From NCBI GenBank assembly GCA_021785515.1, contig JAJYEX010000001.1, positions 578,196-642,195 of the forward strand: a stretch of DNA of 64,000 bases, written 5' to 3'. Made by a program: the position numbers and the translations under genes. This stretch comes from Pseudomonadota bacterium (GTDB taxonomy: Bacteria > Pseudomonadota > Gammaproteobacteria > Acidiferrobacterales > UBA6901). Numbering within the stretch: position 1 is the first letter of the stretch; every line of letters begins with the position of its first letter. Below, one piece after another: positions 1 to 64,000 of this stretch. The notes below the pieces were generated by a model, which worked only from the letters and a program-made list of their open reading frames with translations, did not search any database and was not told the DNA's origin.

Positions 1-2
1 TC

Positions 3-197
3 GTTATCTGCAAAGTGGGTGACGGCCGTTACCGCAGCCAGTTTTTCTACAGTGTCCGCGACCAGTACGGAACCGGACGCGAAGTCTATGACGATCTTGC
101 CGAATGCGTCACCGTACTCCTGCAGGTCCAGTCGGATCATGAGCGCGGGCAGGCTTTGGACCCTGATACGGCCGATCGTACGAGGGGTAATGCCTGA
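3..197 (+). CDS. possible 3' end of a CDS cut by the window start, or a small ORF; function unknown
   Basis: Frame 3 is open from the first base to the stop at about 197 (VICKVGDGRYRSQFFYSVRDQYGTGREVYDDLAECV...); composition looks protein-like, no family recognised. Confidence 0.3.
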   Translation, partial: VICKVGDGRYRSQFFYSVRDQYGTGREVYDDLAECVTVLLQVQSDHERGQALDPDTADRTRGNA

Positions 198-239
198 CTG
201 TACGGATTCAATCAGAGAGAACGGGGGAGCAACATAACC

Positions 240-1511
240 ATGCGAGATAAATCGCCGAAGAACGCCTTCTACGCCCAATCCGGCGGAGTAACTGCAGTCA
301 TCAATGCGTCCGCCTGCGGCGTCATCGAGACGGCCCGCAAGCACCGCAACAAAATCGGCAGGCTCTATGCGGGACGCAACGGAATCATCGGCGCGCTGAC
401 CGAGGATCTGATAGACACCAACCGTGAGTCGGCCAGCGCAATCCGGGCGTTACGCCACACCCCGGCGGGCGCCTTCGGTTCCTGCCGTTACAAACTCAAG
501 AGCCTAGAACAGAATCGGCGCGAGTACGAACGCCTCATCGAGGTCTTTCAGGCACACGATATCGGCTACTTTTTCTACAACGGTGGAGGAGATTCGGCCG
601 ACACCTGCCTCAAGATTTCGCAGCTCTCGGAGACCATGGGCTACCCGATCATCGCGGTCCATGTCCCGAAGACGGTCGATAACGATCTGCCGGTGACCGA
701 CAACTGCCCCGGGTTCGGGTCCGTTGCCAAATACATCGCGGTCTCCACGCGTGAGGCGAGTTTCGACGTCGCCTCCATGGCCAAGACCTCCACCAAGGTT
801 TTCATTCTCGAGGTGATGGGCCGGCATGCCGGATGGATCGCGGCGGCGGGCGGGCTGGCATCCAGCCGTGATACCGAAATCCCGATTGTAATCCTGTTCC
901 CTGAAGTCACTTTCGACCGTGAGCGGTTTCTCGCCAAGGTCGGAGCGGCGGTCAAGAAATTCGGATACTGCACCGTCGTCGTATCAGAGGGCGTCAAGAG
1001 TGCTGACGGCAAGTTCCTGGCGGATCAGGGGCTGCGTGACGCCTTCGGTCATGCCCAACTCGGCGGCGTGGCACCGGTAGTAGCGTCGATTATCAAGGAA
1101 GGACTGGGGTTCAAATACCACTGGGGCGTTGCGGATTACCTGCAGCGCGCAGCCCGGCATATCGCGTCCAAGACTGACGTGGACCAGGCGTACGCCATGG
1201 GCAAAGCGGCCGTCGAGCTGGCCATACGCGGCAACAATTCGGTGATGCCGACGATTGTCCGCAAAGCAAACAAGCCGTACAAATGGACGGTCGGTGTGTC
1301 TCCGCTGAGCAAGGTCGCAAACATCGAAAAAATGATGCCGAGCGATTTCATCACGCGCGACGGATTTGGGATCACGGCCAAATGCCGCACCTACCTCGAG
1401 CCGCTCATCAAGGGCGAAGACTATCCCCCGTACCGAGACGGCATGCCGCAGTATGTGCGCCTCAAGAATGTGCCCGTAAAGAAGCGACTCAAGGGCCAGT
1501 TCAAAATATGA
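240..1511 (+). CDS. pfp: 6-phosphofructokinase, probably pyrophosphate-dependent
   Basis: PFK motifs (YNGGGDSADTCLKIS, PKTVDNDLPVTDNCPGFGSVAKY, EVMGRHAGWIA); adjacent to H+-PPase. Confidence 0.9.
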   Translation: MRDKSPKNAFYAQSGGVTAVINASACGVIETARKHRNKIGRLYAGRNGIIGALTEDLIDTNRESASAIRALRHTPAGAFGSCRYKLKSLEQNRREYERLIEVFQAHDIGYFFYNGGGDSADTCLKISQLSETMGYPIIAVHVPKTVDNDLPVTDNCPGFGSVAKYIAVSTREASFDVASMAKTSTKVFILEVMGRHAGWIAAAGGLASSRDTEIPIVILFPEVTFDRERFLAKVGAAVKKFGYCTVVVSEGVKSADGKFLADQGLRDAFGHAQLGGVAPVVASIIKEGLGFKYHWGVADYLQRAARHIASKTDVDQAYAMGKAAVELAIRGNNSVMPTIVRKANKPYKWTVGVSPLSKVANIEKMMPSDFITRDGFGITAKCRTYLEPLIKGEDYPPYRDGMPQYVRLKNVPVKKRLKGQFKI

Positions 1512-1608
1512 CTTTGGTGGCAGGCGTCCGGTCGACGGGCGAAGACACCCGATTGGCCGTTCATCGCATGCTGCAGACCGGTTCCGATCGGTCGGAGGTC
1601 GCACGTCC

Positions 1609-1830
1609 ATGACGCTCGACAAGGCCAGGGAGCTACTCCAGGTTCAGGCTGATTTCGGGGGGTTCTACAACGGTAATTCCGCCAAGCTGATCCTGTCGGA
1701 AGTCAACCGCGAACACGGCCAGGCGGCCGTGGACCGGCTGATCCGCGAGGTGCATCTCGACCAGGTCTTCGGTTTTGTTCCCGGAACACGCTTCGAGGGA
1801 GGGCTTGCGGTCAAGGACAAGCAGTCCTGA
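1609..1830 (+). CDS. small conserved-looking hypothetical protein between pfp and hppA
   Basis: 73 aa ORF, co-directional, MTLDKARELLQVQADFGGFYNGNSAKLILSEVNREHG. Confidence 0.65.
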   Translation: MTLDKARELLQVQADFGGFYNGNSAKLILSEVNREHGQAAVDRLIREVHLDQVFGFVPGTRFEGGLAVKDKQS

Positions 1831-1857
1831 CGGGGCGGTGAACTACGCGACAACCAA

Positions 1858-1871
1858 TTGACCGGGATCAA
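1858..1871. promoter_or_regulatory. FNR-type box (TTGAC-CGGG-ATCAA) upstream of hppA
   Basis: 9 of 10 match to TTGAT-N4-ATCAA, about 106 bp upstream of the hppA start. Confidence 0.45.
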
Positions 1872-1976
1872 TGTGGCAGCTTTCGGTGCATGGCATTTTA
1901 GTAGTCTTTGCTAAAAATGCCTTGTTGCAATCCCCGATAAGCGGTTTTTGAGTTTCATTTAACTGGGAGGATCGAT

Positions 1977-3995
1977 ATGTCTGACAGTTTGGTATTCGCG
2001 TTCGTGTGCGCGGCCGCGGCCCTGGTATATGGGCTTATTTCCATCTGGTGGATTCTACAGAAGCCCACAGGTGATGCGCGCATGCAGGAGATTGCACATG
2101 CGATTCAACAAGGCGCGTCGGCCTATCTCAGGCGGCAATATTCCACCATCGCGATCGTTGGCGTCATCCTCTTCGCAATCATCTTTTTCGCACTGAACAA
2201 GCTCACTGCCTTCGGGTTCGCCATCGGCGCAATCTGCTCCGGTCTGGCGGGCGTCCTGGGCATGAACATCTCGGTAAGATCCAACGTGCGCACCGCTGAG
2301 GCGGCCAAGGGTGGGCTCAACGCTGCACTCAAGGTCGCGTTTCACGGTGGCGCCATCACCGGCCTGCTGGTCGTCGGGCTCGGACTGCTGGGCTGCACCG
2401 GCTACTACACCGTGCTCCACTACCTTACGCCAGCGGGACAGAGCGTCAGTCTGTCGCCTCTCGTTGGTCTCGCCTTCGGCGCATCCCTGATTTCGATTTT
2501 TGCCCGTCTCGGCGGTGGCATCTTCACCAAGGGCGCGGACGTCGGCGCGGACCTCGTCGGCAAGGTTGAAGCCGGCATTCCCGAGGATGACCCGCGCAAC
2601 CCGGCGGTCATTGCCGACAACGTTGGCGACAACGTCGGCGACTGCGCGGGGATGGCGGCTGACCTTTTTGAAACCTATGCCGTCACGCTCGTCGCCAGCA
2701 TGCTGCTCGGCAGCCTTCTGATGAAGGGTTTCAATAATGCCGTGCTTTATCCGCTGGTCATCGGCGGCGTCTCGATCCTGGCCTCCATCGTGGGCACCTT
2801 CTTCGTTAAGGCGCGCGAAGGCGGCAAGATCATGAACGCCCTGTATCGCGGCCTGATTGTGGCCGGCATCATCTCAGCGGTGGCGTTCTACTTCGTCACT
2901 GACAAGCTGATGGCCGGGAACGGCGTTTACGCCTGGCACGCGCTTTACTACAGCGCGCTGATTGGTCTGGGCGTCACTGCGGCGATGGTGCTTATCACCG
3001 AATACTACACCGCAACCGAATTCAAACCAGTACGCTATATTGCGGAAGCATCCACCACGGGTCACGGGACTAACGTCATTGCCGGACTGGCCGTATCGAT
3101 GAAGGCAACTGCGGGTCCGGTGCTGGTGATCTGTGCCGGCATCTGGGGCGCATACGCGCTCGCCGGCCTCTACGGCATTGCCGTCGCCGCCACGTCCATG
3201 CTGTCAATGACCGGCATCATCGTGGCACTCGACGCCTACGGCCCCATCACCGACAACGCCGGCGGCATCGCGGAGATGGCAAACCTCCCGGCACAGATCC
3301 GTGACATCACTGACCCGCTGGACGCAGTCGGCAACACCACCAAGGCGGTAACCAAGGGCTACGCGATCGGATCAGCCGGCCTTGCGGCACTGGTGCTTTT
3401 TGCCGACTACACGCAAGGTCTCGCGGCCCGCGGCAAGTTGGTCTCGTTTTCCCTCTCCGACCACATGGTGATCATCGGGCTGTTCATCGGCGGACTGGTG
3501 CCCTACCTGTTCGGCGCCATGGCCATGGAGGCAGTTGGCCGCGCCGCCGGTTCAGTGGTGGTCGAGGTGCGCCGCCAGTTCAAGGAAATCCCGGGGATCA
3601 TGGAAGGCAAGGCCAAACCTGACTACTCCAAGGCTGTCGACATGCTGACGCGTGCCGCCATCAAGGAGATGATCATCCCCTCGCTGCTGCCTATCCTGGT
3701 CCCGGTGGTCGTAGGCCTGGTGCTGGGCCCGCAGGCACTCGGTGGAGTACTGGTGGGGTCGATCGTCACTGGGCTGTTCGTCGCGATCTCCATGACAACT
3801 GGCGGCGGCGCCTGGGATAACGCCAAGAAGTATATCGAGTCCGGCAATTACGGCGGCAAGGGATCCGATACCCACAAGGCTGCGGTGACCGGTGACACGG
3901 TTGGCGACCCCTACAAGGATACCGCCGGGCCGGCTGTCAACCCGTTGATCAAGATCATCAACATTGTGGCGCTTCTGCTCGTGGCGGTCTTGTAA
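1977..3995 (+). CDS. hppA: membrane-bound K+-insensitive or -stimulated proton-translocating pyrophosphatase
   Basis: Signature [54 protein letters not shown]. Confidence 0.95.
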
Positions 3996-4054
3996 AATTG
4001 CCGGACACGCTGCGCCCGGTACCCTCGGGCGCGGCGCGGATCGGACGCTGTACT

Positions 4055-4087
4055 CGGGGGCTGGCGATCGCCGGCCCCCGTGCTTTT
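4055..4087 (+). terminator. putative intrinsic terminator after hppA
   Basis: CGGGGGC...GCCCCCG hairpin followed by TGCTTTT. Confidence 0.5.
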
Positions 4088-4259
4088 CGTGTACAATGCT
4101 GCCAGCAAACCGCATCAACCGAGACTGGAATCTCACCGTGAACCCCGGGCACCGCTTAACCTGTTCCCTGCGGCAGGCAGATTGCTCACGGCCGCTGCCT
4201 GGTGTCCGGGCAGCATGGATCGCTGGCGCTGTCTGCACACCTCACCGTGACCGTGTCTC

Positions 4260-4814
4260 ATGAAGATCTGCATCGTCTCGGACAGCCATGACAACCGCCA
4301 GCGGCTGGCGGCCGCCGTCCGTGATGCGCGGCACCACGGAGCGCAGGCCGTCCTGCATTGCGGCGATGTGGTCGCCCCCAGCACGCTCCACGCCATCATG
4401 CCTTTCGGCCTTCCGGCACATGTCATCCACGGCAACAATGCGGGCGACACGTACCACATGAGCCGTCTGGCGCACGACCCGGACAGCCGGATCCACTACC
4501 ACGGTCAGGATGCGAACATAGAGCTGGATGGTCGCCGTATTTTCATGGTGCATTTTCCGCATTACGCTCGGGCACTGGCCATGACCGGGGATTACGATCT
4601 CGTCTGCTGCGGCCACGAACACCGCGCCCACGTGGAGCAGATCAGGACGATTACGGGCACCAACACGGTGTGGATCAACCCCGGTACGGTCGGCGGTGTT
4701 GGGGCCCCCGCGACCTATGTTTTGGGAGACCTGGAAACCATGGAGTTTTTCATTCGCAAGGTACCCGAGGACGTCATGATTGCCGGCATTTCCCGGGCCG
4801 CGTCCGGCACGTAA
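4260..4814 (+). CDS. YfcE/MJ0936-type metallophosphoesterase
   Basis: MKICIVSDSHDN...LHCGDV...CCGHEHR...WINPGTVGG motifs. Confidence 0.85.
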   Translation: MKICIVSDSHDNRQRLAAAVRDARHHGAQAVLHCGDVVAPSTLHAIMPFGLPAHVIHGNNAGDTYHMSRLAHDPDSRIHYHGQDANIELDGRRIFMVHFPHYARALAMTGDYDLVCCGHEHRAHVEQIRTITGTNTVWINPGTVGGVGAPATYVLGDLETMEFFIRKVPEDVMIAGISRAASGT

Positions 4815-4879
4815 ACACCTTGTTCCGTCACCGTTCCATAGCACGCGGTCGGTTGTAACTACCCCCGCCAACAATCGCA

Positions 4880-6574
4880 ATGACCGAAACACGAGACAAG
4901 CGCGCATCCTGGATCAAGGACATTCTGATCCTGAGTTTTATCATCGGCCTGCTGTTCAGCTTCATGCTCGGCAGCCGCTCCTTCTGGGAACCTGACGAGG
5001 GGCGCTATGTCGAGATTCCCCGGGAAATGGTCGCTACCGGGAACTACGTCACGCCGCGACTCGACGGAGTGATCTACCTCGAAAAACCAGTCCTGTTCTA
5101 CTGGATGGAATCCGCTGCCATCAAGCTGTTCGGCCTGAACCAGTGGAGCATGCGCCTGTGGCCCGCGCTGCTGGGGCTGCTCGGCTGCATCGCCGTGTAC
5201 CTGGCGGGTCGCAGCCTGTACGGCCGGCCGGCCGGCCTGATCGGCGCAACAGTGCTGGCCACAAACGTCCTTTACTATGGGCTTGCCCGGATCATCACTA
5301 TCGACATGCCGGTCACGTCGCTGCTCACCATATCGATGCTCGCGTTCCTGCTCGGAACGCGGGAACCCCTCGGCGCACGACGACGCTGGCTGATGTGGAC
5401 ATTCTACGCCTTTGCCGCTCTCGCGCTGCTCGCCAAGGGATTGATCGGAGTCGTATTTCCCGGCATGATCATCGGTGCCTGGATCCTGATACGCAATGAC
5501 TGGCGGCTACTGCGCTCCATATACCTGCCGACCGGCCTCGTCTTACTGTTTGCCATCGCAGCTCCCTGGCACATCCTGGTGGCACGTGCAAATCCGACCT
5601 TCCTGCACTACTACTTCATCCGCCAGCATTTTGAACGTTACCTGACCACCGTTGCCCACCGCTACGAGCCTGTGTGGTTTTTTGTTCCGATCATTCTGGC
5701 CGGGCTCTATCCGTGGGCCGTATTTCTGTTCCAGGCGCTGCGCCGCAGTTTTCCAACATCATGGGCAGAATGCGAGCGGGAAAGGGATGCATTGTACTTG
5801 CTGCTCTGGGCTGGGCTGATTTTTGCGTTTTTCTCTTTTTCAGACTCCAAGCTCATTACCTATATCGTGCCGGTATTTCCGCCATTGGCAATCCTGATCG
5901 GACGCTACCTGGCCCCTGCATGGGAGGAAACACCCGTGCGGGGCATGCGCGCCGGACTGTGGGCGCTGCTGGCGGCAAGCTTCGTGTTCGCAGTTCTGAT
6001 GGTTGCTGCACCCCGATTGACTGCGGGCAATCCCAATCTCGGGGTCTATATTGCCATGCTGAGGTATTACCTATATGCGATGGCGGCAACACTCATGACC
6101 GGCAGTGTCGCCGCCCTCATTTTGGCGTACCGCGGACACCCCCGGCGTTCGCTGGTGGTAACGACGGTAATGGGCGGCCTCTTTCTCAGCATACTGTCGA
6201 GCGGCTTGCCGCTCATGAACGACAGGTATTCGGTAAAGACCCTCGCAATGGATCTCAAGCCGCTGCTCGGGCCACATACAGAGGTCATGAATTACCACGC
6301 GTATTACCAGGACCTGCCGGCCTACATCGGAAGAACTGTAACGATCGTAGGATTCAAAGGCGAGCTGGCTTACGGCACAACTCTCGAAAACGACAGCGCC
6401 TGGATCATCGGCGATCACACGTTCTGGCGGCGCTGGCAAAGTGTCAGGACCATCTATATGCTTACCACGCGCAAGCTCTATGCCCAGCTTAGGGCCAGCG
6501 GACGGGGACAATTCCACCTGCTGGCCGCCAGTGGCGACAATGTCCTGCTTACCAACAGCGAGGCCCGGAAATGA
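4880..6574 (+). CDS. arnT: ArnT-like undecaprenyl-phosphate-L-Ara4N / dolichyl-P-mannose-type glycosyltransferase
   Basis: GT83-type N-terminus (SRSFWEPDEGRYVEIPREMVATGNYVTPRLDGVIYLEKPVLFYW), multi-TM, first gene of Arn cluster. Confidence 0.85.
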   Translation: MTETRDKRASWIKDILILSFIIGLLFSFMLGSRSFWEPDEGRYVEIPREMVATGNYVTPRLDGVIYLEKPVLFYWMESAAIKLFGLNQWSMRLWPALLGLLGCIAVYLAGRSLYGRPAGLIGATVLATNVLYYGLARIITIDMPVTSLLTISMLAFLLGTREPLGARRRWLMWTFYAFAALALLAKGLIGVVFPGMIIGAWILIRNDWRLLRSIYLPTGLVLLFAIAAPWHILVARANPTFLHYYFIRQHFERYLTTVAHRYEPVWFFVPIILAGLYPWAVFLFQALRRSFPTSWAECERERDALYLLLWAGLIFAFFSFSDSKLITYIVPVFPPLAILIGRYLAPAWEETPVRGMRAGLWALLAASFVFAVLMVAAPRLTAGNPNLGVYIAMLRYYLYAMAATLMTGSVAALILAYRGHPRRSLVVTTVMGGLFLSILSSGLPLMNDRYSVKTLAMDLKPLLGPHTEVMNYHAYYQDLPAYIGRTVTIVGFKGELAYGTTLENDSAWIIGDHTFWRRWQSVRTIYMLTTRKLYAQLRASGRGQFHLLAASGDNVLLTNSEARK

Positions 6575-6936
6575 CCTATCTTCCGCTGATTCTGCTGGGC
6601 GTGATGCTCAATGCCGGAGCCCAGCTGTTCCTGAAGGAAGGAATGCGCCAAATCGGCCATTTCGCCTTCGCGTGGACGAACGTGGTGCCGATTGGCATGC
6701 AGATTGCCACCAATCCGTATGTCCTGGCCGGATTGTTCAGTTACGTAATCAGCGTCGTGGTATGGCTGATGGTGCTGTCACGCGTTCAGGTGAGCTTTGC
6801 CTATCCGATGCTCAGCTTCGGATACATCGTCACCGCCATTGCAGGCCATTATTTCTTCGACGAGACCCTCTCGTTCACGCGGGTAACCGGCATTCTGGTG
6901 ATCATGGGCGGCATATATCTCGTTACCCGCACCTGA
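6571..6936 (+). CDS. EamA/SMR-like flippase subunit (ArnE/ArnF-type)
   Basis: 121 aa, four hydrophobic segments, overlaps arnT stop and precedes arnB. Confidence 0.75.
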   Translation: MTYLPLILLGVMLNAGAQLFLKEGMRQIGHFAFAWTNVVPIGMQIATNPYVLAGLFSYVISVVVWLMVLSRVQVSFAYPMLSFGYIVTAIAGHYFFDETLSFTRVTGILVIMGGIYLVTRT

Positions 6937-6946
6937 GAGGAACTTT

Positions 6947-8104
6947 ATGGCCGACGAATTTCTTCCCTTCTCCCGCCCCACCATCAGTCCTGAAGCGATT
7001 GACGAGGTGGTGGCCTGCCTGCGATCAGGCTGGATTACCACCGGGCCACGGGTGAAGAAGTTCGAGGAGGCGATTGCCGCCTACGTCGGGGCTCCGCGGG
7101 TGCTGGCGCTGTCTTCGGCCACTGCCGGGCTGCACCTCGCACTGACCGCGCTCGGGCTTGAACCCGGCGACGAGGTCATTACGACCCCTATGACCTTCGC
7201 GGCAACGTTGAACATGATCGTACTGGCCGGCGGCCGGCCGGTACTGGTCGACGTCGAGCCGGACACCTACAACATGGATGTCGGTCAGATCGCGGCAGCG
7301 ATCAGCACACGCACCCGCGCCATCCTGCCGGTCCACTTTGCCGGGTTACCGGTGGACATGGATCCTCTCTACGCACTGGCGGAGAAGCACGGTCTGCGCG
7401 TAATCGAGGATGCGGCGCATGCGATCGGTACGGAGTACCGCGGTAAACGCATTGGCGGCTTTGGCGACACCCAGGTGTTCAGTTTTCATCCAAACAAGAA
7501 CATCACGACAGGTGAAGGCGGGGCGGTAGTGACGCGCGACCAGAAGCTTGCCGACAGCATCGCGCTGCTTCGCTTCCACGGCATGGACAGGGAAGCCTGG
7601 AACCGTTTTGGAAAAAGCGGCAACCAGCACTATGAGATTATAACCCCCGGGTTCAAGTACAACATGATGGATATGCAGGCGGCTCTCGGTCTGCACCAGC
7701 TTCCGGCGCTGGACGGGTTTATCCGCCGCCGGACCGAGATCGCGGCCCGCTACCAGGAAATCCTGGCTGGCTGGCCGCAGTGGACCCTGCCAAGGACACC
7801 CGACTACCCCCATCGTCACGCCTGGCACCTCTATGCCCCGCTGATCAATCCTGCGGAGGCGCACATGGATCGCGACGCCTTTATGCAGGCGATGAAAGAG
7901 CGCAACATAGGTACCGGGCTGCACTATCGGGCGGTACATCTTTACCCGTATTACCGGGACCAGTTCGGATTCAAGCGCGGCGATTTCCCGAATGCTGAGA
8001 GTATTTCGGATCGCATTGTCAGCCTGCCCCTGTTTCCTGGGCTGAGCGACTCCGATCAGGACCGGGTGATCGCCGCCATGGCCGAACTATTTGGGCAGGA
8101 CTGA
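6947..8104 (+). CDS. arnB: UDP-4-amino-4-deoxy-L-arabinose aminotransferase
   Basis: DegT/DnrJ/EryC1 family motifs (GWITTGPRVKKFEEAIAAYVGAP, SFHPNKNITTGEGGAVVT). Confidence 0.9.
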   Translation: MADEFLPFSRPTISPEAIDEVVACLRSGWITTGPRVKKFEEAIAAYVGAPRVLALSSATAGLHLALTALGLEPGDEVITTPMTFAATLNMIVLAGGRPVLVDVEPDTYNMDVGQIAAAISTRTRAILPVHFAGLPVDMDPLYALAEKHGLRVIEDAAHAIGTEYRGKRIGGFGDTQVFSFHPNKNITTGEGGAVVTRDQKLADSIALLRFHGMDREAWNRFGKSGNQHYEIITPGFKYNMMDMQAALGLHQLPALDGFIRRRTEIAARYQEILAGWPQWTLPRTPDYPHRHAWHLYAPLINPAEAHMDRDAFMQAMKERNIGTGLHYRAVHLYPYYRDQFGFKRGDFPNAESISDRIVSLPLFPGLSDSDQDRVIAAMAELFGQD

Positions 8105-9101
8105 CACCATGGCACGACCTTACCTGAGCGTCGTCGTTCCCGTCTACAACGAGGAAGCCAACCTGGGGGCGCTTTTCGAGCGCCTCATTCTCGTGCTGGA
8201 CGCGATCGGAAAGCCGTACGAGATGATATTTACCAACGACGGCAGCCGCGACCGGTCCGCGCTGCTGCTAGAGCAATTTCATAACCGGTATCCGGACCGG
8301 GTATGCGTGATCGATTTCAACGGGAACTTCGGCCAGCACATGGCGATCATGGCCGCATTCGAGCAGGTACGCGGGGACGTTGTTGTGACCCTGGATGCCG
8401 ACCTGCAAAATCCGCCGGAGGAAATTCCGAAGCTGCTTGCCGGGATTGAGGCCGGCTATGATCTGGTGGGCGGCTATCGCAAAGACCGCCGCGACACCTT
8501 GTTTCGTCGCTACGCCTCGAAACTCATAAACTCCCTGCGCGCGAGCATTACCCACATTCGGATGCGCGATCAGGGCTGCATGCTGCGTGCCTACCGGCGC
8601 GAGATAATAGATAACATCAACGCCAGCAACGAAACGTCCACGTTCATACCGGCGCTGGCCTACAGCTTCTCTGCCAATCCTACGGAAATTGAGGTGGAGC
8701 ATCATGCGCGGGCAGCCGGGAAGTCGAAGTACCGTCTGTACGACCTTATTCGACTGAACTTCGACCTGATGACGGGATTTTCGGTGGTTCCATTGCAGAT
8801 GTTCACGATGTTCGGAATCGTCGTATCCATCATGAGCACGCTGTTCGTGGTGTACCTGTTCATACGGCGCATTGTGATCGGACCTGAGGTGCAGGGCGTA
8901 TTTACCCTGTTTGCCATACTTTACTTTCTAGTCGGCGTCCTCATCATGGGCCTGGGAATCATCGGAGAATATGTGGGCCGCATTTATCAGGAGGTGCGTC
9001 GTCGTCCGCGGTTCGTGATCCGGCGGACTCTTCTCGCTGGAACCGCGCCCACGGGAATTTCCGGTCAGGCGTCCAGCCGCGGGATCCATGGCGGTGACTA
9101 G
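8091..9101 (+). CDS. arnC: undecaprenyl-phosphate Ara4N-formyltransferase-type glycosyltransferase
   Basis: GT2 motifs (SVVVPVYNEEANL, DADLQNPPEEIP), two C-terminal TM segments. Confidence 0.9.
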   Translation: MGRTDTMARPYLSVVVPVYNEEANLGALFERLILVLDAIGKPYEMIFTNDGSRDRSALLLEQFHNRYPDRVCVIDFNGNFGQHMAIMAAFEQVRGDVVVTLDADLQNPPEEIPKLLAGIEAGYDLVGGYRKDRRDTLFRRYASKLINSLRASITHIRMRDQGCMLRAYRREIIDNINASNETSTFIPALAYSFSANPTEIEVEHHARAAGKSKYRLYDLIRLNFDLMTGFSVVPLQMFTMFGIVVSIMSTLFVVYLFIRRIVIGPEVQGVFTLFAILYFLVGVLIMGLGIIGEYVGRIYQEVRRRPRFVIRRTLLAGTAPTGISGQASSRGIHGGD

Positions 9102-10050
9102 TCCGCGGATACTGGTTTTTGCCTACCACGATGTGGGTTACGAATGTCTCGAGGTCCTGATCCGGCGTGGATCGAACATCGTCGGTGTATTCACCCACCA
9201 GGACAGCCCGACGGAAAACATCTGGTTCAAATCGGTTCTCGCGCTGGCGCGCATGCATGCCATACCGGTGCATTCGCCGGAGTCGGTAAACACGCCGGAC
9301 TGGATTAATCGCATTCGTGCGCTGCAGCCTGAGATTCTGTTTTCGTTCTACTACCGGAATCTCATCTGCCAGGAGATTCTGGAGATTCCGAGTTTGGGTG
9401 CCTTCAATATGCACGGGTCCCTGTTGCCACGTTACCGTGGACGGGTTCCGGTAAACTGGGCTGTACTGAACGGCGAAACCCGCACCGGGGCAACACTGCA
9501 CGTGATGACCAGACGACCGGATGCCGGGGACATCGTGGGCCAGGAGGAAGTGGCGATCGGCCCGTTTGATACCGCCCAACAGGTCTTTGTCAAGGTCACC
9601 GCCGCGGCGAAACGGCTGCTGGAAAAACAGATTGGCTCGATTGAATCCGGCACCATACATCGCCAGGCCCAGGATGAAACGGCGGCAAGCTACTTTGGTG
9701 GCCGCAAACCCGAGGACGGCCGTATTGACTGGGCACAATCGGCCCAGCAGGTATTTAATCTCGTGCGGGCCGTCACGCACCCCTATCCTGGCGCATTTAC
9801 AGACCTGGGGGGCCGCCGGCTGTACATATGGTGGGCGCTTCCGAGGCCGGACAAAGGTCAAGGTGCACCAGGGGAAGTGATGTCGGCCCGCCCGCTTACC
9901 GTTGGTACGGGATCCGGCCACCTCGAAGTCGTCACTCTGCAGTGGCAGGACGACGACGAGCAGCCGGCGTCGGCCGGCACCCATGGTCTGCGCCCTGGAT
10001 TGCGCCTGGGCTTACCGCAGGCACCGTCGCATCCGGACACAATGAATTGA
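9088..10050 (+). CDS. UDP-Ara4N formyltransferase (stand-alone ArnA N-terminal half)
   Basis: Formyltransferase motifs (FNMHGSLLPRYRGRVPVNWAVLNGE, MTRRPDAGDIVGQ). Confidence 0.88.
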   Translation: MAVTSPRILVFAYHDVGYECLEVLIRRGSNIVGVFTHQDSPTENIWFKSVLALARMHAIPVHSPESVNTPDWINRIRALQPEILFSFYYRNLICQEILEIPSLGAFNMHGSLLPRYRGRVPVNWAVLNGETRTGATLHVMTRRPDAGDIVGQEEVAIGPFDTAQQVFVKVTAAAKRLLEKQIGSIESGTIHRQAQDETAASYFGGRKPEDGRIDWAQSAQQVFNLVRAVTHPYPGAFTDLGGRRLYIWWALPRPDKGQGAPGEVMSARPLTVGTGSGHLEVVTLQWQDDDEQPASAGTHGLRPGLRLGLPQAPSHPDTMN

Positions 10051-10071
10051 CATATTCAACGGAGATACAAA

Positions 10072-11112
10072 ATGACTCTTAAGGTTCTTATCCTCGGCGT
10101 CAACGGCTTTATCGGCAACAGCCTGACGCAGCACATTCTCGAAAGCAAAGACTGGGAAGTTTACGGAATGGACATGAACGCCGACAAGCTCGGCGAGTGT
10201 CTGGGCGACAAGCGTTTCCATTTTGTTGAGGGTGACATCACGATTAATCGCGAGTGGATCGAGTACCATGTAAAGAAATGCGACGTGGTACTTCCGCTGG
10301 TGGCGATTGCCACCCCGGCCACCTACGTGACCGACCCGCTGCGGGTGTTTGAGCTGGACTTCGAGGCCAATCTGCATATCGTGCGCATGTGCGTCCGCTA
10401 CGGAAAGCGGGTACTTTTCCCCTCCACCTCGGAAGTCTACGGCATGAGTCCGGAAGCCGAGTTCGACGAGGAGAACACTAACCTCGTTTTAGGCCCGATC
10501 CACAAGCAGCGCTGGATTTACTCCTGCTCGAAACAGCTCATGGATCGCGTTATATTTGCTTATGGTGCCAAGGAAAACCTGAAATTTACTCTGTTCCGTC
10601 CGTTCAACTGGATAGGACCAAAGCTCGACAACATTTTCGAACCCAAGGAGGGCAGCTCGCGGGTTCTGACTCAGTTCATCGGGAATATCCTGCGTGGCCA
10701 GGATATCAGGCTTGTGGACGGGGGCGAACAGCGACGCAGCTTTACATACATAGACGACGGCGTGGACGCCCTTCTGCGCATCATCGAGAACAAAGACGGT
10801 TGCGCCGATGGTCGTATCTTCAACATCGGAAATCCTCGAAATGACATGTCGATCCGCAAGCTGGCGGAAACACTGGTGGCGCTTATCAAAACCTACCCGA
10901 AATACGCGAAGCTTGCGGACAGCGTGAAGCTCGTCACTACGAGCTCCAGCGAGTACTACGGTAAGGGCTACCAAGACATCCTGACCCGCGTACCATCGAT
11001 CAAGAACGCCCAGAAATATCTGGGATGGAACCCGACTACAGACCTTAAGACAGCGCTGCATAAGACGCTCGACTATCATTTGGGGCGACCTACCCAGGAG
11101 CTGGAGGGCTGA
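10072..11112 (+). CDS. UDP-glucuronic acid oxidative decarboxylase (stand-alone ArnA C-terminal half)
   Basis: SDR GxxGxxG (LGVNGFIGN), [34 protein letters not shown]. Confidence 0.9.
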
Positions 11113-11119
11113 GGCTGTC

Positions 11120-12028
11120 ATGTCTGGGGCGGTGCTTGCGGTCAAAGTCGACGTAGACACCGATCGGGGCACGCGTATCGGCGTGCCCAATCTGCTGGCG
11201 CTGTTCCGTGAACTCGGAATTCTGGCCACATTCCTATTTTCGCTCGGCCCGGATAATACCGGACGGGCGATTAAGCGTGTGTTTCGTCCTGGGTTTTTTA
11301 CCAAGGTCGCACGTACGAATGTCGTTGGAATGTATGGGGTTCGCACCCTGCTCAACGGGGTTCTGCTTCCAGGGCCGCATATCGGGCGCCGCAACGAGAA
11401 GGTAATGCGTGCTGCACGTTCCGCAGGCCACGAGGTCGGAATTCACTGCTACGACCACATACGCTGGCAGGATGCACTCGGACGGATGCGACAGACGGAA
11501 GTGGTCGAGGAGTTCGGAAAGGCTCAACGTGAATTTCAGCGGATATTCGGGGAACCGGCCGCCACGGCGGGCGCGGCAGGCTGGCAGGCAAATGGCTACA
11601 GCCTGGCCGCGTACGACGAGGCCGGACTGCGGTACGCAAGTGACGCACGCGGAACCCATCCGTTCTTACCTCGCGTTGGACGACAGGTATTCCGCACATT
11701 GCAGATTCCGACGACCTTGCCGACCCTGGATGAGCTGCTCGGACGGCCAGGATATAGCGATGCGCAGATCCTTGATTTGTACCTGTCGCGCCTGCGTGCC
11801 GGCGGACTGCACGTACTGACCGTGCACGCGGAAATCGAGGGGATGAGCAAGTTGCCGTTTTTTCGCGAGCTGCTGAGCGGCGTCCTGTCGGCACCGGTAC
11901 GTTTGTGCCGACTTACTGATATTGCTGAGGAACAGCTGCGCGCACGCCAGGCGATTCCGGTTTGCGAACTCGCACAGGGTCAGGTAGACGGCCGCTCAGG
12001 TACCCTTGCCGTACAGCGCTGCGCCTGA
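11120..12028 (+). CDS. arnD: 4-deoxy-4-formamido-L-arabinose-phosphoundecaprenol deformylase
   Basis: NodB-like deacetylase with VKVDVDTDRGTRIGVPNLL and GHEVGIHCYDHIRWQD, end of Arn cluster. Confidence 0.85.
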   Translation: MSGAVLAVKVDVDTDRGTRIGVPNLLALFRELGILATFLFSLGPDNTGRAIKRVFRPGFFTKVARTNVVGMYGVRTLLNGVLLPGPHIGRRNEKVMRAARSAGHEVGIHCYDHIRWQDALGRMRQTEVVEEFGKAQREFQRIFGEPAATAGAAGWQANGYSLAAYDEAGLRYASDARGTHPFLPRVGRQVFRTLQIPTTLPTLDELLGRPGYSDAQILDLYLSRLRAGGLHVLTVHAEIEGMSKLPFFRELLSGVLSAPVRLCRLTDIAEEQLRARQAIPVCELAQGQVDGRSGTLAVQRCA

Positions 12029-12044
12029 AACCACACGACCGCAA

Positions 12045-13025
12045 TCAACTACCGGTCCTGTGGAGTCCGTCTTGGGGTTCGGCGGTGTCGGACATTAGCG
12101 GGTGCAGTCCCAGTTTATCGAATAGAGCCTCATCCTGGTCCGTGCCGGGGTTCGGGGTGGTAAGAAGCCGGTCGCCGTAGAAAATGGAGTTGGCTCCGGC
12201 AAAGAAACACATTGCCTGCAGCGCCTCCGGCATATCACGTCGACCGGCCGATAGCCGGATGAAGCTGCGGGCAACCGCCAATCTGGTTACTGCAATCGTC
12301 CGGACGAATTCGATGGGGTCGAGTGCCGGAAGGTCACCGAGCGGCGTGCCTGGAATGCGCACCAGCAGGTTGATGGGTACGCTTTCCGGCTGAGGATCTA
12401 GGGCCGCGAGCTGCGCAATCAATCCTGCACGATCGGAGCGCCTTTCTCCCATGCCGACAATCCCACCGCTGCAGACCTTTATGCCGGCTTCGCGCACAAG
12501 CCTGAGCGTATCGATCCGGTCCTGCCAGCGATGCGTGCGGACCACCTGTGCATAAAACTCCGGGGCAGTATCGATATTGTGGTTGTAGTAGTCCAGTCCG
12601 GCCTGCGCCAGCTGTTGCGCCTGATCTTCACGCAACATCCCGAGGGTCACACAGGTTTCCAATCCCAGGGAGCGCACTGCCCGAACCATGTCGAGCACAG
12701 GCTCCAGATCCCGCTGTTTGGGCCCGCGCCATGCCGCACCCATGCAAAAGCGGGTGGCGCCCCGCTCCTTAGCGGCGCGGGCCGCCTCGGTAACCTCTGC
12801 AAGCGATAGCAGGGCCTGATTGTCGACCCCGGTGTGGTAACGGGCAGACTGCGAACAGTAACCGCAGTCTTCCGAGCAGCCGCCGGTCTTGATAGACAGC
12901 AGGGTGCTTACCTGCACCGCGTTGGGATCGAAATTCTGGCGGTGCACGACGTGGGCACGATACAGAAGGTCGTTGAACGGCAGATCAAAGAGGGTTTCGA
13001 CCTGGTTGACGGTCAGAACAGGCAT
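12045..13025 (-). CDS. bioB: biotin synthase
   Basis: [26 protein letters not shown] radical SAM motif, [13 protein letters not shown]. Confidence 0.95.
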
Positions 13026-13118
13026 AGCACGGCGCTCGCGGCTGGTGGAGAGGCGAAACTAGGCGAAGCAGTGGCCCTTGTCAACCCTAATTTCCGACCT
13101 GAGTTGACGGGGATTAGC

Positions 13119-13865
13119 CTAACCCAGGCGGCGTTGGATGGCCTCCAGGCTCGTGAGGTGAACGTATTTGCCCCGCACGGTAAGCAGTCCTTCTTCCTGG
13201 AAACGCGAAAACAGCCGGCTCACGGTTTCAAGGGCAAGACCCAGGTAGTCACCCAGATCCTGGCGCGACATGTGAAGTTTGATGTCCGTGGCGGACAGAC
13301 CCAAGCGTGCCTGACGCTCGGAAAAACTGTGCAGGCATGCAAGCACGCGTTCATCTGCACTCATCTTGCCGATCATGAGCAGCAGCTTGCTTTCCCGCCC
13401 GATCTCTCCGCTCATCAAACGCAGCAGCTGGTGCTGCAGTCCCGTAATGCGTCGCGCGAGTTCCTCAAGCCGACCCCATGGAATCTCACAGACCTCGGAA
13501 ACACTTAGCGCCTCAGCGTCGCAGCGGTGCCGCTCTCCATCAATCGCCTCGATGCCAAGAATCTCGCCAGGCAACTGGAACCCGGTAATCTGGATACGAC
13601 CATCCCCAAGAAGCTCCGAGGTCTTCATCGCTCCGGACCGTATCGCATACAGCATCTTCAACGGCTCACCCATGCGATACAGCTGCTCTCCCTTGCGCAG
13701 CGTGCGCCGTCGTCTGACCATCTGCTCGAGTGCCGTCAGGTCATCCCCGTGCAGCCCTAAAGGCAAACACAGGTCCCGCAAGCTGCAATCCTTGCAGGCC
13801 GTCTTGACGTTGGCCATGCTGACTACGGTCGCGCCCGCCTCGGGCGTCGTAAGGACTTTGGACAC
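13119..13865 (-). CDS. fnr: FNR-family oxygen-responsive transcriptional regulator
   Basis: N-terminal CKDCSLRDLC (C-X2-C-X5-C) plus internal VCEIPW cysteine, cNMP-binding fold, C-terminal HTH (MSRQDLGDYLGLALETVSRLFSRFQEEGLL). Confidence 0.92.
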   Translation of the reverse strand: MSKVLTTPEAGATVVSMANVKTACKDCSLRDLCLPLGLHGDDLTALEQMVRRRRTLRKGEQLYRMGEPLKMLYAIRSGAMKTSELLGDGRIQITGFQLPGEILGIEAIDGERHRCDAEALSVSEVCEIPWGRLEELARRITGLQHQLLRLMSGEIGRESKLLLMIGKMSADERVLACLHSFSERQARLGLSATDIKLHMSRQDLGDYLGLALETVSRLFSRFQEEGLLTVRGKYVHLTSLEAIQRRLG

Positions 13866-14145
13866 AGGCGCAGACCTCCTGTAAGGTCAAGATCGTGCTC
13901 TGGGCACGACAGAACATAATTTCAAGCGCTGAATGCGTTTGGCCTTGTTTTCCCCGAGCTCATCGCAGAATTGCCGTACGCCTGCCTCCCAACGGCCTTC
14001 GCCGCCGAACCAGATGGGTCGACCTCGGATGAGGTTGTTTACAACGACACGGTCCCGGGCGCATGACATCCATGCCTGCCTGATACGGCTATATACCGAC
14101 CCAGCTCCTCTGCCAACCGCACATCCGGAACGCGGCACATGCGGT

Positions 14146-15534
14146 CTAAATGACCTTGGAAAACCGCTGCGCGCTCTGCTCGCGCAGATACCGGTCAAAA
14201 ACCATGCAGATGTTCCGGATAAGAAGCTTGCCGGCGGGCAGAACCCGAATCGAATGCGGGTCGACTGTGAGCAGACCGTCTTCCTGCATGGGTACGAGCT
14301 CCCGCAGTTCGCGCGCAAAATAGTCTGCAAAGCGAACATTGAACCGTCCACTGATCGATTCCATATCCAGTTCGAAATGACAGATAAGCCGCGTTATGAT
14401 CTCGCGCCGCAGACGATCATCTTCGCTCAGCCCTAGACCGCGCATTACGGGAATATGGTCCGCGTCGACCAAGGAATAATACTCTTCAAGCGTACGCACA
14501 TTCTGGCTGTAGCTTGCGCCAAGCTTGCCGATTGCGGTGATTCCCAGAGCGACGAGATCGCAATCGGCGTGGGTGGAGTAACCCTGAAAATTACGATAGA
14601 GCGTGCCATTACGCTGCGCAATCGCAAGCTCGTCGTCCGGACGCGCGAAATGATCCATACCGATATACACGTAACCGGCAGCTTCCAGCTTGTCGATTGT
14701 AAGCTGAAGTATGTCTAGCTTGTTCCCGGCGCTTGGGAGATCCGCGACATTGATGCGGCGCTGCGGCTTGAACAGCTCCGGAAGGTGCGCATAATTGAAA
14801 ACTGAAAGCCGCTCCGGTCCGGCGGCGATAACACGATCGAGCGTCCGCTCGAAACTGTCCCGCGTCTGATGCGGCAGTCCATATATGAGGTCAATATTGG
14901 TCGAACGAAACCCGTGTCGCCGGGCCGCTTCAAGCACCGCCACCGTTTCCTCTTCGGACTGCACTCGGTTAACCGCCTTCTGCACTACGGGATCGAAATC
15001 CTGAACGCCCAGGCTGATGCGGTTAAACCCCAGCTCACGCAGCAGGCGTATCGTCTCTCCGTCGGCGGTACGGGGATCCACCTCAATGGAGTATTCCCCC
15101 GTATCATCACTGCGCAGGCTGAAGTGTTCACGCAGCGTTGCCATCAAAGCCTGCATTTCGGCCGCAGAGATGAACGTCGGCGTACCCCCACCCCAGTGCA
15201 GCTGGTCAACTGGCCTGGCGCGGTCAAATAGCGCTCCTTGAAGGGCAATTTCACGATGCAGCCGCTGCAAATAGGGCGCCGCACGCGCATGATCCTTGGT
15301 TACTACCTTATTACAGGCACAGTAGTAACACACCGTGTCACAGAATGGCACGTGAACGTAAAGCGAGAGCGCTGGTGGTGGCGTTCCGCTGTTGCTGCGG
15401 GCGGCCCAGGCGCGATATTCGGACTCGCCGAAACCCTGATGGAACTGGACTGCGGTCGGATACGACGTATAGCGCGGCCCCGCCTTGTCATAGCGGCGCA
15501 GAAGTTCCGGTTCGAATTTTACGGAATGATTCAT
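14146..15534 (-). CDS. hemN: oxygen-independent coproporphyrinogen III dehydrogenase
   Basis: CDTVCYYCACNKVVTKD radical SAM motif, HWGGGTPTF; start taken at MNHSVKFEPELL. Confidence 0.92.
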   Translation of the reverse strand: MNHSVKFEPELLRRYDKAGPRYTSYPTAVQFHQGFGESEYRAWAARSNSGTPPPALSLYVHVPFCDTVCYYCACNKVVTKDHARAAPYLQRLHREIALQGALFDRARPVDQLHWGGGTPTFISAAEMQALMATLREHFSLRSDDTGEYSIEVDPRTADGETIRLLRELGFNRISLGVQDFDPVVQKAVNRVQSEEETVAVLEAARRHGFRSTNIDLIYGLPHQTRDSFERTLDRVIAAGPERLSVFNYAHLPELFKPQRRINVADLPSAGNKLDILQLTIDKLEAAGYVYIGMDHFARPDDELAIAQRNGTLYRNFQGYSTHADCDLVALGITAIGKLGASYSQNVRTLEEYYSLVDADHIPVMRGLGLSEDDRLRREIITRLICHFELDMESISGRFNVRFADYFARELRELVPMQEDGLLTVDPHSIRVLPAGKLLIRNICMVFDRYLREQSAQRFSKVI

Positions 15535-15913
15535 ATTGTCACTTGCCAGCTGGCACCACTGGTGGGCTGTTACAAAGCCCGGTGTACGGCACCGAATAAA
15601 GACCAAAACCGGTATTTTGCCAATACAGGCCGCAGAAGACCGAATCGGTACAGAACCATGGCCCACGGGCAGAGGGCCACCGCTGTTAAGCGTACCGCAC
15701 ACCTGTGGTGATGCGCCATCTTAAACCGATGCAATTTGGCTACGGGGCACGAAAGACCCCTCGCGCCCATCACAATGTACTGATTTTGTAATATCTTCGA
15801 GAAAAACCAGCAGCCCCGGGCCCGCTGGAGCCAACCCAGCAGCCGGCAGGGCCCGCGCGCTTTGGACATGCTGGGGTGGGGTCAACGCCGGGGGCCGACC
15901 ACCGGCGCATATG

Positions 15914-15927
15914 TTGACGCGGGTCAA
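15914..15927. promoter_or_regulatory. FNR/Dnr-type palindrome TTGAC-GCGG-GTCAA upstream of ubiT
   Basis: Perfect dyad, 62 bp upstream of the ubiT start. Confidence 0.55.
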
Positions 15928-15988
15928 TCGCGGCACCGCCTCTCCCGGCTAAAATCAGTAGTTTTCAACCGACCCAGAGGTATGTCGC

Positions 15989-16492
15989 ATGCGCCTTCCG
16001 CTCCAGCCTGCCCTAGTCGGCCTGCGCGTGATACCGGAAACTGTCCACAGCCGGGTCATGGCGACCGTGCTCAACCACCTGCTGCGCGGCCAGGCCATCG
16101 AGCAGAGGCTTCCGGATCTCGAAGGGAAACGGGTAGACATCGAGATCTCCGACGCCCCCTGCACCCTGAGACTGCAGGTGTCCGGATCGAAAATACACGC
16201 CTGCTCCCAGAAATCGTCCATCTGCGACGTACGCATCCGGGGTACACTGGCGGATTACTGGAAGCTTGCCACCCGCTCCGAGGATCCCGACACCTTATTC
16301 TTTGCCCGCCGCCTGTGCCTGGAAGGCGACACTGAGACTGGTTTGTATATCAAGAACCTGCTGGACGCTCTGGAGTTCGACTGGCAGGCCCATACCGTGT
16401 CGGTACTGGGTCCGCGCCTCGGCCAGACCGTGAGCGGGCTGCTGCGCAATGTTGCAAGCACTGCGCCGATCTCGACGCGCAGACCCAGATAG
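15989..16492 (+). CDS. ubiT: SCP2-domain protein, UbiT (anaerobic ubiquinone biosynthesis accessory factor)
   Basis: SCP2-like fold sequence (LLRGQAIEQRLPDLEGKRVDIEISD...FARRLCLEGDTETGLYIKNLLDAL); ubiU/ubiV in the same window. Confidence 0.8.
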   Translation: MRLPLQPALVGLRVIPETVHSRVMATVLNHLLRGQAIEQRLPDLEGKRVDIEISDAPCTLRLQVSGSKIHACSQKSSICDVRIRGTLADYWKLATRSEDPDTLFFARRLCLEGDTETGLYIKNLLDALEFDWQAHTVSVLGPRLGQTVSGLLRNVASTAPISTRRPR

Positions 16493-16501
16493 CCACACGG
16501 T

Positions 16502-16528
16502 GATGGCTGCTGGCCATCAGCAGCCATC
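16502..16528. repeat. perfect 11-bp inverted repeat (GATGGCTGCTG-gccat-CAGCAGCCATC) after ubiT
   Basis: Read directly; no T-tract follows. Confidence 0.6.
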
Positions 16529-17053
16529 CAGCCCGCCACAGCAAGCACCCCAAATACCTATGTCCGGGCGAAAAGCACTGACGCGAACCTGACCAGCGTC
16601 ACGAAGGTTTGTGTACAAGCTTCAAACTTAGGACATTGGCAATTCGCGTCCCGTGGCCAATCAATCGGCCGTTTGCGCTCGCGCCACCACCCGCCTTCTC
16701 GCCGGGGAGTAACCATTTCCCCACGATCAGACCTTTATAAGACCGGCTTGTCTTGATCGAGATCGATGAGCACGCGTTCGGGATTCTTCTGTACCCTAGC
16801 CCGCTCAGGCATGAGCCCGCTGAACATCATGAATTGACGGTACTAGCCCTGCTCCAAAGCCACCAATTCCTTGTAACCCTGATATGTTACCCTGCCATGA
16901 ACAACTGCCGCGTGAATTCTGGCTCAGTATGGTGACGGTCTCTTCACGCGCAAACGTCCTCTTGGAAATCGTTAGCTATTTTCCAGGCCGGATATCCCCT
17001 CAATCGGCGTAAGACAAAAATCGCCGGCCAGGTCACAATGCAAAAACCTTTGA

Positions 17054-18100
17054 TCATGCAACTACATCTCTTTCCATTCGCCAGAACACCGTTTCGTTGG
17101 CACGCAGCGGCACAACCGCGTCGCCCCCAAGCGGAATTTCCGCGGGGACGCGCCAGGAATCCTTAACCAGCGTCACGGTGTCGCGGTTGCGCGGCAAGCG
17201 ATAGAAATCCGGCCCATGAAAACTGGCGAACGCCTCGAGCTTGTCGAGCGCGCCGACCCGCTCGAAGACCTCGGCGTACAATTCAAGTGCGGCGTGCGCG
17301 GTGTAAATCCCGGCACAGCCGCAGGGGGATTCTTTAGCGCGCCGGCCGTGCGGTGCGCTATCAGTGCCCAAGAAAAACTTCGGGCTGCCGCCTGTGGCCG
17401 CAGCAACGAGCGCTCTACGGTGTCCATCGCGCTTCAACACCGGCAAACAATAGTGGTGCGGGCGCAGGCCCCCGGCGAACAGGTCGTTACGGTTAAGCAG
17501 CAAGTGGTGCGCGGTGATCGTAGCTGCCACATTTTGTCCAGCCTGCTCAACAAACGCCACGCCCTCTTCCGTCGTTATGTGCTCAAGCACCATGCGAAGT
17601 TTTGGAAACAGGCGCAGAAGCGGCACCATGTGGCGCTCAAGAAACACCGCCTCGCGATCAAAGACGTCCACGTCACAATCGGTTACCTCACCATGTAGCA
17701 GCAGCGGCAGGTCGTGCCTTTCCATCTCGGCCAATACCGGGTACACACGCTCAATGTTGGTAACGCCGCTCTCAGAGTTGGTGGTAGCCCCGGCTGGGTA
17801 GTACTTGACCGCGCGAACCACGCCGCTCGCCTTTGTCCTGGCAATCTCCGAGGGAGCTGTGTAATCGGTGAGGTAGAGCGTCATGAGCGGCTCAAAGGAC
17901 AAGCCCGCAGGTAAAGCGGCCAGTATCCGCTCGCGGTATGAGCGCGCTTCTTCCAACGTCCGCACCGGCGGCTTGAGATTCGGCATGACAATAGCGCGCG
18001 CAAAGCGCTCCGCCGTGTCAGGGAGCACCGTACGCAGCATCATATCGTCGCGCAGGTGCAGGTGCCAGTCGTCGGGGCGGGTAAGGGTTAGCCGTTGCAC
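17054..18100 (-). CDS. pyrC: dihydroorotase
   Basis: [29 protein letters not shown]. Confidence 0.95.
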
Positions 18101-18107
18101 AGCGTCG

Positions 18108-19283
18108 TCACTTGTGTGCCGCCTCGCCCGCCAATCGCTGACGCCACAGCGCCATCGGCTTACGCGTCACAACCCGCCTGACCCTCAGGGCCCTGGCGCG
18201 CGCATCGTCGAGCGTGTCGCCGAGACAGGTAAAGTGTCCCATTTTACGCCCGGACCGCGCCGCGCGCTTGCCGTACAAATGGAGCTTGGCGCGTGGCTCA
18301 TTCAGGATCGCGTCCCACCGCGGTGCATGTGGAATCCAAAGGTCGCCGAGCAGATTGGTCATCGCCGCCGGACATAAAAGTGCGGGGTCGCCTAGCGGCA
18401 GTCCGCAAAGTGCGCGCACTTGCTGTTCGAACTGGGAGGTAATACAGGCGTCAAGGGTAACATGACCGCTGTTGTGCGGGCGCGGTGCAATCTCGTTAAC
18501 GAGCAATTCACCGTTGGACACGAAAAATTCGACTGCGAGCACGCCGACGTAGTCAAGCACACCGGCGATACGATTGGCTGCATCCACAGCCGCTTGCGCT
18601 ACGGCGGATGGCGTGCGTGCAGGAATCAAGCTGGTGTCGAGAATTCCACCCCGATGACGATTTTCAATCACAGGATACACAGCGGTGGCACCATCTGCCC
18701 CGCGCGCCAGGACCACCGAGATTTCCTTTTGAAAAACGGTCAGTTTTTCCAGCACGCAAGGCTCGCTCCCGAAACTCTCAAAGGCGGCAAGCGCCTCGGC
18801 AAGGCTGCGCACTCGCGCCTGGCCCTTGCCATCGTAACCCAGGCGGGCGCGTTTGAGCACGGCGGAACCGCCGAGGTGTACCAGCGCCTCAGATAGCCCG
18901 TCACTGTCGAGCACGACCGAGAAGGGTACCACAGCAAGACCGCACTCCGCGAGGAACCGCTTCTCACGGACGCGGTCCTGGGCGATGGCGACCGCCGCAA
19001 CGCCGGGCCGCACCGGCCGGACGCGCGCAAGAAATTCGAGGCTCGATGCCGGCACGTTCTCAAATTCGACGGTTACCGCTGCGCATTGGCGCGCGAGTTC
19101 ATCGAGCGCCTGCCGGTCGGCGTAATCAGCCGCGAGATGAACATCTGCTATACGCCCGGCGGGGCTATCCGGGTCTGGATCAAGCACGACGACCCGATAG
19201 CCCATACGCTGGGCGGTTACTGCAAACATACGCCCGAGCTGACCTCCGCCAAGCACCCCCACCGTGGCACCGGGGAGGATCAT
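18108..19283 (-). CDS. purK: 5-(carboxyamino)imidazole ribonucleotide synthase
   Basis: ATP-grasp, [29 protein letters not shown]. Confidence 0.95.
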
Positions 19284-19768
19284 TTTGGCAACTTCATGGC
19301 GCGAACCTTGGCGGTCTGGCGACGGCGAAAATTCGCAAGCTTCCCGGCTAATTGTTCGTCGTGACCTGCAAGCATGGCCACCGCAAACAGCGCAGCGTTG
19401 GCCGCACCAGCCTCTCCGACGGCGAAGGTCGCAACCGGGATTCCTTTTGGCATCTGAACTATGGACAGCAGCGAATCAAGACCTTTTAAGGCACGCGAGG
19501 TCACAGGCACGCCGAGCACCGGCACCACGGTCTTGGCCGCCAACATCCCCGGCAGGTGTGCGGCGCCACCGGCGCCGGCAATGATACAGCGTAATCCGCG
19601 GTGAGATGCGGCTTCCGCATACTGATAGAGAAGGTCAGCGGTACGGTGGGCAGATACAACGCGCGCCTCGTGCGGCACCTGGAAGGTCTTGAGCATAGAC
19701 ACGGTGTGGCGCATGACATTCCAGTCGCTGCGGCTACCCATTACTACGCCGACAATAGGAGCTGCCAT
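19280..19768 (-). CDS. purE: 5-(carboxyamino)imidazole ribonucleotide mutase
   Basis: [36 protein letters not shown]. Confidence 0.95.
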
Positions 19769-20107
19769 CGTAACCTCTCCGGAGGGTTGGAAATTCGATT
19801 TTACGACACCTTACCGAACAGCGAAGTATTGCCGGACATAATGACGCGGCCGCCGATTCCGCGCCCGTACTTTGGCGGCGGGCCTTTGTCATCTGACGGC
19901 AAACACGTTGGGTAGTGAGCCATTCACTCCATTACAAAAAGCCGTGCTACCGGCCGAGGAATATCGTCATTCCACGTGAGCAATTGGGTAGAAGGTGTTT
20001 CGCTGTTGACCCTCCAGGCATTTCCCTATCCTTGGATGACAAGCACAGCCCTGTCCGCGACCAGCCATCGGTAACCCCGTCGATAGCGGGCCGAATACGC
20101 GATAGAT

Positions 20108-20314
20108 CTATTGTTCTTCCGGCGGCAATCCCATTTTTCCCCGTTGAGCAATGGCCGCACGGCGTTCACGAGCAATGCGTCGAACAACTCCGATCATGGG
20201 TTTCAGCTCGACCGCCGCAGCGAGAGCGTCATCGACTGTCGGGGCCTTGTTGGCCTGACCAGGAGCTGACGGAAACTGCGGTTTGTGGGCTGAATCGCGT
20301 TCGTCGGATGACAT
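20108..20314 (-). CDS. small hypothetical protein
   Basis: 68 aa isolated ORF, MSSDERDSAHKPQFPSAPGQANKAPTVDDALAAAVELKP. Confidence 0.4.
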   Translation of the reverse strand: MSSDERDSAHKPQFPSAPGQANKAPTVDDALAAAVELKPMIGVVRRIARERRAAIAQRGKMGLPPEEQ

Positions 20315-20722
20315 GCGGGATTTCTCCTATTTCTCTTAACGAAGTGCGCATTGCAACAACGCTGAACGTCGCTCTGTGGACAAACCACTCAGAGCCCATA
20401 TGAACCAATGACCTACTCTGCATTCAAAGTGAAGCGGTCCGAACGTTACCCGGCGCCCGTGACGCATACCTGAAACCGCGTCTTTCTGTCGGTAACAATC
20501 CCCTCTTCCGCTTCAGTTCACCGTTTCAACAATCGCCGTAGTGCCTCAGCCGTTGGCTGCAGTACAGTTGCCAGGCATTACCGTCAATATCTCCGCACAC
20601 CAGTCGGTGCCACCGTGAAACCGGCCGGTCTGCAATATTAGCGGCGAGCAAACACCGCCGGTCGGCTCGGTTTCCGGGATATGCGCCCGTGACTGCGCGC
20701 TGTTCCTTCAGACCACCGGGCG

Positions 20723-21667
20723 TTACCAAACTGCGCTCTGCAGCGCAACACCATGCGCGCCGTGGCGCCTGGCTGCCTCCAGCAGGTCAGCCCGCATTCC
20801 GCCGAGCGCATATACGGGTACCGCGCAATTGCGCGTCAATGCCGCAAATTGATCCCAACCCAAACCGGGACGGCCTGGGTGACTGGCGCTGGGCAATACC
20901 TGGGACACCACGGCAAAATTGGCGTGCAGGCGTACCGCCTGCGCAAGCTCTTCGGGCCCGTGGCACGATGCCGCCCAGAAACTGGTTTCCGGTTGCGCAC
21001 GCAAGCGCATAAGCTGCTCTGCCCGCAAATGCACTCCATCAGCACCCGCGCGCAGGGCCGCTGAAACATCACCATTTACCAGCACCCGTGCCCGATAACG
21101 ATGGGCAAGTACTACGACACGGCGCGCGAACTGTGCAACCTGCTCAGTCGTCATCCAGGGTTCGCGTACCTGTATAAGCCTCACGCCAGACTCAAGCGCG
21201 GCTAAAAGCCGTGACATAAAACCGGACACCCCGTACTTGCGGGCGTGGGTTACCGCGTACACAGGCGGCAAATTGATTGCACTCATGACCCGCTGGTTCG
21301 CTGGGAGTAACGGTGCCACGGTAATGGCGGCCGGATCCTCCCAAACGATGCGCTGACCCTCGCGGCCGTGCGGCGTTCCGCGCCACGACAACACCCGAAA
21401 CACGTGCAGTCGTACAACCTTGTCAGCGTAGGCATGGTCATAGGTCATCCACGGGTAGGCGGTATCAAGCTCGATCCCGACCTCCTCATGCAGCTCCCGC
21501 GCAAGGGCACGACCGGCATCCTCGGCGATCTCGAATTTTCCCCCAGGGAATTCCCAAAAACCGCCGGAAACCTTCCCTGGTGGGCGTTCTGCAAGCAAAA
21601 CACAGCCGTCCGAACGCTGCACCACGGCGACGGCCACGTTTACAACAGGCAGCGGGGCGCTCATCAT
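20723..21667 (-). CDS. Nudix hydrolase (MutT-like) fused to thiamine-phosphate-synthase-like domain
   Basis: N-terminal Nudix box (GGKFEIAEDAGRALARELHEEVGIE), C-terminal TIM-barrel ThiE-like segment (VNGDVSAALRAGADGVHLRAEQLM). Confidence 0.88.
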   Translation of the reverse strand: MMSAPLPVVNVAVAVVQRSDGCVLLAERPPGKVSGGFWEFPGGKFEIAEDAGRALARELHEEVGIELDTAYPWMTYDHAYADKVVRLHVFRVLSWRGTPHGREGQRIVWEDPAAITVAPLLPANQRVMSAINLPPVYAVTHARKYGVSGFMSRLLAALESGVRLIQVREPWMTTEQVAQFARRVVVLAHRYRARVLVNGDVSAALRAGADGVHLRAEQLMRLRAQPETSFWAASCHGPEELAQAVRLHANFAVVSQVLPSASHPGRPGLGWDQFAALTRNCAVPVYALGGMRADLLEAARRHGAHGVALQSAVW

Positions 21668-22692
21668 ATGCTGCCCCTACCACCACGCGCCTGGGCTTGG
21701 CCGGATTCGGTGCTTTCAACCATGGGGCAGGCTTTTTGAATCTGGTGGGTGAAGCAGCGGACATCCCGAGGCAAACTGTGCAGCGCGCAGGTCTCTATGC
21801 AGTACCGCGACTTCTCCAGGACAAATTCCCGAAATGCCGCAGCGACTGCCGAGAACCGTTTCTCCTTGCGGTAAACCAAATACCACGCGCGTTGCGGTGG
21901 CGGTGTGTTCAGATCGAGCGTCACCAAACGTCCGGCCTTTAGTTCCAGCATCACACTCTGGGTCGGCACAAGCGCAAGACCAAGTCCGGCCTGAACACTT
22001 TGCTTGATGGCTTCGTTACTGTTAATGATCATCGCGATCTTCGGCTCGAGCCCCTGGCACCGGAAAAAGTCGTCCGTCACCTCGCGCGTGCCCGAGCCCG
22101 ATTCACGCATCAAAAATCGCTCTGCGCCCAGATCTGCCACCGACACCTTGGGCCTTCCCGCCAAACTATGGCCGGGGGGCGCAATCACAATCAGCGGGTC
22201 CTCCAAAAACGGCAGCGCCTCTACCGATTCGTCCACCGGCGCCGATCCCATCACCATCATGTCGCGCTCATTATTTTCAAGCTGCGCCAGCAATCCATCA
22301 CGACCAGTTACGTGCAAATCGATCAGAATGTCCGGATAATTCAACGTAAAGGCTGCAATCAACCGTGGCATAAAGTACTTGGCAGTCGGACCAATGGCGA
22401 GGCGGAGCTGTCCGCCTTGCGCGCCTTTCAGCCGCCCCAGAACGGTCTCAGCTTCCGCAAGCTGTTGATTTATCATCTGCCCGTAGCGATACAGCTCCTT
22501 ACCTGCTTCGGTAAGAAAGGTACGCTTGCCGATCTGTTCGAACAGGGCAATATCGAGATTTTCTTCTAACTGTCGAATCTGCATGGACACCGACGGCTGT
22601 GTCATGCCGAGCTCTTGAGCTGCGCGCGTGAAGTGCAGATGACGCGCGGCGGTCAGAAAGACAGTAAGCTGGCGAAGAGTGGTGTTTTTCAT
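21664..22692 (-). CDS. cbbR: LysR-family regulator, CbbR type
   Basis: LysR HTH (MKNTTLRQLTVFLTAARHLHFTRAAQELGMTQPSVSMQIRQLE), downstream of carboxysome operon. Confidence 0.85.
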   Translation of the reverse strand: MKNTTLRQLTVFLTAARHLHFTRAAQELGMTQPSVSMQIRQLEENLDIALFEQIGKRTFLTEAGKELYRYGQMINQQLAEAETVLGRLKGAQGGQLRLAIGPTAKYFMPRLIAAFTLNYPDILIDLHVTGRDGLLAQLENNERDMMVMGSAPVDESVEALPFLEDPLIVIAPPGHSLAGRPKVSVADLGAERFLMRESGSGTREVTDDFFRCQGLEPKIAMIINSNEAIKQSVQAGLGLALVPTQSVMLELKAGRLVTLDLNTPPPQRAWYLVYRKEKRFSAVAAAFREFVLEKSRYCIETCALHSLPRDVRCFTHQIQKACPMVESTESGQAQARGGRGSI

Positions 22693-22732
22693 GTGGCAGT
22701 TTGTGGCAACCAAATAAACTTGGCGACCTCCA

Positions 22733-22957
22733 TCAATCAGGCCATATGCGCGAGGGATGGAGGACATCATGACTTGCGGCCGGATCACCCGACGTCGTTC
22801 GCACGGACTGGCCGGTGCCGGCTGCAACATTGCGGGCGGCCGGGGACAACGAGGTCGAATCGGCCGGTGTCGCGTCCGATCCCGCCGTTTGACCGGGCCG
22901 GTTTGAACGTTGCTGTCTTACACTTTCCGCCAGCTTCGACCCGAGTTTTTTGCTCAT
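22733..22957 (-). CDS. putative alpha-carboxysome positioning protein McdB
   Basis: 74 aa low-complexity ORF, start overlaps mcdA stop (ATGA); basic N-terminus MSKKLGSKLAESVRQQR, disordered middle, C-terminal Trp (RIWPD). Confidence 0.65.
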   Translation of the reverse strand: MSKKLGSKLAESVRQQRSNRPGQTAGSDATPADSTSLSPAARNVAAGTGQSVRTTSGDPAASHDVLHPSRIWPD

Positions 22958-23592
22958 GCCGCCAGTATCTCCGTAATAACAGACTCCATTTCTTTCGCCG
23001 CCGCCTCACCCCGCCGGCCAAGGTCATACACGCTGCACCCCTCGAGCGCCGCAGTACGATAAACCGCCCGTCGCACAAGGCCATTACGCAACGCCCGTAC
23101 TGTAAACTCTCGAAATACTTCTTCCATGCCGCGGGCCATGGCGTTACGGCTTTCAATCTGATTCAGCACCAGGAAAGCACGCAGCCCGGGGTTGTGCGAG
23201 CTTGCCGCTTTCACCATGCCCTCGATACCGGTACTGGCCCACAAATCCATCGGTGAAGGCAACACAGGAATCAACAGACAGTCGGCGCATGCCAGCGCCT
23301 GCTTTACCTGCATTGAATCCACGGAAGGCGGACAGTCGATCACAAGATACGCATACTCTTCGCGCACCGCCGCCACCGCATCATGCACACCGGCAAGCAC
23401 CTCGATCACCGGTACCACGGGGTTCGATGGCTTTGTCGCCAGGCGCACCCAGCTCGATGCCGATCCTTGCGGGTCCGCATCGAGTACCACACACGTCTGA
23501 CGCCGGGCAAGTCCGGCGGCAAGATTGACGGCTAACGTAGTTTTACCGACACCGCCCTTCTGGTTGGCGACCGCGATGATCAGGCTGCTCAT
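22954..23592 (-). CDS. mcdA: ParA/MinD-type ATPase, McdA (carboxysome positioning)
   Basis: Deviant Walker A NQKGGVGKTT; position in cso operon. Confidence 0.85.
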   Translation of the reverse strand: MSSLIIAVANQKGGVGKTTLAVNLAAGLARRQTCVVLDADPQGSASSWVRLATKPSNPVVPVIEVLAGVHDAVAAVREEYAYLVIDCPPSVDSMQVKQALACADCLLIPVLPSPMDLWASTGIEGMVKAASSHNPGLRAFLVLNQIESRNAMARGMEEVFREFTVRALRNGLVRRAVYRTAALEGCSVYDLGRRGEAAAKEMESVITEILAA

Positions 23593-23864
23593 CCGCCCCC
23601 CGCCGGGGCCAGTACATTCACGCGACGTGCAAAATCAAAATCATTGGCTGACAGCGTCCTGCCGTCGGCCGCGTGGATGGTGACATTGGCGTAGATCTTG
23701 CCGAAACTGATGTCCGGATAGCATCCCGTTTCCTTCGACAGGTCCGCCAGCCGGTCGAGAAAATCCCTGGTACCGGCGTAGTCATTAAAGGAAAATCTCC
23801 GGTACAGATTGGCCAAGCGCTCGTTGTGAGTCCAGCCGTCCACACTTTTAGGGCTTTCTGACAT
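23589..23864 (-). CDS. pterin-4a-carbinolamine dehydratase-like protein (acRAF, RuBisCO assembly factor)
   Basis: WTHNERLANLYRRFSFNDYAGTRDFLDRLADLSKETGCYPDISFGKIYANVTIHAADG; cso operon context. Confidence 0.8.
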   Translation of the reverse strand: MSESPKSVDGWTHNERLANLYRRFSFNDYAGTRDFLDRLADLSKETGCYPDISFGKIYANVTIHAADGRTLSANDFDFARRVNVLAPAGGG

Positions 23865-23911
23865 ATGAACCTCCGGCAACAGGTTGCTGACAACAGCACT
23901 AAGCCAATGCG

Positions 23912-24346
23912 TTAGCTCCGCGCCGTGCCCCGCATCCGGCGCTCCAGTTCTTGATAGTGTTGCACCTCATCATCATGAATGTGTTCGAACAGCGCAGCGT
24001 TCCCAACATCCGCCATACCGTCGCAAAACTGCAGCGCCTCGAAATAAAGCCTCATGGCATCGGCCTCTGTCGCCATACCAAAGCCCAGCAACTCCGTCAG
24101 CGTACGCCCGACCGGTCGTGCAGCCACTTGCACCGACGGCGAACCTGCGCCGAGCTCGTGCAGGCGACGAATGAACGCCTCGGCATGACGCAGCTCGTCG
24201 ACTGCACCGGCACGCAGCTCATCTGCAAACGATCCGAGCCCCAGGCGTTCCGCTTGCACCGCCTGCAGCGTAAATTGCTGAACGGCGCTGAACTCGTGGC
24301 TCACGGCCCTTTTCAGATAGCTTATGGTACGCGGATGACCCAACAT
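23912..24346 (-). CDS. bacterioferritin-like diiron protein of carboxysome operons
   Basis: Ferritin-like Glu/His pattern (AVSHEFSAVQQFTLQA, DELRHAEAFIRRLHELG, HIHDDEVQHYQELE). Confidence 0.8.
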   Translation of the reverse strand: MLGHPRTISYLKRAVSHEFSAVQQFTLQAVQAERLGLGSFADELRAGAVDELRHAEAFIRRLHELGAGSPSVQVAARPVGRTLTELLGFGMATEADAMRLYFEALQFCDGMADVGNAALFEHIHDDEVQHYQELERRMRGTARS

Positions 24347-24382
24347 GGCCTAAACCGCCGCAACAGTAGTGTTGGTCACAGC

Positions 24383-24718
24383 CTACGACTTACTGACATC
24401 ACTGTCACGACCACCGCCCTTGCCATCCAAGCTCGTCGGCAAAATACCTTCCACTTCCATGTGGGGGCGCGCGATGATGTGCGCGGCAGCGAGGCCATCG
24501 CCCACACGTTCGCAGGCATCCGCCCCAGCACGCACGGCGGCATTTACTGCGCCGGTCTCGCCGCGAACCAGAACGGTAACGTAACCGCCGCCGACAAACT
24601 GCCGTCCGATCAACCGCACTTCCGAGGCCTTGGTCATGGCATCGGCCGCTTCAATCGCCGGAACCAGACCACGCGTTTCGATCATACCCAAGGCGATGCC
24701 CATTTTTTCGTTTGCCAT
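24383..24718 (-). CDS. csoS1: alpha-carboxysome shell hexamer CsoS1 (copy with C-terminal extension)
   Basis: BMC domain MANEKMGIALGMIETRGLVPAIEAADAMTKASEVRLIG; C-terminal tail SLDGKGGGRDSDVSKS. Confidence 0.92.
   Translation of the reverse strand: MANEKMGIALGMIETRGLVPAIEAADAMTKASEVRLIGRQFVGGGYVTVLVRGETGAVNAAVRAGADACERVGDGLAAAHIIARPHMEVEGILPTSLDGKGGGRDSDVSKS
24433..24717. repeat. direct tandem repeat copy 1 (matches 24775-25059, offset 342 bp)
   Basis: About 285 bp that appear identical by eye, including synonymous sites. Confidence 0.85.
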
Positions 24719-24760
24719 CGTCGTCACTCCTAAAGAAATGTCTACTGGTCAAATACCAAC

Positions 24761-25060
24761 CTACGCCGTCGGGTTCGTCGGCAAAATACCTTCCACTTCC
24801 ATGTGGGGGCGCGCGATGATGTGCGCGGCAGCGAGGCCATCGCCCACACGTTCGCAGGCATCCGCCCCAGCACGCACGGCGGCATTTACTGCGCCGGTCT
24901 CGCCGCGAACCAGAACGGTAACGTAACCGCCGCCGACAAACTGCCGTCCGATCAACCGCACTTCCGAGGCCTTGGTCATGGCATCGGCCGCTTCAATCGC
25001 CGGAACCAGACCACGCGTTTCGATCATACCCAAGGCGATGCCCATTTTTTCGTTTGCCAC
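24761..25060 (-). CDS. csoS1: alpha-carboxysome shell hexamer CsoS1
   Basis: BMC domain, same protein as neighbour through EGILPT. Confidence 0.95.
   Translation of the reverse strand: MANEKMGIALGMIETRGLVPAIEAADAMTKASEVRLIGRQFVGGGYVTVLVRGETGAVNAAVRAGADACERVGDGLAAAHIIARPHMEVEGILPTNPTA
24775..25059. repeat. direct tandem repeat copy 2
   Basis: See copy 1. Confidence 0.85.
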
Positions 25061-25123
25061 GTTCAGTCTCCTGTCATATCAAAAGTTAAAAAACTCACCA
25101 AACCGGTCTCCGGCCTGTCCTGT

Positions 25124-25384
25124 TCAAGAGCGCCATTCTTCCTCGCTCCAGTGATCGATGATCCCACCGATCGTCATATCGGTCGTGATGTTCGGATTGC
25201 CTGCCGCAAAACGGGCGGCCGAGATCCCGATCGTCACCACAAAATCTCCCGGCTTGCAGCCGATTGGATCAAGCGCAACCTGGAGGTTTCCCTGATAATC
25301 CTCGACCACGCGCATCGACTTGGCGGCCAGCCAGAAATTGCGCTTGGTCGTTACCAGGTCGCGGACGACACGCATGATCTCCAT
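25124..25384 (-). CDS. csoS4B: carboxysome vertex pentamer CsoS4B
   Basis: BMC-P/EutN-CcmL fold, VALDPIGCKPGDFVVTIGISAARFAAG. Confidence 0.9.
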   Translation of the reverse strand: MEIMRVVRDLVTTKRNFWLAAKSMRVVEDYQGNLQVALDPIGCKPGDFVVTIGISAARFAAGNPNITTDMTIGGIIDHWSEEEWRS

Positions 25385-25654
25385 TTACTTACCAGCCTCT
25401 TTGCCGTCATCTTCCCAGTAATCAATAATGCCGACGATCGTGAAGTCACTTGGGTAGTCCTTGCTGCCAGCGGCGTCTCGTGCCGCGGAACTGCCGACGA
25501 CGATCACCCAGTCGCCCGGCTTGCAACCGACCGGATCGACGGCCACCTGCTTGCCACTGCTGCCGCGCTCCTTGACCACCAGCAGGCGACGATTGCCGAG
25601 CTGACCGATACGGGCAGTAGCCACGAGCGTCTTCTCGACCTGACAGATCTTCAT
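25385..25654 (-). CDS. csoS4A: carboxysome vertex pentamer CsoS4A
   Basis: BMC-P fold, MKICQVEKTLVATARIGQLGNRRLLVVKE...VDPVGCKPGDWVIVVGSSAAR. Confidence 0.92.
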   Translation of the reverse strand: MKICQVEKTLVATARIGQLGNRRLLVVKERGSSGKQVAVDPVGCKPGDWVIVVGSSAARDAAGSKDYPSDFTIVGIIDYWEDDGKEAGK

Positions 25655-27234
25655 TGTCTTGACTCCGATTGATTGCAACCGCAGGCGCGCTGCCGACCGT
25701 CTAATGCCGCCTCCGCACTGATATCTTCAGGCCCGCTGGCCGCGGCCGAATCCTTAACGGTGCCATAGGTGTAAAGCCAGCCGTCGCGAACAAGATCGGG
25801 ATAACGCGCATGAATTGCGTGCGTGAGCCGCCGGCACCGTGTCACCGCCCGATTCCGGGACCCCGGCACGCGGCTGTCATAGCGAAAATGCACAAAAACC
25901 GGTATGGGCAGGTCGTTGGCCATGTTGACCTTTTTGAAAATCTTGACACCTACATCCATATCGACGGCACCCTCTTCGATCGTTTCCATCTGCGCCTGGT
26001 AAGCAAGATTGCGCATCTGAACATCATCAAAGCTGTCGCCGACAGTGATGAATCGCTCGGTATGTCCCAGGTCCGTGTAACGGCCGTTGTGATAGGCGCG
26101 CACGTAGTCGATCTGCGCCATGTTGTTCTTTAGGAGGTAGGCGCAGAACCAGCGCATACCCTCGGTCTGCGCGTCGTCGGGCGATAGACCAGCGGCCTCA
26201 GCCACGGCGATGCGAATCGCTTCCTTGGCTTCGTCGCGCGTCAGGCCAACAGTGCGCTCGAACAGGACGCGGTTGTCCACATAGCCCCCCAGACCAATCT
26301 CACCTCGCGCATCCGGCACGTGAACCCGGATCGCGTCATTGTCGGTGTCGACGCCAACAAGTAGCGTTGCTACCGAGGCGCCACAGCAATGGCTGTTTTC
26401 CACGGCACACGCGAAGTCGTTCAGGCGATCTAACAGCGCCTGCGCTGCCCGTCGCTCGTCACTGCCGTGGGCGGCGCAGCCCTCGTGGCCTGGGTCCGAG
26501 CTGCTCAGGTGATAGACACCGATCTTGAGATAGCGCGTTGGCTCGTCGATTGCATTCGGCAAGCCCTCGCGGTACCGCCGCAGCTCGACCTGCTCCCAGT
26601 TACGCATGCTTTCCTCGACATCGAACATGGCGCCAGCGAATGACTTGCGGTGTGCGACAATGGCCGGTGGCACGCGCAGAATGTAATCCACCACGCCACT
26701 CAGGCGCCCATCGGCACAGGGCGTGATATCGATGGCATGGAAGCCCCACTTGCGGATGACTTCTGCTGCAGGCTCGCCTTCGGCGAGACTGACACCGCCG
26801 CGGTCGAAGTGCCGGTCAGCAAGCCGACAAAACGTCTGAAACACGCAGTAGGCGTACAAATTGCGCATGTTGAGCGGCTTCGCCCAGCTCGATTGCAGGC
26901 AGGTCACCGGCAACCCGAAACCGAGGCGGTCGCGGACGAGCCGTTGAATCGTATCGGCCGCACCGTTCTGATATTGAAGCACCGCAGCTTCTTTCAAAGC
27001 GGGCTCTATAGCCGCGAACGCGGCGGTGATTTCGGTTTCGCGTTCGAGCAGCCGGCGATTGTGCACCGGATCATACAGCGGATGTGCTCCGGCCGGCGTA
27101 ATGCCGCTGGCGGACACCGGGGCCTGCCCGAACAGCGCCACATACGGATCGGTCAATGCAGGCGCATCGGTGTATGCCCGGAACCCGGAGGTCCCGGTGG
27201 CATACCGGCGTCGTGTGTGCATTGATGTCATCAC
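25651..27234 (-). CDS. csoSCA: carboxysomal carbonic anhydrase CsoSCA (CsoS3)
   Basis: CsoSCA segments (LQSSWAKPLNMRNLYAYCVFQTFCRLADRHFDR, HCCGASVATLLVGVDTDNDAIRVHVPD). Confidence 0.93.
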   Translation of the reverse strand: MMTSMHTRRRYATGTSGFRAYTDAPALTDPYVALFGQAPVSASGITPAGAHPLYDPVHNRRLLERETEITAAFAAIEPALKEAAVLQYQNGAADTIQRLVRDRLGFGLPVTCLQSSWAKPLNMRNLYAYCVFQTFCRLADRHFDRGGVSLAEGEPAAEVIRKWGFHAIDITPCADGRLSGVVDYILRVPPAIVAHRKSFAGAMFDVEESMRNWEQVELRRYREGLPNAIDEPTRYLKIGVYHLSSSDPGHEGCAAHGSDERRAAQALLDRLNDFACAVENSHCCGASVATLLVGVDTDNDAIRVHVPDARGEIGLGGYVDNRVLFERTVGLTRDEAKEAIRIAVAEAAGLSPDDAQTEGMRWFCAYLLKNNMAQIDYVRAYHNGRYTDLGHTERFITVGDSFDDVQMRNLAYQAQMETIEEGAVDMDVGVKIFKKVNMANDLPIPVFVHFRYDSRVPGSRNRAVTRCRRLTHAIHARYPDLVRDGWLYTYGTVKDSAAASGPEDISAEAALDGRQRACGCNQSESRQ

Positions 27235-27256
27235 GCGATCTGCTCTCCGGTCATTC

Positions 27257-29224
27257 TCAGCCCTGTGCGCCGCCCGAAAGGGTGACCTTGGCGGCCGACT
27301 TCGCTGACCAACCCACCATACCAGTTACAATCTTGCGCGGTTCTTCGTGGTGACCCTTGCCCTTAAAGACGGTGCTGCCCGCAAAAGCGTGCGGCTTTCC
27401 GGCACGCTCACTCGGATTGCGCTCGGCTGCGATATAGTCCTCGGTGCCGGTCACCCTTGCATTCTCCGTCCACGCGCTACCAGTGATGGCTGTGGCTTCC
27501 ACACGACCTTCGCCCGTCACCTGAATGCGGCCGGCGCGCTCGCCTTTTGGGCGCGGAGTAAAGTGAAATTCCTGGTTTCCGGTGATCTTGCCATTGCCGG
27601 CCCTGAACGAACCGGTAATGCGCGCTTCGGCGCTCGGCGCCTCGACAGCGCTGGTGGCGGCCCGTCCCTGCGCCTCGCGCTGCGGCGAACGCACGCTGAA
27701 CCGGGCATTGATCGTGGCGAGCGCATCGCGCCCGGTCTTGTCCGTCGGCGCCTCGCCATAGTACGGCGTACCGGTGATGCTGCGTTCGGAACCGCGCTGG
27801 GTCCCGGTCACATGGGCCACGCTAAGCGGTGTGTCACCGGTGACGCAACCACTCGCGGTTGGCGCCGTCATCGGCGATGCGCCGGCTGGGCACACTGCTT
27901 CGTAGGAAGTGGGACCTACATAGGGTGTGCCCGTGATGGCGCTGCATACGCCGTATTCGTCGCCGGTGACGCGATCATTGTGCTCTACGTCCACACCAGT
28001 GATTCGTTGCCTGGTCCAGGTTTCAGATTCGTTCACTTTGGCACCGGTGACTGGGTCGCGGCGGCGGTTGCGCACGGGTTCCTTTTCTGCGCGTGCGTCG
28101 GTTCCAATGTCGCACAACGGCTGGCGCGCAGCTGGCATAAGGTATTGCTCGCCGGTGATCAACCGACACGAGCCCGACTCGTCGCCAGTCACGTTGACGC
28201 TGCGACCCACGGCGGTGCCGGAAATCGGCAGACCGTCCTCTGTGAACTCCAGGGCACGCTCGCGGCTGCGTTCCCGCGACCCGGTGGCCTTCGATGAACG
28301 GCCGAGGTTTGTGCCAAACACGGTGTGGCCGTGCGGGTTGTGCTGGCGCTGGTACTGCATCGACGCATACGCACCGGACTCGCGCCGATCGAGCAGGTCA
28401 TCGCCAATGTTCTGGTCGGCTTCGCCAGTGATGTGGATCGCGGAATTGGATTCATCGCCGGTGATTTGAACCTTGCTGCGCACCTGTGTGCCGGTAATGG
28501 TCAGACCAGCGGCAGTGCGGGAGGCGCCGACCTTGATGCCGCCCTCGCGCGGCTGCAAGCCCGTCTCCCGGCCGATGTACTGCGATCCGGTGACCTGAAC
28601 GGCAGCTCCGCGCTCGTCGCCCGTGACGTTCATGCCCCGGCCGATCCGCACACCGGTCACCTTGCCCCCGGCGTAAGTCTCGCTGGCCATAACCTTGGGT
28701 GGGTATTCCAGTTTGGTTGCGTTGCGCAATCGACCACTCGGGCGCGTGGATGGAGCGTCACCGCGACCATTCTTGGCACGCCCCGCCCGCATGGCCTGAG
28801 CAGCACTACGTGCGGAGCTGACGGCACCTGAGGATGACGATGTGTAGCTGGCCGCGCCGCCCGCTGCAGGTTGTGCAGTTGCAGTGCTGACTGCAGTCGC
28901 GACCACCGGCAAGCCCGCGAACTGACGTACCGCGTTCTTGCCCTGTACGATCGCCTGACGCCGCGCACGCGACATTTCACGACCTGAGACGGCATGCCCC
29001 CCCGAGACCGCGTGGCTCTGGAGTGTGGGCAAGGCGGGCGCCGGGACGGGCGCCGATGCAACCGGTGCCGGAACTGGCGATACACTCAGCTCGGATATCC
29101 GGTTTCCGCTGCGCTTGCGCTCGCCCGGAATGGGTAACGCTGCCTTTCCCTGCGCGAGCTGCGCCCGGCGCGCGCGCGAGGCATTACGGCCGGCGTCGGC
29201 TGTGATCGCTGTAGTCGTGTTCAT
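27257..29224 (-). CDS. csoS2: carboxysome scaffold protein CsoS2
   Basis: N-repeats (SRARRAQLAQGKAAL, SRARRQAIVQGKNAVRQ), [VI]TG repeats, C-terminal region; start at MNTTTAI. Confidence 0.93.
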   Translation of the reverse strand: MNTTTAITADAGRNASRARRAQLAQGKAALPIPGERKRSGNRISELSVSPVPAPVASAPVPAPALPTLQSHAVSGGHAVSGREMSRARRQAIVQGKNAVRQFAGLPVVATAVSTATAQPAAGGAASYTSSSSGAVSSARSAAQAMRAGRAKNGRGDAPSTRPSGRLRNATKLEYPPKVMASETYAGGKVTGVRIGRGMNVTGDERGAAVQVTGSQYIGRETGLQPREGGIKVGASRTAAGLTITGTQVRSKVQITGDESNSAIHITGEADQNIGDDLLDRRESGAYASMQYQRQHNPHGHTVFGTNLGRSSKATGSRERSRERALEFTEDGLPISGTAVGRSVNVTGDESGSCRLITGEQYLMPAARQPLCDIGTDARAEKEPVRNRRRDPVTGAKVNESETWTRQRITGVDVEHNDRVTGDEYGVCSAITGTPYVGPTSYEAVCPAGASPMTAPTASGCVTGDTPLSVAHVTGTQRGSERSITGTPYYGEAPTDKTGRDALATINARFSVRSPQREAQGRAATSAVEAPSAEARITGSFRAGNGKITGNQEFHFTPRPKGERAGRIQVTGEGRVEATAITGSAWTENARVTGTEDYIAAERNPSERAGKPHAFAGSTVFKGKGHHEEPRKIVTGMVGWSAKSAAKVTLSGGAQG

Positions 29225-29308
29225 GCAGTCACCCTCACTCAATCACCTCGCGGTCTGCCAGGAAGGATGCGTTATCGAACATCCGTCGTGGCAGGGTGCC
29301 GCCTTTCG

Positions 29309-29650
29309 TTAGCGGTTGCCGGACCGGTAAACAATGAACGCAGTGCCCAGACTCTGCGCGTAGTTGTCATAGCCGACAAGTCGAATATGGTGGCCCTGAT
29401 TGGCACGATGACAGGCCTCGAGCTCGGCTAAAATTTTCTCCACTGAGGTCTCGCCGAAAAACGGCAGCTTCCACATGTACCAGTAGTGCGAAAACGCCTT
29501 TTCAGGCTCGGTGTGTTCGATTGACGGGTTCCAGCCCTGGTTCACCAGATACTGGATCTGCCTGCGGATCTTGTCCGGCGTGAGCGGAGGCAAATAGGAA
29601 AACGTTTCATTCCTGCGCTCTGTAGCCTTGTACGGCTGAACTTCTGGCAT
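29309..29650 (-). CDS. cbbS: RuBisCO small subunit
   Basis: [32 protein letters not shown]. Confidence 0.95.
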
Positions 29651-29694
29651 GGTCGTTACTCCTTACAAAATTGTTCAGTAAATGACAGTGCAGC

Positions 29695-31116
29695 TTAGCG
29701 CTTCTGCGCATCGAGCTTGTCGACCGTGTCGAACTCGAATTTGATCTCTTTCCATGTCTCCATGGCGATCTTGAGCTCGGGGGAGTGTTGTGCGGCCTCT
29801 GTGAGGATCTCGCGACCTTCCCGCTCAACCGGACGACCGTCGTTGCGAGCCTCGACACAGGCCTCGAGCGCCACGCGGTTGGCCGACGCACCCGCTGCGT
29901 TACCCCACGGATGGCCGAGCGTACCGCCACCGAACTGGAAGCAGGCGTCGTCGCCAAAAATCGCGACCAATGCCGGCATGTGCCATACATGGATGCCCCC
30001 GGAGGCGACTGGAATCGTGCCCGGCATAGAGCCCCAGTCCTGATCAAAGAAGACGCCGCGACCACGGTTTTCCGGTACAAAAGACTCGCGCATGAGATCG
30101 ATCCAGCCGATGGTCGCCTCGCGATCGCCTTCCAACTTTCCGACGACGGTACCGGAATGCAGGTGGTCGCCCCCGGACAAGCGCAGGCATTTGGTCAGCA
30201 CCCGGAAATGGATGCCGTGGTACGGATTGCGGTCGATCACGGCGTGCATCGCCCGGTGAATATGCAGAAGCACACCGTTCCTGCGGCACCAGTTAGCAAG
30301 GGTGGTGTTAGCCGCAAAACCGCCGGTCAGGAAGTCGTGCATAATGATTGGCGCACCCAATTCCTTGGCAAACTCGGCGCGCTCCAGCATGTCTTCGCAG
30401 GTTGCCGCAGTGACATTCAGGTAATGACCCTTGCGCTCGCCCGTTTCGGCCTGGGCCTTGTGCACAGCCTCCATCACAAACTCAAAGCGATGGCGCCACC
30501 GCATGAACGGCTGCGAGTTGATGTTCTCGTCGTCCTTGGTGAAGTCCAGACCGCCACGCAGGCACTCATACACGGCTCGGCCATAGTTTTTTGCGGAAAG
30601 GCCGAGTTTTGGTTTAATGGTGCAGCCGAGCAGGCCGCGGCCGTACTTGTTCAGCTTATCGCGCTCAACCTGGATTCCGTGCGGCGGGCCACCGCAAGTC
30701 TTCACATAGGCGATCGGAAAGCGGATGTCCTCCAGGCGCAGGCTGCGGATTGCCTTAAAGCCAAACACGTTGCCCACCAGCGAGGTCAGAACGTTCACCA
30801 CCGAGCCTTCCTCAAACAGGTCTATCGGATAGGCGACGAAGGCGTAGAAGGCGCTCGGATCACCAGGTACCGGCTCGATGCGATAGGCGCGGCCCTTGTA
30901 GTAATCCAGATCGGTCAGAAGATCGGTCCACACCGTGGTCCAAGTGCCAGTAGATGATTCAGCCGCAACCGCCGCCGCCGCTTCTTCCGGTGGCACACCA
31001 GCCTGGGCAACAACCTTGAAGCATGCCAACAGGTCGGTATCAAGCGGCACGTAGTCCGGGGTCCAATAGGTCTTGCGGTATTCTTTGACCCCTGCTTGGT
31101 AGGTCTTCTCAGCCAT
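29695..31116 (-). CDS. cbbL: RuBisCO large subunit, form I (IA-like)
   Basis: [46 protein letters not shown]. Confidence 0.97.
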
Positions 31117-31297
31117 GTTCCACTCCTACGATAAAATTTGATTGAACCGTTTTACCCGTCCGACGACTTGTTGCGTCGTCTCCACCGGCTCATAACTTCC
31201 GGCGTCACTAATCGTGTCGCCATGCCGTAACCTTGCCGACGCTACGCCGGGCTTTCTTGTGGCACAGACAATAGAGGGTCATTGATCGATCGAAAAA

Positions 31298-31327
31298 TAG
31301 ATATTTGTAATACGACCTATAGATTTT
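31298..31327. promoter_or_regulatory. bipartite motif TAGATATTTGT-N8-CTATAGATTTT in the cbbL/dabB divergent region
   Basis: Both elements recur at 37791-37812 upstream of the second cbbR (one mismatch). Confidence 0.5.
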
Positions 31328-31770
31328 CACGCACAACGAGAGAAACACGCCGTTCGCCACGATTCATACAGCCGGCGGATCAATCGTTCCTCGCTCACCG
31401 GAACTTAGATACCGGGCCCTTCGGAACTCGTTTTTTGTGGGATTTTTCGTGGTGCTTGGTCATGACGAGTTTGACTTGCACGGCAACAGTTGTCGAACGC
31501 GACCGATCAATTTCCGATGCATAGGTATAGATATGCGTAGATCGGAGTAATTGCGAATTTCTATTTCCTGCTTTGGTTTGCGCCCCCTAATATTTGGCGC
31601 GCATCCGATGAAACGCCTGCCGGTGACGTATCTTTGTGACCTCCGTATTGCCTGCCTTGGCAAGGCGCCGCTGCGTTCGATTCTACGGATGAGGGTGTGT
31701 GGCGCGATATGCGACATCGTGTTTTTTTGCAGCGCTTTGACGCTGAGCGGCAACGAGGGGACCTAGCTAA

Positions 31771-33450
31771 GTGGACAAGCTGACCATTTTGCTTCCGGCA
31801 TTGCCATTGCTCTCGGCCGTATTGGTCGCGCTGCTGTCCGGTGGATCGCACCGCCGCGTGGCGCGGACAAGCATCATCCTCTCCGCGCTCACACTGCTGC
31901 TTGCGGTTTCTGCTCTTGCACTGTATCTCCGTGATGCTCGGCCGATGCAGGTGTCTTTTGGCGGCGACTGGGGCAGCCTGTATCTCGATCCGCTCTCCTG
32001 CATTATGGCGCTAGCGGTGGCCGGCATCAGTCTAGTGGTACACGTATATTCCGCCCGGTACATGGCGGAGGAGTCTGGCTACGCGCGCTTTTATGTGCTG
32101 TTGGACCTTATGGCCGCTGCGATCTTGCTGATGGTTACCGCCGGCGATTTAATCACCCTGCTGGTGGCGTGGCATTTGATCGGCGTGCTGCTGTATTTTC
32201 TGCTCAGCCACGACACTCGGCGTGCCGCCACGCAGCGGTACGCGTTCTGGACATTTTTCACCTACCGCCTCGGCGACCTGCCGCTGATTTTCGCCGCTGT
32301 GCTGCTTTATCACGCCTATGGCACGCTTTCGCTTCCGTTGTTGTTTGAACACATAACCGCCACCCCGGATGTGCATGCCGTTTTCGGCATGCCGCTGATG
32401 ACCATGGTTGGCCTGCTGATCGTTCTTTCCGCATTTGCGCGATCGGCACAGTTTCCACTGCACACGTGGCTGCCCTACACCATGGAAGGGCCAACACCGG
32501 TTTCGGCGCTGATGCATGCCGGCATCGTCAACGCGGGCGGATTCATTATCAATCGCTTTGCGCCGGTGTTTGTGAATGCGGGCGATGTGTTGCATTTGGT
32601 GTTTGCGGTCGGCCTGGTTACGGCCATTCTTGGTTCAGTGTTGATGCTAACGCAGAACGACATCAAGAAATCTCTGGGCTATTCCACCATGGGGCAGATG
32701 GGTTTCATGTTCGTCGAATGCGGCGTCGGCGCGTTTTCTTTGGCGATTTACCACCTGATCGCGCATGGCCTGTTTAAAGGCACACTGTTCCTCGGTGCCG
32801 GTGATGTGATCGGCGACGCGCGTAAGGACGATGGCGTACCGCACGACGACGTTTACACATTCCTGGTGGAACGCCGGCCGGTGGCGTCGCGTTTACCGTG
32901 GGTGGTGGCGGCGGCCATCACCGTAGTGGTACCTCTGGCAGTTTTGGGTGTGTCCCACTGGCTTGTAGGTGGCAATTTTGTCGGCCAGCAAGGGGCTATT
33001 ATTCTGCTGTTCTTTGGCTGGGTCACAGGCGCACAACTGCTCTTTGCGACCTACCGGCTGCGAGCGGAGAGCCCCTGGCGGGTCATGACCATGATCATTC
33101 TGTCACTGGTCGTCGTGGTGGCCGGCTACACGGTAATCGAGCACGCCTTCGATCTGTTTCTTTATGCAAATCGCACGCTCCGCGAGCACATCTACGCTGC
33201 AGCCAGCATTCCGATCGCCACCTTCGAGTCTTTGGTTGCGATTCTTACCGTTGCGATCGTGGTTGGCTGGCTTGCCGTCTATTACACCAACGCCAGCGGC
33301 GACCACGGCAATGATCGCCCCTCCGCGCTGCGTCTGGCATTCTACTCTTTGATTTCGCGAGAGTTTTATGTCGCAGACGTCTATGCCTGGCTAACACAGA
33401 TGGTACTCGGACTGTCGGAACGGCTAAACGTCTGGTCGAGGTGGGTGTGA
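31771..33450 (+). CDS. dabB: DAB inorganic carbon accumulation system, NuoL-like membrane subunit DabB
   Basis: Proton-conducting-membrane-transporter motifs (HTWLPYTMEGPTPVSALMHAGIVNAGGFIINRF, LGYSTMGQMGFMFVECGVGAF); adjacent dabA; GTG start. Confidence 0.9.
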   Translation: MDKLTILLPALPLLSAVLVALLSGGSHRRVARTSIILSALTLLLAVSALALYLRDARPMQVSFGGDWGSLYLDPLSCIMALAVAGISLVVHVYSARYMAEESGYARFYVLLDLMAAAILLMVTAGDLITLLVAWHLIGVLLYFLLSHDTRRAATQRYAFWTFFTYRLGDLPLIFAAVLLYHAYGTLSLPLLFEHITATPDVHAVFGMPLMTMVGLLIVLSAFARSAQFPLHTWLPYTMEGPTPVSALMHAGIVNAGGFIINRFAPVFVNAGDVLHLVFAVGLVTAILGSVLMLTQNDIKKSLGYSTMGQMGFMFVECGVGAFSLAIYHLIAHGLFKGTLFLGAGDVIGDARKDDGVPHDDVYTFLVERRPVASRLPWVVAAAITVVVPLAVLGVSHWLVGGNFVGQQGAIILLFFGWVTGAQLLFATYRLRAESPWRVMTMIILSLVVVVAGYTVIEHAFDLFLYANRTLREHIYAAASIPIATFESLVAILTVAIVVGWLAVYYTNASGDHGNDRPSALRLAFYSLISREFYVADVYAWLTQMVLGLSERLNVWSRWV

Positions 33451-34187
33451 TGTGGGTGCTTGTCGCGCTGTTTCTGCCTCTGTTCCCGCTGAGCGTGGTG
33501 CAGAACATGTTGCTTGCGAGAATACCCAGGCCGCTTGCGCGCAGCGCATTGCTGTTGCTTTTGCCACAAGTCGGGGTCACGCTGCTGCATACACTGCATC
33601 CGCCGATTCCTGGCTTTCTCGTCACTTGGGCGCTGCTGAGCTCCGCCTTCTATGCGCTGCGGTTGCTCACCGTACGTGATTTGGAGCTGTGGTCAGGCCT
33701 GTTCGTCAGCTCTGCGCTAGCGCTGACGTGGGGTGTGGCCGCCCGGGGAGCGGACGTGACGACGCTGCGGCTGTTTGCGTTTTGGTTTAGCCTGCCAGCA
33801 ACGCTGCTGGTTCTGCTAACCGCCTCGCTCGCACGACGCATGGGGGCGGCATACGCTGGCCTGTTTACAGGCCTTGCCCAGAGTCAGCCACGGTTGGCCG
33901 GCGTACTCACCCTCGTCGTGCTGAGCATCATTGCCACACCGCCCTTTCCCGGTTTTTTTGCCCTGCTCGATATTTTACATGGATTTGGCGGCGCGGCTGC
34001 GCTCAGCGTACTCGGCGTCTGGTTGATCTGGGGATGGGCGGCTACCCGAGTATTGCAGGGCTTTAATTCCAGCAACGGCCGCGAAATCTCTGGCGGCGAT
34101 CTGGGAATGAGCAGCGTGGTGGGCTATGCCGTCACCCTTGTGGTTTTTGCGGCGGCTGGTTTTCTGTTCACTCGAGGCGGCCTATGA
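33450..34187 (+). CDS. NuoM/N-like truncated antiporter-fold membrane protein inside the DAB operon
   Basis: About 245 aa, highly hydrophobic; TPPFPGFFALLDILHGF resembles the PPxxGFxxK segment of complex I antiporter subunits; TGATG overlap with dabB, ATGA overlap with dabA. Confidence 0.7.
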   Translation: MWVLVALFLPLFPLSVVQNMLLARIPRPLARSALLLLLPQVGVTLLHTLHPPIPGFLVTWALLSSAFYALRLLTVRDLELWSGLFVSSALALTWGVAARGADVTTLRLFAFWFSLPATLLVLLTASLARRMGAAYAGLFTGLAQSQPRLAGVLTLVVLSIIATPPFPGFFALLDILHGFGGAAALSVLGVWLIWGWAATRVLQGFNSSNGREISGGDLGMSSVVGYAVTLVVFAAAGFLFTRGGL

Positions 34188-37100
34188 GTCTCACGCTCGG
34201 ACGTCGGTTGCGGATCCGCGCGATGGTGCACGTGGCTGGGGAACCAATCCCTTTTCTGTGGCCAATGCGCACCTTTATTCATCACAATCCGCTCTACGGT
34301 CTTGAGCACCTGCCTTTTGCGGAGGCAGTGCGGCAAGGCAGACGCTTATTTCACGCACGAGGTTTTTTGCCGCGCGCTCTGTATCAGCGTTACCTCGCTC
34401 AGGGAACGGTGGATGTGGACACACTCGCGCAACAGGTTCGATGCTTTCTCGCTGGTGCGCCCGCACTCGAGGGCATAAATCTGCATAAGCTGCTGATGAC
34501 GCTACTTACCGAGACCTCAGCAGCTGTCACCGCACGCGTTACCTTGGCGGAGGCTGGCGACATTCACGCCGCACTCACCGGCGCAGCTTTGCCGGCCTGC
34601 GCTGTCGACCAGGCTGCGCTGGCTGCGCAGGTCAAGACCGCGCTGCCGTTTGATTGTCCGGTTTACGTTGGCGTCGACGAACTGTTCGGTACGGATATCG
34701 GAACAACCCTGGACGAGCTGGTCGTAAAGAGCTGTCTCGACTTTTTTGACGAAGGCCAGTCTGTGTGGCAGATGCCAGGTCGCGAGCATGGCCTGTTTGC
34801 GGCCTGGAGCGCGCTAGCGCGTCGTAACCTGAGGCTGTTTATTCGGGGGTTGCACATTCAGCGAATCCTTGCGCAGGGCGACACACCGGAAGGTATCATC
34901 AGTTACGTGATGGGCGAGCTGCGCGTGCCTGAAGAGGCCTGGGTGGAGTATTTTGAGCGTTCTTTGGCCCGCCTGCATGGCTGGGCAGGATTCATTCAAT
35001 GGCGTTCGGGCGCGAAACATTATCACTGGGGGCAACGCTATCCCGCTGATCTGGTCGACTATCTCGCCATACGTCTGGTTTTAGGATTGGCACTGCTGCG
35101 GGAGCACGCTACACGTCTGAAGGCACCAGGCGACGCCGAATCGCTCGCACGCTTTATCGACGAGCGCCCTGCGGAGGCCTATTTGCGCCGCGAATATTAC
35201 GGCAAATACGTACTGCCGGAAATGGCACGCGTTGTCGGGGATACCATCGCAAGCGGACGGAGGGCACGCATTGAGCGGCTGTTGCCCACGTACCTTGCGC
35301 GCAAACGCGCGGACGAGGCAAATCGCCAAGCTGCGGCGCTGCGCGGGCTTGCCGACCGTGCCGGGCTTGGCGTTGCTCTGTCGCACCTAACGCCCGATGA
35401 ACTTGGAATCTTGCTGGCGACATTATCCCGTTTTGAGCACGCCGAGGGCCCAATGTGGCTGGCAGCACAGGAAGCGCATTATCTGAAACAGCTGGCGGGT
35501 GGACTGGATCTGAACTTGTCGGCGCCGCGAGCAAAGCGGCCGTTTGCACAGCTTTTGTTCTGTATCGACGTACGCTCTGAACGCATCCGCCGGCATCTGG
35601 AACGGATTGGCGACTACCAGACCTTTGGTATTGCCGGTTTCTTTGGCATTCCGGTTGGCTTTATCGGCCTGGACAAGGGCAGTGAAACCGATCTTTGTCC
35701 GGTAGTAGTCACTCCCAAAAATCTGGTACTTGAGCTCGCCATAGCGCGCAACCCGGAAGACCAGGCGTTTGTTTCAGTGCTCGAGCACGTTTTTCATGAT
35801 CTTAAGGCCTCGGTGCTGTCGCCCTACATTACCGTCGAAGCGATCGGCTTGCTGTTTGGGCTGGACATGTTTGGCAAGACGCTTGCGCCACTTGCCTACA
35901 ACCGCTGGCGCAGCCGGCTTCATCCGGAGAAGCCGGACAGCCGGCTGTTGCTGGACAAGATCACGCGCGAGCAGGCCGATTCAGTCATACGCGCCTTGCA
36001 GCGGGCCATGATCGTTAAGGCGCTGGGCAGCGAGCTCGGCATTGAACGCGAAGCGATTACCGATGAAATGATCCGCGAGCTGCGCGAGACCGCGCTCGAC
36101 CATCAGGCAACGGCCACCGGCTTTGCGCAGCGCTTCAAGTTGAGCGCCGATGCGGAACGCCACTTCATCGAGCGCCTGCGCTCGGCCTACCGCATCAATC
36201 GGCACTACACGCAACTTCAGCTCGAACGACTGGGCCGGATCGGCTTCACGCTCGACGAGCAGGTGAACTTCGTCGCTCAGGCGTTGCGTTCCATCGGTCT
36301 GATTGCCGGCTTCTCGCGCTTCGTGCTGCTGGCGGGTCACGGCAGCACCACCGAAAACAACCCTTACGAATCGGCCCTTGACTGCGGCGCCTGCGGCGGC
36401 AATCACGGCATCATCAGCGCCCGGGTACTTGCTCAGATCGCAAACAAGCCGTTGGTGCGCGAGCGTCTACGTAACCAGGGAATCGACATTCCCGACGACG
36501 CATGGTTCGTGCCGGCGTTTCACAATACCACCACCGACGAGCTGCGGCTATGCGATCTCGATCTGCTGCCTGCGAGTCATTTGGTCTACATGGAGCGTCT
36601 GAGTAACGGGCTGCAGGCCGCCGCGCATCTGTGCGCCGCAGAACGCATGCCCGCCCTGGATTACCGCGACTTCAACGCCGATTCGATGAGCGCCTACCGT
36701 ACCGCGCGGCGCAACTCGCTGGACTGGTCTCAGGTCCGACCTGAATGGGGCTTGTCACGCAACGCTGCCTTTATTATCGGCCGCCGCCAGCTCACTCAAG
36801 CGCTGGATCTCAACGGCCGGGCATTCCTGCATTCCTATGATTACCGTTGCGACCTTCGAGGGCGTTTGCTGGAAACCATTTTGAGCGGTCCGCTTGTTGT
36901 CGGTCAGTGGATCAACATGGAACATTACTTTTCGGCTGTGGACAATGCGCACTACGGCAGCGGAAGCAAGGTCTACCACAACATCGCCGGCCGCTTTGGC
37001 GTCATGACCGGAAATCTGTCTGACCTGCGTACCGGTCTGCCAGCGCAAACTGTGCTCAAGAACGGTGTTCCCTACCACGAGCCGCTGCGGCTGATCACGG

Positions 37101-37303
37101 TGATCGAGGCACCGTTTGGTCACGCCCAACGCGCCATCGACAGCGTCGCAAACGTGCGCAACCTGGTCCACAACGGCTGGGTACGTATGGCGATCGCCGA
37201 TCCGGATACGCAAATTCTGCACGTTTTTGAAGACGGTGCATGGCAACCGCGCATTCTTTCTGTTGCAGGCGACCAAGGCGCAATCCAGGAGCTCAGGATA
37301 TGA
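34184..37303 (+). CDS. dabA: DabA (DUF2309), zinc-dependent beta-CA-like subunit
   Basis: CIDVRSERIRRHLE and GHGSTTENNPYESALDCGACGGNHG zinc/catalytic motifs. Confidence 0.93.
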   Translation: MSLTLGRRLRIRAMVHVAGEPIPFLWPMRTFIHHNPLYGLEHLPFAEAVRQGRRLFHARGFLPRALYQRYLAQGTVDVDTLAQQVRCFLAGAPALEGINLHKLLMTLLTETSAAVTARVTLAEAGDIHAALTGAALPACAVDQAALAAQVKTALPFDCPVYVGVDELFGTDIGTTLDELVVKSCLDFFDEGQSVWQMPGREHGLFAAWSALARRNLRLFIRGLHIQRILAQGDTPEGIISYVMGELRVPEEAWVEYFERSLARLHGWAGFIQWRSGAKHYHWGQRYPADLVDYLAIRLVLGLALLREHATRLKAPGDAESLARFIDERPAEAYLRREYYGKYVLPEMARVVGDTIASGRRARIERLLPTYLARKRADEANRQAAALRGLADRAGLGVALSHLTPDELGILLATLSRFEHAEGPMWLAAQEAHYLKQLAGGLDLNLSAPRAKRPFAQLLFCIDVRSERIRRHLERIGDYQTFGIAGFFGIPVGFIGLDKGSETDLCPVVVTPKNLVLELAIARNPEDQAFVSVLEHVFHDLKASVLSPYITVEAIGLLFGLDMFGKTLAPLAYNRWRSRLHPEKPDSRLLLDKITREQADSVIRALQRAMIVKALGSELGIEREAITDEMIRELRETALDHQATATGFAQRFKLSADAERHFIERLRSAYRINRHYTQLQLERLGRIGFTLDEQVNFVAQALRSIGLIAGFSRFVLLAGHGSTTENNPYESALDCGACGGNHGIISARVLAQIANKPLVRERLRNQGIDIPDDAWFVPAFHNTTTDELRLCDLDLLPASHLVYMERLSNGLQAAAHLCAAERMPALDYRDFNADSMSAYRTARRNSLDWSQVRPEWGLSRNAAFIIGRRQLTQALDLNGRAFLHSYDYRCDLRGRLLETILSGPLVVGQWINMEHYFSAVDNAHYGSGSKVYHNIAGRFGVMTGNLSDLRTGLPAQTVLKNGVPYHEPLRLITVIEAPFGHAQRAIDSVANVRNLVHNGWVRMAIADPDTQILHVFEDGAWQPRILSVAGDQGAIQELRI

Positions 37304-37635
37304 ACGATCTGAAACTTAGTCCATTCAAGAAACTTGAGATTATTCTCGAAGGCGCTCATAAAGAGTTTGCCGCCGATCTTCTTGACCGTGCAGGCGTCAG
37401 CGGCTACACGATCGTGAATAACCTGTCCGGCAAGGGGCGGCATGGCTTCCATGAAGGCCATCTGATGTTCAACGAGGACGCCGTGTTGATCATGATCATC
37501 GTGGCCGTACCTGAAGAGCTGGTGGAACCGATTCTCGAGGGTTTTGCGCCGTTTTTCGACAGGCACACCGGTGTCGTGTTTATTTCAGACATTCGGGTAA
37601 GCCGTCCAGTCAAATTCCGCAGCCGCGAAGGCTAA
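37300..37635 (+). CDS. PII-like nitrogen-regulator-fold protein associated with DAB
   Basis: ferredoxin-like/PII pattern (KLEIILEGAHKEFAADLLDRAGVSGYTIVNNLSGKGRHGFHEGHLMFNEDAVLIMIIVAVPEE); ATGA overlap with dabA. Confidence 0.8.
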   Translation: MNDLKLSPFKKLEIILEGAHKEFAADLLDRAGVSGYTIVNNLSGKGRHGFHEGHLMFNEDAVLIMIIVAVPEELVEPILEGFAPFFDRHTGVVFISDIRVSRPVKFRSREG

Positions 37636-37790
37636 TTCGGGCGCTTCCGTCAGGCCACTCAGATATGACCCTGCTCGGCACCCTACAAGCCGTCATCATC
37701 GTCGATTTTGACATACGTGGCGGCAGATGCTGGCTAAAACCCACGTATGGGCCGAGTGCGGCGTTCGACAATATGGAACGTAAAAACATA

Positions 37791-37812
37791 TAGATACTTG
37801 TCTATAGATTTT
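37791..37812. promoter_or_regulatory. motif TAGATACTTGT-CTATAGATTTT upstream of second cbbR
   Basis: Shared with 31298-31327. Confidence 0.5.
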
Positions 37813-37908
37813 GACTTGTTTTTAACGATTGCCGAAATACCCCGGTACGACCGACAATATAAGACTGGTTTACGCGGTATTTGCGATCGATACGATTCCG
37901 ACTGTCCT

Positions 37909-38943
37909 ATGACGAAGCAGAACCAAAAGGGTGCGCGCGTCAGTCTTGCCGGTGCGCTTGCTCGCCACACTACGCTGCGCCAACTGCAGGTCTTTGAGGC
38001 AGTGGCAAGGCTCGGCAGTTTTACGCGGGCCGCAGAGGAACTTTATCTAGCGCAACCGACGGTATCAATGCAGCTCAAAAAGCTTGCCGATACCGTGGGC
38101 ATGCCGCTTTTCGTGCAGACAGGCATTCGCATCCAGCTGACCGACACAGGCCGTGATGTCTACACGGCCTGCCAGGAAGTGTTTCGTGCGATGGCCGATC
38201 TTGAAGTGAAGGTCGCCGATCTCAAGGGGGTGAGGCGCGGCCGTCTGCGACTCGCAGTAATCACCTCCGCCAAATATCTCGCACCACACCTGCTCGGACA
38301 GTTTGGTCGTTTGCATCCTGGAATCGATTTTTCGCTCAAGGTCACAAATCGGGAACGTTTGCTGGAGCGCATCGCCAATCACGAAGATGACCTCTATGTC
38401 CTCGGCGAGCCGCCACCCGGGCTCGAAGTGGAAGCGCACCCACTGGTGCCCAACCCACTTGTGGTCATGGCGAGCCGCGATCATCCACTCGCGGGCGAAC
38501 ACAACATTTCTCTCAAGCGCCTGCTGGAGGTGCCGTTCGTCCTACGCGAATCCGGGTCCGGCACCCGTGACGCGTTGTTCCGGCTTCTTGAGGAGCATGG
38601 CCTGCAAACTCCGATAGTGCGCATGGAACTATCAAGCAACGAGTCGATCAAACAGGCGATTGTAGCCGGGTTAGGTATAACCGTGCTGTCCCTACACTCG
38701 CTTGCTTTGGAAGGAACTAACGGACCGATTGCCGTGCTGGACGCTCAGGGCTTTCCAATACAGCGCCACTGGTATCTCGCACATTCCAGGGGTCAAAAAC
38801 TTTCAGTAGTCGCGCAGACCTTCCTCGATTTCGTCCGCCAGGAAGGCCCCCATATCGCCGAGGAACTGGACCGCAAGCTTGCGGAAGTACGTGCCGCACC
38901 CGTCTCGCGCACGGAAAAGAAGTCGAACATCACCGGTCTGTGA
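37909..38943 (+). CDS. cbbR: LysR-family regulator, CbbR type (second copy)
   Basis: HTTLRQLQVFEAVARLGSFTRAAEELYLAQPTVSMQLKKLAD; LRESGSGTRDALF effector-domain motif. Confidence 0.87.
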   Translation: MTKQNQKGARVSLAGALARHTTLRQLQVFEAVARLGSFTRAAEELYLAQPTVSMQLKKLADTVGMPLFVQTGIRIQLTDTGRDVYTACQEVFRAMADLEVKVADLKGVRRGRLRLAVITSAKYLAPHLLGQFGRLHPGIDFSLKVTNRERLLERIANHEDDLYVLGEPPPGLEVEAHPLVPNPLVVMASRDHPLAGEHNISLKRLLEVPFVLRESGSGTRDALFRLLEEHGLQTPIVRMELSSNESIKQAIVAGLGITVLSLHSLALEGTNGPIAVLDAQGFPIQRHWYLAHSRGQKLSVVAQTFLDFVRQEGPHIAEELDRKLAEVRAAPVSRTEKKSNITGL

Positions 38944-39084
38944 CAGATTGGGGCAACATACAGCTCTCGCATGGTCGGGTATCGGCGCTCCGTTGGCACG
39001 GCCGTCGCGTCAGATATCGAATTTCTGTCTTAATCTTGATCGAACTCTTGACGGCCCAGTGCGCTATCTTCACTTGCGCCACCA

Positions 39085-40284
39085 CTAGGCGACTGAAGCC
39101 GGTACCTGTGTCACATGCGCAAAGTCGATACTGACACGATCTCCGGCAGCTGACCGGAACCATTGGTTGGCGAACGCGACATGGTCAGGATGATCACGGT
39201 AACTGTCGATCACGCTTTGACTGGCGAACTCTACCAGCCAGCAAAAGCGATATTTCGGCTCTTCGGACACCGCCCAACCGGTCACGACACGACGCACGCC
39301 GGGGATCCTCGCTAACACCTCGCGCCCGCGAGCCATGATGTTCTCGACCTGGGTATCCTCGATACCATTCACGTTGTAAACGATGACATGCTCCACCGGA
39401 TTGAATCGCCGCGCGGCAGCGAGTACAGCCTCAGCGCGATTGGCGCCGCCAAAGACCTGAATCATGCGCTCTACCTCGGCTTGGATAGCACCACGCACAC
39501 CGTTCATGAGGCCGGTGTAACCAGCGCGTGAATCCCTCAGCATGTTCACGCGCATGCGCCCGGCAGCTGCGTCGGCGAGTGCGGTGTAATAGTTGATCTT
39601 GGCCGTGCCATTTTCGATAAGCTTATGGTATTGATCGTCGCTAAGCCCCGTACCTCCGTGAATCACAAGCGGGATATGCAGCACCTCATTGATGCGCGCC
39701 AGACGTTCGAAATCGAGCTTTGGCGCGCCGCGCATGCGGCCGTGCACCGTACCGATGGACACCGCAAGAAAGTCGACACCGGTGCGCTCGACGTAGGCGC
39801 ACGACTCTTCTGCCGATGTATAAACCACCTTGCCAGGGTGCTTCTCGGCATCCTCACCCTCGACACCAGCCACGTAGCCCAGCTCCCCCTCGACCGGTAC
39901 ACCGCAGGCATGAGCGATCTGCACCACTGCGCACGTGGTTGTGACATTGGATTCGAATGGCACGCTTGATGCGTCCACCATCACACCGTTGCAACCGAGG
40001 TTGATGGCACGTGCAACGGATTCGGACGATGCGCCATGATCGAGATGAATGGCGACGGGCACACTGGCGCGCCGCGCTGCGGCGGCGGTCGCCGCCATCG
40101 TGAGCTCGAAGTCGTAGTATTCGAAGTGCGACTCGGCGAGTGACAGGATTACCGGTGCGCACCGCGCTTCGGCACCGGCGACAATCGCTTCCAGGAAATC
40201 CAGGGACACCAGGTCGAATGCGCCTACCGCATAGCGCTCCCGGAAGGTGTGGCCCAGCATGTCCTTCATATCAACCAGCGGCAT
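39085..40284 (-). CDS. class II fructose-bisphosphate aldolase fused to C-terminal Dabb (stress-responsive A/B barrel) domain
   Basis: N-terminal FBA-II (HLDHGASSESVARAINLGCNGVMVDASSVPF, PLVIHGGTGLSDDQYHKLIENGTAKINYYT); C-terminal VEHVIVYNVNG...RIPGVRRVVTGWAVSEEPKYRFCWLVEFASQSVIDSYRDHPDHVAFANQWF. Confidence 0.88.
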   Translation of the reverse strand: MPLVDMKDMLGHTFRERYAVGAFDLVSLDFLEAIVAGAEARCAPVILSLAESHFEYYDFELTMAATAAAARRASVPVAIHLDHGASSESVARAINLGCNGVMVDASSVPFESNVTTTCAVVQIAHACGVPVEGELGYVAGVEGEDAEKHPGKVVYTSAEESCAYVERTGVDFLAVSIGTVHGRMRGAPKLDFERLARINEVLHIPLVIHGGTGLSDDQYHKLIENGTAKINYYTALADAAAGRMRVNMLRDSRAGYTGLMNGVRGAIQAEVERMIQVFGGANRAEAVLAAARRFNPVEHVIVYNVNGIEDTQVENIMARGREVLARIPGVRRVVTGWAVSEEPKYRFCWLVEFASQSVIDSYRDHPDHVAFANQWFRSAAGDRVSIDFAHVTQVPASVA

Positions 40285-40317
40285 TGGGGCTTACCGGTTC
40301 GATGCAAAAAGCGTTGG

Positions 40318-40617
40318 TCAGTCGCTATCGTCCAGCGCGGCATCCCAGCCAAGGGCTCGGGCGCGCGCAATCGCCTCATTGTGGATGCGCGCGTGGCGCT
40401 CGGACAGGTCGGGCGGCAGACGGCTTGGGAGATGGGCATACTTCTCCCATTCCGTCGAGATCTTGTCATATAACACCTGCATCTGGGCTGGCGTCCAGCC
40501 CTTGCAGGTTTCGGTTTCCGGGATTACGCCGAACACCCAGGCATCTTTCACGATCTGCCCGAGGTGCGTCATGCCACCATACTGGTCGTCAAACAAGCCT
40601 GGGTAGAGATGATTCAT
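40318..40617 (-). CDS. hypothetical protein upstream of the aldolase
   Basis: 99 aa, co-directional, 33 bp upstream of aldolase. Confidence 0.65.
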   Translation of the reverse strand: MNHLYPGLFDDQYGGMTHLGQIVKDAWVFGVIPETETCKGWTPAQMQVLYDKISTEWEKYAHLPSRLPPDLSERHARIHNEAIARARALGWDAALDDSD

Positions 40618-40847
40618 AGTATGGCCGATATTATCCCGGATACCCGTCGCAAGTTAAGTGGCATTGATCTCAAGAGCGACCGCTACCGGTCCAAACACCG
40701 GCCGCTTCAAGCGCTTGCGGACTTTGCCGCTTATAATCGTCCTCTTGGCTTACTTGCCGGTGAGCGCCCCAGCGGCAATTGTGGTTGTGAGTGTAATGTT
40801 GCGGGCGCTGGTTTGTTCACGACGCGCAGACCGGAGCAGCAGTGCGA

Positions 40848-42398
40848 TCACGGTTTCCGGCCATTGGCCACTGGAATAAGGGCGGCGACCTTGCGTACCA
40901 GGTCGATATTCAGCTGCGACTCGGCCTGGAAGGCGCCTGCGTAGGCGAAATCTTCCTGACGCAGCTCGTAGCAGTTCGCTCCACTGATGTCCACAAGCAC
41001 CGCCGGCAGGCCGGCTTCATCGAAAGCCAAGCGGCGTTTGAGGTAAAAATTGCCGCAGCACATGCCAACGTACGCTGTGGCGCCTTCGGCGCGAATACGC
41101 CCTAGCGTCTCCCGCAAGTGCTCATAATTATTGATGGAGATAACCCGCATCCGGCGCTCTCGCGCCAGCCGGTAGGCTTCGCCGACGTGACAGCGACCGC
41201 ATTCGGTACAGCCATCACGGAAGCGCCATTTACACCATAGCGGCTTAGCACAATAGGGAACCAGCATGACTGTGGCACAAGCAAGAATATCGCCAAGCAT
41301 CTGGTTGCGTTCGGGACTATGCACCATGAGCATGTTGGCATCGGCCGCATCGACTCCCAAGTCCGACTGTTCCTGCCTGTGGTTAACGGCCAGCTGCAGA
41401 ACGTAACGCAGATCCGGCATGGTCGCCCCCACCACCTCCCAGTCCCCATTCCCCAAGAACTGATCTAGGAGCACGTCAAGCTGTCCGACTTCCCCGCCGG
41501 TCAGTTGATGTTCGATCCGCCCGAACAGATCTGGCGGACTGACCTGAACGCTTCCCGACAGATGTATTCCGCGAACCACGGTCCCGTCGCCAACACCCAC
41601 TTCCGCGTGCAGGACACCGCCCGAAGTGCGGTGGAAGGCATGAAGAACGCTCTCCGAACCCGGCCGCGGGACAACATCGGCATCTGTAGAAAATTCAGCG
41701 GGATGTGGCAGACCATCTGAAGAAAAATTGAATTCTACGCCCAGGGCCGTGCCCAGCGATTTCGCCACCGCACACTCGATCTCGTCCAGCGATGGCGTCC
41801 TGCCAAGTTTCTGGCTCAGGGTAGCGAAGCGTTTGCGCGCAGTCTGAAGTCCCTGTGTCGAAAGTTTCTCGGTCGGCACGCGTAACACCTTAAGCATGGT
41901 GTCGACGTCTATGTCCAACAGCAGGCTCCCTTGAAACAGCATTCGGCATCCATTGTCCCGCAGGAAGCCGCAGGCAATCTTATGTCCATCAATTTCGACA
42001 TCGTTGAATGCCTGAAACGCGGCGGCCACCCCCAGTGCGCACAACGCCTCAGCCACCGCCCGACACAAACGTTCCAGCACTGCCGTCAGCGATTCTCCCG
42101 CGGCGCGCCCGCTTGGGGAGGGCATCGTCAAGCTCCAGAAAAGTTGCCGCTCATCCACATAGAGCGCGCCGCCGCCGGTCAGCCGCCGCGCAACCACGAT
42201 ATTGTGCTGCCGGCAATACTCGACCCGTGCGACTTTCTCAGCATCCTCATGGGCCCCTATGAGCACACTCGGCGCAAAGCGGTGGAACCGCAGCTGTCCG
42301 GCCTCGCCGGCAGCCTCAAGGGCGGACTTGTCCAGTCCGCAGTTGGCCCCAGCGGAGAGAATTCCGCTATCCCGCCACGTCCACCGCGGGTATGTCAC
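40848..42398 (-). CDS. lipoate-protein ligase A-type domain + LplA accessory (LplB-like) domain + DUF116 fusion
   Basis: LplA motifs (VARRLTGGGALYVDERQLFWSL, VEIDGHKIACGFLRDNGCRMLFQGSLLLDID); accessory domain (GGVLHAEVGVGDGTVVRGIHLSGSVQVSPPD); cysteine-rich DUF116 tail (PLWCKWRFRDGCTECGRCHVGEAYRLA). Confidence 0.82.
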   Translation of the reverse strand: MTYPRWTWRDSGILSAGANCGLDKSALEAAGEAGQLRFHRFAPSVLIGAHEDAEKVARVEYCRQHNIVVARRLTGGGALYVDERQLFWSLTMPSPSGRAAGESLTAVLERLCRAVAEALCALGVAAAFQAFNDVEIDGHKIACGFLRDNGCRMLFQGSLLLDIDVDTMLKVLRVPTEKLSTQGLQTARKRFATLSQKLGRTPSLDEIECAVAKSLGTALGVEFNFSSDGLPHPAEFSTDADVVPRPGSESVLHAFHRTSGGVLHAEVGVGDGTVVRGIHLSGSVQVSPPDLFGRIEHQLTGGEVGQLDVLLDQFLGNGDWEVVGATMPDLRYVLQLAVNHRQEQSDLGVDAADANMLMVHSPERNQMLGDILACATVMLVPYCAKPLWCKWRFRDGCTECGRCHVGEAYRLARERRMRVISINNYEHLRETLGRIRAEGATAYVGMCCGNFYLKRRLAFDEAGLPAVLVDISGANCYELRQEDFAYAGAFQAESQLNIDLVRKVAALIPVANGRKP

Positions 42399-43294
42399 GG
42401 ATTCAGACCGGCCAGCCAGTCCATTCCGGCTGCACCGCGCCAGAAGCCGTTGCAGGGGCTGGCCGACCCTGCCCGCGCCACCGCCACCGCCGCTTCCTCC
42501 AACATGGCGTCGTCGTCCACGGCGCGACGGAACCAGCTAATGACCGTCTCCATATCTTTTGACTGCGGCGAAAGACGCAGCACATCCACTCCCAGCTCCT
42601 GCAGCACCGGCAGCTCGGGCAGGAGATTAACCGTGTGGCCTGACTGGACCTGTATGCCATTCAGTGCCAGAAACTGCTGCCCCTCACGCGTCTCCAGATC
42701 CATTCCGTCTGGATGGTCGGCACAGCAAAACTGGCAACTGTCCTTGGGCAACCTGTGGGCCCGCGCCGTAAAACAGCGCGCGGAAAAAGCGAGCGGCAAA
42801 CGTCCGAAGGCAAAGACCTCAGTCTCCATCCCTTCCGGCCGCTGCGACTGCAGCTGCGCAATCGCGTCCCCGCCGAGTTCAAGCGGTGGTACCCAGCGTA
42901 TGGCGCCGAGATCGGCGATCAGCTTAAGCGTTTCGCGGTTATAGATGTTGATATGCGGCCCGGCAATGAAAGGAACACGATTGCAGACCATGCTTACTGC
43001 AGCCATGTCGTTGGCCTCAATACGGAACCGGCCGTTTTCTGCAATGCGCCGCATGCGGCTCAGCTCCGAAGCGGCCTCAACCAGCACCAACGTCGACAGC
43101 ACCACCTCCTTGCCCCTTGCCGCCAGTCGGTCTGCAATATCTAACCAGTCTTTTGTGGTCAGTGCGCGCCGCTTGGCACAGACGACCTCCCCCAGGTAGA
43201 CGATGTCCACGGGCAGTTCCTCGGTGCGTTCATAAAACCGCATCACGGTATCCCGATCCCAGAAATACTGAATTGGACCCAGCGAGAGTTTCAT
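42395..43294 (-). CDS. ubiV: U32-family Fe-S protein UbiV (O2-independent ubiquinone hydroxylation)
   Basis: MKLSLGPIQYFWDRDTVMRFYE; Cys cluster CFTARAHRLPKDSCQFCCADHPDG. Confidence 0.88.
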   Translation of the reverse strand: MKLSLGPIQYFWDRDTVMRFYERTEELPVDIVYLGEVVCAKRRALTTKDWLDIADRLAARGKEVVLSTLVLVEAASELSRMRRIAENGRFRIEANDMAAVSMVCNRVPFIAGPHINIYNRETLKLIADLGAIRWVPPLELGGDAIAQLQSQRPEGMETEVFAFGRLPLAFSARCFTARAHRLPKDSCQFCCADHPDGMDLETREGQQFLALNGIQVQSGHTVNLLPELPVLQELGVDVLRLSPQSKDMETVISWFRRAVDDDAMLEEAAVAVARAGSASPCNGFWRGAAGMDWLAGLNP

Positions 43295-43351
43295 TCGGCC
43301 TCTGCGATACTGTAAATCAAGTGAAGCGGATGACGCTGACACGGTTAGCTG

Positions 43352-44371
43352 CTACTGCCAAGCCCGTTCAATAGCACCAAGCGTATGCTGCCGCCCTTCC
43401 GCCAGCCGATCCAGCTCGACGATCCATTCCGGCTGAACGACATAACCATCTGGGTCGTGCATACAGGCATCCAGCGCAGTCCGCAGGACACGCGTGACCT
43501 GCCCCACATACGCGGGGCTGCGCTGCCGCCCCTCCACCTTTATGGCCGCCACGCCTGATTTCAGAAGCTCCGGTAGGATTCCGAGCACGTTAAGGCTGGT
43601 GGGTTCCTCCAGCGCGTAGGCAGGGGACTGGTCGGCCCCTCCCTGCACTACGAACCGACCCTTGCACAACGTGGGGTAACCGGCACTCTCACCCGGGCCG
43701 TACACGTCGATGAGCACACCATTCAGGCGCGATCGGCGGACGCTGCCAGCCTCCTCCCAGCGCACGGCCTTGGCCGGAGAACAGACACCGCAGGTATTAG
43801 GGGACTCTCCAGTAACATAGGACGACAGCGCACAACGACCCTCAACCATCACGCACAGACTTCCGAAGCCGAATACCTCGACCTCCACAGGGGCACCACT
43901 GATCACGTAACGCACCTGGCTGAGCGAGAGCACGCGCGGCAACACAACCCGCTGCACGCCGAATTGGCGTGCGTAGAATCCGATGGCCTCGGGATTGGTC
44001 GCTGAGGCCTGCACCGACAGATGAAGCCGCAACGTCGGATGGCGCTCCCGGCAATAGCGCATCAGCCCCGGATCCGCGAGAATGATCGCGTCCGCGCCCA
44101 GATCTGCAGCAGTGTCTGCCGCACGTGTCCAGTCCGCCCATTGTCCCACGCGGGCATAGGTATTAAGCGCCAGAAACACGCGCGCCCCATGCTGATGCGC
44201 GTATTCAATGCCGCGACGCATGTCGTTGTTATCGAAATTCAGGCCCGCGAAATTGCGGGCGTTGGTGGCATTGCGGAAACCCAGGTATACAGCATCCGCG
44301 CCATGATCGACGGCCGTTCTGAGCGCCGGCATACTGCCGGCGGGACAAACCAGTTCGAGCCGGCGGTTCAA
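43352..44371 (-). CDS. ubiU: U32-family Fe-S protein UbiU
   Basis: LELVCPAGSMPALRTAVDHGADAVYLGF; CVMVEGRCALSSYVTGESPNTCGVC. Confidence 0.9.
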   Translation of the reverse strand: MNRRLELVCPAGSMPALRTAVDHGADAVYLGFRNATNARNFAGLNFDNNDMRRGIEYAHQHGARVFLALNTYARVGQWADWTRAADTAADLGADAIILADPGLMRYCRERHPTLRLHLSVQASATNPEAIGFYARQFGVQRVVLPRVLSLSQVRYVISGAPVEVEVFGFGSLCVMVEGRCALSSYVTGESPNTCGVCSPAKAVRWEEAGSVRRSRLNGVLIDVYGPGESAGYPTLCKGRFVVQGGADQSPAYALEEPTSLNVLGILPELLKSGVAAIKVEGRQRSPAYVGQVTRVLRTALDACMHDPDGYVVQPEWIVELDRLAEGRQHTLGAIERAWQ

Positions 44372-45324
44372 CTAACCAGACCCTCAGCGACATGCCCGGA
44401 AAGCCGGCGGCGCAGCGCAGCGCCTTGCATGGTCCCACGGCGGCGCAATGCCGCCTCTATGCCGTTGAGAACCCGCCACTTGTGCCCACACCATGCCGGA
44501 GCCAGCAGGATGTTTGAAGCGGCTGTGCCTGTCACCCGGTGATAGATTACCTCCTCCGGTGTCATTTCAATCAGATCCGCTGCAAGCTCGATATACTCCT
44601 GCTCGGCCAACGGCCGATAGGTGCCATGGCGCCACTCGTTTGCAAGCTGGGTGCCTTTCACAACATGCAGCGGATGCAGTTTTAGACCATCCACGCCGAG
44701 ATCGAGAACGCGCGCCAGAGTCGTGCGGAAATGAGTGGCTTCCTCGCCTGGAAGTCCCAGAATGAGATGAGTGCAGACTGACAGTCCGCGGGAACGTGCC
44801 GCACGGACGGCGGTACGGTATTCGGCATAGTTGTGGCCGCGGTTCACACGGCGGAGGGTCGCGTCGAAACTCGACTGCAATCCGAGCTCAAGCCATACCT
44901 CGACGCCTGACTCGTGATATCCCTGTAGCAGATCGAGCACGTCTGCCGGTACGCAGTCCGGTCGTGTTCCTACGGCCATTCCGATCACGCCCGGCTGTGC
45001 TAGCGCCTCATCATACCGTGCCCGCAGCGCATCGACGCTGTCATAGGTGTTGGTATAGGCCTGAAAGTAAGCAAGCACGTATTGTGCCCCTGTTCGACGG
45101 GCGACCACGGCACGACCAGCCTCGATCTGGGTGACGACCGGGGACGGCTGGCGCCCATTCGGGCTGAACGATACGTTGTTGCAGAAGCTGCACCCGCCGC
45201 GTCCCTTGCTGTCGTCACGGTTCGGACAGGTAAAACCTGCATCCAGCGCGATCTTGTGGACCCGCTCGCCATAGCGGCGCAGCATGGCCTGCCCGAAAGT
45301 GGTGACATAGTCCGACAGCGCCAT
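44368..45324 (-). CDS. TIGR01212/YhcC-family radical SAM protein
   Basis: KIALDAGFTCPNRDDSKGRGGCSFCNN radical SAM motif, VWLELGLQSSFDATLRRVNRGH. Confidence 0.88.
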   Translation of the reverse strand: MALSDYVTTFGQAMLRRYGERVHKIALDAGFTCPNRDDSKGRGGCSFCNNVSFSPNGRQPSPVVTQIEAGRAVVARRTGAQYVLAYFQAYTNTYDSVDALRARYDEALAQPGVIGMAVGTRPDCVPADVLDLLQGYHESGVEVWLELGLQSSFDATLRRVNRGHNYAEYRTAVRAARSRGLSVCTHLILGLPGEEATHFRTTLARVLDLGVDGLKLHPLHVVKGTQLANEWRHGTYRPLAEQEYIELAADLIEMTPEEVIYHRVTGTAASNILLAPAWCGHKWRVLNGIEAALRRRGTMQGAALRRRLSGHVAEGLVS

Positions 45325-45333
45325 TGGGCGAAA

Positions 45334-45966
45334 CTAGCCAACCTCGTCGAGAACGCGGCGACGGAACTTGGCCCCCATACCGGACGCAATGCTCGCGCAG
45401 GAATCCATGTCGACGCCGGACAGGCCATCAATGGCAGTCAGGGTAACTTCCGGCACGAAGTCGCCGGCGCGTCGCGCGAAATCGAGCAGGGAACGATAGG
45501 CTCCGGCAAGCTTCGGACGGCAATAGCGGTTGTAGAGAATCTCGTTCTGCGCATTCAGAGATATGGACAGCGCATCGATGTTGTCTTCGAGGTCCGGGGT
45601 CACGTCCCGGCCGTAGACCAGGTTCGCGAGACCGTCGGTATTGACACGTATGCGCGCTCCGCGAGCGCGCAGACGCGATGCGATCTCCAGGGACGTGTAA
45701 AGACGCAGGGTCGGTTCGCCAAGTCCGCAGAAGACCACCTCCTGGTATTGCTTGGGGTCCCCTACCGCATCGAGAATTTCGTCCGCAGTCGGCTCCCGGC
45801 GCAGACGCAGCGCGCAGCCCTGCACATTCCAGACGCCGTTGAATTTGGGGCAAAATCCACACCGCAAGGTGCAGCGGTTTGTGATGTTGAGATAACAGTT
45901 GCCGTGCAGGACGTACGAAACCGTCCCCCCGGGTGCCTCGAGGCAGGATGAAAGCTGATTACTCAT
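45334..45966 (-). CDS. TatD-linked type radical SAM protein
   Basis: LNITNRCTLRCGFCPKFNG (CxxxCxxC), VVFCGLGEPTLRL; start at MSNQLSS. Confidence 0.82.
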   Translation of the reverse strand: MSNQLSSCLEAPGGTVSYVLHGNCYLNITNRCTLRCGFCPKFNGVWNVQGCALRLRREPTADEILDAVGDPKQYQEVVFCGLGEPTLRLYTSLEIASRLRARGARIRVNTDGLANLVYGRDVTPDLEDNIDALSISLNAQNEILYNRYCRPKLAGAYRSLLDFARRAGDFVPEVTLTAIDGLSGVDMDSCASIASGMGAKFRRRVLDEVG

Positions 45967-46000
45967 ACCGGAATCTAAAGGCAAACGACAGGTTTTAACC

Positions 46001-46014
46001 TTGACTTGAATCAA
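46001..46014. promoter_or_regulatory. FNR-type box TTGAC-TTGA-ATCAA upstream of radical SAM/ubiUV/lplA-DUF116 operon
   Basis: 9 of 10 match, 35 bp upstream of the first start codon; embedded in CCTTGA...TCAAGG palindrome. Confidence 0.6.
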
Positions 46015-46245
46015 GGAAAGGCGTTGCCTTGGGGCGGCACGGCCAAGCAGGCCGACGGCCGGCGTCTAGCCGTCAGGGCCCGCTGCGGCGGACCGGTGTC
46101 GAAGCCGATGAAGGGGGGAATCCGCACCACCATGCACCCGCGGTAAGGCGCCCCAGCCCCGCTAAAAGGCCGCGGACCAGATCGATCACCTAGATGATGC
46201 GGGGCGTGAACACCGGCCTCCCGCCGCCCTTGACGGACGTCCGGG

Positions 46246-46572
46246 CTAACCTGTACTCCAAGCGCGGGGCCTGCGCATACCGGCCACCTTGCACGCCTGC
46301 TGCATATAGCCATACGGGAAGAGCTTGTAGAGGCGTTCGCGCCCCGAGCCGCCACCATATTTCTGGTCAAGAAACTTGATCACAAAGCGTGCGTCCGCGG
46401 CAATCCGGTGCTGGGTAAAGTAATCGCGCATGAAATCGAGCACCTCCCAATGCTCCGGTCCGAGATTGATGTTTTCCCGCCTGGCCAGTTCTTCGGCAAT
46501 GGCCTTGTTCCAATCTTCGGGGTCGACCAGAAATCCGTCGTTGTCTGTCGTGATCTGCGCCTGCGTAGCCAT
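46246..46572 (-). CDS. DsrC/TusE-family protein lacking the penultimate C-terminal cysteine
   Basis: DNDGFLVDPEDWNKAIAEELARRENINLGPEHWEVLDFMRDYF...KLFPYGYMQQACKVAGMRRPRAWSTG; retains QACKVAG Cys only. Confidence 0.88.
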   Translation of the reverse strand: MATQAQITTDNDGFLVDPEDWNKAIAEELARRENINLGPEHWEVLDFMRDYFTQHRIAADARFVIKFLDQKYGGGSGRERLYKLFPYGYMQQACKVAGMRRPRAWSTG

Positions 46573-46693
46573 CGCTTCTCCTCAGGATATATAGCCACCA
46601 ATTGCCCCCCACAGGTGCGAGCCAAGCCCTGCGAGCGGACTCCCACCGCTGGCGCCCCTCGTCAGCGCGCCTCCGCCACTCGATCTTTTTTCA

Positions 46694-46716
46694 AAGATAT
46701 ATTACAGTTACATCTT
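46694..46716. promoter_or_regulatory. NsrR-type box AAGATATATTA-C-AGTTACATCTT
   Basis: 11-1-11 arrangement, close to NsrR consensus AAGATGCATTTAAAATACATCTT; between dsrC-like gene and nsrR-like gene. Confidence 0.6.
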
Positions 46717-46790
46717 TTTTGTAACATGCTCCCGTATCATAATCAATATCTCAAATGCATCTTTTAATCTATCTTTGGGTATAGAGGCCT

Positions 46791-47237
46791 ATGCGCCTGA
46801 CCGCTTTTTCAGACTACAGTCTCCGAGTGCTGCTCTATCTGGGCATGCATCGCGAACACCTGTCAACCATTCATGAAATTGCTGGATTTTATGGCATCTC
46901 CGAGAACCATCTCATGAAGGTTGTACACGCCCTGAGTCGACACGGTTATATTGAAACCCTCCGCGGAAAGGGGGGCGGTATGCGGCTACGGCTTACACCA
47001 GTGGAGATCAATGTTGGCGCGGTGGTGCGCACCACTGAGGCCGGCACTGCGCTGATCGAATGTTTTGATCCAGCCCACAGCCATTGCCCAATCATGCCAG
47101 CGTGCTTGTTGCGGGATGTTATGGCTAAGGCACTTGAAGCATTTTTCCTGACACTCGATCGCACCACACTGGCCGATCTGTTGCGCGCAGACCAACAGCT
47201 TGCGCCTCTCATGGAGGCTAGGCCACGCCTATCCTGA
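46791..47237 (+). CDS. nsrR: Rrf2-family NO-sensing regulator NsrR
   Basis: MRLTAFSDYSLRVLLYLGMH, EIAGFYGISENHLMKVVHALSRHGYIETLRGKGGGMRL, C...CPIMPAC cysteines. Confidence 0.87.
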   Translation: MRLTAFSDYSLRVLLYLGMHREHLSTIHEIAGFYGISENHLMKVVHALSRHGYIETLRGKGGGMRLRLTPVEINVGAVVRTTEAGTALIECFDPAHSHCPIMPACLLRDVMAKALEAFFLTLDRTTLADLLRADQQLAPLMEARPRLS

Positions 47238-47464
47238 GACAAGCACGGAAACATGCAGACAAACCCGGAAAATCGGCGTCCAGACGACGCCAAACCGGTT
47301 CGGGCACAGGGCATATTTGTGCGGACAGGTCCCGCTAGCGCTGCTGAACCGGAAAACCGGCCGAGGAACTCGGCCCGCGCGTCACGGGACGGGTCCCGGG
47401 CGCCAGTTGGTGATAAACGGCTGCGGAACTGCGGAGCAAACAGACTGAAACAGATGGGGCGGTT

Positions 47465-47929
47465 TCAGCGGCTTCGCCGATCTTGGCCTCTGTCCGACAA
47501 CACGCGGTCTATAACCGATCCCACGTCCCATAACCAGCCACGCGCCTGATACCAGAGCATGGCCGGTGACCGGCTGCCGTGCGCCGCAGCAGCGGGAGCG
47601 CTTGCCCCGGTGACGATTGCAATGAGACTCCGCTGAAACTCGGGGCTCCCCGGATCAAACCCGCGGTCCGTGCGGACCGCGAACGCGATGTCCAGCAGAA
47701 ACACCGACTCAATCTGGCGCAGCTGGAGCAGCTGCCAGGTCACCGCATTCACGCCGGCATTGCCTGGACCCCGCACCTGGAAGCAGCCCAGAACCACAGT
47801 CCCGTCCTTGTCGGTGTAGATGACGTGCGGCTCGACCACGCGGACATGCTGGTGGCCAGCACAACGCAAGACTGCGCAGCGCTTTTCCCTTATGGATTGC
47901 CTGAGTCGTTTCAGTATATCGGCAGTCAT
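47465..47929 (-). CDS. hypothetical protein with WYL-like segment
   Basis: MTADILKRLRQSIREKRCAVLRCAGHQHVRVVEPHVIYTDKDGTVVLGCFQVRGPGN; start chosen after a junk-like N-terminal extension. Confidence 0.55.
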   Translation of the reverse strand: MTADILKRLRQSIREKRCAVLRCAGHQHVRVVEPHVIYTDKDGTVVLGCFQVRGPGNAGVNAVTWQLLQLRQIESVFLLDIAFAVRTDRGFDPGSPEFQRSLIAIVTGASAPAAAAHGSRSPAMLWYQARGWLWDVGSVIDRVLSDRGQDRRSR

Positions 47930-48598
47930 GGTGCCGTATCCCGGTAGCGGATCGCAAAAAAAGTGGCCTGATTCAGTATAGATACGGAAGCCACGCCCCG
48001 GGTGGCATAGCCCCATAACCCACGACATACGTTTCGGAAATCCGGATGGACGGACACCGCCCGCCTGCACGCGACCGGGCATTGCGCCGTACACCGGCAC
48101 AGACTGAGTCAGAACGCGATTACCCGCTCTCCAACTGAAGGTACCTTCCGGGTAACCCGAATGGCATGTCTTATCCGTGGGGTTGGCGCGCGCCCATACG
48201 CTACCGTCGCACCGTGGTGGTACTATCAGCCTCTGCGACTTTGTTTGTTTAGATGTCCTGGCCTGAAGGAAAACTCCGGCAACATGACGTTCGTCGTGTC
48301 CGGAAGGTGTTTGTGGTCGATGACCAGGGCTTCGTGCCTGTCTCTGCGACCTCAAAGTCGGGACTATCGGGTGCAGCGCATTAAGGGCGCCCGACGCATA
48401 ACATGATACCAAAAGAGTTAGGCGAGAAGATGGACACCAGCCGTGGCACGTTCAGGAATCTCTTTTTGGGCTTTCATACGATCGCGATTTACGGACCTTC
48501 ACCACTGTCGCCGCAGCATGACGGCCGATACCAGCGCAGGAGATCGGGCTGGTGAGGCGCGGCTCGTCTAGAACGGGATTGGCAACCCACTGCTATTC

Positions 48599-49123
48599 AT
48601 GAACGAACTGCTGCGAACCGCATTTACGGGCATCTTTACGCGTGCGGCTATAGCGTATGTGGGCGCAGTGGCCGCGTACCTTGCGCTTTTCCGCCTGCTG
48701 CGTCGCCAGATCAGCCTGCATGCCATCGCCGTGTTTCCGGGAACGCTGTCTCATGAACTGGCACATTGGACCGCCGGCACCCTGTGCGGCGCCAGACCCA
48801 CGGGGCTCAGGCTGTGGCCGCAACGCAGCGGCAATGATCTGGTCCTGGGAAAAGTAGGGTTCGCAAACCTGCGCTGGTACAACGGCGCCTTCGTCGGTTT
48901 GGCTCCGCTGTCCCTGCTAGCCGCCGCGGCCGTGCTCGTCGAGTGGAGAGCCAGATTTGCGCCCGGCTTTGGGACAACCGGTGCGGCTTGGGCCTACCTG
49001 ATCGCCTGTCTTGTGTATAGCTCGATTCCTTCGAAACAGGATCTGAGAATCATGGCGATATCGTTGCCGCTACTGATTGGCATGATTGGTCTGGCAGGTA
49101 TCGCCTTGGCCTGGGGTCGCTAA
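48599..49123 (+). CDS. M50-like membrane metallopeptidase
   Basis: FPGTLSHELAHWTAGTLCGARPTG (HExxH), several TM segments. Confidence 0.65.
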   Translation: MNELLRTAFTGIFTRAAIAYVGAVAAYLALFRLLRRQISLHAIAVFPGTLSHELAHWTAGTLCGARPTGLRLWPQRSGNDLVLGKVGFANLRWYNGAFVGLAPLSLLAAAAVLVEWRARFAPGFGTTGAAWAYLIACLVYSSIPSKQDLRIMAISLPLLIGMIGLAGIALAWGR

Positions 49124-49159
49124 CCGGCGCTGCCGGACGCAGGCTTTTCCGGGGACACT

Positions 49160-49921
49160 GTGCGCATCTGGAAACCGTCGACACTGCATGATCGGCCCGG
49201 CATCTGGGGTCCATGGTTAACGCTTGCGCTGGGAGCGGGCATAGCCGTTGTGTTTCTGCTGGTCCAGCTTGGCATCATGTTCATTTTTTCCTTCTATGAG
49301 TCCGGACATGGCCGGCCGCCCGGCGTGGGTACGGCCGCAGCCGGGCTCGGAAACAATGGCCTGGCGTTCTCGCTCATGACGATGGGAAGCGCCGCAGCCT
49401 GTACTTTGCTGACCTGGTGGGCCGTCCGCCTGCGCCCGGGGATACAACCGGCCGCTTATCTGGGCCTACGTCGCGTTCCGGCCCGCACGGTGCTCGCATG
49501 GCTGGCTGTCACGATGGCATTGATGATCGCATTCAACCTGCTCGAACCTCTTATTGCTCACCCGCAGGCACACCACTTTACCCTGTCACTGTACCGCTCG
49601 GCGGTATCCGCCCCGTTATTTTGGTTCGCCATTGCGGTCGCCGGGCCGGCATTTGAAGAAGTGTTTTTCCGGGGATTCCTGCTGCCAGGGCTGCGATACT
49701 CGCGGCTCGGCGCCGCCGGTGCGGTAATTTTCACGGCGTTGGTATGGGCCGTGAGTCACGCACAGTACAGTGGCCCGGAGGTCGCAGAAATATTCGTATT
49801 CGGATTGGTTCTTGGAACCGCACGGCTGCGTACCGACTCTCTGTACCCGCCCCTTGCCATGCATGCCTTTCTGAACATTGCTGCTCTGCTCCAGGCGGCA
49901 TTCATGGTCGACGGACACTGA
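49160..49921 (+). CDS. CPBP-family intramembrane glutamic protease
   Basis: FEEVFFRGFLLPGLRYSRLGAAGAVIFTALVWAVSHAQYSG and later H motif. Confidence 0.85.
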   Translation: MRIWKPSTLHDRPGIWGPWLTLALGAGIAVVFLLVQLGIMFIFSFYESGHGRPPGVGTAAAGLGNNGLAFSLMTMGSAAACTLLTWWAVRLRPGIQPAAYLGLRRVPARTVLAWLAVTMALMIAFNLLEPLIAHPQAHHFTLSLYRSAVSAPLFWFAIAVAGPAFEEVFFRGFLLPGLRYSRLGAAGAVIFTALVWAVSHAQYSGPEVAEIFVFGLVLGTARLRTDSLYPPLAMHAFLNIAALLQAAFMVDGH

Positions 49922-49978
49922 TCTATGAAGCCGCAGTTGCCTTGTCGTGCCTTCAGAAACTACGCATGATCATGATAG

Positions 49979-51073
<1,095 letters not shown>

Positions 51074-51136
51074 CAATCCCATACAGTCTTTACGATAATT
51101 TTAATTATGTGCCACTGACAAGCAGGCGGTCCCCAG

Positions 51137-51547
51137 ATGTCCGATTCGATCATTGAGCTGTACGGAAAGTCGGTACGTATTGAGCTGAGTGCCGCCGCCG
51201 AACGGGCCCTGGAGAGACGCGACAACCCCATTTTTGCCGAAGTTCAGCTGATTTTCGGGTGCATGATCGCCAAACGAGTCTGGTTCCACGATGACGCCCA
51301 CGAGCAGGCGGTCGCGGTGAATCCGAAGCTGCGGGTATGGTTTCGGCCCGCCCGCTATGAGAAGAGCTGCAGTCTGGACGATATCGATGACGGCGCGGTG
51401 GCCAGCGATTACCCGATGGTCGCGGGACGCAGGGGTTTCGTACCCGACATCGTGCGCGTCGATTACCGTGCCGGCAAGTGGGTCGGTGACTTTAGTTACT
51501 CTATGGACCTTTACCGCTCCCAGAATGCGATGCTGGCCCACGGCTGA
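51137..51547 (+). CDS. conserved-looking hypothetical protein
   Basis: 136 aa ORF without strong competitors. Confidence 0.6.
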   Translation: MSDSIIELYGKSVRIELSAAAERALERRDNPIFAEVQLIFGCMIAKRVWFHDDAHEQAVAVNPKLRVWFRPARYEKSCSLDDIDDGAVASDYPMVAGRRGFVPDIVRVDYRAGKWVGDFSYSMDLYRSQNAMLAHG

Positions 51548-51825
51548 ACCGTGAGCGCCCGGCACCCAGGCCAGGCCAAAACGTTCCCCGTAGACTAGGG
51601 CCGGAAACACTGATTTCCAGCAAGTCGCTACCCCCTGACCGACCGCCCAATGCGGCGCAATGATACGATGACCTGGCAGCGGCACGCCTGCCACAAGGCA
51701 TGCCGCATGCGCGCCATCCAATGTGTACCTAGCCGCCCAATTTATAGAATATGATTCCTGTGGCGCCAGACTGGCAACTGTCGACCGGCAACCCAGAGAT
51801 CAACTGCGAAAAGGACACCTAGCCC

Positions 51826-52446
51826 GTGAGGACCACCATAGCCAAGGCCGCCGACAACCTGGTCAGCACTCAGTCTGTGTTGATATCAGGTGCCGCCGGG
51901 GTGGTGACCATGGTGATTGCCGACAGTCTTTGGGTGACATACCGGTTACCACCACGGTGGATCGCACTTGCCATCAGTTTCGTGCTGGGATCGGTGGCGC
52001 TCGTTGCAATCAGGCAAACCCTGGCACAGCGCATCCTGTGCTACCTGTGCAGTTCCAGCATCATATTTCTCGTCGCTATCGGGAGTAACCGTACCGGAAT
52101 GGTCTTGGCGAGCCTGATTGAGCCCGCTGGATCACCGACCGGAACGCTGCATCTCAAGGGAGACATTGCCGGCGATAAGCAGGTGTTGCAGCACCTAGAC
52201 ATGGGCGCAAGAACCCGAAGCGGCGGCGGGAGCCGGGGACGACCCGGAGTATTGGGCAGAACCGCAACGGACGACGCTGTCACGGACACCGCAGCCGGAC
52301 CGGTACCCGTGCTCGCGATGCCGGAACCACTTCAGCCAGCACGTGCGGTCACGGCACCGGTACAATCTCCTGGGACGGCACAAGTAACCCGTGTGCTACG
52401 TTCGACCGGACCGGCTGGAAAACCACATTTCTTCACCCGATGGTAG
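51826..52446 (+). CDS. hypothetical membrane protein
   Basis: Two to three hydrophobic segments then Gly/Pro-rich tail. Confidence 0.5.
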   Translation: MRTTIAKAADNLVSTQSVLISGAAGVVTMVIADSLWVTYRLPPRWIALAISFVLGSVALVAIRQTLAQRILCYLCSSSIIFLVAIGSNRTGMVLASLIEPAGSPTGTLHLKGDIAGDKQVLQHLDMGARTRSGGGSRGRPGVLGRTATDDAVTDTAAGPVPVLAMPEPLQPARAVTAPVQSPGTAQVTRVLRSTGPAGKPHFFTRW

Positions 52447-52669
52447 GTCAGCGGATTTCGGCGCCCGCCACCCCGGACAGATTATGATGGTCTCCCACGC
52501 ATAAGTATTCCGGTGATCTGCCAGAATGGACTGATGTCAGGTCGTGCCTTGCTCCGCGCCGCGGGCATGGCCGGAGAACTTGACACAAAGCCCGGGTAAT
52601 AGCGGGGACCGAACTACTTTAGAGATTTACAGGATCCCTACAGATCGGGGCAGGGGGGCCAGCCGCTCC

Positions 52670-53023
52670 CTATTCCGGGGTTCCCTTGGGCGGAACCTCG
52701 GCGTAAGGGCCGACTTGACGCACCAAGGCCGAGACCTCTTCGGTTTTTCCGTTGAGCGGCACAATCTTGGCAACGCCCTGTCGGGCTACTTCATCGATTC
52801 GCACAACTGCGTGTATCGGAATGCGGGTCACCTGTACACCTTCGAATTCCGCCTTAAGACGTTCCTCGCTAGGGTCGATCACCACTGATGACTTCTCTCC
52901 AAACGTGATGTCCTCGACCACGATAAAGCCGTACAGGTCACCCTGGCTCACGCGTTTCGCGTAAAGCTCATACACCTTTCCCTGATTCACGAATGTAACA
53001 CGATACAAGCACTTCTTAGCCAT
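52670..53023 (-). CDS. DUF1820-type protein
   Basis: YRVTFVNQGKVYELYAKRVSQGDLYGFIVVEDITFGEKSSVVIDPSEERLKAEFEGV. Confidence 0.8.
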   Translation of the reverse strand: MAKKCLYRVTFVNQGKVYELYAKRVSQGDLYGFIVVEDITFGEKSSVVIDPSEERLKAEFEGVQVTRIPIHAVVRIDEVARQGVAKIVPLNGKTEEVSALVRQVGPYAEVPPKGTPE

Positions 53024-53230
53024 TCATCTCGCCTCGCACTACTAGTGCCTAGCATAGCACTGCAGCGCGTTCAGGTCATGGGCGCCCGCCGGCCATCGCT
53101 GGTTTGACAAGCCCGCTGGTCACGCCACAATATGAACGTGCTGCAATACTGGCAGCTCGGACGCCATTGGCGGTCCAGTTGCCACACCACTCACTCATTC
53201 TGACCATCCTTTCGATGGCGGAGGAGCGTC

Positions 53231-54160
53231 GTGTCGAAAGCGCATCCAATCGTTGCAGTAACAGGTTCGTCCGGAGCCGGCACGACCACGATAAGACACG
53301 CCTTCAGCGACATTTTCCGCCGCCAGGGAATTCAACCCGCGTTTGTCAACGGCGACAGCTTTCATCGCTATGACCATGAAACCATGGGGCGAGTGATTGA
53401 GCAGGCGCAGGTAGCGGGTCTGCCCCTCAGTCATTTCGGACCGGACGTCAATCTATTCGAACAGCTCGAAACGTTGTTCACGGAATATGGTCGCAGCGGG
53501 GGCGGGACGTTTCGGCAGTGCATCACTGAAGACAATTGCGTGGAGCTCGGCGGTAAACCAGGCACCTTCACCCAGTGGGGGCCACTGCCTGCGGACACGG
53601 ATCTTCTGTTCTACGAAGGTCTGCATGGGGGCGTGGTGGCGCGCACCTGGACCCGGCGACAGATGAGCCCGTCACACAACCCTCTCGTCGCCGAGCGGCG
53701 TTCATCCAGCGAGGACGGCGGCGTCGACGTCGCCCAGCATGTTGACCTGCTGCTTGGTGTCGTTCCGGTTGTGAATCTGGAATGGATCCAGAAGATCCAC
53801 CGCGATACCCGCACTCACGGATACTCGGTGGAGGCCGTAACGAATACGATATTGAGGCGCATGCGTGACTATATAAGCTTCATTGTGCCCCAGTTTTCTG
53901 TCACCGACATCAACTTCCAGCGCGTCCCGGTAGTGGACACGTCAAACCCCTTTATTTCCCGGGACGTCCCCCTGGACGCCGAAAGCATCGTGGTCATCCG
54001 GTTCCGTGATCCACAGCGTTTCAACTTTCCGCAGCTGCTGCGCGAGATCCATGATTCCTACATGTCCCGTCCGAACACGCTCGTCATACCGGGAAGCTAC
54101 TTCGGACATGCGCTGGAAGTGATCTGCGCACCGCTCATTCACGAACTCTGCAGCCGGTAA
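53231..54160 (+). CDS. prk: phosphoribulokinase
   Basis: VAVTGSSGAGTTTIRHAFSDIFRRQGIQPAFVNGDSFHRYDH; FYEGLHGG. Confidence 0.95.
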   Translation: MSKAHPIVAVTGSSGAGTTTIRHAFSDIFRRQGIQPAFVNGDSFHRYDHETMGRVIEQAQVAGLPLSHFGPDVNLFEQLETLFTEYGRSGGGTFRQCITEDNCVELGGKPGTFTQWGPLPADTDLLFYEGLHGGVVARTWTRRQMSPSHNPLVAERRSSSEDGGVDVAQHVDLLLGVVPVVNLEWIQKIHRDTRTHGYSVEAVTNTILRRMRDYISFIVPQFSVTDINFQRVPVVDTSNPFISRDVPLDAESIVVIRFRDPQRFNFPQLLREIHDSYMSRPNTLVIPGSYFGHALEVICAPLIHELCSR

Positions 54161-54184
54161 GCCAAACTGCCTCCAGTCCACGGA

Positions 54185-54577
54185 TCAGACCGGGCGCAAC
54201 AGCGCCGCAAGCTCTGCATGAACCCCACGGCCATACCGCCCGAAATCGAGCGCCATACCGCCAGCATCCAGCCGGACAACTTGCGCCGACACAAACCGCA
54301 TGACTGCACGGCGGTCAGATCCGCACCGGAAAGCCACATCCACGACCGTGCCGACCGGTACCAGCTCCGACGCTTGTGCCAAAAATACACCATGCAGACT
54401 CAGATCGCGGATCAGCCATTTACCAAAACAGGTCACGCACTGTCCGAGAGTCACCTCCATCGATACCGGCTTGCGCGCACTACGGCGCTGGTCGGGCCCG
54501 CCGCCGGCGACGGCTGTGCGGTATTGCACTGCATTATCGAGCCCGCTGAACCGCTCGTAACTCAGATCCCTCTTCAT
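54185..54577 (-). CDS. PilZ-domain protein
   Basis: RRSARKPVSMEV...DLSLHGVFL pattern. Confidence 0.75.
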   Translation of the reverse strand: MKRDLSYERFSGLDNAVQYRTAVAGGGPDQRRSARKPVSMEVTLGQCVTCFGKWLIRDLSLHGVFLAQASELVPVGTVVDVAFRCGSDRRAVMRFVSAQVVRLDAGGMALDFGRYGRGVHAELAALLRPV

Positions 54578-55181
54578 TATTACCTCCGTGCTTGGTTCTA
54601 ACTATTGTTTCCAGAAATCACGCGGCCCCATCAGGCCGGTCATTCTTCACGTAGCAGATTACGAAAGTTTGAACCCGGCAGGTACCGGAAAATTCACCGT
54701 TCGCCGCCCAGTTTGGCCGCTTTGTCGCCACGATTGCTGGCACGGCCTGCCCGGCAACAGACGACAATACAGTGGGACAGCTTCATGCAAACGTCACACA
54801 ACGCGGCTGTGCGGGTCTGCGTCTTCAGGCGCCGAGCTCGAGCACGCTGTTGCAGTTCCACTGGGGCAGCCAGTCTGCCAGCAACGACTTCCGCGATGCC
54901 CTGGGCGTCCTTACAATGGGTGCTAGCTTGAGCTGCAACGCAAACTTCTGGAATACTGAGTTGATAATGCATGCGAAACGGCGGTCCGGACAATTCGGTC
55001 TTGAAAAGCTTTTTTGCCACGCTGCCGACTGAAAAGGTCATTGCGCATGATGTAACCAAGCAGAAGACATACCAAGGCAGCGCTGCGCACATTCACGGGT
55101 TTTACAGCCCACGGCATCTGCATTGGTCACTCAAATACCTTTATTTTTTGCCGAGTTTGCGCGCGAAATGCGGCATGCTGA

Positions 55182-55568
55182 TCAGAGCGGAAACAAATGT
55201 TTGGTGATCGCCACCGCTACAATGTAGAAAAACGCTGCTTGCGCGCCGATCCAGAACGCCGCACATGTTCGCCGTTTGCGCGCGAACCGGAATGCCCCCA
55301 TACCCAGGAGAATATAGACCAGCAAGCCTGCCAGCTTGGCGGTCAGCCATGGACTGGCGCCGGGGTACTGCCGTATGGCCATTGCCAACACTATCCCGCT
55401 GGCCAACAGAACGGTGTCGTTCATGTGAGGAACGATACGTATCCACCGCATACGCAACCGATCCGGGCGGTACAGCATCCATACCCCACGCAGAACGAAC
55501 AAAATGTAGTTGATAGCCACAGCAGTGACATGCACTGCCTTGGTCTCTGAATACCATCTAAACAGCAT
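55182..55568 (-). CDS. SirB2-family membrane protein
   Basis: Four hydrophobic segments, HMNDTVLLASGIVLAM...WLTAKLAGLLVYILLGMGAF. Confidence 0.75.
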   Translation of the reverse strand: MLFRWYSETKAVHVTAVAINYILFVLRGVWMLYRPDRLRMRWIRIVPHMNDTVLLASGIVLAMAIRQYPGASPWLTAKLAGLLVYILLGMGAFRFARKRRTCAAFWIGAQAAFFYIVAVAITKHLFPL

Positions 55569-55611
55569 TGCTTCGCGCCGCCTGAGCGAGTAGGCGTAAG
55601 GGGCTATTCAG

Positions 55612-56304
55612 TTACGACGCTCCGTTGCGGGCTTCAAACTGCGGGAACAAAATGTTGTTCTCGGTGTGGATGTGCTGCATGATATCAGCCGTAAATTTTT
55701 CGAGGCCCACATATAAGGCGCGCCAGGTGTTACACGCGTCGGAAGGTAACCGGAGGTCGCGGGTGAGGTCCTGGAGATGGTGCAGCATGCGGCCATGTTC
55801 CTTGTGTTCTTCGCGCATGCGTGCGATGGGCGGCGCGAGAAAGCCGCCCGGATTGCTACGCATCATCGGAAACAGAACCTGTTCCTCCTTTTGCATATGT
55901 CTGCTCAGTTCGTCAAGCACATTTTGGAGCAAGCCAGTGAGACCGGCAGGAACATCGCCATGGCCTGCATGCACGCGCTCGACTGTGGCGGACAGGATGA
56001 TGAGTTCTGGTAGTTCGCGACGGTGAACGTCGTGGAAACGACCAATAATGAAGCCAACCAGAGAATCCGGGTCACAGGGGGTGTCGTCGGACGTTCCAAC
56101 GTCGAGCGCGACTAGCTCGCGTTCAATGAGACGTACATCGATTTGCCGTGCTTGTGCGGCGACTTCGAGGGGGATGTCTCCGCCACAGCAGAAGTCGAGA
56201 CGATGGCGACGGAACACCGCGCTGGCGCCAGGGATATCGCGCACAAGCTGGCCCAGGGGGCGAGCGGCATACGAAGTGGTCGATGGAGGAGGCGTGGCGG
56301 GCAT
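55612..56304 (-). CDS. ytfE: iron-sulfur cluster repair di-iron protein (RIC/ScdA/YtfE)
   Basis: PLGQLVRDIPGASAVFRRHRLDFCCGGDIPL, hemerythrin-like His/Glu pattern. Confidence 0.9.
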   Translation of the reverse strand: MPATPPPSTTSYAARPLGQLVRDIPGASAVFRRHRLDFCCGGDIPLEVAAQARQIDVRLIERELVALDVGTSDDTPCDPDSLVGFIIGRFHDVHRRELPELIILSATVERVHAGHGDVPAGLTGLLQNVLDELSRHMQKEEQVLFPMMRSNPGGFLAPPIARMREEHKEHGRMLHHLQDLTRDLRLPSDACNTWRALYVGLEKFTADIMQHIHTENNILFPQFEARNGAS

Positions 56305-56377
56305 GGGCGATCTCCTGATGGGCAGTGATCAAAAAGCTAAAGTGGTATATGATATGCAACTATATACATCCCATAGT

Positions 56378-56403
56378 AGTATTTGCAATACTCATTATGA
56401 GTA
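56378..56403. promoter_or_regulatory. two overlapping perfect palindromes AGTATT-TGC-AATACT and TACTCA-TTA-TGAGTA before the Rrf2 gene
   Basis: Read directly; immediately upstream of start codon at 56408. Confidence 0.5.
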
Positions 56404-56407
56404 GGTC

Positions 56408-56848
56408 ATGCGGCTGACCTCTTTCTCGGATTTTGGTTTGCGCACCCTGCTCATGCTGGGTAGTGGTGAGCATGACACCTGGTCGAGCGCGGAATTGGCA
56501 AATAAGCTCAACGTCTCGCGTGACCATCTCATAAAAGTGGTGCAGCGATTGGCTGTCGGTGGATATGTGCAGACGACGCGCGGAGCCGGTGGTGGGGTGA
56601 AGCTGAATAGGCGTCCAGCGGAGATTCGTCTGGGCGAAGTGCTTGAATGGCTGGACGGCAATTCGCCGCTTACCGAGTGTTTCCGTGACGACGGGGGGCA
56701 GTGTTTGCTCGCCGGGTTTTGCGCTTTACGCTCCAAATTAGACCGCGCGCGTAAAATGTTTTACACCGAGCTCAATACATGGACTTTGGCAGACTGCATT
56801 AATCCTGCGCTGGAAGAGTTTGCTGCGTTGTCTTTGCAGTCACTGTAA
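56408..56848 (+). CDS. Rrf2-family regulator (NsrR-like), divergent from ytfE
   Basis: MRLTSFSDFGLRTLLMLGSGEHDTWSSAELANKLNVSRDHLIKVVQRLAVGGYVQTTRGAGGGVKL; C...CLLAGFC. Confidence 0.87.
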   Translation: MRLTSFSDFGLRTLLMLGSGEHDTWSSAELANKLNVSRDHLIKVVQRLAVGGYVQTTRGAGGGVKLNRRPAEIRLGEVLEWLDGNSPLTECFRDDGGQCLLAGFCALRSKLDRARKMFYTELNTWTLADCINPALEEFAALSLQSL

Positions 56849-57263
56849 TTCGCCAGCGACTTGAGGGCTGGAAAGCCGAGCGGGCTTTAGGCGACCGGCT
56901 TTCGACTCGTCCGTTCCTTGTGGGATACGAAGACGGGCTCGCCGGTCAACTTGCTGATCGCATGTCTACGGGGGCGTTGCTCGCGCTCCGATTTTCAATC
57001 GTGAGTCAGATACGCTCGTCGGCTTGGTTGCCCGGCACGATCCACCTCCAGGCGCGCACTGGCGTTGTGTAGCAGTAACGGGAGGCAGGTGGCGCTGATT
57101 CCAAGCATGAACAGCCTACAGAAAAACCGACCTGGACTGCGAGGTTTGCCCGGTTTCCGTCACTACGCTGGTGAAGGGGGCAGTTGGTCGCTTTGGGGTG
57201 GAAACCGGGAGCGTACGGATTGGACGTCCCACCCAATACAGCCTCGGCATTGGATGCTGGACT

Positions 57264-57289
57264 AAAAAAACGGTGCGTCCTTGCACCGT
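57264..57289 (-). terminator. putative intrinsic terminator downstream of dsrAB
   Basis: Minus strand ACGGTGC-AAGGAC-GCACCGT followed by TTTTTT. Confidence 0.75.
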
Positions 57290-57398
57290 ACGCACAGGAA
57301 ACTTCCTCGCTCTGCAGGGGCCGGTCTGAAACCGGTTTTCACCCCACCAGCGGTACTTTGGCCGCCCGCACCCGAAGAGGGCGGCCCGTCCGCCTGCG

Positions 57399-58493
57399 CT
57401 AGAAGCGGATATGCGTGGAGGCGTTCAAGCTCGCACGCGATCCACGCCAGTTGTCGATGTGGAACTTGGTGAACGGCAGGCCGGTCAGCTCGAAGAAGCG
57501 GGGCCAGCCGATGCGTTCAACCCATTCACCCATACGTTCCCAGTCCTTCGCATCCTCCTTGTAGACGCGCAGGATGTTCTTGACGATGGCCGCAGCTTCC
57601 GGCCAGCGCGGCGGATTGTTCGGGATGCCGGCCGCCACAAGCTTGTGGAACATCGGCTTGGAGCGGGCATTGGAGTTCTTGCCGCCCACCCAGATCGCGA
57701 TCTTGGAGTGCTCGGGATCGTTGATCTGCATCGGCGGGCAGGGCGGATAGCAGGCCCCGCAGCAGACGCATTTCTTCTCGTCGACCTCGAGTGAAGGCTT
57801 GCCGTTGACCATTGCCGGGCGAATCGCCGCCACCGGGCAGCGGGCCACCACGGACGGCCGTTCGCAGACATTGGCCACGAGGTCGTGGTTGATCTTCGGC
57901 GGCTTGGTGTGCTGGATGTTGATGGCGATATCGCCCTGCCCGCCGCAGTTGATCTGGCAGCAGGAGGTCGTCAGACGCACACGGTTCGGCATTTCCTCCC
58001 GCACAAACTCCTCGTGCAGTTCATCCATCAGCGACTTCACCACGCCCGAGGCGTCGGTGCCGGGGATGTCGCAGTGCAGCCAGCCCTGGGTGTGGGAGAT
58101 CATCGACACCGAATTTCCCGTTCCGCCCACGGGGAAACCTTCCTGCGCCAGCTTGTCTATCAGACGCTGCGCCTTGTCCATGGAACCCACCATGAACTCA
58201 ATGTTGCTGCGGATGGTGAAACGCACGTAACCGTCGGCAAACTTGTCGGCAATGTCGCAGAGCTTGCGGATGGTATGGACGTCCATCTGGCGCTGGGTGC
58301 CGGCACGCACCGTCCAGATCTCGTCGCCGCTGTGTGCCACATGATGCAGCACACCGGGACGCGGACGGTCATGCCACGCCCAGTTGCCGTAATTGCGGCG
58401 CATGATGGGATGCATGTACTGAAAATGATCCGGCACACCGCTTTCGATCGGCATGCGCTGCTTGCTGCCACCCGTTGTCTGGGCTGTCGTCAT
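57399..58493 (-). CDS. dsrB: dissimilatory sulfite reductase beta subunit
   Basis: RVRLTTSCCQINCGGQGDIAINIQHTKPPKINHD, ferredoxin domain CVCCGACYPPCPPMQ. Confidence 0.95.
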   Translation of the reverse strand: MTTAQTTGGSKQRMPIESGVPDHFQYMHPIMRRNYGNWAWHDRPRPGVLHHVAHSGDEIWTVRAGTQRQMDVHTIRKLCDIADKFADGYVRFTIRSNIEFMVGSMDKAQRLIDKLAQEGFPVGGTGNSVSMISHTQGWLHCDIPGTDASGVVKSLMDELHEEFVREEMPNRVRLTTSCCQINCGGQGDIAINIQHTKPPKINHDLVANVCERPSVVARCPVAAIRPAMVNGKPSLEVDEKKCVCCGACYPPCPPMQINDPEHSKIAIWVGGKNSNARSKPMFHKLVAAGIPNNPPRWPEAAAIVKNILRVYKEDAKDWERMGEWVERIGWPRFFELTGLPFTKFHIDNWRGSRASLNASTHIRF

Positions 58494-58536
58494 TACTGTC
58501 TCCTAAATCGGAATCGCGGAATGTCCGAAGCGTCCC

Positions 58537-59760
58537 TTACCGCTCGCCACTCGCCTTGCGCTGGTCCCAGCGTTGCGCCTCTTCGTCCCACGTGTCAGTG
58601 CGAATGAACGGATTGCTGCGCGGGTGCGCCAGCATCGCCGGATCGGGCTCTATGCCAATACCCTCCAGAAAATTGCCCAGGCCGATGCGCTCGATCATCT
58701 CGCCACACCGCTCGTGCTCCAGACCGTTTTCGGCCCAGAAATCGATGATCGTATGCGCAAGGGCGACGATGCGCTCAAAGTCCTCGTCACTGTTCAGTTT
58801 CATGAAGGGAACAACAACCACACCCATGAGATCTCCGATCTTCAGAGTGCGCTTGCCGCCGACCAGTATGGTTACGCCGCGATCTTTGCCTGGAGACAGA
58901 GCCTTGGTCATGACATTGATGCAATGCATGCACCGCACGCAGTTGCGGTTGTCGATCGCCAAGGTATCGTCGGCTTTGAGCTTGAGCGACTGCGTCGGAC
59001 AGCGGGTGACCACGTTGTCGATCACGTAGTCGCGGCCTTTGGCGGCGACGAACTTCTTGACCTCGCCCTGGTTCACCTGGATTTCATCACGCCAGGTCCC
59101 GATTACGGCCATGTCGGCGCGCTGTATCGAGTTCATGCAGTCGTTGGCGCACCCGGAAAACTTGAACTTGAACTTGTACGGAAGCGCGGGACGATGCAGA
59201 TCGTCAGTGAAATCGTTCATGACTGTACGGTGTGCGCGGCCCTCGTCGAAGCAGGAGTGCTCGCAGCGCGCATGCCCGACACAGGACATCGAGGTGCGCA
59301 CGGACGGGCCGGCGCCACCCATGTCGAAACCGAGCTCGTTAAATTCGTCGAACGCGACCTGGACATTGTCGGTGGTGCAACCCTGAAACATGATGTCGCC
59401 GCTCTGGCCATGCAGTGCGATTAGGCCGGATCCGTGCTTGTCCCAAATGTCGCAGAACTTGCGCAGTATCGCGGTATCGTAATGCATGCCTGGAGCCGGC
59501 ATGATGCGTATGGTGTGGAACTCGGCAGATGCCGGGAAGCGGTCGGCAACCTCGGAGAACCGCGGGATTACCCCGCCGCCATAGCCGATCACACTGGCCG
59601 TGCCACCCTTCCAGTAGCCCTTGCGCGTTTCGTAGGAGTGTTCCAGCTGACCCAGCAGGTCCACCATCATGTCCTTGTCTTTCGCGAGCCGCTTTAGCCC
59701 GGATACGAAGCTCGGCCAGGGGCCGGACTCCAGCTGATCGATCATCGGTGTTGCAGACAT
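58537..59760 (-). CDS. dsrA: dissimilatory sulfite reductase alpha subunit
   Basis: MSCVGHARCEHSCFDEGRAHR, FKFSGCANDCMNSIQRADMAVIGTW, CVRCMHCINVM. Confidence 0.95.
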   Translation of the reverse strand: MSATPMIDQLESGPWPSFVSGLKRLAKDKDMMVDLLGQLEHSYETRKGYWKGGTASVIGYGGGVIPRFSEVADRFPASAEFHTIRIMPAPGMHYDTAILRKFCDIWDKHGSGLIALHGQSGDIMFQGCTTDNVQVAFDEFNELGFDMGGAGPSVRTSMSCVGHARCEHSCFDEGRAHRTVMNDFTDDLHRPALPYKFKFKFSGCANDCMNSIQRADMAVIGTWRDEIQVNQGEVKKFVAAKGRDYVIDNVVTRCPTQSLKLKADDTLAIDNRNCVRCMHCINVMTKALSPGKDRGVTILVGGKRTLKIGDLMGVVVVPFMKLNSDEDFERIVALAHTIIDFWAENGLEHERCGEMIERIGLGNFLEGIGIEPDPAMLAHPRSNPFIRTDTWDEEAQRWDQRKASGER

Positions 59761-59905
59761 CTTCTTCGTCACGACGGGTCTCCTAACGTTGATCGGCAAA
59801 AGCCACGCGTGGCTGCAAATCGGGACAACGACACTCTTTCCACCTCGGCCGCACTATAGGCCGCGCGTCGAGTGCAGACGGTAACCAACCGGTTCCGGCG
59901 TGTGA

Positions 59906-59919
59906 TTGATCCAGATCAA
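59906..59919. promoter_or_regulatory. perfect FNR box TTGAT-CCAG-ATCAA upstream of dsrA
   Basis: 10 of 10 match to TTGAT-N4-ATCAA. Confidence 0.7.
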
Positions 59920-60550
59920 GTGAACGGCAGAACGTCGGGCGCCATTGGGATAGTCGTAACCCCCTCCTTTAGGGATAGAAGCCGGTAGGGCATGCCGGAC
60001 CAGTACAGCATCAAGGTATTGTTTGTTAAAAAGAAATCGTTGGTGCTGGCGGCTGTATCCCGTGCTTCCGCTCACCCGATCCCCTGCCCGGTAACTTGTG
60101 CAGCATAGGCCCGGGTTCGCGTTTCCCGATGTACACGGCTTTGGCAAAAATAGGTTGGCCGATGGTTCCTCTTTGATGTTGCGAAATCCACGCGGGCGCG
60201 ACCGCAACAGTCCATCGTTCAAAGACGCCCACCCGCCAAAGGAACGGGCTGCGTTCGGGGTCGTGGCGCCCGATCCGACAGGTCCCAAGCGCCGGCTTTG
60301 GTTAGCCAGCCGGCCGGGTTTCCGGCTGCACTGTTCCGGACCGGGACGGGGAATTCCAAACATTCCTTATTGCAGCTGCGGGTTCACGGCAAACCGCTTC
60401 TAGATCATTTATAATACGTGCAGGCCGAGTGACCGGGCACTACAGGACGGGGGCATGATGGGTCAATCCAGCCCCGTTTGGAACAAGCCTCGCCGGTCTT
60501 CGAAAATTGAGGATGCGCCGTTCGATCCCACCCCTACGGAATTCTGATCC

Positions 60551-61636
60551 ATGACAGACCTCGTATTTACCAACCAAAACCAGCCTGAAGCAGGGGGGCC
60601 CAAAATCCGCTCACGGCGGGCTATCGCCATATGGCTGCTGATGTGCTGCGCCATGATTTACGCGATGGTAATCGTCGGGGGCATCACCCGCCTCACCCAC
60701 TCCGGTCTCTCGATCGTGCGATGGGACCCGATCATGGGCGCGATTCCACCACTGAGCACCGCACAGTGGAACCACGTTTTTCGTCTCTACCAGCAAACAC
60801 CGGAATTCCGGGACGTCAACTCGAACATGGATCTGGCCCAGTTCAAGTCGATATTCTGGATGGAATATGCCCACCGCCTTCTGGGCCGGAGCATCGGTCT
60901 GGTCTTTCTTCTGCCTTTTCTCTATTTTCTGATACGGGGCCAGATCGAAAAGCAGCTGGTACCAAAGCTGGTTTCCATGTTCATACTGGGCGGTCTGCAG
61001 GGTGTGCTGGGCTGGTACATGGTCAGCAGCGGCCTGGTCCATAACCCGCACGTGAGTCAGTACCGGCTGACGGCACACCTGTCGCTGGCCTTTGTCATCT
61101 ATGCATACATCTTGTGGGTGGCGCTCGATCTGCTGGGGCCGACCGTGTCTGCGCCAGCTCCGGAGTTCAGGCGGCTGCGGAGATTATGCTACGGCGTCAC
61201 AGCGCTCGTGTTTCTCCAAGTCATTGCCGGAGGCTTTGTGGCCGGACTTCGGGCGGGTTTTATCTACAACACCTTCCCGCTTATGAACGGTCGCTGGCTG
61301 CCGCTCGGCATGTTCGCGCTGCATCCCGTATGGCGCAACTTTTTCGCCAACATGGGTACGGTCCAGTTCGATCACCGCATGATTGCCTACACGCTAGTCG
61401 TAGTGATTTCCTCGTTCTGGTTCATGGCACGCCGCACGCCGCTGCCGCGGCGCCCGCGCATCGCGATCCACCTGCTGCTCGCGATGCTGGCAATACAGGT
61501 TACGCTCGGCATCACCACGCTGCTGCTGGTCGTGCCCGTTCCGCTCGCATCGGCCCACCAAGCCGGGGCGCTGATGCTGTTTACCATTGCAATATTCACC
61601 AGCCACGCGCTACGCAACGCCCGGCCGGCGACCTGA
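60551..61636 (+). CDS. ctaA: heme A synthase (COX15/CtaA)
   Basis: GGITRLTHSGLSIVRWDPIMGAIPPLSTAQW, EYAHRLLGRSIG, FDHRMIAY. Confidence 0.92.
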   Translation: MTDLVFTNQNQPEAGGPKIRSRRAIAIWLLMCCAMIYAMVIVGGITRLTHSGLSIVRWDPIMGAIPPLSTAQWNHVFRLYQQTPEFRDVNSNMDLAQFKSIFWMEYAHRLLGRSIGLVFLLPFLYFLIRGQIEKQLVPKLVSMFILGGLQGVLGWYMVSSGLVHNPHVSQYRLTAHLSLAFVIYAYILWVALDLLGPTVSAPAPEFRRLRRLCYGVTALVFLQVIAGGFVAGLRAGFIYNTFPLMNGRWLPLGMFALHPVWRNFFANMGTVQFDHRMIAYTLVVVISSFWFMARRTPLPRRPRIAIHLLLAMLAIQVTLGITTLLLVVPVPLASAHQAGALMLFTIAIFTSHALRNARPAT

Positions 61637-61845
61637 TGACAACGGGGATTCGACACACTCATTGTCGGTAGCGTGCTGGCGTTGAGATTGTGGCGCGATT
61701 GCCGGTGATCTACAGCAAGAACTGACAGGACAATATGGACTGCACTGAATCCGGCATGGGGACCAGGCATCCATCATCGTGGAAAAGCTCAGCCCGCCCG
61801 ACTACTTCCAACCACGCCCCTCGGGACGATATCGCCGACGCCGCA

Positions 61846-61882
61846 AAAACAAAGCCCCCAGGCGGTAACCCGCACCGGGGGC
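61846..61882 (-). terminator. putative intrinsic terminator of the minus-strand exported protein gene
   Basis: Minus strand GCCCCC...GGGGGC followed by TTTGTTTTT. Confidence 0.6.
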
Positions 61883-61919
61883 GCATTGATACGAGCATCT
61901 CTACGACGGCTGCGTGGTC

Positions 61920-62333
61920 TTATTTTTCTATGTTGCCACAGGCCACGTAGACGGTCAGATCCTTCGGGCTCTTGTGCGCGTTGATCGCGTATTTGCCCTT
62001 GAGCAGATGCTCCAGCGAGACGGGCACTACGGTTACTGAACGGCCGTTCCGCAGCATGTTAAGGCCCCAGGTCGGCTTCGGGTTGATATGGCCACACCGG
62101 CCCTCGTGGATATGAATGGGTTCGATCGCCCCCCGCGGCTCCCCGCGCAGCATTACCACGACCCGCGTCTTGTTACCCTCTGCCGTCAACACGGCCTTTC
62201 CGCTTTCATGAACATAGAAACCGGGTTCCGGGTGGATAGCCACAGTCACGCGATGCGGGCCAGCTGCCAGAGCAGCACCACTGGAAACAGCCATCAACCC
62301 AGCAAACAACGACGTCACAAAAAGATTGCGCAT
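61920..62333 (-). CDS. small exported protein of unknown function
   Basis: Signal peptide MRNLFVTSLFAGLMAVSSGAALA, then HIHEGRCGHINPKPTWGLN...YAINAHKSPKDLTVYVACGNI. Confidence 0.7.
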   Translation of the reverse strand: MRNLFVTSLFAGLMAVSSGAALAAGPHRVTVAIHPEPGFYVHESGKAVLTAEGNKTRVVVMLRGEPRGAIEPIHIHEGRCGHINPKPTWGLNMLRNGRSVTVVPVSLEHLLKGKYAINAHKSPKDLTVYVACGNIEK

Positions 62334-62646
62334 GTTTATTACCCCTTTCATTTTTTGTACGGCACAGTAGTCACTTACTACACGCAGGCAATTTATCACA
62401 AGTCTAAACTTCCGCCTACCTACGTCAGCCCATCCTAGACTTCCCGACTTTGCCCTGATGGCTTGCCAACGGCTTCTTGGCCCCCAATCATACCTCTTGG
62501 AATCCGGAGAATTATACTTAGAATCAGGGCGATATAAACAAACACTTCCCAAATCCGGCGGTCCTCGCGGGCCCAACTACTGCCCGCGATTTCCGCTGTT
62601 CAAACACCTGCTTCTACTTCGACGGGGGGTTACCGTCAACTACCCG

Positions 62647-64000
62647 TTACCATGCAAACCAGCCGTAAAGGAACGTGTAATTGTCGTTCGAAACGCTGGT
62701 CGTGGAGCCCACATACTTGGTGTATCCGCGGTACTGCAGCCCGAGCTTGGTGTTCTCCCAGGGCAGATAATCCACCTCCGCGGTCCAGTACGCCGTATTC
62801 GGACTGCCGGACACATTATTGGTCCATCCCCACAGGACCGCATCCGAATTCCCGGACCAGTTGTCGTAAGCGAGCATCGCTTCGAGGTCATGGCTCCAGT
62901 GCATTGCGCCGTCAACACGAACGTCATTCAGATGATCACTCGAGTTCGAGGTTGGGGCCGCCGCATTGCCGGCAGCAACCGAGGTGCCGTAATTCTGGCT
63001 TTCATGCAGATACTGCGCATGCAGCGCCAGCAGGTTGTCTCCCAACGGCAACTCGTACTGCGTGTCGACGCCGACATCGGTATACTTGTCGTCCACGCCT
63101 ATGCTGTCCAGACCCTTGGTCTGCATGCCGAAGGTGCCGATCTCCCAGTACGCGTCGTCGAACTGGCGCTGCCAGGCGAGTCGCCAGTAAGGCGCAACAC
63201 CGTTGATGCTGTCCAGCGTACCCGCCAAACCGCCGCCGCCCGCTCCGACCGGCTCGATCAGATTGCCCTGGATGGCGGTGCGGTAGAACGAGAGCGCCGC
63301 ATACCAATCGTTATTGATGAGTGTGTACGCACCGAGACCGGCGACATTGCCACCGAGACTGTCGAGCATCGAATCTGGCGGCGAGCTTGGAGCGCCGTTG
63401 GCGTAATGATCATACGGATGCTCGCCCGAGTGGATCCACGGATAACCCCAGGCCGGCGTGTCATTCCACACATCTTCGACCGACGGGTTGTTGTTCAAAG
63501 TCACACCGTAGATCTGATCCTGGCCGTCCATCGTGAAATGATTGGCATAGCGGACATCAGTGTTGTCCCACTGAAAACTCGACCCCGCCGCCTTCTGCTC
63601 GTAGGTGATCTGCATGAACGTGCCCATGTGCGGCGAGATCTCGCCGGCATAGAACAGGCTCAGCTGGCGCGGGAATTCGACATTGTTGTTCTGACCACCT
63701 GGCGCACGCTTGCCTTCGTTCGACATACCGACCTGCAGCATGACCGACAGCGGCGCCCCGGCGTTGATCTTGAGCGACTTGCCGCCATTGGCCTCAATCT
63801 GCTGCAGACCTGTCAGGGTGTAGCCGTTCAGTTTGAACAGGCGCCCGAATGGCGTGAGCTCCGGAAAGACCGTGTGGCAGACTTCGCAGGCGAGGCCTGT
63901 CTGGCGCGCGTAGCTCGGCACGGCAAGCGCCTCTGGCGAAGACAAAGCCAGCAGTGCTAATGCTCCTCCGCCGGCAATAATCAGACTTCTGGATACCGAA
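62647..64000 (-). CDS. porin-like outer membrane protein with single N-terminal c-type heme motif (5' end beyond window)
   Basis: CEVCH (CxxCH) just after hydrophobic signal-like SLIIAGGGALALLALSSPEALA, then aromatic/polar beta-barrel-like repeats ending ...FLYGWFAW; reading frame open to window edge. Confidence 0.75.
   Translation of the reverse strand, partial: SVSRSLIIAGGGALALLALSSPEALAVPSYARQTGLACEVCHTVFPELTPFGRLFKLNGYTLTGLQQIEANGGKSLKINAGAPLSVMLQVGMSNEGKRAPGGQNNNVEFPRQLSLFYAGEISPHMGTFMQITYEQKAAGSSFQWDNTDVRYANHFTMDGQDQIYGVTLNNNPSVEDVWNDTPAWGYPWIHSGEHPYDHYANGAPSSPPDSMLDSLGGNVAGLGAYTLINNDWYAALSFYRTAIQGNLIEPVGAGGGGLAGTLDSINGVAPYWRLAWQRQFDDAYWEIGTFGMQTKGLDSIGVDDKYTDVGVDTQYELPLGDNLLALHAQYLHESQNYGTSVAAGNAAAPTSNSSDHLNDVRVDGAMHWSHDLEAMLAYDNWSGNSDAVLWGWTNNVSGSPNTAYWTAEVDYLPWENTKLGLQYRGYTKYVGSTTSVSNDNYTFLYGWFAW

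Follow-up and report, generated by a model that had tools for sequence, protein, structure and literature searches.

A predicted FNR-controlled operon joining ubiU and ubiV to the gene of an sLpl(AB)-related lipoate ligase with a DUF116 domain

Five tightly packed genes lie on the (-) strand at 40848-45966 of the window (the whole stretch of DNA that was analysed, 64,000 nucleotides), behind a conserved FNR box. Two of them encode UbiU and UbiV, and the others encode two radical SAM proteins and an LplA-LplB-DUF116 fusion, for which no description was found in the literature searched. What do these three partners do in a ubiUV operon? A sequence-only reading had noted that none of the three has a described role in ubiquinone synthesis, which agrees with our analysis, and had proposed that all five genes may form a single new O2-independent cofactor or maturation system.

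Organization of the operon and its promoter

The gene order is TatD-linked radical SAM, MnmL/YtqA-type radical SAM, ubiU, ubiV and LplA-LplB-DUF116. All five genes described in that reading are present at their positions with family scores over the curated cut-offs. As that reading states, neighbouring genes overlap by 4 bp at 44368-44371 and at 42395-42398 and are otherwise separated by short gaps. The first gene almost certainly starts from the ATG at 45966 rather than from the TTG at 46014 chosen by the ORF finder, because this TTG sits within the FNR box and the ATG is common to the four nearest relatives. A DsrC gene upstream is conserved only in these four relatives and was excluded from the operon.

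The one FNR box that had been reported was found at 46001-46014 (TTGACttgaATCAA; on the coding (-) strand, TTGATTCAAGTCAA). It has one mismatch to TTGAT-N4-ATCAA and is centred ~41 bp upstream of the ATG of the first gene, with a -10-like TAGATT downstream of it (45972-45977, (-) strand). A box with 1–2 mismatches stands at the same spacing in three of the four nearest relatives, and in the fourth the same TTGACTTATGTCAA was recognised by eye; the box, its spacing and the -10-like region are similar across all four. Upstream boxes with at most one mismatch were present in 14 of the 37 testable ubi-linked operons, compared with 0.27% of mononucleotide-shuffled upstream regions. The predicted FNR box of this operon is more than a chance match. 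Promoter and terminator scans gave no signal exceeding that of the shuffles.

UbiU, UbiV and an unlinked UbiT

The identification of UbiU and UbiV in the earlier reading was well founded. UbiU (43352..44371, (-) strand) scores 533 bits against NF047963 (cut-off 440) and has a complete 4Fe-4S motif, CX6CX16CX38C, at Cys 173/180/197/236. UbiV, the partner subunit (42395..43342, (-) strand), scores 405 bits against NF047965 (cut-off 275), and its motif CXnCX12CX3C is also complete (Cys 55 and Cys 190/203/207). Translation of UbiV probably starts from the ATG at 43294, as the homologue alignments begin at residue 17. The third anaerobic ubiquinone gene, ubiT (15989..16492, (+) strand; SCP2 domain; NF047962, 134 bits, cut-off 46.9), is in the same window but unlinked to the operon; upstream of it a pattern match alone gives an FNR-like site with 2 mismatches (15914..15927, (+) strand; TTGACGCGGGTCAA). 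From the complete Fe-S motifs and the ubiT elsewhere in the window, we assign UbiU and UbiV to the known O2-independent ubiquinone hydroxylation pathway.

The two radical SAM genes

The TatD-linked radical SAM protein (45334..45966, (-) strand) scores 235 bits against TIGR04038 (cut-off 130) and has CX3CX2C at residues 32-39. The MnmL/YtqA (YhcC)-type protein (44368..45324, (-) strand) scores 362 bits against TIGR01212, twice the equivalog cut-off of 180, with the radical SAM cysteines present at positions 33, 45 and 48. The functions of both proteins here are putative. Members of the MnmL/YtqA family convert cmnm5U to nm5U in tRNA and replace the oxidase domain of MnmC.

In a sample of 369 genomes of the class, MnmL is almost confined to genomes having UbiU (63 of 64), and it adjoins ubiU in 49 of the 63 genomes having both. 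Within UbiU-containing genomes its association with LipS1 was not significant (p = 0.095; Fisher test, ignoring the relatedness of the genomes). MnmL's almost complete dependence on UbiUV in the class provides a second, independent lead. We considered whether MnmL is an anaerobic backup for the O2-dependent MnmC oxidase. This idea is weakened because the oxidase is rare (3 of 60 UbiU genomes, and none over the cut-off in this genome), so that a backup would usually have nothing to replace; its rarity is compatible with MnmL standing in for it generally. The TatD-linked gene is present in less than half of the UbiU genomes.

The LplA-LplB-DUF116 protein

The last gene (40848..42398, (-) strand) encodes a 516-aa protein having a ligase domain (residues 19-215), an LplB-like part (~250-345) and DUF116 (375-478). 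The ligase domain scores 113 bits against LplA-B_cat (PF21948, cut-off 27); the DUF116 match (PF01976), over positions 40-143, scores 28.5 bits, above the Pfam cut-off of 25. The LplB part has no Pfam match, but it matches chain 3r07_C, subunit 2 of an archaeal LplA (E = 2e-6). The predicted model of the fusion aligns with whole two-domain lipoate ligases. The window protein retains RRxTGGG and the catalytic lysine, preceded by H and not R. This lysine position is kept in 42 of 42 unlinked and 46 of 52 ubi-linked proteins, and the six ubi-linked copies that lost it still keep DUF116.

DUF116 is the most conserved part of the protein, with a mean majority frequency of 0.76 versus 0.54 for the ligase domain. 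Its seven near-invariant cysteines (383/389/397/400/403/448/476 in the window protein) are conserved in 93–94 of 94 LplA-DUF116 proteins, a pattern suggestive of an Fe-S role. No solved relative of DUF116 was found by sequence or fold; the best match in the fold search against the PDB (E = 0.015) was a weak, non-significant Rossmann-like likeness. The literature search found no paper treating DUF116 together with lipoate, and the mentions of DUF116 that it did find were unrelated.

Distribution of the fusion across genomes

The earlier reading had asked whether the linkage extends outside close relatives. It does: 52 of the 94 examined LplA-DUF116 loci adjoin ubiU or ubiV. Neighbours of the fusion loci, called by tblastn and conservation, include NrdD, NrdG, HemN, UbiT and FNR-like genes, and many operons are without one or more of the five genes. 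Among the 369 genomes, UbiU occurs in 92, MnmL in 64, the TatD-linked radical SAM protein in 56 and LplA-DUF116 in 13. All 13 genomes with the fusion have UbiU, and 79 of the 92 UbiU genomes are without the fusion.

We observed that LplA-DUF116 is present in 10 of 12 genomes having both LipS1 and UbiU (8 families; the two without it are G035 and G186), in 0 of 14 having LipS1 without UbiU, and in 3 of 80 having UbiU without LipS1, these last belonging to family f124 with a divergent, unlinked fusion. In Fisher tests, which ignore the relatedness of the genomes, its association with LipS1 gave p = 1.2e-10 overall and 2.4e-9 within UbiU-containing genomes, and that with UbiU gave p = 1.2e-5 within LipS1-containing genomes. 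The same contrast is seen inside family f108, where UbiU, LipS1 and the fusion occur together in G322, LipS1 is the only one of the three in G223, and G106 has an intact MnmL-UbiU-UbiV locus without LipS1 and without the fusion; families f123 and f2 show similar contrasts. LipS1 was detected in 47 of 50 fusion-bearing genomes, from matches of ~169–206 bits, nearly all proteobacterial copies being below the NCBI cut-off of 230 bits.

The fusion also occurs without UbiU in other lineages. In archaeal genomes without UbiU it adjoins LipS1. The Thioalkalivibrio fusions, which are nested within the ubi-linked clade, adjoin LipS1 and sLplA, and UbiU is absent from both genomes tested. The genomic distribution of LplA-DUF116 links it to the LipS1 pathway for lipoate, a cofactor of sulfur oxidation, rather than to ubiquinone.

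The lipoate genes of the host

Elsewhere in this genome, one cluster contains sHdr, two GcvH/LbpA-like proteins, LipS1, sLplA, a LipT-like flavoprotein and LipS2, which is the bacterial gene set described in PMC10332631. The sLplA of this lipS1/lipS2 cluster has no DUF116, and the fusion gene sits in the ubiUV operon and does not adjoin the cluster; therefore, the fusion is a DUF116-bearing relative of sLpl(AB), not sLpl(AB) itself. In the LplA tree, whose outgroup branch is very long, DUF116-less sLplA forms one clade (98/91), grouped (95/99) with the deepest fusions and with archaeal and other DUF116-bearing forms, and proteobacterial LplA-DUF116 forms a separate clade (99/99), apart from sLpl(AB). 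The deepest fusions lie mostly beside LipS1/LipS2, LipT or GcvH. As sLplA and other LplA/LipB-type proteins are already encoded here, the need for a further ligase is not obvious, which counts against the function favoured below.

Proposed function and alternatives

On balance we favour, with some reserve, an FNR-controlled anoxic-biosynthesis operon whose DUF116-bearing relative of sLpl(AB) would serve O2-free, LipS-type lipoate assembly. From the observed domains, cysteines, promoter, linkages and co-occurrence, we infer the carrier target, the Fe-S cluster and its role as follows. The host would be a facultatively anaerobic, sHdr-type sulfur-oxidising proteobacterium, in which UbiU and UbiV, with the unlinked UbiT, would perform the known hydroxylation steps of ubiquinone synthesis that need no O2, and MnmL would probably perform a wobble-uridine tRNA modification. 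The fusion would be expressed under anoxia, where it would most likely serve to lipoylate LbpA and perhaps also GcvH. Its LplA-LplB part would bind the octanoate or lipoate destined for the carrier protein and, in most members, activate the substrate; as six of the 52 ubi-linked copies lost the catalytic lysine, ligation may not be the point. The cysteine-rich DUF116 would carry an O2-labile Fe-S centre, which would help LipS1/LipS2 to insert sulfur, as a source of a cluster, sulfur or electrons. Since co-occurrence with LipS1 is probably co-occurrence with sHdr-LbpA too, a role in the use of LbpA rather than in its making is possible. A bolder version, which we hold only tentatively, is that an Fe-S ligase retained from anaerobic archaea-like ancestors forms an anoxic branch of lipoate assembly, in which it provides LipS1/LipS2, acting on the octanoylated carrier, with a cluster, sulfur or electrons. 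Without O2 this ligase would replace the DUF116-less sLpl(AB) of facultative sulfur oxidisers, under the same FNR switch that changes aerobic to anaerobic ubiquinone synthesis.

That the fusion is an ordinary spare lipoate-salvage ligase, FNR-controlled by happenstance and with DUF116 as a structural appendage of no special role, would fit the mostly retained ligase motifs and lysine and the predicted full two-domain fold. We think this unlikely: DUF116 with its seven near-invariant cysteines is the best conserved part and persists in the lysine-less copies, and general salvage would not predict restriction to LipS1 genomes. Somewhat less likely still is a dedicated partner of UbiU/UbiV in ubiquinone synthesis, for example a missing electron-transfer protein. 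More than half of the fusion loci adjoin ubiU or ubiV, every fusion-bearing genome of the class has UbiU, DUF116 is rich in cysteines, some ubi-linked copies are without the ligase lysine, and PMC6747719 reports that the electron acceptor of UbiUV had not been identified. However, most UbiU genomes are without the fusion, including G106 with its otherwise intact locus; E. coli, in which anaerobic ubiquinone comes from UbiUVT (PMC10470549), gave no DUF116 match as our control genome. Such a partner would also not be expected to associate with LipS1 within UbiU genomes, or to adjoin LipS1 in the UbiU-less Thioalkalivibrio and archaeal genomes.

The single undescribed pathway of the sequence-only reading is not supported by the comparison of genomes, and we regard it as very improbable. 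Tight packing, one promoter and repeated co-location across many lineages speak for it, but the partners are distributed differently: MnmL follows UbiUV, LplA-DUF116 follows LipS1 and the TatD-linked gene is found in under half of the UbiU genomes, with many operons incomplete. The operon is better explained as several biosynthetic genes that work without O2 and are grouped for regulation, one of them for lipoate assembly, than as a single pathway. In that case the operon would place three tasks, for ubiquinone, lipoate and a tRNA modification, under common FNR timing, and the widespread domain DUF116 gains a concrete, testable context in lipoate assembly with LipS1/LipS2. There may also be distinct oxic and anoxic forms of the lipoylation that sulfur oxidation needs, which bears on the running of the sHdr pathway in denitrifying sulfur oxidisers.

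Comparison with known systems

With the UbiTUV pathway, as described in the consulted parts of PMC6747719, PMC10470549 and PMC11707229, the window proteins UbiU and UbiV share the exact published Fe-S cysteine spacings, the FNR box predicts FNR control as in the known system, and a present but unlinked UbiT is one of the described architectures. The window run has MnmL, the TatD-linked radical SAM protein and LplA-DUF116 in addition, and these were not found as partners in those parts of the three papers. Compared with other DUF116 (PF01976) proteins, the window copy is fused to a lipoate ligase.

The closest likeness is to the sLpl(AB)-LipS1/LipS2-LipT assembly for the LbpA of sHdr (PMC10332631), in which a term search found no mention of a DUF116-bearing ligase. 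The fusion has a related LplA-LplB architecture, with LplB fused; it likewise co-occurs with LipS1, and it adjoins LipS1/LipS2/LipT in archaea, Thioalkalivibrio and some alphaproteobacteria. It differs from sLpl(AB) by its C-terminal DUF116, its separate clade and its location in an FNR/UbiUV operon.

Operon layout and promoter

The window covers positions 578196-642195 of contig C11, in a genome of 3.05 Mb. The five-gene operon runs head-to-tail on the minus strand from 45966 to 40848. Curated family models assigned genes 1 and 2 to the TatD-linked (TIGR04038) and MnmL/YtqA-type (TIGR01212) radical SAM enzymes, genes 3 and 4 to UbiU and UbiV, and gene 5 to the LplA-DUF116 fusion, in which DUF116 follows a lipoate-ligase catalytic domain; this confirmed the five-gene run noticed in the sequence-only reading. 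We observed that the middle segment of the gene 5 product matches the LplB-type subunit of an archaeal ligase, and that whole two-domain lipoate ligases align with the structure predicted for this product (mean pLDDT 88.8).

The FNR box proposed in the same reading lies at 46001-46014, centred ~41 bp before the ATG at 45966, and a -10-like element follows it. This ATG should be taken as the start of gene 1; the alternative TTG at 46014 falls within the box. If FNR acts at -41.5, transcription would start at or near the ATG. The box is borne out by the four nearest relatives, in which the box, its spacing and the -10-like region are similar (in one of them the automatic scan placed the box elsewhere), and by a box with no more than one mismatch upstream of 14 of 37 testable ubi-linked operons, versus 0.27% of mononucleotide-shuffled sequences.

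Upstream of the operon, here and in the four nearest relatives, lies a gene for a DsrC/TusE-like protein (46249-46572, minus strand) having one C-terminal cysteine (QQACKVAGMRRPRAWSTG) and lacking the penultimate Cys of true DsrC. Divergent from it is an Rrf2-family regulator (46791-47237, plus strand), whose NsrR/RirA-like scores are below the equivalog cut-offs. By reading, 34184-37635 holds a large DUF2309/DabA-like protein, then a small PII-like protein and a LysR-type regulator, a set probably serving inorganic-carbon uptake.

UbiU carries CX6CX16CX38C at residues 173/180/197/236, and UbiV has Cys 55 and CX12CX3C at 190/203/207; these cysteines are the ligands published in PMC6747719. UbiT is present in the window (15989-16492). 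PMC10470549 and PMC11707229 describe control of ubiTUV by FNR and loci in which ubiT lies at a distance. The ubiquinone part of the operon is ordinary and already known.

Linkage across genomes

Of 369 genomes evenly sampled from the class, 92 had UbiU over the cut-off, 64 had MnmL, 56 the TatD-linked enzyme and 14 DUF116, 13 of them as LplA-DUF116 fusions. The sampled genomes cover many families, and all linkage tests are uncorrected for relatedness, including the enrichment of the TatD-linked enzyme with UbiU (37/56, p = 9e-13). MnmL (44368-45324 in the window) occurred in UbiU genomes in 63 of 64 cases, usually adjoining ubiU, also where the MnmC oxidase domain was missing. TIGR01212 is named by NCBI as a tRNA wobble-uridine enzyme, and a review lists MnmL with MnmC for nm5s2U (PMC12548931). 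As the MnmC oxidase domain is rare in the UbiU genomes examined, MnmL may be the only route in these genomes.

A genome-contig scan gave 239 LplA-DUF116 loci. ubiU or ubiV adjoins 42 of the best 80 of these, and 52 of 94 when the class sample and the window are added. UbiT, NrdD, NrdG, HemN and FNR-like regulators are other neighbours, making the neighbourhood a set of O2-independent biosynthetic genes. The fusion could be read as a partner of UbiUV; however, this is weakened because most UbiU genomes lack the fusion, and because genomes that have no UbiU carry it next to LipS1. Most of the remaining loci in archaea, Nitrospirae, Chloroflexi and other lineages have LipS1, LipS2, a LipT-like flavoprotein or GcvH as neighbours of the fusion, and in Thioalkalivibrio and some alphaproteobacteria it adjoins LipS1 and a separate DUF116-less sLplA. 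Both tested Thioalkalivibrio genomes have LipS1 and the fusion with no UbiU.

Since these loci pointed to lipoate genes, we tested co-occurrence with LipS1, which was found in 47 of 50 fusion-holding genomes, that of the window among them, and in just 26 of 369 class genomes. The fusion was present in 10/12 class genomes with LipS1 and UbiU, 0/14 with LipS1 alone and 3/80 with UbiU alone, the last three being one family (f124) with divergent, unlinked copies. When only UbiU+ genomes were compared, the fusion was associated with LipS1 at p = 2.4e-9, against p = 0.095 for MnmL. Family f108 shows the contrast cleanly: UbiU and LipS1 are both present in G322, where the fusion is the last gene; G106 has MnmL-UbiU-UbiV but lacks both the fusion and LipS1; and G223 has LipS1 without UbiU or fusion.

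The f124 copies (L021, L024 and L028, in genomes without LipS1) share a conserved neighbourhood and possibly have a new use. Genome G207 holds two copies, one in a ubiUV operon and one alone (L025 and L033). In the window, 39085-40284 (minus strand) encodes a class II fructose-bisphosphate aldolase domain fused to a C-terminal Dabb domain (PF01116 + PF07876); a relative is encoded close to the second G207 copy, in L033.

DUF116 and its proposed role

DUF116 is the most conserved part of the fusion among 94 sequences, its seven cysteines (383, 389, 397, 400, 403, 448, 476) being kept in 93-94 of them. The catalytic-lysine position is kept in 42/42 unlinked versus 46/52 ubi-linked proteins, and, as copies without the lysine retain DUF116, the work is probably done by this domain, with the ligase part perhaps serving mainly for docking in some lineages. 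DUF116 alone was predicted confidently (pLDDT 89); comparison with PDB folds gave no significant match.

Most of the deepest fusions in the tree are lipoate-linked, and the proteobacterial ones form a long-branched, mostly ubi-linked group with the Thioalkalivibrio copies nested within. DUF116-less sLplA is a single clade (98/91) grouping with archaeal and other DUF116-bearing forms (95/99), which, with a distant outgroup, suggests DUF116 loss in sLpl(AB); alternatively, DUF116 may have been gained on two branches.

In the window's genome, a single cluster on contig C4 brings together sHdr genes, two GcvH/LbpA-like proteins, LipS1, sLplA, a LipT-like protein and LipS2; PMC10332631 describes this gene set for sulfur oxidisers. 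We prefer to read the fusion as an anoxic, DUF116-bearing ligase for LipS1/LipS2 lipoylation. In facultatively anaerobic sHdr-type sulfur oxidisers, its expression under FNR would let this lipoylation continue without O2, and sLpl(AB) would be the ligase for other conditions. We infer this oxic/anoxic division, the carrier (LbpA or GcvH), and an O2-labile Fe-S centre in DUF116 from which LipS1/LipS2 would receive a cluster, sulfur or electrons.

The interpretation in the sequence-only reading is partly supported: the ubiquinone genes are known, and the novelty probably lies in a lipoate-assembly protein and not in one shared, undescribed O2-independent cofactor/maturation system. The new element would be a DUF116-bearing lipoate-assembly protein placed in the anaerobic ubiquinone operon where LipS1 and UbiUV co-occur.
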